From Singulisphaera sp. GP187 (GTDB taxonomy: Bacteria; Planctomycetota; Phycisphaerae; Phycisphaerales; SM1A02), in the NCBI GenBank assembly GCA_945868805.1, contig CAMBMO010000023.1, forward strand, positions 1 to 35,196: a DNA stretch of 35,196 nt. Reading direction: 5' to 3'. Positions 1-35,196 of this stretch are shown piece by piece. The position numbers and the translations under genes were made by a program. The notes under the pieces are model-generated. The model was given only the letters and a program-made list of their open reading frames with translations, was not told where the DNA came from and made no database searches. Every line of letters begins with the position of its first letter. Position 1 is the first letter of the stretch.

Positions 1-59
1 ACGAAGGCAAAGCCAACAGATTTACAGTCTGTCCTCGTTGACCACTTGAGTATTCGCCC
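1..59 (-). tRNA. tRNA-Tyr (GTA), 3' part cut off by window edge
   Basis: On the minus strand the sequence starts GGGCGAA (acceptor 5' strand), then a D-arm closed by CTC/GAG, an anticodon stem ACAGA/TCTGT enclosing loop CTGTAAA, and a long variable arm with a GGC-TTT-GCC hairpin. The GTA anticodon lies at 23-25, and the long variable arm is typical of bacterial tRNA-Tyr. The T-arm and acceptor 3' strand lie outside the window. It sits 30 nt downstream of the DedA gene on the same strand. Confidence 0.88.
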
Positions 60-89
60 GAGTGAAGACCTGAGTTTTGAAGTGTAGCA

Positions 90-893
90 CTACACCCGTG
101 TTTGGGGTTCGTGCCGAATGACGAGTCGCTTCGTCGCGTGATAGAGACGCAACCAGCGAGCCGGTGCGCGCGGCGCTCGCAATTTGGATCTGCGCGACGA
201 CCACCAGACATGGCCGAAATACATGAGCAGTACAAACGCGAGCGTGAATGCAATGCCGATCATCAATTGATGGGTGATATCCGTTACGCCAGCCTGCTTG
301 GCAGCTCTGCCTCCGAGTACTCCGATAAGCATTTGCAGAGGCACAGTCACCGCAGTGCATGACAACTCCACCAGCAGGAACTTCCACCACTTCATGTGCA
401 GAAGTCCGCACATCGTGATCACGGGAGTCCGAGTTCCGGGGATGAACCTCGCCGCAAGGAGCACAAGTGCCCCGCGCTCATCGATCTGGTGCTTGACTTC
501 GAGCAAGCGACGGGGGTGGAGCACGCGCTTGAACCACTTGGAATGGAGGAAGCGAGTTCCGAACGTGCCGCACATCCAAAACCACAGCGAATCTCCCACG
601 ACGATTCCCAAATATGCCCAGAGCCAGAAGCGAAGAAACGTATGCAGATCATGCGCGGCGAGCCAGCCCGCAGGAATCAGGATGAGATCTTCCGAAAGAT
701 GAAGTCCGACTCCTGAAACGACGAATGCTCCAAAGAGCGTGATTGCACCGTAATCCTCGATCCCACGCTCGACCCATGCGGGCATCCCTGGTACCGACTG
801 AGTTGGGATGGACTGCGACGGCGGCATCGCATGCGCCGCGACGGCGATGAAGAGTCCCAGCGCCACTGCGATCAAAAGAAAACGCCGCATCAT
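90..893 (-). CDS. DedA family (SNARE-associated/VTT) inner membrane protein
   Basis: A 267-residue polytopic membrane protein. After a hydrophobic N-terminus (about residues 1-22) come membrane segments around residues 50-80, 90-115, 140-200 and 210-230. The middle holds the DedA hallmark RFIPGTRTPV...G (about residues 148-160), and an upstream Gly-Asp (GDSLWFW) matches the family's first re-entrant region. DedA proteins are proton-dependent transporters or flippases of the cytoplasmic membrane, some implicated in undecaprenyl-phosphate or phospholipid recycling; the substrate here cannot be read from sequence. The C-terminus is Arg/Lys rich and cytosolic-looking. It lies 41 nt downstream of the membrane pyrophosphatase on the same strand and may be co-transcribed. 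The start could be either of two adjacent ATG codons. Confidence 0.85.
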   Translation of the reverse strand: MMRRFLLIAVALGLFIAVAAHAMPPSQSIPTQSVPGMPAWVERGIEDYGAITLFGAFVVSGVGLHLSEDLILIPAGWLAAHDLHTFLRFWLWAYLGIVVGDSLWFWMCGTFGTRFLHSKWFKRVLHPRRLLEVKHQIDERGALVLLAARFIPGTRTPVITMCGLLHMKWWKFLLVELSCTAVTVPLQMLIGVLGGRAAKQAGVTDITHQLMIGIAFTLAFVLLMYFGHVWWSSRRSKLRAPRAPARWLRLYHATKRLVIRHEPQTRV

Positions 894-934
894 CGTTTCT
901 GATGATACGGCGGGATGGATTCGAGATTGGTCTA

Positions 935-3523
935 TCAGCTCTTTGCGTCTGCTGGGATGCGCATCGAGTAGAACGATCGGTAGACAAAGATCAGCGCAAT
1001 CGCAGTAAAGACCACTCCAATCGCCAGCTTCGCCGCCTGATTTTCCATGGTCACCGCGATTTCAACCGCGAGGAGTCCAAAGAGCGTCGTGAACTTGATC
1101 ACCGGATTCAGACTCACGGAGCTCGTGTCCTTGAACGGATCGCCGACGGTATCGCCGACGACTGTTGCGGCGTGAAGTTCGGTGCCCTTCGCGCGCATAT
1201 CGACTTCGACGATCTTCTTGGCGTTGTCCCAAGATCCACCGGCGTTGGCCATGAAAATCGCCTGGAACAAACCGAAGAATGCGATCGCGATTAGGTATCC
1301 GATGAAGAAGAACGGATCAAAGAATGGCAGTGCCAAAGAAAGGCAGAACACAACGATAAAGATGTTGATCATGCCCTTCTGCGCATAGACAGTGCAGATG
1401 CGAACGACCTCTTTCGAGTCCGCGATACTCGCAGTTGCATTGTTGAGATTGATGTTTTCCTTGATGTAAACGACCGCGCGGTATGCGCCTGTCACGACGG
1501 CCTGAGTGCTTGCTCCAGTGAACCAGTAAATCACCGATCCACCCATGAGAAGTCCAAGAAGGATCGCGGGTTGCACGATCGAGAGCTTGCCGATGACGGT
1601 CTGCACGCCTTGCTCGAGCGCGATCTTGTAGGCAGGGTCCGTCGGGTTGACTACTCCGCCGACGATGTTGGCGGTTTCGACTCCGATGAGCGCCAAGATG
1701 ATGCCGAAGACCATCGTCGTCGCACCAACCACGGCGGTTCCGATGAGCACGGGCTTCGCGGTCGCCTTAAATGTGTTTCCTGCGCCGTCACCCTTTTCAA
1801 GCTTGTGCTTGGAATGCTCGAAATCCGGTGTGAATCCGAACTTGGTCTTGATCTCTTCCTTGATGTTCGGGATGCTTTCGATCTGGCTCAGTTCGTAAAC
1901 GCTTTGCGCGTTGTCGGTCACTGGTCCGAACGAATCAACCGCGATCGTGACGGGTCCCATGCCGAGGAATCCGAAGGCGATCAAACCGAACGCGAAGATG
2001 GGTGCAGCAAATGGATAGACCGATGGCATGATGGCAAGCATGTCGCCACTCATTGCGCACCACCAACCCAATCCCATGAGGGAGAGAATGACGAGGCCGT
2101 TCCAGAATGCCGAGAAGTTTCCCGACACAAATCCGGAAAGGATGCAGAGGCTTGCGCCTCCTTGCTTGCTCGCATTCACGACTTCCTTGACATGCCGAGA
2201 CTTGGTGCTCGTGAAAACCTTCGTGAACTCCGGAATCAATGCACCTGCGATGGTTCCGAGCGAAATGATCACCGAGAGAATCCACCAGAGGTCAGGCAGA
2301 TAGGTCACGCTGTCTGTGATCGTCTTCGTCGATTCGACGAGCGTTCCAGCGACGACTGGGGTTGCCGTGACGACTTCCGTCACATTCTCATTTCCGATCG
2401 CGATGTTTCCGAGCAACAGATAGCTCGCGACGAATGTCACGCCGATCGAGATGATCGAGGTCAGCCAAACGAGCGAGGTGAGCGGAGCCTCTTCATCGAA
2501 TTCAGTCTTGTCGCCGAATTTCGCATTGGAAATGGCTTCATTGATCAAGTATGAGACGAGACTCGTGATGACCATGAGGATGCGCATCGCGAAGAGCCAG
2601 ACGATGAGAGTCGCGCAGAGATCTGGATTGACGTCACCCATTGAATATGCCAAGAAGGCGATGAGGGCGACGCCCGTCACTCCGTATGTTTCGAAGCCGT
2701 CCGCGGTTGGACCCACCGAGTCACCGGCATTGTCGCCCGTGCAATCAGCGATCACGCCTGGGTTCTTCGGATCATCCTCTGGAAGCTTGAAGACGATCTT
2801 CATGAGATCCGCACCGATGTCCGCGATCTTGGTGAAGATTCCACCGCAGATGCGAAGGGCGCTCGCGCCGAGGCTTTCGCCGATGGCGAAACCGATGAAG
2901 CATGGACCGACAAGCGCGGTTGGCAGGAACGCCAGAATGCAGATCATGAAGAACAATTCGACGGAGACCAACAGCAGTCCGACGCTCATTCCACTCTTCA
3001 GAGGAATGCTGAGCACTGGAAGCGCGGACTTGCGCAAACTCGCGAAGGCAGCGCGACTGTTCGCGGTGGTGTTGATGCGAATACCGAACCAAGCGACGCC
3101 ATAGGAACCGAGGATTCCCAAAACGCTGGCCGCAAGGATGAGAGCAACATTGCTCGCTGATTTGTGCTCAAGGACGCCGAAGTAATAAATGATGCAGGCC
3201 GCAATCAGGAGCCAAAGCCAGACAAGGAACTTGCCTTGTTGAAAGAGGTAGCTCTTGCAGGTCTCCCAGATGATGTTCGAGACAGCCAGCATCGACGCAT
3301 GCGCTGGGAGCGCCTTGGTCTGTCGGTACTGAGCGAGCCCGAAGAGGCAGGCTGCGATGCAAACCAGGAGTCCGAAATAGAGGATTCCCATCCCCGAGAT
3401 CGTGGTCCCCAAGACATCGAATTGAACCGAGGTGAGCGACGGAACCTTCAGGTCAGCCTCGCCCGCGAAGGCGGCGGGGGTGATGAGGCAACAGGCGAAT
3501 AACGCGAACATGAGTCGAAGCAT
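935..3523 (-). CDS. hppA: Membrane-bound ion-pumping inorganic pyrophosphatase
   Basis: An 862-residue M-PPase that hydrolyses cytosolic pyrophosphate and pumps H+ (or Na+) across the membrane. A signal-like N-terminus (residues 1-20, ending AFA) precedes about 16 membrane helices. Substrate-site motifs include ADIGADL (about 230-236), GDNAGDSVGPTADG (about 255-268), DSFGPVTDNA in the middle, and WDNAKK...VGDTVGDPFKDT near the C-terminus (about 760-800). The site that separates potassium dependence reads GNTFKATAKP (about 581-590). Lys at the position equivalent to A/K460 is the signature of potassium-independent enzymes, but Ala follows where Thr is usual and Phe replaces the second Thr of GNTT. 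It is longer than the common 670-770 residues. An SD-like AGGAAGGA lies 10 nt before the ATG. Pumped ion and membrane localisation are inferred. Confidence 0.95.
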   Translation of the reverse strand: MLRLMFALFACCLITPAAFAGEADLKVPSLTSVQFDVLGTTISGMGILYFGLLVCIAACLFGLAQYRQTKALPAHASMLAVSNIIWETCKSYLFQQGKFLVWLWLLIAACIIYYFGVLEHKSASNVALILAASVLGILGSYGVAWFGIRINTTANSRAAFASLRKSALPVLSIPLKSGMSVGLLLVSVELFFMICILAFLPTALVGPCFIGFAIGESLGASALRICGGIFTKIADIGADLMKIVFKLPEDDPKNPGVIADCTGDNAGDSVGPTADGFETYGVTGVALIAFLAYSMGDVNPDLCATLIVWLFAMRILMVITSLVSYLINEAISNAKFGDKTEFDEEAPLTSLVWLTSIISIGVTFVASYLLLGNIAIGNENVTEVVTATPVVAGTLVESTKTITDSVTYLPDLWWILSVIISLGTIAGALIPEFTKVFTSTKSRHVKEVVNASKQGGASLCILSGFVSGNFSAFWNGLVILSLMGLGWWCAMSGDMLAIMPSVYPFAAPIFAFGLIAFGFLGMGPVTIAVDSFGPVTDNAQSVYELSQIESIPNIKEEIKTKFGFTPDFEHSKHKLEKGDGAGNTFKATAKPVLIGTAVVGATTMVFGIILALIGVETANIVGGVVNPTDPAYKIALEQGVQTVIGKLSIVQPAILLGLLMGGSVIYWFTGASTQAVVTGAYRAVVYIKENINLNNATASIADSKEVVRICTVYAQKGMINIFIVVFCLSLALPFFDPFFFIGYLIAIAFFGLFQAIFMANAGGSWDNAKKIVEVDMRAKGTELHAATVVGDTVGDPFKDTSSVSLNPVIKFTTLFGLLAVEIAVTMENQAAKLAIGVVFTAIALIFVYRSFYSMRIPADAKS

Positions 3524-3533
3524 GGGTGGGGGG

Positions 3534-3541
3534 GTCCTTCC
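3534..3541 (-). promoter_or_regulatory. Ribosome binding site of hppA
   Basis: On the minus strand AGGAAGGA ends 10 nt before the ATG at 3523, separated from it by a C-rich run. It supports this start for hppA. Confidence 0.6.
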
Positions 3542-3566
3542 TATGGGTTGCTAAATTGAGGGCGAG

Positions 3567-3594
3567 AGTGTAGCGATACTGTCGATATTGACAA
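3567..3594 (-). promoter_or_regulatory. Sigma-70-type promoter of hppA
   Basis: On the minus strand TTGTCA (3594-3589) is followed after 16 nt by TACACT (3572-3567), about 44 nt before the hppA start. Both hexamers are close to consensus. The site lies in the 103-bp divergent gap between hppA and the RlmK-like gene. An overlapping TTGACA on the plus strand (3588-3593) has no good -10 partner at normal spacing. Confidence 0.6.
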
Positions 3595-3626
3595 CCGCGC
3601 TCGATTATCGACCGCATTCCTGACCC

Positions 3627-4607
3627 ATGCTTGATCACAGACTGGCAAAAAGACGCAAGCACTTGCTGAAATGGGCTCGTCGCACCGATGCGCCTTGCTT
3701 TCGGCTCTACGAGCGAGACATCCCCGAGTATCCGCTCGTCGTCGATTGGTACGACGGCGATGTCTTAGTCTGGTTTCACCCGCGCACCCGCGACGACACG
3801 CCTGAAGCAGAGGTGGTTCATCAGCAATCGTGCCTCGAACAGATTCGCACAGCCCTCGAAGTCGAACCCGCTCGCATTTTCGTGAAGCGGCGGCAACGCC
3901 AGCGTGGATTGGCGCAGTACGAACGAGTCAGCGAGGATTCCGTCACTCGAACGGTGGCCGAGCAGGGGCTTCGATTCGAAGTCAATCTCACGGACTATCT
4001 CGATACCGGATTGTTTCTGGACCATCGCACAACGCGATCGATGATCCGCGAGCGTGCGAAAGAAAAGCGCGTGATGAATCTCTTCGCATACACCGGTTCG
4101 TTCACGGTCTATGCGGCGGCAGGTGGCGCGTCGGCAACATTGACCGTCGACATGAGCAATACCTATCAAGAGTGGTCGCGCCGAAATCTCGAACTGAATG
4201 GATTCTCGGTGGGGAGCCAGCACCGATTCGCGCAAGCGGATTGCCTCAAGATGCTCGAAGCTGGTCCGCCTCGGGGAGAACTCTTCGACATCATCGTGCT
4301 CGATCCGCCGACCTTTTCGAATTCGAAGCGGATGGTTGCGGGCAGTTTTTCAGTCGAGCGCGACTGGCCGTCGCTCTTGGCGATGACAATGCCGTGGTTG
4401 AGCGCGCAGGGTCAGATCTGGTTCAGCACAAATTCGCGCGGATTTACGCCGTTGCTAGAACTGCTCCCAAGTGGCATCGAGATGCGCGAGATCACCAAGT
4501 ACACCGTCCCAGAGGACTTCGCGGACCGCACTCCGCACCGCGCATATCTCGTGGCACACACGGGAGCGCCACGAGCAGTCGATTTGCGCATTGATCGCAC
4601 TGGTTGA
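3627..4607 (+). CDS. rlmK: RlmK-like 23S rRNA (guanine-N7) methyltransferase, stand-alone
   Basis: This 326-residue SAM-dependent methyltransferase aligns along its whole length with the C-terminal (RlmK) half of the E. coli RlmKL fusion, which makes m7G2069 in 23S rRNA. Visible shared segments are an N-terminal KRRKHLLKWARR / CFRLYERDIPEYPL region, VNLTDYLDTGLFLDHR (about 121-135), the SAM motif NLFAYTGSFTVYAA (about 151-164), TVDMSNTY, and the catalytic-face motif DPPTFSNSKR (about 226-235). The RlmL half (THUMP plus N2-guanine MTase) is absent. No strong SD precedes the ATG at 3627, but the N-terminal similarity supports this start. The stop is immediately followed by the convergent esterase stop. 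The family assignment is strong; the exact target base is inferred. Confidence 0.85.
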   Translation: MLDHRLAKRRKHLLKWARRTDAPCFRLYERDIPEYPLVVDWYDGDVLVWFHPRTRDDTPEAEVVHQQSCLEQIRTALEVEPARIFVKRRQRQRGLAQYERVSEDSVTRTVAEQGLRFEVNLTDYLDTGLFLDHRTTRSMIRERAKEKRVMNLFAYTGSFTVYAAAGGASATLTVDMSNTYQEWSRRNLELNGFSVGSQHRFAQADCLKMLEAGPPRGELFDIIVLDPPTFSNSKRMVAGSFSVERDWPSLLAMTMPWLSAQGQIWFSTNSRGFTPLLELLPSGIEMREITKYTVPEDFADRTPHRAYLVAHTGAPRAVDLRIDRTG

Positions 4608-5510
4608 CTAGCGAGTTGCGGGAGGTGTCGCTGGGGACGCTACGGGACTCGTGGGCGCGGGCACAGCATCTGCCGCCGGCAGGGCATGCTCCTTAAAGAA
4701 GCGCACGACGAGTTCTGTCGCCTTCCCGTAGTACTTGTGACCGCCTGGTTGCAAGCAAATCACAATAGGTGTTCCGTTCTTGGATGGATACTCGGTGCAG
4801 TACTGCGCCCAAGGCTTTCCTTCGCTCTCACATCCGTTCAGCGATCGCGCCGCATCCATGGATCGTGTTTGAAACGCGATCGGTACGACCGTGTCACTCT
4901 CGCCAGCGATGTGAATCAGCGGGCGAGGGGTAATCGTTGGACCACGAGCCATGCCCGCAGCTGATGGACCGAAGGCCGCAAAGTTCTCTCCGCGCTGTGC
5001 CCAGAGCAAATAGGTGAACCCACCGCCGTTGGAGTGACCCGTCGAATAGATGCGTCGGTCGTCCACTTTGTACTGCGCTTTCAGCCCCGCGAGCATGGCG
5101 TCGAAGAACTTGAGATCGCGGTCATCTTCAATTCCTGCACGACCCTGCCATCCCGCCTTCAGTCCCTTGGGATCTGTCATCCCCGAAGTCGGGAGTCCTT
5201 GTGGATAGACCACAATCGCTTCGGGCCACGCGCTTTGAAATTTTCCGCCACTTGCGAATTGCTTTGCCGATCCTCCGTGGCCGTGAAATGCGAAAACAAG
5301 CGGGGCGGGAGTGGTGGTTGCAGTCGTAGGCGCATAGACAATCGCTTCGCGCTTCACGCCATTCACTTCCCACGAAATCGTTGTGCTTTCTGATGCCGGC
5401 ACTGATGCTGGCACGTCGTCTTGTGCGTATGCGAGTGGTGCAACCACGACGATCCCAACGACGAACCCAGCCACGATCTCGCTGATATGCAAGAGAGAGT
5501 GCTTTTTCAT
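4608..5510 (-). CDS. Secreted PHB-depolymerase/feruloyl-esterase-like alpha/beta hydrolase (LpqC family)
   Basis: A 300-residue exported hydrolase. A signal peptide (residues 1-29, ending AYA) leads into an alpha/beta-hydrolase fold. The oxyanion segment is HGHGG (76-80), the nucleophile elbow is GHSNGG (Ser160), and a charge-relay Asp206 (AGESDTV) and His258 (PGGHKY) complete the triad. This spacing matches the COG3509 group of polyhydroxybutyrate depolymerases and feruloyl/acetylxylan esterases; the substrate is undetermined. A Pro/Ala/Thr-rich tail (about 275-300) looks like a flexible linker. The ATG overlaps the stop of the upstream lipoprotein gene as ATGA, so translation is probably coupled. 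Confidence 0.85.
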   Translation of the reverse strand: MKKHSLLHISEIVAGFVVGIVVVAPLAYAQDDVPASVPASESTTISWEVNGVKREAIVYAPTTATTTPAPLVFAFHGHGGSAKQFASGGKFQSAWPEAIVVYPQGLPTSGMTDPKGLKAGWQGRAGIEDDRDLKFFDAMLAGLKAQYKVDDRRIYSTGHSNGGGFTYLLWAQRGENFAAFGPSAAGMARGPTITPRPLIHIAGESDTVVPIAFQTRSMDAARSLNGCESEGKPWAQYCTEYPSKNGTPIVICLQPGGHKYYGKATELVVRFFKEHALPAADAVPAPTSPVASPATPPATR

Positions 5511-6796
5511 GGTCCTGCACTCTTCACGGGTGGAATAAACGGTTGTGGCGATGCGGGCACCATGAATTCCGGCGCATCTGGCAAGTCCGACGCAAATGGT
5601 TTGTTGTCGCTTTCTCCATTGGTGAGCTTGAAGCGAATGATCTGCTTCTTCTTGCGGTCGCCAACATACAGATGCTCATTGTCCATCGCGAGCGAACTTG
5701 GAAGTGGAGGGCATCCCGTCTGCGTATTCGCAAACAGAATGATGTTGCCAGTCTTCGTATCGATTCGGAAAATTGCGGGGACGCCATTGTCGGTCAGGTA
5801 GACCGTCTCCCCATCGGGCGCGAACAAGAGTTGAATTGGATGCTTGAGCCCGTTGGACGCATCGGCCAAGACGCTCTTGCGAAGTCCAGTCTGGGGATCG
5901 AACACCACGACCTGTGATGCGCCTCGGTCGCAGACATAGAGCAATCCATCTGCGCCGATGGCGATGCCACGAATTTCAGTGATGCCCTGTGGCGAGACTT
6001 GGGCACGAGGGACAATCGTTCCCGCAGGAATCCCTAGCCCCGAGATTTCCGCAGGAACGGGCACAGGTTGGCCCGGAGTCGCGGTCCCAATCCCTTTGTA
6101 TGCACTCACGGTGTTCGTGTCTTGATTCGACGTATACACCGTTCCGTCAGCACCGACTGCGATCGCGTACGAGTGCACGAGATCGGGATCCTTGAGTGCT
6201 TTCTGGGCGAAAACGGATTCAAACGGCAACATCCCGTCGGTGCCGGGAGGCCCGTATCGCAGAAGTCTCGTGTCGTCCATGTTCGCGCTGACAACCATAA
6301 GTCCGTGCTCGCCCGTGTGAAGCATTCCACGCACCCCCTTGGCATCGCCACCCGCGGACTTCGGCACTTCGTCGAGGATGTTTCCCAGAGTCTCGCCCTC
6401 GCCACTCAGTGCGTGAACCGTATTCCCGGACGGCTCTCCATGCATCGTGATGTACCACTTTGCCGCGGTCTTCGGTTGATCATGTCCGTGGGCGCCTTTG
6501 CGATTGTCCGCGTCGGATCCAGCCTTGTCGTCCTTCGGTGCATCCGAATTGGGCCCATCGGCATTGGCGGTTTCGCCACCATGGTGCTTGTCTTTGTCCT
6601 TGCCTGACCCGCGGTCGAACTTGCTTTCGTCGGGTGCGTCATTCGATCCCGTGTCGTTTCCTTTGTCGGTCGTCGGTCCGCACGCCCCAGTGACGAGCAG
6701 GAGCGCGACGAGCGTGACAATCGGGACTATCGGGGCTATCCCGATCATTGCGAGTCGATCCGGGTGACGACACCTGTGCCAGTTGCGCTTCTTCAT
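5507..6796 (-). CDS. NHL-type beta-propeller lipoprotein
   Basis: A 429-residue lipoprotein starting MKKRNW. A hydrophobic stretch ends in lipobox LVTGAC, then comes a low-complexity Asp/Lys/Gly/His linker of about 70 residues, then a propeller region. The propeller contains repeats of the form IRGIAIGADGLLYVCD, IQLLFAPDGETVYLTDNG and SSLAMDNEHLYVGDR, as in NHL/SMP-30-like proteins. Such modules usually bind ligands or act as scaffolds, sometimes as lactonases; no catalytic residues can be assigned. A longer ORF opens at 6871, but I chose 6796 because it places a charged n-region before the signal helix. It overlaps the downstream esterase by 4 nt, so the two form a pair. Its start lies only 25 bp from the divergent gene at 6822. 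Confidence 0.75.
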   Translation of the reverse strand: MKKRNWHRCRHPDRLAMIGIAPIVPIVTLVALLLVTGACGPTTDKGNDTGSNDAPDESKFDRGSGKDKDKHHGGETANADGPNSDAPKDDKAGSDADNRKGAHGHDQPKTAAKWYITMHGEPSGNTVHALSGEGETLGNILDEVPKSAGGDAKGVRGMLHTGEHGLMVVSANMDDTRLLRYGPPGTDGMLPFESVFAQKALKDPDLVHSYAIAVGADGTVYTSNQDTNTVSAYKGIGTATPGQPVPVPAEISGLGIPAGTIVPRAQVSPQGITEIRGIAIGADGLLYVCDRGASQVVVFDPQTGLRKSVLADASNGLKHPIQLLFAPDGETVYLTDNGVPAIFRIDTKTGNIILFANTQTGCPPLPSSLAMDNEHLYVGDRKKKQIIRFKLTNGESDNKPFASDLPDAPEFMVPASPQPFIPPVKSAGP

Positions 6797-6821
6797 GGTT
6801 TGTGGGGAGAATACTCGTACG

Positions 6822-7580
6822 ATGACCATTACGAATTTTCTCGGTGCTCCCCTCATTGCTCTTGCTGACAAGGGATCGTCGATGATCCCGCTCTTTGAGC
6901 AGCAAGCGTCGCACCCGATCGACTCGAAGAGCGTCCAGAGTTCTCTTGATCATTTCACGAATCCGTGGTTCGTGCTCTCGCTGCTCCTCGGACTTGCGGT
7001 CGCGGCCGCCTGCGGATTGGCACTCGCTTGGCATCCGCGGCGATCAGGCAAGGGCGATCCCGTCGAAGATCTCGAACAACGCAATACGCTGATCTTGCTT
7101 GCGATGGTTGGGGCAGTGGTCTCGGAGCTCGTGCGAGTCGATCCCGCAATGGCGTTGGTCGTCTTCGGCATCGGTGGTCTCATTCGTTTTCGGACCATCC
7201 TCGACAATCCCAAGATCACTGGCAAGGCGATCATGGTGGTCGTCATCGGTCTGGCGTGCGGACTTGGTGAACTTGCGATGGGTGTGTTTTTCACGCTCTT
7301 CACATGGTTGCTGATTTTCTGGCTCGACTCGGTGGTTGGATTCCGCATCCGACTCAAGTTGACGGGTCGCTGCGATTCGAAGGCGACTCTTGTGGCAGTG
7401 TTGGATGCCGTTCGTCGTGTTGGTGGTCGAACATCGTCTGCCGAGGAGTATGAGCACAAGCGTCAACTCGTCGTGATCGGGAAGATGCCCTCGTCCGTTG
7501 ATCCGGTGAAGTTCAAGGCGAATCTGGCGCACAAACTGCCTCAAGGCGAGGACGTCGAAATCGAACTCAAGACTGGATGA
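6822..7580 (+). CDS. MgtC/DUF4956-like integral membrane protein with cytosolic C-terminal domain
   Basis: A 252-residue membrane protein. One helix lies at about residues 45-65. A block of about three helices (about 85-175) contains VVFGIGGLIRFRTILD followed by VIGLACGLGELAMG, which resembles the conserved RFRT/G-rich core of DUF4956 and is distantly like MgtC/SapB. The last 75 residues form a soluble alpha/beta domain, possibly ACT-like. Function is not established; MgtC-like proteins modulate ATP synthase or transporters, and DUF4956 proteins occur with polyphosphate and CotH systems. The start at 6822 is preferred over the upstream ATG at 6783 because GGGGAGA lies 11 nt before it. It overlaps the ABC ATPase gene by ATGA, so it is the first gene of that operon. 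Confidence 0.6.
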   Translation: MTITNFLGAPLIALADKGSSMIPLFEQQASHPIDSKSVQSSLDHFTNPWFVLSLLLGLAVAAACGLALAWHPRRSGKGDPVEDLEQRNTLILLAMVGAVVSELVRVDPAMALVVFGIGGLIRFRTILDNPKITGKAIMVVVIGLACGLGELAMGVFFTLFTWLLIFWLDSVVGFRIRLKLTGRCDSKATLVAVLDAVRRVGGRTSSAEEYEHKRQLVVIGKMPSSVDPVKFKANLAHKLPQGEDVEIELKTG

Positions 7581-8362
7581 GCGCCAGCCACGTGAGTCTT
7601 GCGTTTCGGCGAGTTTCGCGGACATTTCCGGGCGGGGTTGTCGCGCTGAACGATGTCTCGTTCTCAGTTCCTGCGGGTGGATTGACGGCGGTGATTGGAC
7701 CGAGCGGGTGTGGCAAGACGACGCTCTTGCGCATCGCTGCGGGGCTCGATCGGGCGACATCGGGCAGAGTTGAGCTGATACCCAAATCGATTCTGAAGGA
7801 TGGTGCGGTTCATTTCGCGGGTGATCGAAAGACTTCCGTGTGCTTTCAAGACCCGCGACTCCTTCCATGGCGAAGCGTGATCGACAATGTCGCGCTCCCA
7901 CTCGAACTGGCAGGGATCGCACGAGCGGATCGAATGGCGCGTGCGAGCCAAGTAATCGCGGCGGCCGGACTATCGGACGCGAAGTATCGAATGCCATCGC
8001 AACTCTCCGGTGGAATGCGAATGCGGGTGGCGTTGGCGCGTGCGTTGGTGACACGACCAGAGGTGCTCTTGCTCGACGAGCCGTGCAGTGCCGTCGATGA
8101 ATTCACACGGATGCAGTTGGACGAAGAGATTCGGCGAGTCTGGCAGGCGTCTGGGGCGACAACGCTGTTGATCACGCATTCGGTTTCCGAGGCGGTTTGG
8201 TTGGCCGACCAAATCGTCGTGATGGGGGGCGCATCGATCGACGAGATCTATCAGGTGCAATTGCCACAGGGCTCACGTGATCGAACGAGCGCGGGGTTCC
8301 TCTTCGAAGTCGAAACCGTCATGAAGTTGCTCGCGCGGGCGGCGGGGGTGGTTGCAACGTGA
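7577..8362 (+). CDS. ABC transporter ATP-binding protein, NitT/TauT/ThiZ type
   Basis: A 261-residue ABC ATPase. Walker A is GPSGCGKTT (41-49), the Q-loop is CFQDPRLLPWR (about 90-100), the signature is LSGGM (144-148), Walker B is VLLLDEP (164-170), and the H-switch is LITHSVSEA (around 200). The Q-loop continuation LLPWRSVIDNVALPLE is typical of importers for nitrate, taurine/sulfonate and pyrimidine compounds. It energises uptake through the following permease on the cytosolic face. Its start overlaps the upstream membrane gene (ATGA) and its stop overlaps the GTG start of the permease (GTGA). Confidence 0.92.
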   Translation: MSASHVSLAFRRVSRTFPGGVVALNDVSFSVPAGGLTAVIGPSGCGKTTLLRIAAGLDRATSGRVELIPKSILKDGAVHFAGDRKTSVCFQDPRLLPWRSVIDNVALPLELAGIARADRMARASQVIAAAGLSDAKYRMPSQLSGGMRMRVALARALVTRPEVLLLDEPCSAVDEFTRMQLDEEIRRVWQASGATTLLITHSVSEAVWLADQIVVMGGASIDEIYQVQLPQGSRDRTSAGFLFEVETVMKLLARAAGVVAT

Positions 8363-9171
8363 GCAGAATCCGAGTGAAAATCCGATCGATTCGCACGGTG
8401 ATCGCGCCGGCGGTTGCGGTTGTTATCGCGCTCGCTGCGTGGGAGGTCGCGGTTGCGATCACGGGTGTCCGTGCGTACTTGCTCCCCGGTCCATTGGAGA
8501 TCGCGCGCACGATGTGGTTGAACTCTGCTCGATTGTTCGACGCATCGATCCAGACCGCGATGGCAGCGACGATTGGATTCGTGATCGCCACTGGGATTGG
8601 AATCGTCGCTGGAAGTGTGATCGCAGCAGTTCCGGTTCTCCGGCGCGCGCTCTATCCACTCGCGACAATTCTGCAAATGGTTCCCCTCGTCGCTGTCGCG
8701 CCATTGCTTGTGATCTGGCTTGGTTTCGGATTGCCGACCGCGATTGCTGCCGCGACCGTTGTCGCAATTTTCCCCGTGCTTGCCGCGACGATCGATGGAC
8801 AGGTGTCAGTTGATCCAGGACTGCGAGAGATTTTCGCTTTGCATGGCGCATCCGGTTGGACGCGGTGGAGCAAGCTCGATCTTCCTGCGTCGATTCCCAA
8901 CATCGTGACTGGGCTACGAATCTCCGCAGGTCTTGCGGTCATCGGTGCGATCGTCGGAGAATTCGTGTCGGGGTATGGTGGCGATGACGCGCCACTTGGC
9001 ATCGTCGTCATGTCTGCGATGCGCGAGGCGAGAACCGATCTTGTCTTCGGCGCGGTCGCCCTCTGCGCGGTCGTTGGGTTCGCTCTTTTCGGTCTCGTCA
9101 GTTTTGTAGGATGGGTGCTCGTGCGCCGCTGGCATTCGTCGGCGGTGGATCCATCTGGAGAGAAATCATGA
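8359..9171 (+). CDS. ABC transporter permease, NitT/TauT/ThiX type
   Basis: A 270-residue membrane permease with about six helices and a GTG start overlapping the ATPase stop. The cytoplasmic coupling loop is visible as EIFALHGASGWTRWSKLDLP (about 155-174), with the spaced Gly typical of BPD_transp_1 importers. It forms the membrane channel with the neighbouring ATPase and lipoprotein. Its stop overlaps the ATG of the binding-protein gene, so the operon is fully coupled. Confidence 0.92.
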   Translation: MSRIRVKIRSIRTVIAPAVAVVIALAAWEVAVAITGVRAYLLPGPLEIARTMWLNSARLFDASIQTAMAATIGFVIATGIGIVAGSVIAAVPVLRRALYPLATILQMVPLVAVAPLLVIWLGFGLPTAIAAATVVAIFPVLAATIDGQVSVDPGLREIFALHGASGWTRWSKLDLPASIPNIVTGLRISAGLAVIGAIVGEFVSGYGGDDAPLGIVVMSAMREARTDLVFGAVALCAVVGFALFGLVSFVGWVLVRRWHSSAVDPSGEKS

Positions 9172-10193
9172 AGTGTCATCTCAATCCATTTCATCAAGTC
9201 GCCGTCGCGACGACAATTTTCATGTCGGTTGTGGCTTGCGATCGATCATCGCCTCCAGAATCTGGTCAGCCAGCCTCCCCAACGAAGAAACTGACCTCAG
9301 TGACTTTGCAATTGAATTGGGTGCCGGAGCCAGAATTCGGCGGGATGTTTGCTGCGGTTCACGACGGCATCTACGCGGATGAAGGTCTGGAAGTCGAGAT
9401 TCGAAAAGGTGGGGCGCAGGTGCCATGCGCGCAATTGGTGGCGAGCGGTCAAGTTCAATTCGCCGTCGTGTCGGGTGAGGAGGTCTTGACATTGCGGGCG
9501 CGAGGTGGTGCGATCGTCGCTGTCTTTGCGACCTTTCAGCAGAATCCGACTGGATTCCTACTCCATGCGAGCAATCCAATCGATTCTCTTGAGGCACTTT
9601 GGACGAGTGCATCGACCATCGGAATCGATCCTGGATTGCCGTTCGTTCAGATTCTGAATCAGAAGTACGGTGGAAAGTCACTGAAGTTGGTGCCGTACTC
9701 GGGAGCACTTGCGACATTCATGGCGAGCCCCGAGTATGTTCAACAGTGCTTCATCACCGCTGAGCCGGTCGAATGTCAGCTGCGAGGGTTGGCGACGAAG
9801 GTGCTCCCGATCTCGGACGTGTTCAATCCTTACGGCGCCGTGATCGCGACGAATGAGACGACAATCCGTGACAACCGACCAATGGTGGAGGCATTTGTCC
9901 GCGCGACACGCGAAGGATGGCGGAGGTATCTGAAGTCCCCCGAGGTCTATAACCCCACGATTGCACGGATGAACCCGTCTATGACAATCGAGGCGATGAA
10001 TCTCGCTGCGAAGCTGGAAGCACCACTGATCATTCCCCAAAGCGAAGGGTCACTCGACGGTGAGTCGTCGATCGGTCGTATGACCTTAGAGCGTTGGCGC
10101 ATCACTGGAGAGCAGTTGGTGCAGACCGGCGTGATGACGGCGGTCGGAACCGTTGAAGATGCATTCCTGAAGGTGGATTCTGCACCGCACTGA
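9168..10193 (+). CDS. NMT1/THI5-like ABC substrate-binding lipoprotein
   Basis: A 341-residue binding lipoprotein. A signal helix ends in lipobox SVVAC (Cys about 25). The mature part begins with the NMT1 signature LQLNWVPEPEFGGMFAA followed by DGIYADEGLEVEI. NMT1/THI5 family (PF09084) binding proteins carry thiamine-pyrimidine precursors (ThiY), riboflavin (RibY), nitrate, sulfonates and related small molecules. The W-x-P pattern favours the ThiY/RibY side, but no ligand can be assigned, and no TPP or FMN riboswitch is visible upstream. The ATG at 9168 is chosen over 9111 because GGAGAG precedes it and it overlaps the permease stop (ATGA). Confidence 0.85.
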   Translation: MKCHLNPFHQVAVATTIFMSVVACDRSSPPESGQPASPTKKLTSVTLQLNWVPEPEFGGMFAAVHDGIYADEGLEVEIRKGGAQVPCAQLVASGQVQFAVVSGEEVLTLRARGGAIVAVFATFQQNPTGFLLHASNPIDSLEALWTSASTIGIDPGLPFVQILNQKYGGKSLKLVPYSGALATFMASPEYVQQCFITAEPVECQLRGLATKVLPISDVFNPYGAVIATNETTIRDNRPMVEAFVRATREGWRRYLKSPEVYNPTIARMNPSMTIEAMNLAAKLEAPLIIPQSEGSLDGESSIGRMTLERWRITGEQLVQTGVMTAVGTVEDAFLKVDSAPH

Positions 10194-10222
10194 TCGAGAA
10201 TGTCGGATATTCTCGTGGCAGG

Positions 10223-10747
10223 ATGCGATGGAAACCGACGATCATTCAATGGATGCTGATTGCGGGATCGATTCCGTTGATCGCAGCCGGCGAACTTGAT
10301 GTATCCGGAGTCGGCGGAACAATTCATGCAAGAACTTTGAGCGCAACCGATCAGGGCAAGTCGGACGAGCCGTGGTTCGTCGTTGTCCAGTCAAGCGCGA
10401 CTGACGCAGTCGCCTGTGGAGTCGCAGCCGAAGTCGATGGAAACGATGATGAGGTGGAGATCCCTTTCGTCGTCGTCGTGCCGACGAGAGGACCGATCGA
10501 TCTCACCGTGACAATAACCGTCATGCGAGGCGCCACGATCATCTTGATCGAAAGAGTCTTGGTGCATCGATTACCTCACCCAGCAGATCTCAACGACGAT
10601 GGCAGGATCGATTCAGTGGACTTGACCATCTTGCTTTCGCACTGGGGTCGCTGCGTGAAACGCGACGAGTGCATAGCCGATCTCGACCACGATGGTTGGG
10701 TCGACGGTCGTGATATGTCGGTGCTCGTCTCGGCGTGGCATCTCTAA
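10223..10747 (+). CDS. Secreted protein with C-terminal dockerin-like EF-hand pair
   Basis: A 174-residue exported protein. A signal peptide of about 22 residues is followed by a beta-rich domain (about 25-115), then a dockerin type I-like pair: DLNDDGRIDSVDLTILLSHWG (split at 124-144) and DLDHDGWVDGRDMSVLVSAW (154-173). Each half has the calcium-loop D-x-D/N-x-D-G-x-x-D pattern. In cellulosomal bacteria dockerins bind cohesins. In planctomycetes such pairs are common on secreted proteins without evident cellulosomes, so the role here is unknown. The gene starts 29 nt after the binding-protein gene. The two cysteines between the halves may form a disulfide. Confidence 0.7.
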   Translation: MRWKPTIIQWMLIAGSIPLIAAGELDVSGVGGTIHARTLSATDQGKSDEPWFVVVQSSATDAVACGVAAEVDGNDDEVEIPFVVVVPTRGPIDLTVTITVMRGATIILIERVLVHRLPHPADLNDDGRIDSVDLTILLSHWGRCVKRDECIADLDHDGWVDGRDMSVLVSAWHL

Positions 10748-10791
10748 GTCTTTCGATCTGAAAACGGCATCTCGCACTTACAATCTCGCAA

Positions 10792-11556
10792 ATGGCACTT
10801 GCACGGCGACCGACGCTCAGAATTCAGACAACGACGCTCTGGGAGTATCCCAGCCAGCACTACGACGGGGCGGATGGATCGCGTATGCAGGGGGATAAGA
10901 ACTATGTCGGCGCGACGCCCTCGTGGGTGATCTGGCAGTTGTTGCAGCGATACACACGTGCGGGGGACACGGTCGTCGATCCGATGTGTGGAAGCGGCAC
11001 AACGCTTGATGTCTGCGCGGATCTGGGACGCAAGGGAGTTGGATTTGATCTCGTTCCGACGCGCCCCGACATAGCGCAGGCAGATGCGAGAAAAATCCCG
11101 CTCGCGGATTCGAGTGCGGACTTTGCGTTTGTCGATCCACCGTACTCGACGCATGTGGACTATTCAGATGACGCCCGCTGCATCGGGAAGTTAGATGCGG
11201 CCGGAGAGGATGGCGGCAAGGCGTACTTCGATGCCGTGGACAAAGTCGTCGGTGAATTGCATCGAGTTCTAAAAGACCGCCGATACATAGCGCTTTACGT
11301 CTGCGATTCGTGGCGCAAGCGACGTGGCGAAAAGGGGGCGGGAAACGGCATCTTTATGCCGATCGGTTTCGAATTGTTTGCACGACTTCGAAAGCGCTTT
11401 CAACCCGTCGACATCGTGAGTGTCGTTCGACACAGCGCATCGCTTGGCAAGGGAAATTTCAACAAAGCCGCCGAAGAGGGGAACTTCTTTCTACGGGGAT
11501 TCAATTACCTCTTCATCATGAAGAAGGTCAACTCAGCGACTCTTCGTGCTCGGTGA
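10792..11556 (+). CDS. Orphan DNA (N4/N6) methylase-like SAM methyltransferase
   Basis: A 254-residue methyltransferase. A leading region LWEYPSQHYDG...YVGATPSWVIWQLLQRY acts like motif X, followed by motif I DPMCGSGTT (63-71), an acidic motif II GVGFDL, and catalytic motif IV DPPY (115-118). The C-terminal part carries RHSASLGKGNF...EGNFFLRGFNYLFIMKK. The motif order (X-I-IV) and DPPY fit amino-methylating DNA enzymes. DPMCGSGT also occurs in tRNA guanine-N2 (Trm-G10-like) enzymes, so an RNA target remains possible. There is no recognisable target-recognition domain and no restriction gene nearby. Its 3' end overlaps the convergent lipoprotein gene by 24 nt. Confidence 0.7.
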   Translation: MALARRPTLRIQTTTLWEYPSQHYDGADGSRMQGDKNYVGATPSWVIWQLLQRYTRAGDTVVDPMCGSGTTLDVCADLGRKGVGFDLVPTRPDIAQADARKIPLADSSADFAFVDPPYSTHVDYSDDARCIGKLDAAGEDGGKAYFDAVDKVVGELHRVLKDRRYIALYVCDSWRKRRGEKGAGNGIFMPIGFELFARLRKRFQPVDIVSVVRHSASLGKGNFNKAAEEGNFFLRGFNYLFIMKKVNSATLRAR

Positions 11557-13875
11557 ATCGCGAACTGCGCGTGCCGCGCGGTCGATGCGCCGGAGCGACT
11601 GCTCTGCGAGCAACTCGTTCGTCTGGTAGAGCGTTTTCAACGCGTTGGCAGAACTTTGCGCGACAGGATCGGATGCGGTCGCGGCGCGGATTGCGACGAC
11701 GAGCGCAAGGTCATCCCGTTCAAGAGCCCTTGCGAGTGCGCGGTCGTTGGCGCTGAGGAGCTCACCGGAGAGCCTCCGTGCTTGATCGCCGTCGCGGGCG
11801 AACTGCGTCGTTGTTCCGAGCAGGATTTCGGGTTCAAGAAGTGTCGTTCGTCGATAGCGCAGATCGAATGCGTCGGCGTCACTGAGCACTTCCGCTGCTT
11901 CGTCGACGAGTTTTTGTTGCAACTCGTTCCAGCGATTGTTGATCACGAGGAAATCGGCGAGTGCTGAATTCAGTTCCGATTTCGCCTTGCGAAGATCAAG
12001 ACGGGCGAGAAGGAAACTGCGCGCCATTGGCCTGATCGATGCAAGACGCGCCGTATCGGTCGCAGTCGCACATGCCAACAATTCATCCGAGTTCGCAAGC
12101 AGAATTGCGACGAGGACATCTCGCGTTTTCTGCAAGAGCTTTCGATCCGTCGCGAGAACCCCAAGCGACGCAGATGCGGTCTTCGAGAAGGCACGGGACT
12201 CATCGGGCCCCTGCGCTTGGAACGCCATCGCGTCGATTGCCGGATACGTTCGCAAGACGCGCCACACGGTTCCTGCGGGCTCGGCAGTCCCCCCGAAGAC
12301 CAGCGCTCGGTCTGCGAGTGTGTCACCGATGCGGCGGTCGAGCTCTGCCGCATGTTGATTGGTCAACACAATGCAGTCGTTGACAACCATGTCGAGCGTT
12401 CGATTGAAAAGGGGCAGATCCTCGATGATGTCGATCCCAAGTTTCTCTACTTTTTTCTGTGCCTCAGAGATTCGCTTGTTTTCGTTTTCGAGGAGCAATC
12501 TCCAGTCATCGAGCGCATCCTGCACAAATGTCGCCTCGTGGTCTTGGTCGAGTTGCGCCATCCTCGCGATCACGCGCAATGTCGCGCGCGTTGGTGCCGG
12601 GCTGATCATGCCTGCTCGGATCCAGTTCCGATACTCCTTCGATGCGTCGTAAAACAGGACATCCTCAGATTCAGGTATCGGGTCAAGTTGGGCTGCTGGG
12701 TTTGCGACCTGGAAATACCCCTTCAAGATCCGCATCTTCGTATCGTCGCTCGCCACGAGTGCCAAGAGCTGTTCGCGCGCCCTGTTCGCCGCTTCCATTT
12801 GCGGCTTTGGGTCGTCGGAGAACTGGAGGACAAGTTGCTGATGATTGGTGCGCCACGCCTCACAGATCTTTGCCGCTTGCTCGCGGTTTTGCGCTGGGAG
12901 TCCAGTCATGGACGAGACCGCGCGGAACGAGGCTAGCGTCGGCCCGTACTCCTGGATCGTCGTGAGTGATTCGATGACCTGATCGCGAGCGGACTCTTGT
13001 GCACTCGCAGGAATCCCAATCATTTCGCGACCGAGTACTTGGGTCGCGGCACGCAGATACTCGACGCTAGCGGCGCGCACCTTCGCATTGTTTGCCTCCA
13101 TGACTCTATCGACCCTCGTTGTTTCCGCATCGAATTCCGCCTTGATGGGACTATGTCGCTTCTGGCCGATTGCGTTAAAGATGGCGACCGTGGAGTTCGG
13201 AATGGACTCCCACCAGCGATCGGCAAGCAGTGAGAGTTGAGGAGCTTCCGAGTTTGTCCATGCAATAATCTCGGAAGTTGGACGCGGAGTGTTTTGTGGC
13301 CATGCGCCGAGGACCAAGTCAATGGGTGCGACGAAGCGCTTTGCGACGCCGGCCGGGAATGGAGCGCGCAGAAACCGTTCTGAAGTTCGTTGGAGACTTC
13401 GCCGAGCCGAAAAATAGCCCGTGATTGTGTGATCGAGACCTCGCACCGATCCCAGCTCATTGAAAAATGCGAGGTCCTCTCCGGTGAGCTGCGCTGTGAA
13501 GTCGCGGTTGGCGGCGAGAGCAGTGCGGTAGATTCGTGCGGTCGCGATAGCCGTTTTGTCGCCCGGGGTGATTTCTTCTTCGTCGATGGGTCGATACGCA
13601 ACCGTGATGCGCTCGCGCGCCACAATGCGATTGCGCAGAACGCTGTCGAGGTAGCGGTCATGCGCGGCGTCCACAGCAATCCAGTCGATTTTCGACCTGT
13701 CGATGCCGGCTTCGTCAACCCACCGAACGAGGTCTTCGGTACGGATAGTGGGGGCGAGAACGCGCATGGGTTGCTGAGTTTCGGGCCCGCAACCGACCAG
13801 AAAGACCACAATTGCTAGGAGTGCGACTTTCAGCACCGAAATCAGCCATTTTCGATCGCCGGAGGCCCGTTGCAT
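11533..13875 (-). CDS. Large alpha-helical lipoprotein of unknown function
   Basis: A 780-residue protein I do not recognise. Residues 1-30 form a signal with lipobox FLVGC, so it is probably membrane-anchored and periplasmic. The remainder is strongly helical and charged, with no cysteines until the tail of the protein, many Glu/Arg/Gln-rich stretches and probable coiled coils (for example around 455-490 and 645-690). No catalytic motif, repeat unit or transmembrane helix stands out after the anchor. The frame is intact over 2.3 kb and ends overlapping the convergent methyltransferase gene by 24 nt. It may be a lineage-specific envelope protein. Confidence 0.7.
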   Translation of the reverse strand: MQRASGDRKWLISVLKVALLAIVVFLVGCGPETQQPMRVLAPTIRTEDLVRWVDEAGIDRSKIDWIAVDAAHDRYLDSVLRNRIVARERITVAYRPIDEEEITPGDKTAIATARIYRTALAANRDFTAQLTGEDLAFFNELGSVRGLDHTITGYFSARRSLQRTSERFLRAPFPAGVAKRFVAPIDLVLGAWPQNTPRPTSEIIAWTNSEAPQLSLLADRWWESIPNSTVAIFNAIGQKRHSPIKAEFDAETTRVDRVMEANNAKVRAASVEYLRAATQVLGREMIGIPASAQESARDQVIESLTTIQEYGPTLASFRAVSSMTGLPAQNREQAAKICEAWRTNHQQLVLQFSDDPKPQMEAANRAREQLLALVASDDTKMRILKGYFQVANPAAQLDPIPESEDVLFYDASKEYRNWIRAGMISPAPTRATLRVIARMAQLDQDHEATFVQDALDDWRLLLENENKRISEAQKKVEKLGIDIIEDLPLFNRTLDMVVNDCIVLTNQHAAELDRRIGDTLADRALVFGGTAEPAGTVWRVLRTYPAIDAMAFQAQGPDESRAFSKTASASLGVLATDRKLLQKTRDVLVAILLANSDELLACATATDTARLASIRPMARSFLLARLDLRKAKSELNSALADFLVINNRWNELQQKLVDEAAEVLSDADAFDLRYRRTTLLEPEILLGTTTQFARDGDQARRLSGELLSANDRALARALERDDLALVVAIRAATASDPVAQSSANALKTLYQTNELLAEQSLRRIDRAARAVRDSPSTKSR

Positions 13876-14066
13876 GGCGAAAGGCTACTTGCCAACGGAA
13901 AATCTTCAATTTGACCAATGCGGCACTCCCCGCGAGTCGATTTCGAACTTGAGCCAGAGATGAAGTCGGCAAAAAAGCGCCGTTCCGTTTGCGCAAGGCG
14001 GTTCCAGATCGGATTGTGTCATTGCGCGAATCTCGCGCGGTTCAGTCATTCAAGAGGATTGGCAAC

Positions 14067-15347
14067 ATGCAGCACAGCCAGCAACAGCGGGGCGGAAAAG
14101 GGAGAAATTTGCCTCATGTTGCCATCCTCTTGATTCTGTTTGCGGTTGCGATTGGGATGCTCTTTCGTGGAGCATTCGTCTCGCGATCGGATGCATCGAC
14201 TTTCGGTAACCCAATCGCGACTCCAATTGCGGGAGTCCGACAGGTACCACAGGAGTACTCGACTATTCAAGCTGCCGTTGACGCCGCGTTGTTTGGCGAA
14301 ACCGTGCTTGTTGCTCCGGGCACTTATCGAGAACGACTCTTGATCGATGGAAAACGGATCGGGCTCACTGGAGTTCGAGGCGAAGCTCGACCTTACATCA
14401 TTGGTGATGGACGAATCGGACCAATCGTTCAACTCATGGGAGCAGGTTGCACAGGCACGACACTCGATCACCTGTCCATCTCAGGCGGTCGCGGGCCGAC
14501 CGGATGCGGACTGATGATCGATCATGTGGACGCCATCGTTCGCGGATGCGAAATCGTCGAAAATGCGGGTGGAGGAGTCGTGAATCTCGGATCGGAAAGC
14601 GCCTTCTATGACTGCTCATTCAATCAAAATGGAGCGGATATTGCAGGTGGAGGATTTCGCAACGAAGGCGGTTCGCCGACGCTGACCGATTGCATGATTC
14701 GCGTCAATACAGCGGGAACATTCGGCGGTGGGATCTATACCAACGCGGGTCGCATGACTCTGCTGAACTCGACCGTTTCGGGCAATTCCACAAAGAGTGG
14801 TGCCTGGGGTGGTGGGATCTACAGCAACGCCGGTGAGTTGCTCGCTTTCAATTCCGTGATCGAAAAGAATGCGTCGCTCGAGTCGGGCGGTGGGGTGTAT
14901 GTCGCGGGAGGCGAAGCGATGCTCTCAGGTTGCAAATTCTTGGGCAATTACAGTGCGAGTGGTTGGAGCGTGGGATCATCGGGCGCGAGTGTGTCGATGA
15001 ACGAGTCGACGATTTGCGGCGATGCCGAAAGGTCCATGCTTGGCGATGGGATCAATCACACTGGTGCGATTTTCTCGACGGGTTGTTTTGCCGATTTGAA
15101 TCAGAATGGACGCGATGACGCCGAGGAGATCGCGCTCGGACTCACTCCTGACTGCGACGGCAATGGCGTGCCAGACGCCTTCGATGCAGATTGCAATCAG
15201 AATGGAATTGTTGATCGATGCGAAATCCAAGGGGGGTGGGTTCGCGACTGCAATCAAAATGGCGTGCCAGACGGCTGCGAGATCGAGTGGGGGCTCGAAG
15301 TCGACGCGGATATTGATGGTGTTATCGACGGTTGTGCCAAAGAATGA
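14067..15347 (+). CDS. Secreted right-handed beta-helix protein with C-terminal calcium-type repeats
   Basis: A 426-residue exported or anchored protein. A hydrophobic segment lies at about 18-38, then a Pectate_lyase_3/NosD-like region beginning STIQAAVDAALFGETVLVAPGTY. Successive short coils follow, such as GGGIYTNAGRMTLLNSTVSG and GGGIYSNAGELLAFNS, which form a parallel beta-helix. The last 85 residues are aspartate-rich repeats: DLNQNGRDD, DCDGNGVPD, DCNQNGIVDRCEI, DCNQNGVPDGCEI and DADIDGVIDGC. They resemble thrombospondin type 3 calcium repeats and are frequent in Phycisphaerae surface proteins. No enzyme active site can be assigned. An in-frame ATG at 13989 exists, but 14067 has AAGAGG 9 nt upstream. 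Confidence 0.75.
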   Translation: MQHSQQQRGGKGRNLPHVAILLILFAVAIGMLFRGAFVSRSDASTFGNPIATPIAGVRQVPQEYSTIQAAVDAALFGETVLVAPGTYRERLLIDGKRIGLTGVRGEARPYIIGDGRIGPIVQLMGAGCTGTTLDHLSISGGRGPTGCGLMIDHVDAIVRGCEIVENAGGGVVNLGSESAFYDCSFNQNGADIAGGGFRNEGGSPTLTDCMIRVNTAGTFGGGIYTNAGRMTLLNSTVSGNSTKSGAWGGGIYSNAGELLAFNSVIEKNASLESGGGVYVAGGEAMLSGCKFLGNYSASGWSVGSSGASVSMNESTICGDAERSMLGDGINHTGAIFSTGCFADLNQNGRDDAEEIALGLTPDCDGNGVPDAFDADCNQNGIVDRCEIQGGWVRDCNQNGVPDGCEIEWGLEVDADIDGVIDGCAKE

Positions 15348-15427
15348 ACGATTCGACGAGATACGGCGCCAATTCTTCAACTTCGCTTATGCCTACACTC
15401 CCACTGAACCGATGGATCGGTTGCGCT

Positions 15428-15874
15428 ATGTCCCGTCAATTGATGACCATCTTCGCACTCTTCCTGCTCCTGTCGCAAACATGGGCGGGTGTTGTACGCG
15501 GTCGCGAATTCTGCGTGGACATGGGCGCCTGCGAGAAACATGTTGAACTTGCATCCGATGGGTGTTGCGTCGAAAGCGATCAACATGAACATGGAGTCGT
15601 CGATCTTGCGCAGGACATTTGCGCAGGAATGGATCATGCCCACCCAGACTGTGGTTGCCATTTGCATCTGACAGCGCCTGATCATGTGACCCTCGCTGGG
15701 CGAGTCCTTAGTGGCGCATCGCTTGATCACGTTTCGTTTTTGGCACCGATTGCCTTGATCTGGGAGCGCGTTCTTGTCGCTCCAGCGCAAATCGTTTGCC
15801 GCGTGTCAACGCCACCACCGCTCGACGAGAGTGATTGCAGGCTTGCGCTTCGCGCGACCGTCTTGTTGATTTGA
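15428..15874 (+). CDS. Small exported Cys/His-rich protein, CzcI-like position in metal-efflux operon
   Basis: A 148-residue exported protein with a hydrophobic signal (MTIFALFLLLSQTWAG) and a Cys/His-rich middle: CVDMGAC, GCC, DQHEHG, CAGMDHAHPDCGCHLH. These are plausible soft-metal ligands. The C-terminal third is hydrophobic, then ends in a short Pro-rich segment. Position and overall look recall the small periplasmic CzcI-type proteins encoded in front of cobalt-zinc-cadmium or copper RND operons; this is inference, not recognised homology. The start is uncertain (15428 or 15443), and a longer reading from 15332 overlaps the preceding gene. It lies 87 nt before the TolC-like gene and probably belongs to that operon. 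Confidence 0.6.
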   Translation: MSRQLMTIFALFLLLSQTWAGVVRGREFCVDMGACEKHVELASDGCCVESDQHEHGVVDLAQDICAGMDHAHPDCGCHLHLTAPDHVTLAGRVLSGASLDHVSFLAPIALIWERVLVAPAQIVCRVSTPPPLDESDCRLALRATVLLI

Positions 15875-15961
15875 ACCACCGCCTCACCGCGCAGTGATCG
15901 ATCGATCAGTGCGTGTGTTGTGTGCGTTGCGCTTTGAATCTTCAATACGGAGCCTCATTCA

Positions 15962-17380
15962 ATGATCCCCAAATTCACCGTTCGATCGATTGCCGCGATG
16001 CTCGTGGCGGCGACACTGACGACAGCGTGCCAGGAGTATCAGGCGAAGCCGCTCGATCTCGACGCGCACCGAGGAGAATTTCTTGCACGGACGACCGAGG
16101 GTCCGGCGGTCGCGGAATTCGCGAAGTCGATCGCACAGGATCCAAATTTGATTTCCGCTACCGACGGCACTTTCGATTTGTCCGATGGTTTGTCGCTGCG
16201 CGAAGCCGAGGCCGTCGCGATGGTCTTCAATGCGCAATTGCGCATCGCACGCCTCCGTGCTGGCGTGACGAAAGCAACCGCGGATACGGCTGGTCTTTGG
16301 GAAGACCCCGTCGTTGGCGTCGATATCACCCGGATTCTGGGGAGTTCGGTGCAGCCATGGGAGGTGATCGGCGGATTCTCGCTGACGATTCCGATCTCCG
16401 GAAGACTGGCGATCGAAAAGGAGCGTGCAGGTGCTGCGCATGTCGCTGAAATTGCGCGCGTCGCCCAGGACGAGTGGATCGTCCGTATGTCTCTGCGCCG
16501 TGCGTGGTGCGAGTGGAGCGCGATCGAAGCGCGACTCGCAGCGAACGCGGAGTACATCGATCGGCTTGACCAGATTCTTCCCATCGTCGACAAGCTCGAA
16601 AAGGCTGGAGAAATGTCTCGCCCCCAAGCTCGGCTGTTCAGGATCGAACGTGCGAGTCGATCGTCCGATGTCAACGATCTCAGGGCGCGTGTCGCGGTCG
16701 TGGAGTTGAAAGTTCGACGGTTGGTGGGGCTCTCGCCACTTGCGACGATTCCACTTCAGGCATCCGGGATCGGCGCGGGCGATCTTGAAGCGCTCGATCC
16801 GATTGAGTCGACGCGCGGTGGCGCGCTCCGGTCAAAACTCCATTTGACGAGCCCGTTGCTGATCGTGCTTCGAGCCGAGTACGAAGTCGCGGAGCGCACG
16901 CTCGCGCTCGAAATCCGGAAGCAGTATCCAGATCTCAAGGTGGGGCCAGGCTATGGAACACAAGATGGACTCGAGCAATTCGCACTTGGACTGAGCGCAC
17001 CCATTCCGATACTCAACGCCAACACGCAAGCAATCGCACAAGCGATCGCCGAGCGAGATGTCTCAAGGGCATCAGCGGAAGCTGCCGTCGAGGGTCTTGT
17101 CGCAGACATCGCGCAGGCGGGCGAATCTCTGAGGCGGGCACGTGTGCGAAGCGAATCACTGACCAACGAAATCGTTCCACTCGTCGATGCGCAATTCGCA
17201 GATGTGCGTCAGATCGCTCAATTGGGCGAGGTCGACACGCTCGTCTTGCTTGAAAGCCTCAACCGCCAGCAGGAGGCGAAACAAAGCCTGATCGACGCAC
17301 TGCGAGAAGAGGCTTTCGCCGAAATTCAACTGCGCGAGATACTCGGTCCAACGATTCCGATCAAGGAGAAGAATTCATGA
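15962..17380 (+). CDS. TolC-family outer membrane efflux lipoprotein (CusC/CzcC-like)
   Basis: A 472-residue outer membrane factor. The signal ends in a lipobox-like LTTAC (Cys about 21). Two long helical repeats follow, each with heptad-like Ala/Arg/Glu stretches (about 75-240 and 290-450), as expected for the periplasmic tunnel of the OEP family. The conserved segment LSLREAEAVAMVFNAQLR opens the first repeat. It would form the exit duct of the tripartite pump encoded downstream. Its stop overlaps the adaptor start as ATGA. Confidence 0.88.
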   Translation: MIPKFTVRSIAAMLVAATLTTACQEYQAKPLDLDAHRGEFLARTTEGPAVAEFAKSIAQDPNLISATDGTFDLSDGLSLREAEAVAMVFNAQLRIARLRAGVTKATADTAGLWEDPVVGVDITRILGSSVQPWEVIGGFSLTIPISGRLAIEKERAGAAHVAEIARVAQDEWIVRMSLRRAWCEWSAIEARLAANAEYIDRLDQILPIVDKLEKAGEMSRPQARLFRIERASRSSDVNDLRARVAVVELKVRRLVGLSPLATIPLQASGIGAGDLEALDPIESTRGGALRSKLHLTSPLLIVLRAEYEVAERTLALEIRKQYPDLKVGPGYGTQDGLEQFALGLSAPIPILNANTQAIAQAIAERDVSRASAEAAVEGLVADIAQAGESLRRARVRSESLTNEIVPLVDAQFADVRQIAQLGEVDTLVLLESLNRQQEAKQSLIDALREEAFAEIQLREILGPTIPIKEKNS

Positions 17381-18777
17381 AGACTCACCTCAGCAACGCA
17401 CTCATCTACTGCGGTCTCGCCCTTGCGCTCGGCGCATGTTCGGGTGGCGAATCCGCCGCTCAAGTTGCAATCCCCAAAGCGACGCAAGCGCACGCGGAAG
17501 AGACTCCCGCGCAGACTTCCACACCGGGAAACCGTGTCGATATTCCTTCGGCAGTTCGACAGAATCTCGGGATCACATTCGCCAAGGTGGAAAGTCGGGA
17601 TGTCGCCACGACCCTGCGCGTTCCTGGAAGTTTCGAACTTCTCCCGAGCGCACGACGCGAGTATCGAACTCCACTCGGAGGTCGGGTGGAGTTGCTCATT
17701 GATCAATATGACGCCGTTCAAACGGGAACTCCGCTCTATTCGATTGACTCTGGCGAGTGGCGCATCTTTCAAGAGCAGTTTGACACTGCGCAGGCGAAGG
17801 TTGTCGCGACAACCGCATTGATCGAGGCGCATGAGCTCCACGAGCAAAGTCTTCGTGACCGAGTCCAACTCTGGCAAGATCGCGTGCGGCACTTGGAGGA
17901 GTTGCAGGCTGCCGGTGGTGGGAGTGCAGCGCAGTTGGTCGAGGCTCGCGGGAACGCGATCCAAACAGGCTCCGAGTTGGCAGACGCGATGGAGAAGGAC
18001 GCGACACTTGTTTTGCAGCGACGGCTCGCAGAGTCGGAAGTTCGACTGCTCGATTCACGGCGGGCGATCCTCGTCGATTCGCAAGGACCTCCCGACTCGT
18101 CTCAGGCAGCGCAAGCACCCGTTGCTGCCCGAACATTTGATCCTCGGTACATCGTTCGTGCAGTTCAAGCTGGAGTCGTCGAGTCGCTGAGCGTCACACC
18201 AGGCGGACTTGTCGATGCGTCGGGGCTCGTTGTCACGGTCGTTGCGCCCGAGCAGATTCGACTTCGCGCACGGGGACTGCAATCAGATCTAGGACGACTG
18301 CACGAAGGGCTCGCAGCGCGAATCGCTCCGCCACAGGGAGGGAGTATCGATCTGCAGGATGCGATGACCGGCACGCTGCGACTCGGGACCCACGCGGACT
18401 CGGACGAACGAACGGTCGATCTCATCGTCGAACCGACCTCGCTCTCGAAGTGGGCTCGGTCTGGTGTTTCTGCGTTCCTAGAAATCACGCTTGACGGTGG
18501 CGAGGCAGGATTGGCGATTCCGCTCGCGGCGGTCGTGCGAGACGGACTTGTGCCGATCATCTTTAGGCGGGATCCAGCGAATCCCGATCTCGCCATCCGA
18601 ATGGAGGCGGATCTTGGTGCATCGGATGGTCGTTGGGTGATCATCGAGAGTGGCGTACGCGAAGGCGATGAGATCGTCATGGCTGGCAACTATCAGTTGA
18701 TGATGGCGACGAGCGGTTCGGCCCAGAAGGGTGGACACTTTCACTCCGATGGCACGTTCCACGATGGGAAAGACTGA
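17377..18777 (+). CDS. RND efflux periplasmic adaptor (CusB/CzcB-like) lipoprotein
   Basis: A 466-residue membrane fusion protein with lipobox LALGAC at the N-terminus. It has a barrel-sandwich start (GSFELLPSARREYRTPLGGRV), a helical hairpin (about 130-235), the returning lipoyl half (YIVRAVQAGVVESLSVTPGG, about 255-275), then a beta-barrel and membrane-proximal domain with AIPLAAVVRDG. The last residues are His-rich (GGHFHSDGTFHDGKD), which may be a metal-handling tail. It links the inner membrane pump to the TolC-like channel. Only 2 nt separate its stop from the pump gene. Confidence 0.9.
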   Translation: MKTHLSNALIYCGLALALGACSGGESAAQVAIPKATQAHAEETPAQTSTPGNRVDIPSAVRQNLGITFAKVESRDVATTLRVPGSFELLPSARREYRTPLGGRVELLIDQYDAVQTGTPLYSIDSGEWRIFQEQFDTAQAKVVATTALIEAHELHEQSLRDRVQLWQDRVRHLEELQAAGGGSAAQLVEARGNAIQTGSELADAMEKDATLVLQRRLAESEVRLLDSRRAILVDSQGPPDSSQAAQAPVAARTFDPRYIVRAVQAGVVESLSVTPGGLVDASGLVVTVVAPEQIRLRARGLQSDLGRLHEGLAARIAPPQGGSIDLQDAMTGTLRLGTHADSDERTVDLIVEPTSLSKWARSGVSAFLEITLDGGEAGLAIPLAAVVRDGLVPIIFRRDPANPDLAIRMEADLGASDGRWVIIESGVREGDEIVMAGNYQLMMATSGSAQKGGHFHSDGTFHDGKD

Positions 18778-18779
18778 AC

Positions 18780-21700
18780 ATGGTCCAGTGGCTCATCGCA
18801 TTTTCGGTCCGTCAATCGTCGCTGGTCATCGTGACCGCAGGATTCCTGTTGGCATACGCGGGATACAAGGTCTCCGAGTTTCCGGTCGATGTGTTTCCTG
18901 AACTCAACGCGCCGACGGTCGTGGTGATGACCGAAGCGGGGGGGTTTGCCGCAGACGAAGTCGAAAGCAATATCACATTCCCCATTGAGACGGCCGTGAA
19001 CGGTTTGCCAGGAACTCGTCGCGTGCGTTCAGCGAGTGCGACGAGTCTCTCAATCGTTTGGGTCGAATTCGACTGGGGGACGGACATCTACCGAGCACGG
19101 CAACTTGTTGCTGAGCGACTTTCAGCGGTGCGCGAGGCTCTCCCGATCGATGCGCACACCGAGATCACGCCAGTCACAAGTATCACCGGCGAGATCATGA
19201 TCATGGCACTCTCGTCGCCCGACGCAACGGCGACACCGCTCGAGCTGCGTTCCTTTGCCGAGTTCGACTTGCGCAACAAATTGCTCGCGGTGCCTGGAGT
19301 CGCGCAAGTTGTTGCCATCGGCGGGGAATTGCCGCAGTACCAGATCGATGTCGATCAGGATCGACTTGCGCTCTACGGGCTGACTATCGGTGATGTCGTC
19401 GAGAGCGCGCGAGGCGCGCACAGCACGGCGAGCGCGGGATACCTGCCTGATGTCGAAAACCAAGAGTGGCCGATCAGGCAGATGGCACGGGTCACCGATG
19501 TCGATGACATTCGCAAGACGCTCGTCAGATTTCAGGACGGCGTTCCAGTCACCATCGGGCAAGTGGCGGATGTACGGCTCGGCGCGGCTACAAAGCGCGG
19601 CACGGCAGCGGATCGAGGCACGCCTGCCGTGGTCATCAGCGTCCAGAAGTCTCCCGGCACAAATACACTTGCATTGACCGCAGATGTAGACAGAGTGCTT
19701 GATCAGGTGGAGCGTGCGATGCCCAAAGGGATGCTGCTCAATCGTGATTCATTCCGCGCGTCACGGTTCATCGAGACGTCAGTCGACAATCTCATCAAGG
19801 TTCTCATCGAGGCTGGCATCATTGTCGGAGTCGTCGTGCTTCTTTTTCTGATGAATGCCCGTGCGACGATCATCACGTTGGTTGCGTTGCCACTCTCGCT
19901 AGCCATTGCGGTGCTTTTGCTATGGTTGCTTGGACTTTCGATGAATGTCATGACACTTGGAGGGCTCGCCGTCGCCATTGGCGAACTCGTCGACGACGCG
20001 ATCATCGGAGTCGAGAACACCATTCGAAGATTGAGAGAGTGGAGTGCACGAACCGACGGAAATCGGCCCTCGGCGGTCACGGTTCTGCTCGCCGCAAGTA
20101 GCGAGATTCGATCGCCGATGGTCTATGCGACCACGATCATTTGCATGGTCTTCGTGCCATTGCTCTTTCTCGAAGGTCTTGAGGGGCGCTTCTTTCAGCC
20201 CCTTGGGATTGCCTACATCCTCTCGATCACCGCATCGCTCGTTGTTGCGATCACGGTGACTCCCGCGCTGTGCCACATTCTTCTCAGCAAGACATTTGCG
20301 GGTGCAACTGGAACCGCAAAGCACCATGGCGATGGCTTCCTCGTTCGGGTGCTCAAGCGTTTGTACGAGCCACTCCTGCGAGCGAGCATCGCGCGGCGGA
20401 AAATGGTGCTCTCGTGCGCTGGTGTACTGACTGCACTCTCGCTCTTGTTGATGGCGACGTTCGGCACCTCGTTCCTGCCCGCATTCAAGGAGGGCACATT
20501 CACGGTCTTTTTGATGGCACCTCCCGGGACATCTCTGCGCGAAAGCAATCGCCTCGCAGAGGGGATCGAAGAACGACTCGTTGCAATTGAAGGCGTGCGC
20601 AGTGTGACGCGGCGCACGGGGCGTGCAGAACGCGACGAGCATGCAGAGCCCGTCAGTAGCAGCGAAATCGAAGTCACTATCCTTGCAGGGGCATCGCAGG
20701 ATGAAGTGAGGCGGCAGATCGACGACATCATCGCCGATGTTCCCGGCGTGACGACGATGGTCGGACAGCCGATCGAACACCGACTCTCGCATGTGCTTTC
20801 CGGAACGCCCGCCGCGATCGCCATCAACATTTATGGCGAAGACCTGAATACGCTGCGTTCGCTCGCGAAGCAGGTCGAAGCGCAATTGCTGGCGATTCCA
20901 GGGACCCGCGATGTCGCGGCTAATCGCGAAGTGATGATCACTTCGCTGCCAATTCGATACCGCGAGGAGGATCTCGCATCGGTGGGACTCTCGCCGGGAG
21001 CCGCGGCCGAGCAAGTGAAGCAGGCGCTCTATGGAGAGAAAGTCGCGGAAGTCAACCAAGGCGTCAAGCGATACGAGATGGTCGTTCGGCTTGCGGAAGA
21101 TCGACGGCAGCGCATCGATCAGATCATGGATCTGCAATTGCGTGGCGCGGGTGGCGCCCGCGTTCGACTTCGCGAAGTCGCGGACATCGGTCCGGAACGC
21201 ACCAGCAATCTGATCGCGCGCGAGAACGCACAGCGCAAGGCGGTCGTATCGACTAATATCGCCGAGGGCTACAACCTCGGCGATCTCGTCGCGGAAGTTC
21301 GCAAACGAGTCGACCCAATCGTCAACGCCGCGGGATACACGGTGCATTACGGCGGGCAGTTCGAGGCGCAGCAATCCGCGAGTCGTTCGATCGCCGTCAT
21401 GGGGATCGGCGTGATCATCGCGATGTTCCTACTCCTGCAACTTTCGACGGGCAAATCGCGGACTGCATTACTGGTGATGGTGAATCTGCCACTTTCTTTG
21501 ATCGGCGGAATCGCCGCGATTTATATCACCGAATCGCCGAGCATCTTCTCAAATTCAGTGGCACTCGCGGGATTGAGCGGCGAGCGATACATCGCGCCGG
21601 TGGTTTCGATCGCAAGCATGGTGGGTTTCGTGACGCTCTTCGGCATCGCTGTCCGCAACGGACTTCTTCTGGTGAATCACTACAGCCATCTTCAACTGCA

Positions 21701-21977
21701 CGAGGGCAAGTCGATCGGCGAATCGATCGTGCAGGGATCGATGGAGCGACTCTCACCCATTCTGATGACCGCGCTCACCGCCGCGCTCGGACTCGTGCCG
21801 CTTGCGATGGCGCTCGGAAAGCCAGGCAGCGAGATTCTCGCGCCGCTCGCCGTCGTCGTGCTCGGTGGACTCATGTCGTCGACATTTCTGAATCTCTTCG
21901 TCGTTCCAGCGGGGTACGCGCTCGTCTTCGGCGTGCCTCGTGATCAAAGTCAACCAAATAAGGGAGTATCAACATGA
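18780..21977 (+). CDS. Heavy-metal efflux RND pump (CusA/CzcA family)
   Basis: A 1065-residue HME-RND transporter of usual family length. It has the N-terminal helix, two large periplasmic loops and 12 membrane helices. FPVDVFPELNAPTVVV near residue 35 and the helix-4 proton-relay motif GGLAVAIGELVDDAIIGVEN (about 394-413) place it in the HME family. The second Asp of the CzcA-type relay (DFG) is absent, as in CusA. In the periplasmic cleft, FLMAPPG puts Met579 near the CusA Met573 position, while RLSHVLSG puts His671 where CusA has Met672 (alignment from memory). The likely cargo is a metal ion, probably copper/silver or zinc-like, but unproven. Its stop overlaps the next gene (ATGA). Confidence 0.92.
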   Translation: MVQWLIAFSVRQSSLVIVTAGFLLAYAGYKVSEFPVDVFPELNAPTVVVMTEAGGFAADEVESNITFPIETAVNGLPGTRRVRSASATSLSIVWVEFDWGTDIYRARQLVAERLSAVREALPIDAHTEITPVTSITGEIMIMALSSPDATATPLELRSFAEFDLRNKLLAVPGVAQVVAIGGELPQYQIDVDQDRLALYGLTIGDVVESARGAHSTASAGYLPDVENQEWPIRQMARVTDVDDIRKTLVRFQDGVPVTIGQVADVRLGAATKRGTAADRGTPAVVISVQKSPGTNTLALTADVDRVLDQVERAMPKGMLLNRDSFRASRFIETSVDNLIKVLIEAGIIVGVVVLLFLMNARATIITLVALPLSLAIAVLLLWLLGLSMNVMTLGGLAVAIGELVDDAIIGVENTIRRLREWSARTDGNRPSAVTVLLAASSEIRSPMVYATTIICMVFVPLLFLEGLEGRFFQPLGIAYILSITASLVVAITVTPALCHILLSKTFAGATGTAKHHGDGFLVRVLKRLYEPLLRASIARRKMVLSCAGVLTALSLLLMATFGTSFLPAFKEGTFTVFLMAPPGTSLRESNRLAEGIEERLVAIEGVRSVTRRTGRAERDEHAEPVSSSEIEVTILAGASQDEVRRQIDDIIADVPGVTTMVGQPIEHRLSHVLSGTPAAIAINIYGEDLNTLRSLAKQVEAQLLAIPGTRDVAANREVMITSLPIRYREEDLASVGLSPGAAAEQVKQALYGEKVAEVNQGVKRYEMVVRLAEDRRQRIDQIMDLQLRGAGGARVRLREVADIGPERTSNLIARENAQRKAVVSTNIAEGYNLGDLVAEVRKRVDPIVNAAGYTVHYGGQFEAQQSASRSIAVMGIGVIIAMFLLLQLSTGKSRTALLVMVNLPLSLIGGIAAIYITESPSIFSNSVALAGLSGERYIAPVVSIASMVGFVTLFGIAVRNGLLLVNHYSHLQLHEGKSIGESIVQGSMERLSPILMTALTAALGLVPLAMALGKPGSEILAPLAVVVLGGLMSSTFLNLFVVPAGYALVFGVPRDQSQPNKGVST

Positions 21978-22537
21978 AAACGTTTTCACAATGTGTCTCA
22001 CGCCTTTCCGTCGTCATCATCACTTCGATCGCCTTCATCGGCGGATGCGGGGAGGAGAAGAAGCCCACGCCCGCACCAAAACCCGCTGTCGCGAAAGACG
22101 ACCATGCGGGGCATGATCATGCGGGGCATGATCATGGGAAGAAAGATCACGCACCAGCACCAGAATCTGCACCAGCACCAGAATCTGCACCAGCACCAGA
22201 ATCTGCTGACGATCACGGTCCGACCACGCAATTGGGCGAGCAGGTCTCCGGTGCATTCACTGTGAAGGCGTCACGCGATGGTGCGTTAACAGCAGGGGGC
22301 GAGGCTCCGATCGATGTCTGGGTCAGCAGTGCGACCGACAAGGTGCATGCCGTTCGTTTCTGGATCGGGACAGAGGACGGCAAGGGATCGATGAAAGCCA
22401 AGGCGGAACTTGAAAAGGACAACTGGCATACGCACGCAGAGGTGCCCAATCCGATTCCTGCGCAGAGCAAGTTGTGGGTCGAAGTCGAGAACGAAAAGCG
22501 TGAGAAAATCGTTGTTGGTTTCGATTTGAAGCAGTAG
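21974..22537 (+). CDS. His-rich periplasmic lipoprotein, probable metal-binding partner of the RND pump
   Basis: A 187-residue lipoprotein (lipobox AFIGGC). Residues about 35-60 are a His/Asp-rich segment (DDHAGHDHAGHDHGKKDH) suited to zinc or copper binding. Next comes a linker with three identical APAPES units and then a compact beta-rich domain of about 105 residues (FTVKASRDGALTAGGEAPIDVW...). The start overlaps the pump stop as ATGA, so it is the last gene of the efflux operon. Its place is like that of CusF or CopC-type chaperones, but the fold is not recognised as either. A periplasmic metal-buffering role is inferred. Confidence 0.75.
   Translation: MKTFSQCVSRLSVVIITSIAFIGGCGEEKKPTPAPKPAVAKDDHAGHDHAGHDHGKKDHAPAPESAPAPESAPAPESADDHGPTTQLGEQVSGAFTVKASRDGALTAGGEAPIDVWVSSATDKVHAVRFWIGTEDGKGSMKAKAELEKDNWHTHAEVPNPIPAQSKLWVEVENEKREKIVVGFDLKQ
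22103..22204 (+). repeat. In-frame short tandem repeats in His-rich lipoprotein gene
   Basis: Two copies of a 15-bp unit (22103-22132, encoding HAGHD) are followed at 22151-22204 by three perfect copies of an 18-bp unit that encodes APAPES. Unit lengths are multiples of three, so copy-number slippage would change only the length of the metal-binding segment and linker. Confidence 0.9.
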
Positions 22538-22588
22538 GGCGAGGGGCGCAGGCGGTGTTGGCAGAATGTGCGCGCGCGTGCGATTCGC

Positions 22589-22594
22589 TATCAT
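22589..22594 (+). promoter_or_regulatory. Probable -10 box of tRNA-Arg
   Basis: TATCAT lies 10 nt before the mature tRNA-Arg 5' end, a normal distance for a tRNA promoter. No good -35 hexamer is seen at 16-18 nt spacing. Confidence 0.35.
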
Positions 22595-22604
22595 TCGTCG
22601 CCCT

Positions 22605-22678
22605 GCATGCGTAGCTCAGCTGGATAGAGCATCGGTCTTCGAAACCGAGGGTCGTTGGTTCGAATCCAACCGCGTGCG
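22605..22678 (+). tRNA. tRNA-Arg (TCG anticodon)
   Basis: A complete cloverleaf: acceptor GCATGCG pairs with CGCGTGC, the anticodon stem TCGGT/ACCGA encloses loop CTTCGAA with anticodon TCG at 22639-22641, and the T-arm has the GGTTCGAATCC core. Discriminator base is G at 22678, and CCA is not encoded. It reads CGA codons (Arg). Confidence 0.95.
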
Positions 22679-22692
22679 TTCGATTGTGTAGC

Positions 22693-22752
22693 CCCCCCAG
22701 TTACGGGCAAAACATGATGCTGCAGCACACGGATCTGCCCGTAACAGGGGGG
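22693..22752. repeat. 17-bp inverted repeat (large hairpin) downstream of tRNA-Arg
   Basis: The arms CCCCCCAGTTACGGGCA (22693-22709) and TGCCCGTAACAGGGGGG (22736-22752) are complementary apart from one central mismatch. The 26-nt loop contains a further palindrome TGCTGCAGCA. No U-run follows, so it is not a classical terminator. It lies in a 211-bp gap between tRNA-Arg and fabI, where I see nothing else. Confidence 0.8.
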
Positions 22753-22889
22753 TGCGCCAACGCTACTGAGGCGTCCACGCGCCGTTGGGTGTCTCTGCGA
22801 GTCTCGCGTCCACGATGACATATCGCGAGCCATCCACGCCTTCGGCTCCGACCCCGGCTTGTCCGCACGCTTTCCCTTACCCTAGCCAC

Positions 22890-23669
22890 ATGCCCTTCAT
22901 GCAAGGAACACGCGGCGTGGTCGTCGGAATCGCAAACGAACATTCGATCGCGACTGCGATCGCGCAGGCACTTGTACGCGAGGGCGCCCAGTGCCTCTTC
23001 ACGCATTTGCCTGGTGAAAAGAACGAGAGGCGCACGCGCAAGGCTGTCGAGTCGCTCGGCGTGACGAATCCATGGATCCAGCCGATGGACGCTGGCAGCG
23101 ACGCTGATCTTGACGTGGCGTTCGCCCGCGTTGGCGCGGACTTTGGTTCGATTGACTTTCTTGTGCACTGCATCGCATATGCGGACAAGGACTGGTTGCG
23201 ACCCGACAAATTCGCTGGAACGCCGCGATCCGTGTTTGGCACCGCGCTCGATTTGTCCGCGTACACATATATCGCGATGGCCAATCGCGCCGCCCCGCTG
23301 ATGACCAACGGTGGTTCGATGGTCGCGCTCTCGTATTACGGAGCCGAGAAAGCCGTCCCTGGCTACAACGTCATGGGAGTTGCAAAGGCCGCACTCGAAG
23401 CGTCAACGCGCTATCTCGCGATGGAACTCGGCGCGAAAAACATTCGCGTGAACGCAGTCTCTGCCGGTCCCGTCCGCACAATGAGCGCTATGGCTGTGGG
23501 TGGATTCTCTGAAATCCTCGACTGGGTTGTGAAGAAGGCGCCGCTGAAGCGCAATATCACCGCGCTCGAAGTCGGCAACGCAAGCGCGTTCTTGCTCTCG
23601 CCGCTCGCATCTGGAATCACCGGCCAAGTTGTCTATGTCGATAGCGGCTACGGCATCATGGGACTTTGA
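22890..23669 (+). CDS. fabI: Enoyl-[acyl-carrier-protein] reductase (NADH), FabI type
   Basis: A 259-residue SDR-superfamily enzyme that reduces trans-2-enoyl-ACP in the last step of fatty-acid elongation in the cytosol. The nucleotide-binding start is GVVVGIANEHSIATAIAQAL. The catalytic region SYYGAEKAVPGYNVMGVAK carries Tyr149, Tyr159 and Lys166, matching E. coli Tyr146, Tyr156 and Lys163. SAGPVRTMSA and the C-terminal GQVVYVDSGYGIMG are also typical. The ATG at 22890 gives the family's usual length; a longer in-frame reading from 22785 lacks conservation. No clear SD is visible. The 3' end overlaps the convergent GTPase gene by 14 nt. Confidence 0.93.
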   Translation: MPFMQGTRGVVVGIANEHSIATAIAQALVREGAQCLFTHLPGEKNERRTRKAVESLGVTNPWIQPMDAGSDADLDVAFARVGADFGSIDFLVHCIAYADKDWLRPDKFAGTPRSVFGTALDLSAYTYIAMANRAAPLMTNGGSMVALSYYGAEKAVPGYNVMGVAKAALEASTRYLAMELGAKNIRVNAVSAGPVRTMSAMAVGGFSEILDWVVKKAPLKRNITALEVGNASAFLLSPLASGITGQVVYVDSGYGIMGL

Positions 23670-24660
23670 GCGGCGCTTCGTGAAAGTCCCACGGATCCTC
23701 GCTCGACAAGTCTTCGTCTGAAATCAGTGCACGTCGAACCGCAATCGCAAGTTCTGGTAGTCCGATCCGCTCTGTCGCGCTGACATGAACAGTCGCCGCT
23801 CGCGCTTCAGCAGAATCGTGCGCAGGGTCAAGATCGATGCGCGTGCAAGCTCTCAGTCGGGGCGCGTCCCCCTCGATCATTGGGCAGGGCATCCCGGGCG
23901 CCGAGACTTCCAAAACCAAGTTGGCACCCGCGCGCAGTCGGTGGGCTATTCCCTGCGCGGCGCGCTCAATCTCATCATCACTCGCTCGAATTCCTGGCGT
24001 GTCAAACCAATCCACAACCAGCCCGTCCAGTTCAACTCGGGCTGCAACGGCGTCGCGGGTCGTTCCCGCAAAGTCCATCGCGATGGCGACAGTTCGAGCG
24101 GCGACTGCATTCAGAAGCGACGACTTTCCGACATTCGCAGCACCCACGGCCACGATCCGCGGCGGATTCAGCAAATGCGCAAGGCGCGAGTCGCGCGGAG
24201 TGGAGTGCGCACTGGCGATCCATCCGCGAACTCGTGCGGCTTCGGCTCGCTGCGACTGTGCGAGCAAGAGTGGAATGGCTCGCGGGCTTGCAGCGGTCGC
24301 AATCGCGTGAAGTGCAAGTGCTTCGTGCGAGTCTTGTGCCTCTAGAAACGTATCTTGATTGCCACCGCGCCCCTCGACCACACCTCTCGCCGCCATCCAC
24401 CCATCGAGCCGTGCGACGATGCGCGGTCCACCATGCGGCATCAGCAGGGCGGTCGTTGCCGCAAGCCTGACAACCAGTCCATCATCGATCTCGCCAAACT
24501 TTGCGTGCGAAATGGATCCCGTTGCTTTCGCATTCAACCCCGTCAACTCATTCAGTATGCGGTCGAGCGCGCCGGCGTCTTTGGCACGCAGTCGGCAGAT
24601 TGCAACCGCCCCCGCAGTTGGTGCAGTTTCCCAACGTGACTCGATCAAACCGGGTTCCAT
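23656..24660 (-). CDS. Shortened MnmE/TrmE-like GTPase lacking the C-terminal catalytic segment
   Basis: A 334-residue protein resembling MnmE, the GTPase of wobble-uridine tRNA modification. The N-terminal part (about 14-100; GAVAICRLRAKDAG) recalls the folate-binding domain, then a helical segment leads to a G domain with P-loop GAANVGKS (173-180), GTTRD (199-203) and DTPG (220-223). The G4 position reads TRID (273-276) instead of NKxD, and G5 looks like VSATE. MnmE is normally about 450 residues and ends in a helical half with a C-x-G-K cysteine motif; here the protein stops soon after the G domain. It may be a degenerate paralogue with another role. Start 24660 is 10 nt after the coaX stop; an in-frame ATG at 24723 would overlap coaX. 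Confidence 0.7.
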   Translation of the reverse strand: MEPGLIESRWETAPTAGAVAICRLRAKDAGALDRILNELTGLNAKATGSISHAKFGEIDDGLVVRLAATTALLMPHGGPRIVARLDGWMAARGVVEGRGGNQDTFLEAQDSHEALALHAIATAASPRAIPLLLAQSQRAEAARVRGWIASAHSTPRDSRLAHLLNPPRIVAVGAANVGKSSLLNAVAARTVAIAMDFAGTTRDAVAARVELDGLVVDWFDTPGIRASDDEIERAAQGIAHRLRAGANLVLEVSAPGMPCPMIEGDAPRLRACTRIDLDPAHDSAEARAATVHVSATERIGLPELAIAVRRALISDEDLSSEDPWDFHEAPLKVP

Positions 24661-24670
24661 CAAGCTCGAA

Positions 24671-25483
24671 TCAATCAACTGACGACTCGTCGTCGGCCGG
24701 TTCGTTGACGGCATCCCCATCACTCAGATTCGCGACGACTGCAACCGCGATACCCATCAAGATCAGGTCGGGCACGACGCGATCGACGAAGTCTTCGTGT
24801 TCCAAGAGCGCTGCTGCATCGCCGCCCGTGGCAACAACCATCGGGAAGGATCCGAACGAATCGGCGTATCGCTCGATCACGCGCTGAACGAGTCCTCGAA
24901 TACCAAAGAACACGCCTTGAAGCATCGCTTGTTCGGTGTTGCGTCCATACGGCTCGTTGGCTGGGATTGCAAACGGAATATCAGGGAGGGCGTCCGTCTG
25001 TTGATGCAGTGCCTTCATCTGCATCTGCGCGCCGGGCGCGATGACGCCTCCATGAAATGTTCCTTCTCCATCGACGAAATCAATCGTGATAGCCGTGCCC
25101 GCGTCAATCACAACGCACGCCTGCTTGAGGGTGTGATATGCCGCGACAGCGCAGAGCAATCGATCCACTCCCGTCTTCGCCTTTGGGTCGAGTCGTGTCG
25201 AAATAGGGGGAGCGATATCACGACCGATGCGCGAGACATCGACACCAAGGCGGCCGGCGACGCGCGCCTCGAGCGGTTTCGCCACAGAGTCATTCACGCT
25301 CGCGAGAGCAACGACTGCTTCCTCGTCGTGGAGTTCTTTCCAGTGATGGGCGACTCGGTCGATGATGACATCCAAGTCCGCATTGGCGATGTGTTCGGAT
25401 GCGTCGAGTGCATTGGATCCGTCGAGAAATCGGCCGATCTGGGTGCGGGAGTTTCCGACGGAAATGGCGAGAATTGCGGTCAC
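24671..25483 (-). CDS. coaX: Type III pantothenate kinase-like protein (CoaX) with altered motif 1
   Basis: A 270-residue ASKHA-fold kinase, the first enzyme of coenzyme A synthesis in many bacteria. TGVDRLL (Asp107) and VVIDAGTAITIDF (Asp127) match the two later acidic motifs, and FHGGVIAPG is also conserved. The first motif, normally D-x-G-N-T/S, reads ISVGNSRTQIG, with Ser8 in place of the catalytic or metal-binding Asp. I prefer the GTG at 25483, which overlaps the upstream aminotransferase stop as GTGA; an ATG at 25510 would add nine residues and overlap by 31 nt. Family call is firm; full activity is uncertain because of the substitution. Confidence 0.85.
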   Translation of the reverse strand: MTAILAISVGNSRTQIGRFLDGSNALDASEHIANADLDVIIDRVAHHWKELHDEEAVVALASVNDSVAKPLEARVAGRLGVDVSRIGRDIAPPISTRLDPKAKTGVDRLLCAVAAYHTLKQACVVIDAGTAITIDFVDGEGTFHGGVIAPGAQMQMKALHQQTDALPDIPFAIPANEPYGRNTEQAMLQGVFFGIRGLVQRVIERYADSFGSFPMVVATGGDAAALLEHEDFVDRVVPDLILMGIAVAVVANLSDGDAVNEPADDESSVD

Positions 25484-26376
25484 GAAGCGAGTATAGGGGG
25501 AGCCACCCACGCATCACGAGGTGCGTATCCGCACTCGGCACGCAGGCGCTCGACGAGCGCGTTGTTGGCGCGCCGCGCGATTGGACCGATGGATCCACAT
25601 CCCACGGGGGTCCCGTCGAGCGACGTGACCGACGAAAACATTCTGCGACTTGCGGTCAACACAATCTCGCTCGCACCCCGCAATTGTGCTTCGGTCATCG
25701 GCGTAACCGCGCACGGAATACCCGACTGCGCACACGCTTCCAGCAATCGCGTGCGCATGACACCATTGAGAATCGGCGGATCGCTCTCGACAGGAGGCGT
25801 CACCAATCGCCCTTGGACGACCGCGAAGACATTGGTTGAGGTTCCCTCGCTGACGAACCCGTCGCGAATGAGGATCGCCTCTTCCGCGCCCATCTCAGCG
25901 ATGTCGAACATTGGCAAAAGGTTTCCGAGCAACGCAGTGGACTTGATCTGGCAGTGCTGCCAGCGAAGATCTTTGGCGACGGCGCAAGCGCAAGTCGTCG
26001 GAGTCTCGAGATCTTCGATACCACCACATACGGACGCGCACGCGAAGACAGTCGGTTGCATCCCCTTCGGTGGCATATGTGTCCGAGTCGCAGCAGCGCC
26101 CCGTGAAACTTGAAAATAGATCGCCGCATTCGAAAGGTCGTTTTCCTTCAGAAGTACCCGGCAAATTTCGGCGAACTGGGCCGCATCGAATCCATCGATG
26201 TGCGTCAGCGCGAGACTGCGTGCGAGTCGTGCGATATGCAGGTCCATACCAATTGGACGCTCGTTGAAGAATCGAATCACTTCGTAAATGCCATCGCCAA
26301 AGAGAAATCCCCGATCGAAGACGCTGATCTTCGCATCTTCGGATTTGACGAGGCGACCGTTGAGCCAGACGATCAT
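25480..26376 (-). CDS. dat: D-amino-acid aminotransferase (class IV PLP enzyme)
   Basis: A 298-residue fold-type IV aminotransferase that interconverts D-amino acids and 2-oxo acids. ISVFDRGFLFGDGIYE is the N-terminal signature. With the start at 26376, Lys145 (QIKSTALLGN) is the PLP Schiff-base lysine and Glu177 (SEGTSTNVF) follows, the same numbers as in the Bacillus enzyme. Arg98 and His100 (RTH in SRGAAATRTH) match the residues that bind the substrate carboxylate in D-aminotransferases and argue against a branched-chain enzyme. An in-frame ATG at 26448 would add 24 non-conserved residues. It sits 5 nt after the BtpA-family stop and overlaps coaX by 4 nt. It may supply D-Ala/D-Glu for peptidoglycan or degrade D-amino acids. 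Confidence 0.85.
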   Translation of the reverse strand: MIVWLNGRLVKSEDAKISVFDRGFLFGDGIYEVIRFFNERPIGMDLHIARLARSLALTHIDGFDAAQFAEICRVLLKENDLSNAAIYFQVSRGAAATRTHMPPKGMQPTVFACASVCGGIEDLETPTTCACAVAKDLRWQHCQIKSTALLGNLLPMFDIAEMGAEEAILIRDGFVSEGTSTNVFAVVQGRLVTPPVESDPPILNGVMRTRLLEACAQSGIPCAVTPMTEAQLRGASEIVLTASRRMFSSVTSLDGTPVGCGSIGPIARRANNALVERLRAECGYAPRDAWVAPPILAS

Positions 26377-26381
26377 GTCGA

Positions 26382-27194
26382 TCACTGTACAGCGTCGCGG
26401 GCGCGGATCATCGCCTCCATGCGACTGGCATCGAGTTCGTTCATCCACTTCCCTTGATGCTTCAACGCACTCCCGACGATGACCGCATCGGCATACCGAA
26501 AAATTCGCGCCAGGTTTTCCGGCGTGGCGCCGCTTCCTGCGAGCACCGGTCGATCGGTCGTGGCGCGCGCCAACTCAAGCTCGACCGACGATGGTTCGAC
26601 CCCAGTTTCACTGCCAGTCACGATCATGCCGTCCGCTCCGAAAAACTCGGCCGCCCGCACCCATGCCCCCATATCGAGATCCGCTGTCAGCGAATGGGAG
26701 GAGTGCTTTTTCCTCAAGTCTGCGTAGATCTTGACCGACTCCGCACCGAGTCGCTTGCGTTCGCGGAGCAACTCGCCTGCGCACGCGTTCGAGATAAGTC
26801 CCTCGTCCGCCACTGCCGCGAAGACGAATCCCTCGGCGCGGATAAACGATGCACCCGTTGCGTGCGCAACTGCGAGCGCGGCAAGATTCGCTCCCGAAAG
26901 AATCTGAACTCCGACTGGGATCTCGACCGCATTGATGACCGCCGCCGTCGCGAGAGCGAATGTCGCGACCGTGTCGGCACCCGATGCGTTGGCGAGATAC
27001 GGTCGATCGTGCATATTTTCGACGATGAGAGCGTCAAAGCCGGCAGATTCCAATTGCTGAGCTTCCGCGATCGCGAGCGCGATGATTTCACTTGTTCGAA
27101 GAGTCGATCCAGGTGTGCCTGGAAGTGCTCGGAGGTGCACCATTGCTCCAAGCGCATTGGGTCGTCCAAAGAGTTGTCGATTGAGTGCATTCAT
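26382..27194 (-). CDS. BtpA/SgcQ family TIM-barrel protein
   Basis: A 270-residue protein of the BtpA family (PF03437). It starts MNALNRQLFG, then GAMVHLRALPGTP, DALIVENMHDRPYL, VGVQILSGANLAAL, a central Lys-containing IYADLRKKHS, IVTGSETG, and C-terminal VLAGSGATPENLARIFRYAD...VGSALKHQG. This order of beta-strand ends and a phosphate-binding-like SGAT segment fits a TIM barrel. BtpA in cyanobacteria affects photosystem I accumulation, and SgcQ lies in a putative sugar operon; the biochemical activity is unknown. The reading frame is open upstream to 27746, but that part overlaps the channel gene in another frame. The ATG at 27194 is 2 nt after the channel stop. Confidence 0.85.
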   Translation of the reverse strand: MNALNRQLFGRPNALGAMVHLRALPGTPGSTLRTSEIIALAIAEAQQLESAGFDALIVENMHDRPYLANASGADTVATFALATAAVINAVEIPVGVQILSGANLAALAVAHATGASFIRAEGFVFAAVADEGLISNACAGELLRERKRLGAESVKIYADLRKKHSSHSLTADLDMGAWVRAAEFFGADGMIVTGSETGVEPSSVELELARATTDRPVLAGSGATPENLARIFRYADAVIVGSALKHQGKWMNELDASRMEAMIRARDAVQ

Positions 27195-27196
27195 AG

Positions 27197-28297
27197 TTAA
27201 TCCTGACTGGGGGGCGATCCATCCAGTTGCTGAGCGAGTGCGGTCCACGCTTGAGATTCGATGACTCGAATGATCGCCGAGTTGATTTGACGCAGTCGAA
27301 CCTTGTCGAAACTTTCCGAGACTCCCAATGCGACGAACCCGCGCAGTGTCTCGCGCGGGAGCAAGATGAGATTTGGATCCTGTCTTTCGTTCAACAAGAC
27401 GCGAACTTCGTTGGTCGGATGGAGGAATCCTTCGATCTGACCATTGTCGAGGGCCTCGAACGCGTCTGTCGGGGTGTGAAAGATTCTTGGAACAAGCCCC
27501 AACCTCGTCGCCACATCGCGAGAGCTTGGAAGATCGATGATTCCTACAAGGTTCACCCTCATGTCTTTGATCGATTGAAAGTATGGAGTGAGTCGACCGA
27601 CTGTCAGCGTGGCGACAATATTCGCAGTGAAGATCGCAACGAGGATGAGGGATACGACCATCCACAGAGAGCCGACCAGTTTTCCAAGCCGAGTCTTGGG
27701 AACGAAGTCGCCGTATCCAACGGTGCTCAAGGTCGTGATCGCCCACCAGAGCCCGTTGATCAGACGATCCTTCGCCCCAAGATGCGTCGGGTTCTGGTCT
27801 CTTTCGATGACTCGAATCGCAACCCCTGCGACCGCAGTCGCAATTCCCATAAAGACGAGCCAGACGAGGACATTTGGGGTCATGACCCGCGCGATGACCT
27901 CGCGAGGCAAGGCCGCGCTCCGACCGTGCGTGACGAGCGAGTAGCCACCAGCGTCGAATGGAGCCGTGAAGTCGATCGTCAGATCCGCGAGTGCATTGAT
28001 CTGAACTCCGGTCGCCGCAAAGTCGATGGATTTGTCCTGAAGCTTGGCGAACAATTCGCTCTCCGTATAGCCCTTCAGTTCATATTGGATCCCACAGTCG
28101 AGCGCAATCGTTGACCAGAGTTGAACGGCTGGGCCCGTCCAAGTTCCGTCGGGTGCCTGCCAAGAATACGGACGGCGAGCGGCCGTGCCGACTTGCACAA
28201 TGCCTGCGGTCGGTGCGGGTGGCACGGTCAGCGCCGGCGTCGGGGCTTGAGCGATCGCGAGGCAAGTGAGAAGGATGGTGAGCATGGCGCGTGACAA
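27197..28297 (-). CDS. Prokaryotic ionotropic glutamate receptor-like potassium channel (GluR0 type)
   Basis: A 366-residue ligand-gated channel. A signal peptide (about 1-18) leads to the first half of a solute-binding (SBP_bac_3) domain, S1 (about 30-125). Then come membrane helix M1 (about 143-163), a pore loop with the K+ selectivity filter TVGYGD (192-197), M2 (about 208-233) containing FTANIVATLT (223-232; compare SYTANLAAFLT of iGluRs), and the second binding half S2 (about 240-355). This is the architecture of Synechocystis GluR0. In S1, GVQINALA (97-104) aligns with the GxTITxxR segment, putting Ala104 where the ligand carboxylate-binding Arg is expected. It is the first gene of a five-gene operon. 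Confidence 0.88.
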   Translation of the reverse strand: MSRAMLTILLTCLAIAQAPTPALTVPPAPTAGIVQVGTAARRPYSWQAPDGTWTGPAVQLWSTIALDCGIQYELKGYTESELFAKLQDKSIDFAATGVQINALADLTIDFTAPFDAGGYSLVTHGRSAALPREVIARVMTPNVLVWLVFMGIATAVAGVAIRVIERDQNPTHLGAKDRLINGLWWAITTLSTVGYGDFVPKTRLGKLVGSLWMVVSLILVAIFTANIVATLTVGRLTPYFQSIKDMRVNLVGIIDLPSSRDVATRLGLVPRIFHTPTDAFEALDNGQIEGFLHPTNEVRVLLNERQDPNLILLPRETLRGFVALGVSESFDKVRLRQINSAIIRVIESQAWTALAQQLDGSPPSQD

Positions 28298-28336
28298 GAT
28301 ACTTCGATCGACTTGCGAGAGTGGTAGTGTTGCGAT

Positions 28337-29269
28337 GTGATCGCACCGATCATTCTCAGAGATCTGGGTTCGTCGAGCGAGATGGTGATCGAGCCGTCGG
28401 CGGGTTGCGTCGCGACGAGTTGGAAGGTCGACGGCGAGGAAGTGCTCGCGCTTCCGTCACCGCGTGAGGATTTCTTGCGATCGGTGCGAACCGGAGGAAT
28501 CCCGCTGCTTTATCCCTATGCAAATCGGCTTCGCTCTGATCAGTTTGAGGTTGCAAGAAAGCCTGTCGATCTTCGTGTGGATGAGAATCTCAAGCGCGAT
28601 CCGAGCGGGTTTCCGATCCACGGGTTGTTGCTTCGCTGGGGAGAGTGGGAGCTGTCGAGGCAGTCGGAAAGTCGACTCGAAGCGTCGATCAAATGGAGCG
28701 CCCATCCACGGTTGATGGCGCCATATCCATTTCCGCACACTCTGAAGCTCACGTGGGAGCTCGGGGTTGAAGAGTGCGAAGCTGGCAGGGAAGCGACATT
28801 GAAGGTGACGACGACGATCGATGCGAATGAGGGCAGTTCGGTGCCGATCGCGTTTGGGTGGCACCCTTATCTCGCAGTCGGCGATATTGCGAGCGCACGC
28901 ATCGAGCTTCCCGCGCGCAAGTCGATCGCGCTCGGATCAAATGGGCTTCCGAGCTTGAACCCACTTCAAGCGCCTTGGATTCCTGCTTCAAGCGAACCAG
29001 TGGGAGGAAACCAAGACGCACTCTTCGAACTCTCGTCCGATGTTGCCCAGCGGGTGATCACGGTTGTCGACGGAAGCAGGAGAACGATCTTGAGTTTCGA
29101 CGCAGGCTACATGTGTTTGCAGTTGTATTCCCCTGAGGGAAAGTCGTTCGCGTGTCTTGAGCCGATGAGTGCGCCGACATCCGCGCTGACCGATGGGGCA
29201 ATTGTGCTGCCAGCCGGATCGCGCTCTCAGGCGGTCTTTCAAATTCGAAGGCGACTGAGTCTGGCTTGA
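28337..29269 (+). CDS. Aldose 1-epimerase-like (galactose mutarotase superfamily) protein
   Basis: A 310-residue protein of the Aldose_epim family (PF01263), starting at GTG. It shows IPLLYPYANRL (about 55-65), IHGLLLRWGEW (about 92-104, with the family's His), GWHPYLAVG (about 174-182, catalytic His in HPY) and CLEPMSAPTSAL (about 272-283, catalytic Glu in the E-P pair). Members interconvert sugar anomers or hexose-6-phosphate epimers; sugar specificity is not evident. No signal peptide is seen, so it is cytosolic. It is divergent from the channel operon, with only 39 bp between the two starts. Confidence 0.8.
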   Translation: MIAPIILRDLGSSSEMVIEPSAGCVATSWKVDGEEVLALPSPREDFLRSVRTGGIPLLYPYANRLRSDQFEVARKPVDLRVDENLKRDPSGFPIHGLLLRWGEWELSRQSESRLEASIKWSAHPRLMAPYPFPHTLKLTWELGVEECEAGREATLKVTTTIDANEGSSVPIAFGWHPYLAVGDIASARIELPARKSIALGSNGLPSLNPLQAPWIPASSEPVGGNQDALFELSSDVAQRVITVVDGSRRTILSFDAGYMCLQLYSPEGKSFACLEPMSAPTSALTDGAIVLPAGSRSQAVFQIRRRLSLA

Positions 29270-29310
29270 GTCTGCCCTAAATCTGCACCGAACTCTGCTA
29301 AGTTAGGCGC

Positions 29311-30168
29311 ATGTTTCTATGGAAGAGGGCTCGATCGCTTGAAGGCAAGGTAGCGATCATTACTGGCGCGTCGAGCGGGATCGGCGCCGCATCCGCCCGC
29401 GCGATGGCAAGAGCTGGTATCGATCTCCTGCTCGTCGCGAGACGACGAGATCGCCTCGAAGAGGTCGCAGCATCCGTGCGAGCTCTCGGCAGGCGAACGT
29501 ATGTCGTTGTCGGCGATGTTTCTGACGCATCTCATGTGGCGATGGTGCTCGACGAGGCTGATCGACACTTCGGAAAGTTTGACATCGTCTTTTCGAACGC
29601 GGGATATGGGATGGAACGCCCAGTTCATCTCATGGAGGATGCTGAACTTCGCGCGATGTTTGAAGTCAATTTTTTCTCCTCCGTGGCGCTCCTGCGAGAG
29701 TCGGCGATTCGACTCCGAAAGGCGCACCGGCCTGGACACTTGCTGATGTGCTCCAGTTGCCTCTCCAAATTCTCGATGCCTGATCACGGTGCATACGCAG
29801 CATCGAAAGCGGCGCAGGAGGCGATCTGCCGAGCCATGCGCTTCGAGCTCGCTCGCGATCAGATCGAAGTCGCGAGCGTGCATCCAGTGACGACCACGAC
29901 CGAATTCTTCAATTCAAGTTCAATTCGTAGCGGAACCAAGGGTGGGGAAGTGCCAGATCATGCTCCAAAGTGGCTGATCCAATCTCCAGATGTGGTCGCC
30001 AGCGCTGTCGTCAGCTGTCTCCGTCGCCCCCGATCCGAAGTGTGGACGAGCCACGTCGTCCGGCTTTCGAGCGCACTCTTCACCGCCTGCCCATGGATTC
30101 TCGACCTCGTGCTCCGTCACCAAGCCAAGCGACAGCGCATCCGTCAGGGGGGCGGGCGGTCACCCTGA
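29311..30168 (+). CDS. Short-chain dehydrogenase/reductase (classical SDR)
   Basis: A 285-residue SDR. The cofactor motif is TGASSGIG (about 18-25), basic residues VARRRDR follow strand 2 (suggesting NADP(H)), a GDVSD acidic turn and SNAGYG are present, and the active site has CSSCLSKFSMPDHGAYAASK (Ser, then Tyr-x-x-x-Lys). The C-terminus has a hydrophobic stretch (LSSALFTACPWILDLVL) and a basic tail, suggesting membrane association. The substrate is unknown. It lies 41 nt after the epimerase gene on the same strand. Confidence 0.85.
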   Translation: MFLWKRARSLEGKVAIITGASSGIGAASARAMARAGIDLLLVARRRDRLEEVAASVRALGRRTYVVVGDVSDASHVAMVLDEADRHFGKFDIVFSNAGYGMERPVHLMEDAELRAMFEVNFFSSVALLRESAIRLRKAHRPGHLLMCSSCLSKFSMPDHGAYAASKAAQEAICRAMRFELARDQIEVASVHPVTTTTEFFNSSSIRSGTKGGEVPDHAPKWLIQSPDVVASAVVSCLRRPRSEVWTSHVVRLSSALFTACPWILDLVLRHQAKRQRIRQGGGRSP

Positions 30169-30243
30169 CCTCTGCGGTCTCGCAGGGGAGGCGTTATCCT
30201 TAACAGGCTTCAGACTCAAGCGTGAATGGTCGATGTGTCGAAC

Positions 30244-30250
30244 GAGGAGG
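30244..30250 (+). promoter_or_regulatory. Ribosome binding site of gapA
   Basis: GAGGAGG ends 4 nt before the ATG at 30255. It decides for this start over the in-frame ATG at 30222. Confidence 0.7.
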
Positions 30251-30254
30251 CAAG

Positions 30255-31280
30255 ATGGCAGTTCGTGTCGCAATCAACGGTTTCGGTCGGATTGGTCGCT
30301 TGGTCTACCGGATCGCATCGACCCGACCTGATCTCGAAATCGTCGCGGTGAACGATCTCGTGCCCGCTGACAATCTTGCTTACTTGCTGCGCTACGACAC
30401 GACGCATGGTCGCTTCGGCACCGATGTTCACGCCGAGGGAGAAGAAATCGTCCATGGTGCGCACCGGACCAAGTGCACGGCGATCAAGGATCCAGCGCTG
30501 TTGCCGTGGAAGGCGATGGGGGTCGACTATGTGATCGAGTCGACCGGACTCTTCACCACGGCAGAGGATGCAGGCAAGCACCTCGACGCAGGATGCCGCC
30601 GTGTGCTCATCTCGGCGCCTACGAAGAGCGACAAGGAAGTGCCGACGCTCGTCTACAAGGTCAACCATTCCGCTTTCAATCCAGCGAAGGATCGAATCGT
30701 CTCGAATGCGTCGTGCACGACGAATTGCCTGGCTCCCTTGATCAAGGTCGTTGTCGATTCGTGCGGGCTTGAAGAGGGATTGATGACGACCGTTCATGCG
30801 GTGACCGCGACTCAGCCGACACAGGATGGCCCGAGCAAGAAGGATTGGCGGGGTGGTCGCAATGGGTACATGAACATCATTCCAAGTTCGACGGGTGCGG
30901 CCAAAGCGGTTGCGCTGTGCCTTCCCGCGGTCAAGGGGAAGCTCACCGGGATGGCCTTCCGCGTGCCGACCGCGAACGTCTCTTGCGTCGACCTGACATT
31001 TCGGTCGGAGCGATCGACTTCGTTGGATGAAATCACTACGGCCATGCGTGTAGCAGCCGCTGGATCGATGCAGGGGGTGCTTGGAGTGACCGACGACGAA
31101 GTTGTTTCGAGCGACTTCATTGGCGATCCAAGGTCTTCGATATTTGATCGAGGAGCATCGCTCCAACTGAACGATCGATTCTTCAAACTCGTCGCGTGGT
31201 ACGACAACGAATGCGGATACGCGAACCGCTGCGTTGATATGCTTGAACTCTTTGCAACCCAAGACGGACTTCACTCATAG
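30255..31280 (+). CDS. gapA: Type I glyceraldehyde-3-phosphate dehydrogenase
   Basis: A 341-residue cytosolic GAPDH that converts glyceraldehyde-3-phosphate to 1,3-bisphosphoglycerate in glycolysis. The Rossmann start is [12 protein letters not shown], Asp34 (AVNDL) favours NAD, the catalytic Cys154 sits in [10 protein letters not shown], His181 lies in TVHAVT, and the C-terminal [11 protein letters not shown] is intact. The start is set by GAGGAGG just upstream and by family alignment. The next gene starts 18 nt after its stop, so it may be co-transcribed with the adaptor/toroid pair. Confidence 0.97.
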
Positions 31281-31298
31281 CAACCCATTGATCCACTC

Positions 31299-32762
31299 AT
31301 GAAAACCTATCTCATTATTGCAACTCTCTCATCAACTCTCGCATCAACTCTCTTCGCGACACCCGTCGCGTCACCGCTTCAAGGCGCCGCGACTGCAACG
31401 CCTCCGGTGCCGCCCGCACCAGTCGTGCCGCCGGTTCCTCCCGCTCCGAAGCTCTCGGCGGTCGAAAGGGGATCGCTCACGATCTCCGCGGACAGAACAG
31501 GAAGGATCGCTTCGTCGAAGAAGACCCTTGTCCGATTCGAGCCAGAGGCGTTCGGCGGGACCGTGACCGTTGTGAAAGTTGTCGCCCTCCCTGGCCCCGT
31601 GAAGGCGGGCGCGGTGATCGCGGAACTTAAAGGCAAGGACTTCGAGAAGACGATCAACGACCTTCGAGTTCAAGTCGCCGAGTCCACAGAGCGACTCGCA
31701 GTACTCCAAGAGGAACAGTCCTTGTCGAGAGTGGCTGAGGTCACTGCGCTTGAACGCGCCGAACGAAGCGTCTTTCTTTCCGATCAAAAGTTGAAACTAT
31801 CGCGCGAGTACTACTTCCCACGCGACCTCGACGTTGCATCGCTGCGTCACAAGTCCCAAGCGGACTCGCTGAAGGATCAAGGCGACGAACTCGCCCAGTT
31901 GGAACGGATGTACTCCGATGCCACGCTCGAGAGCGAGACCAAGGACATCGTGCTCGGTCGTTCACGTCGCGCGATGGAGCGGGGGCAAGCGTTCTTTGCC
32001 TATGGGCAGAAGGACTATGCCCTCTTCCAGTCTGTCGAGCACCCCAACAATGTCCGTGAAATCGAAGACACGATGAAGTACACCCAGCAAGGACTCGACC
32101 AACTGCGAATCCGCCAGCGCATGCAGGTAATTAACACCCGACTCGCGCTCGCCTCGACCGAACGGTCGTTAGAAGATTCCAAGATTAGGCTGGGCAAACT
32201 GGAAACCGATGGAAAGAACATGACCGTCACGGCTCCCGTTGGTGGATTGATGTCAATCAACGTCCCGGATCCAGGGGAAATCGTGAATCAACGCAGCGTT
32301 ATGGCGACGATTGTCGATCCCAACGCATTGGAAATCACTGGCACACTCGACTTGAACAGCTTGCGCGTCCTTGAAGCTGGATCGAAGGTCGATGTCTGGA
32401 TCTCATCGAGACCGGAGTTGGTCGGGAGTGCCGTGATTGACGAGATCACTCCAATGGGGACCCCCGAAGGCGAGGGCGCGAGCTACCCGTTCGTCGCGAG
32501 TGTGCGGTCAAGCGATGGCGCAAGTTTGTCCGGCTGGCCATTGGGCGCCGAAGCGCACATCGTCGCCAAGAAGGATCTCCCGAATTGTATCTTGGTCGAC
32601 AACAAGGCGATCAAGGCGGAGAAGGGAAAGTGGAGTGTCAGTCTTTGGGTCGACGGCAAGAAAGTCGAGACAGAGATTCGCGTCGGTGCAACCGATGGTA
32701 AAAAGACGCAAGTGATATCCGGTCTCTCGCCTGGCGATCAAGTGGTGATGCCCGATGCGTGA
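31299..32762 (+). CDS. HlyD-type periplasmic adaptor without a cognate permease nearby
   Basis: A 487-residue exported protein. A signal peptide (about 1-24) and a Pro/Val-rich linker (PPVPPAPVVPPVPPAP) precede a biotinyl-lipoyl-like half (EAFGGTVTVVKVVALPGPVKAGAVIAELKG, split at about 83-112). A long helical hairpin (about 115-300) leads to the returning lipoyl half (MTVTAPVGGLMSINVPDPG) and a beta-barrel domain ending DGKKTQVISGLSPGDQVVMP. This is the fold of membrane fusion proteins. No transporter gene lies beside it; the partner is the following toroid protein, with which it overlaps by 8 nt. It may work with pumps encoded elsewhere or in an uncharacterised export or assembly complex. 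Confidence 0.8.
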   Translation: MKTYLIIATLSSTLASTLFATPVASPLQGAATATPPVPPAPVVPPVPPAPKLSAVERGSLTISADRTGRIASSKKTLVRFEPEAFGGTVTVVKVVALPGPVKAGAVIAELKGKDFEKTINDLRVQVAESTERLAVLQEEQSLSRVAEVTALERAERSVFLSDQKLKLSREYYFPRDLDVASLRHKSQADSLKDQGDELAQLERMYSDATLESETKDIVLGRSRRAMERGQAFFAYGQKDYALFQSVEHPNNVREIEDTMKYTQQGLDQLRIRQRMQVINTRLALASTERSLEDSKIRLGKLETDGKNMTVTAPVGGLMSINVPDPGEIVNQRSVMATIVDPNALEITGTLDLNSLRVLEAGSKVDVWISSRPELVGSAVIDEITPMGTPEGEGASYPFVASVRSSDGASLSGWPLGAEAHIVAKKDLPNCILVDNKAIKAEKGKWSVSLWVDGKKVETEIRVGATDGKKTQVISGLSPGDQVVMPDA

Positions 32763-34065
32763 GTACACGCTCGCGAGCGGGATGAGCGCGCTCATCTGGA
32801 TTATCGGGTTTGGATCCGGGTCGGTCGTTGCGCAATCACCGTCCACCCCGCCGGGAGCGGATCCAGTGACCGCGCCAGCTACTCCTCCCATTCTAAAGCA
32901 CGAGTCGAGCCCCAATTCAGTTGTGGCGCCCAGCGCGAAAGCTCCGATTCCTGCCGCTGAGATCGGGAGTGCCGCGAAAAAATCATTCGACTCGGGGATC
33001 AAGTGGGCACTTGCGAATCAACGATCAAATGGTCATTGGGGGAGCTTCGAGACTCCGAGGAAGACGGAGATTTTCCTTGATACACAAGCGAGTCACCAAG
33101 CGTTTCAGGCTGCGACGACAGCGCTCGTCGCGTTGGCCCTCCTCGATCCATCCAAAACGAATCCGGAGTGCCTTGCCGCGATCGAGCGGGGAATCTCGAG
33201 ACTTGCTTCACGCGCTTCTCCGGGTCGTGCGACTGGAAAAACATTTTACGATGTGTGGGCGCACACCTATCTCATCGAGCTCTCGACGGCGGTTCAAGCT
33301 GACCCGCGTCTCTCGGCGTTTCATGCAACGTGGAAGACGATTGGCGAGACAGAGATTCAACGTGTTCGTCGAGAACAGGGAGCAGAAGGGGGCTGGGGGT
33401 ATTACGACTTTGAGTTCACGGGCCTGCACCCAAGCGGTCACCAATCGACCAGTTTCAATAGCGCGGCGATGATCCTCGCATTGAAAGCGGCGCAGAAACA
33501 AGGCGAGGTCATCCCTGCCGGATGCATCGAAGACGCAACGAAGGCGCTCCTTCGGATGCAACTGCCGAGTGGTGCGTTCGGATACGGCACGTACGCGGAA
33601 TTGCGGCCACGAGCGGACTACAACAAGCTCAGCGGGTCAAGCGGGAGGTTGCAGGCATGTAATGTCGCACTTCAAGCAGTCGGTGCGGGCGATATCACAA
33701 ACGAAGTGATCCTGCGCGGAGTTCAGCATTTGCGCGATACGCATCAGTACATCCAGATTGGCAGAGGGCGTGTCCGACCGCACGAAGCGTTCTATAGGAA
33801 CAGCGGCTATTACTACTACTTCGGGCATTACTACGCAGCGCGGGCGCTCGAGCTTGTTCCCCCATCAGCGGAGCGCGCCGAGCTCATCCGCTGGTTGACA
33901 GAAGTAATGGTGCACGATCAGAACCCGGATGGGAGTTGGTTCGACTACCCGCTCTACGGTTATGGAAAGGCCTACGCAACGGGGTTTGCGCTTCTAACGC
34001 TCGAAATTCTGCGTCCTTTGATCGACGAAGCAGCCGTCCCTCAAAAAAGTGATTCGCAGAAGTAG
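32755..34065 (+). CDS. Secreted alpha/alpha-toroid protein (prenyltransferase/squalene-cyclase-like repeats)
   Basis: A 436-residue exported protein. A signal peptide (about 1-25) and a Pro-rich linker lead to a series of helical-hairpin repeats with QW-like turns: NQRSNGHWGSF (about 88-98), EQGAEGGWGYYDF (about 206-218), MQLPSGAFGYGTY (about 267-279) and QNPDGSWFDYPLYG (about 389-402). The family includes terpene cyclases, protein prenyltransferases and alpha-2-macroglobulin/complement TED domains. I see no DxDD acid motif and no prenyltransferase zinc ligands, so an enzymatic role is doubtful. Its ATG overlaps the adaptor stop region by 8 nt, suggesting joint function in the periplasm. Confidence 0.75.
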   Translation: MREYTLASGMSALIWIIGFGSGSVVAQSPSTPPGADPVTAPATPPILKHESSPNSVVAPSAKAPIPAAEIGSAAKKSFDSGIKWALANQRSNGHWGSFETPRKTEIFLDTQASHQAFQAATTALVALALLDPSKTNPECLAAIERGISRLASRASPGRATGKTFYDVWAHTYLIELSTAVQADPRLSAFHATWKTIGETEIQRVRREQGAEGGWGYYDFEFTGLHPSGHQSTSFNSAAMILALKAAQKQGEVIPAGCIEDATKALLRMQLPSGAFGYGTYAELRPRADYNKLSGSSGRLQACNVALQAVGAGDITNEVILRGVQHLRDTHQYIQIGRGRVRPHEAFYRNSGYYYYFGHYYAARALELVPPSAERAELIRWLTEVMVHDQNPDGSWFDYPLYGYGKAYATGFALLTLEILRPLIDEAAVPQKSDSQK

Positions 34066-34110
34066 AACGAATCCGTACGTAAGCCGACACATCAGCGAAG
34101 TCAAAACGAA

Positions 34111-34140
34111 AAAAAGGGATGCCACGGGGCATCCCTTTTT
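34111..34140. terminator. Bidirectional rho-independent terminator
   Basis: Stem GGGATGCC (34116-34123) and GGCATCCC (34128-34135) enclose loop ACGG. It is preceded by a run of A and followed by TTTTT, so it can terminate transcription in both directions. It sits between the convergent toroid and PEP-CTERM genes. Confidence 0.92.
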
Positions 34141-34200
34141 AATAAGACCGAATGAAGACCGAATCAGTGAAACTTGTTACGAGTCTCGCAGTCGAAGACT

Positions 34201-34740
34201 TCAGCGTCGACGACGACCGACGAGACCAGCGAGTCCGAGGAGCGCGATCGCGCCAGGAGCAGGAACTGCATTCACACCATGAAGCGTGATAGATCCAGTC
34301 CAAGTACCTGAGGTGCCTGCGGCGCCATAGCCGTTACCAATCCAAACGCTGTTTGTACTGCCAGTCATATTGAGGCCAGTAGTGAAGTTCACGGTGCCAA
34401 TCGAGGTGGTGCCAGGGGCGGACGAACCACCGTTTGGCCAGTAGTAGCGCTGGGCGGCCTGCAGACTGCTGAAGCCACCGCACTGAAGAGGACCGCCATA
34501 AGCGAGGGGGGTTCCCGCGACATAGACGGTCAAGTCGTCCGCGTATGTGAAGCTGACTGCCCCATTGAGCGTCACATTAATGGACGCGCCAGTCATCGTC
34601 CCAGAGAGACCGCCGGCGGTATAGGCTTCGGTGAAATTGAAGCCAGTCCATGTTTGATTTGTGAAGGAATAGGTCACGTCAGCAGTTGCGACGGAACCGA
34701 CGATTGCGGCGAGCGATGCGCCAAGAAATGCAGTCTTCAT
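34201..34740 (-). CDS. PEP-CTERM sorting-domain extracellular protein
   Basis: A 179-residue exported protein. A signal peptide (about 1-20, ending ATA) precedes a Ser/Thr/Gly/Asn-rich beta domain (about 21-155) and a C-terminal VPAPGAIALLGLAGLVGRRRR. This tripartite tail (Pro-rich motif, hydrophobic helix, Arg cluster) is the PEP-CTERM-type signal recognised by exosortase systems, which attach proteins to the outer surface or extracellular matrix. No exosortase is in the window. The start at 34740 has GGAGA 9 nt upstream on the minus strand; an in-frame ATG at 34803 would add non-signal residues. Possible -35 TTGACA lies at 34857-34852. Confidence 0.85.
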   Translation of the reverse strand: MKTAFLGASLAAIVGSVATADVTYSFTNQTWTGFNFTEAYTAGGLSGTMTGASINVTLNGAVSFTYADDLTVYVAGTPLAYGGPLQCGGFSSLQAAQRYYWPNGGSSAPGTTSIGTVNFTTGLNMTGSTNSVWIGNGYGAAGTSGTWTGSITLHGVNAVPAPGAIALLGLAGLVGRRRR

Positions 34741-34776
34741 TATGAGAGTCTCCAAAGTAGGGAACGAAAAAAACAA

Positions 34777-34798
34777 TGTCGGAAACAATTGTCCGACA
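34777..34798 (-). promoter_or_regulatory. Terminator-like hairpin in the leader of the PEP-CTERM gene
   Basis: TGTCGGA and TCCGACA form a 7-bp stem with an 8-nt loop, and on the minus strand the stem is followed by TTGTTTTTTT. It lies about 37 nt before the start codon, downstream of a possible TTGACA -35 site. It could be an attenuator, an operator, or the weak terminator of the upstream TerC gene. Confidence 0.5.
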
Positions 34799-34851
34799 CT
34801 CAATCCCTTTACCGAGTCCTCACATTTCTAATGTGTCACGAAAACGAGCAC

Positions 34852-34857
34852 TGTCAA
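34852..34857 (-). promoter_or_regulatory. Possible -35 box for the PEP-CTERM gene
   Basis: A perfect TTGACA on the minus strand in an AT-rich gap (34804-34996). The best -10 at 18 nt (CATTAG) is weak, so this is tentative. The gap also holds the palindrome GCCAATTGGC (34950-34959) with partial copies nearby, and no gene is seen. Confidence 0.3.
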
Positions 34858-34996
34858 ATTATTGCGACTGAAATTAGAGTTTTTTTAATCAACTTTTTCA
34901 AATATGGTTGGGGAGTGGGGGAATAAAGTCCTATAACCATATAGTTTTCGCCAATTGGCAGATAGCCAGATTGGAATTTATGCCAATTTGCCACAT

Positions 34997-35196
34997 TTAT
35001 CGTGGTTTTGAGCGGTGCTCACGCCGATCTGCGTGAAAGGAGGCGAGAACGCCAATCGCCAAGATTGCGAAGATAACTATGAGCAGATAAAGGTTGAATT
35101 GGTCGCCGACGATGGACTTGACCCAGTCAGCGACGAACATCTTGGCGCCAACGAGAAACAGAATCGCAGCGAGCGAATATTTGAGATAACGAAACT
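34997..35196 (-). CDS. TerC family integral membrane protein, C-terminal fragment
   Basis: The last 66 codons of a gene that enters from the window edge. The translation includes RYLKYSLAAILFLVGAKMF, then VADWVKSIV, a further membrane helix LYLLIVIFAILAIGVLAS, and a basic tail HADRREHRSKPR before the TAA at 34997-34999. Leu-Lys-Tyr followed by a helix ending V/IGAKM is the conserved end of TerC/Alx proteins, which take part in manganese export or loading of exported metalloproteins. The N-terminal part is outside the window, so length and integrity cannot be judged. Confidence 0.7.
   Translation of the reverse strand, partial: FRYLKYSLAAILFLVGAKMFVADWVKSIVGDQFNLYLLIVIFAILAIGVLASFHADRREHRSKPR

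Follow-up and report, generated by a model that had tools for sequence, protein, structure and literature searches.

The ionotropic glutamate receptors (iGluRs) and their bacterial relatives carry a common signature of amino-acid recognition, an arginine in the S1 half and an acid in the S2 half of the ligand-binding domain. In GluA2, R485 anchors the alpha-carboxylate of the ligand and E705 its alpha-amino group, and a Ser/Thr pair in helix F (S654/T655) holds the distal carboxylate. The closest described bacterial systems are GluR0 from Synechocystis (slr1257; ligand cores 1ii5 and 1iit), whose K+ channel activity is known from the literature, and NpGluR0 from Nostoc punctiforme (core 2pyy). 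In their treatment of the prokaryotic groups, Ger et al. (2010) describe the S1 Arg and the S2 Asp as totally conserved in Groups 1 and 2, the latter including bacterial members with unrecognised filters (PMC2950845). As to function, one report states that GluR0 enables K+-uptake-deficient E. coli to grow at low K+ and that its deletion alters growth and cell volume at high KCl (PMC13099474), and another describes a chimera in which an iGluR binding domain can drive a viral K+ pore (PMC6385376). The fold of the joined S1-S2 domain also occurs, with no channel attached, in the SBP_bac_3 amino-acid-binding proteins such as GlnH (1wdn). In our alignments, 4zv1 (AncQR) and 6h30 (the GlnP domains) retain the Arg of the TxxR motif.

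Insect ionotropic receptors (IRs) are iGluR-derived channels too; they are cation channels of animals in which S2 is followed by a third membrane helix and the GYGD filter is missing. Loss of the amino-acid site is a kind of change known in animals, since the IRs and the epsilon receptors show it: the glutamate contacts are described as lost in many IRs (PMC7882480, PMC2924276), only 19 of which retain the S1 Arg by the count of one review (PMC7882480), and some animal epsilon receptors are described without R485 (PMC12226733). A non-exhaustive search of the open-licence literature turned up, among the papers listed, no report of planctomycete iGluRs or of bacterial iGluRs devoid of the arginine.

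The gene studied here lies in a window of 35,196 nucleotides, the whole stretch of DNA that was analysed, which is the entire contig C23 of a 2.5 Mb genome (47 contigs, 96% complete). Its features are collected in Table 1.

Table 1. Features of the channel gene, its protein and two conserved neighbours (positions in the window).
Feature	Position	Strand	Basis or remark
GluR0-like K+ channel gene, 366 aa	27197..28297	minus	start TTG 28297, alternative ATG 28285
Probable signal peptide, ~residues 1-18	28244..28297	minus	N-terminus hydrophobic by eye; model helix 3-16
S1 half of ligand-binding domain, residues 33-124	27926..28201	minus	SBP_bac_3; profile alignment to 1ii5
M1 helix, residues 141-165	27803..27877	minus	AlphaFold2 model
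Pore helix and filter, residues 178-197, TVGYGD at end	27707..27766	minus	Pfam, alignment, model
M2 gating helix with FTANIVATLT, residues 203-236	27590..27691	minus	phmmer alignment, MAFFT alignment, model
S2 half of ligand-binding domain, residues 243-360	27218..27571	minus	Pfam, profile alignment, model
Ala104 at the ligand-carboxylate Arg site	codon 27986-27988	minus	profile and MAFFT alignments
Pro294 where the S2 Asp would hold the ligand amino group	27416..27418	minus	alignments
Arg41	28175..28177	minus	opposite Asn of GNPPF in GluR0 (profile alignment)
BtpA-family (BtpA/SgcQ) gene, directly downstream of channel	26382..27194	minus	conserved neighbour, synteny marker
Class IV aminotransferase gene	25480-26448	co-directional with channel	best models D-amino-acid transaminase, scores under cut-off

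By build, the window protein is predicted to be a GluR0-like K+ channel. Pfam recognises a family-3 solute-binding domain (SBP_bac_3, 3.2e-12, above its gathering score) split across residues 35-356 and interrupted by the pore, which matches Lig_chan (1.5e-14, residues 145-247, 54.4 bits vs a cut-off of 30.8), Ion_trans_2 (6e-15) and Ion_trans (2.7e-10), the last two also above their gathering scores. Lig_chan found no match in 14 control genomes and two matches in the source genome, given by this channel and by a paralogue of group B (see below); PF10613 (Lig_chan-Glu_bd) matched four of eight genus members, the window protein being unmatched. The sequence of the filter is LSTVGYGDFVP and that of the gating helix is IFTANIVATLTVGRL. 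A phmmer search of solved structures placed AMPA receptors on top with Kv channels close after, with TVGYGD aligned to the filter of the Kv channels and FTANIVATLT to the SYTANLAAFLT motif of the AMPA receptor. The canonical K+ filter and the iGluR gating-helix motif that the earlier note had read from the sequence are therefore both borne out by domain matches and alignment.

The S1-M1-pore-M2-S2 layout, also claimed there, emerges from the predicted structure as well. An AlphaFold2 model built on a 61-row alignment (mean pLDDT 90.1, pTM 0.76) shows two lobes around M1, a pore helix at residues 178-190 and M2, and contains no helix longer than 15 residues past residue 236, that is, no third membrane helix after S2. 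The window protein thus differs from the insect IRs in this respect and in having a GYGD filter, and is not nearer kin to them than to other iGluRs. In VIA-align the model superposed on the glutamate-bound GluR0 core 1ii5 (Z 24.8, 2.7 A, 218 residues) and on 2pyy of Nostoc (Z 24.7, a score shared with an engineered protein that binds glutamine). Subunits of the NMDA and AMPA types came next (Z ~22-23.6, rmsd large for many), and GlnH 1wdn reached Z 23.0. The 50 best Foldseek rows were AMPA and NMDA receptors. At E 1e-20, the profile made from the eight aligned genus sequences matched no solved structure. The structural check proposed in the earlier note gives a two-lobed fold, predicted with high confidence, that superposes on the GluR0 core; the putative contacts of the cleft are drawn from the alignment to GluR0 and from GluA2 numbering, and a common fold does not show a common ligand.

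The ligand site is where the window protein departs from the described receptors. In the family profile alignment, Ala104 (GVQINALADL) stands opposite the Arg of ISVTPERAA (TPER) in 1ii5/GluR0, and MAFFT alignments place it opposite the Arg of its relatives, in agreement with the substitution originally proposed. We also considered a shifted alignment that would restore the arginine and rejected it: the arginines of the protein are at residues 3, 41, 42, 126 and beyond, and since the whole sequence contains none between 42 and 126, no shift within residues 43-125 can bring one to the carboxylate site. A second loss, absent from the earlier note, is found in S2, where Pro294 (IEGFLHPTNEV) lies opposite the Asp of AVMFDRPAL in 1ii5. 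We take the two positions to be those of R485 and E705 in GluA2, and Ser258/Ser259, aligned by eye, to match the helix-F pair S654/T655. GluR0 and NpGluR0, which have the two-lobed core in common with the window protein (and GluR0 its layout as well), keep both the S1 Arg and the S2 Asp in our alignments; likewise, the layout and K+ filter of Group 1 are present here and its two ligand anchors are missing. By ligand-site criteria, then, the alignments indicate that the window protein should not be classed as a glutamate receptor, and genes of this kind should not be annotated under that name.

Sequence analysis of the relatives revealed that this is not one odd gene. Some match was found in 140 of the 181 genomes of the same taxonomic family, many of them to the pore only, and the syntenic channel gene is present in about 56 of the 181 by a hand list drawn from the matches listed, a list that includes the partial G109, G166 and G169 and members beyond the aligned rows (e.g. 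G073, G079, G080, G096), the synteny of all of these being assumed from genus mates. In a phylum-wide sample, 33 of 392 genomes matched the family profile at E 1e-40 or better. The statement that bacterial iGluR-like channels are rare accordingly needs qualifying for this family. We aligned 97 sequences with MAFFT, leaving out the stub L143 and the incomplete copy of group B in the source genome; the 49 rows that lie beside a btpA or aminotransferase gene, out of the roughly 56 hand-listed genomes, are termed block-linked.

The arginine is missing from 38 of these 49 rows. The site holds Arg in 11, Asn in 8, Phe in 7, Ser in 5, Gln and Leu in 4 each, Ala, Glu, His and Thr in 2 each, and Gly and Tyr in 1 each; L008 (EEDR) and L009 (ELER) have an arginine two residues past it, the site itself being without one. 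The S2 position is Pro in 15 rows, Asp in 13, Ser in 11 and Glu in 10. When the near-identical L023, L025 and L028 and also L144 are set aside, 10 of 45 rows have the Arg and 21 an acid (Asp or Glu); the two occur together in 8 rows and are both missing from 22. Both anchors are lost in all eight same-genus orthologues, and the GYGD filter is unbroken in 49/49 block-linked rows. Outside the block, defined as loci with no marker neighbour within ~1-6 kb a side, Arg and Asp are kept in 31/31 GluR0-like rows and in 21/21 further rows of the phylum search, giving 52 rows, or 50 distinct ones, as L236 and L237 repeat L036 and L038; three of these have a degenerate filter (L177, L219b, L229b). All outside rows come from this phylum except L037, from a Patescibacteria record, so that conservation of the arginine beyond the phylum rests on L037, GluR0, NpGluR0 and the 2010 paper. 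Replacement of the arginine is therefore a trait of a subfamily fixed beside the btpA/aminotransferase block in one planctomycete family. The proposal of a ligand other than a standard alpha-amino acid, or of binding through other residues, is strengthened by the loss of the S2 acid and by the genus-wide nature of both losses, which make a non-alpha-amino-acid ligand more likely; a pocket that binds nothing stands as its main rival.

The locus is well preserved around the channel. The order trmE-panK-aminotransferase-btpA-channel, followed divergently by aldose epimerase-SDR-GAPDH-HlyD-like, is conserved within the genus and, for the most part, in other genera, where btpA and the aminotransferase gene remain beside the channel. 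The tight co-direction with btpA (channel stop at 27197, btpA from 27194) led us to consider a functional link with btpA, the aminotransferase or panK. We rejected it because btpA, aminotransferase, panK and trmE all persist in 8/8 examined same-genus genomes that have no channel; synteny here marks orthology, not function. The 19 same-genus genomes comprise eight with the channel, one with a stub, eight with none at the locus and two (G012, G023) with weak btpA matches alone. In the channel-less genomes the aldose epimerase or SDR gene adjoins btpA (in G017 the epimerase is unmatched, and in G008 the contig starts within it). The stub (L250:3029-3337, on G013:C13) retains about 100 residues of S1 just before btpA and implies at least one truncation. 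The channel is thus inherited in place, with either repeated loss or truncation, or else a late gain by some members of the genus; its absence or truncation in nine same-genus genomes means that its role is dispensable.

In a tree of 77 rows, computed after removing the two trait columns, the near-identical sequences and all 17 group-B rows, the 46 block-linked rows fall on one side of a single branch, whose support (94/96) is slightly below the star threshold of the tree tool; none of 500 shuffles scored as low. The fewest changes on this tree are at least six between Arg and not-Arg and at least four between acid and not-acid, counts that cannot separate gain from loss. As every outside row has the arginine, loss is the natural direction and the Arg would be ancestral. 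Such an orthologous series at one locus, with the site kept or variously replaced and the K+ filter constant, offers a natural panel for the study of ligand change and of which signal bacteria read through a K+ channel.

A candidate set of new pocket residues arises from the 8-row genus alignment. Arg41, which we take to be E402 in GluA2 numbering, lies in the loop preceding the Pro-Tyr of the first strand and is found in 8/8 same-genus rows, 2/37 other block-linked rows and 0/52 outside rows. Residues R41, Y44, W46, S259, H293, P294, T295 and F321, expected to lie in or close to the cleft, are invariant in the genus, as are His124, Glu297 and Glu316. However, the mean column identity of the alignment is 66%, so the invariance of a single residue such as R41 is weak evidence. 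Taken together, the set suggests a newly formed pocket rather than random decay, a reading of the alignment that we treat as a lead only.

Arg-less pairs within the genus (among L004/L006/L007 and L005/L008) gave dN/dS of 0.20-0.36 for the S1 and S2 lobes and 0-0.22 for the membrane part, and pairs in other Arg-less clades gave 0-0.28 in the two lobes, plus one S1 value of 0.63 from a pair with few changes (L022/L027). For the mixed pair L117/L118 the values were 0.15 and 0.19, for L018/L026 (block-linked, Arg-keeping) 0.27 and 0.53, and for the Arg-keeping pairs outside the block 0.10-0.20; S1 dS was saturated for 2 of the 16 pairs. Values well below 1 indicate that the binding domain is maintained, and it is under purifying selection, perhaps somewhat weaker than outside the block. 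Relative to the pore, the tree lengths of the lobes were 1.39 and 1.69 in block-linked rows vs 1.01 and 1.14, with a ratio of ratios of 1.38 for S1 (5-95% 0.93-1.84) and 1.47 for S2 (0.99-2.01), column bootstraps that are compatible with equality; faster evolution of the lobes in the subfamily is not established. These signs of weaker constraint fit relaxed constraint and re-tuning equally.

A second iGluR-like paralogue, group B (L126-L142, e.g. L126:159-1115), occurs in 29 of the 181 family genomes by a hand count among the matches listed. It retains the ligand Arg in 15/17 rows and the S2 acid in 17/17, and has a non-K+ sequence such as MTGK[ST]xY, for example MTGKSNY, or MNGKTNY in the place of TVGYGD, resembling in its unrecognised filter the Group 2 kind of Ger et al. 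The copy in the source genome (G000:C1:1-870) is interrupted by an in-frame TAG and runs up to the contig edge. Among the matches listed, group B and the syntenic gene are found together in 24 of the 29 genomes (Fisher p 3e-10, uncorrected for kinship), the syntenic gene occurs without a listed group-B copy in 32 and the reverse holds in 5; by genus, each of the 4 with group B also has the syntenic gene, which occurs in 10 of 45 genera (p 0.0014).

The previous analysis leads us to favour, at a probability of roughly one half, an inverted K+ channel of two membrane helices that a Venus-flytrap domain in the periplasm would gate in the manner of GluR0, with the flytrap re-tuned away from alpha-amino acids in parallel with the insect IRs. 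Mechanistically, the flytrap domain would be secreted and the pore inverted; the cleft would close around some other small ligand, and this closure would pull M2 open and let K+ flow, altering membrane potential or turgor. The ligand may be an acid, gripped by Arg41 together with Ser258 and Ser259 of helix F. The fold, the motifs, the loss of both anchors in the genus and their variability across the subfamily, the repeated change at the Arg site, the purifying selection, the GYGD filter (49/49) and the genus-invariant residues around the expected cleft support such a re-tuning. Against it stand the nine absences or truncations within the genus and the S1/S2 dN/dS of 0.20-0.36, vs 0.10-0.20 outside. 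These same points, together with the freedom of the Arg site to vary (A, Q, E, L, G, S, H, N, F, Y, T, R), the double loss itself and the possibly faster lobes, would suit a flytrap that binds no ligand, the channel being constitutive or gated otherwise (by tension, voltage or ions), or the domain serving folding or assembly. We consider this rather unlikely, as lobe dN/dS is far under 1, both lobes are well formed in the model and the genus-invariant residues gather at the expected cleft. Outright decay of a gene on its way to being lost could explain the S1-only stub and the eight further absences, and is hardly credible for a reading frame that is intact in the window and whose kin show low dN/dS and an intact filter throughout.

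An amino acid might still be bound if other residues, for instance Arg41, stood in for the missing Arg104 and Asp294. The distribution of Arg41 across genus, subfamily and outside rows would agree with this, and there is an animal precedent in the GluE2-alpha epsilon receptors, reported without R485 and with predicted glutamate binding (PMC12226733). With both alpha-amino-acid anchors absent and the orientation of Arg41 read from an alignment, such a substitution seems distinctly unlikely. A heteromer, in which a K+-filter subunit without ligand contacts would join an Arg- and acid-keeping group-B subunit of non-K+ filter, draws on the co-occurrence of the two genes and on two tandem pairs of GYGD and LGHKG-filter subunits (L219, L229); yet 32 listed genomes have the syntenic gene only and 5 group B only, the source-genome copy of group B is interrupted, and the K+-filter subunits of the tandems retain Arg and Asp, so that we judge it highly improbable. 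Returning to the re-tuned flytrap, the many same-locus relatives that also lack the gripping residues hint that some bacterial channels are adapted to signals of other kinds. A bolder extension by analogy, held tentatively and with more doubt than belief, is that the syntenic subfamily may be a bacterial counterpart of the insect IRs, having repeatedly dropped the amino-acid site and branched out into the sensing of various other small compounds, perhaps alongside a partner of non-K+ filter.

The tandem genes belong to genomes elsewhere in the phylum. In L219 (327-1403 and 1384-2580) and in L229 (318-1436 and 1432-2592, reverse strand), one of two overlapping iGluR-like genes carries a TVGYGD and the other an LLGHKG filter, and both members of each pair have the Arg and the Asp. 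From their sequences, these pairs are candidates for heteromeric bacterial iGluRs. A similar filter, LLGNKG, is found in L177.
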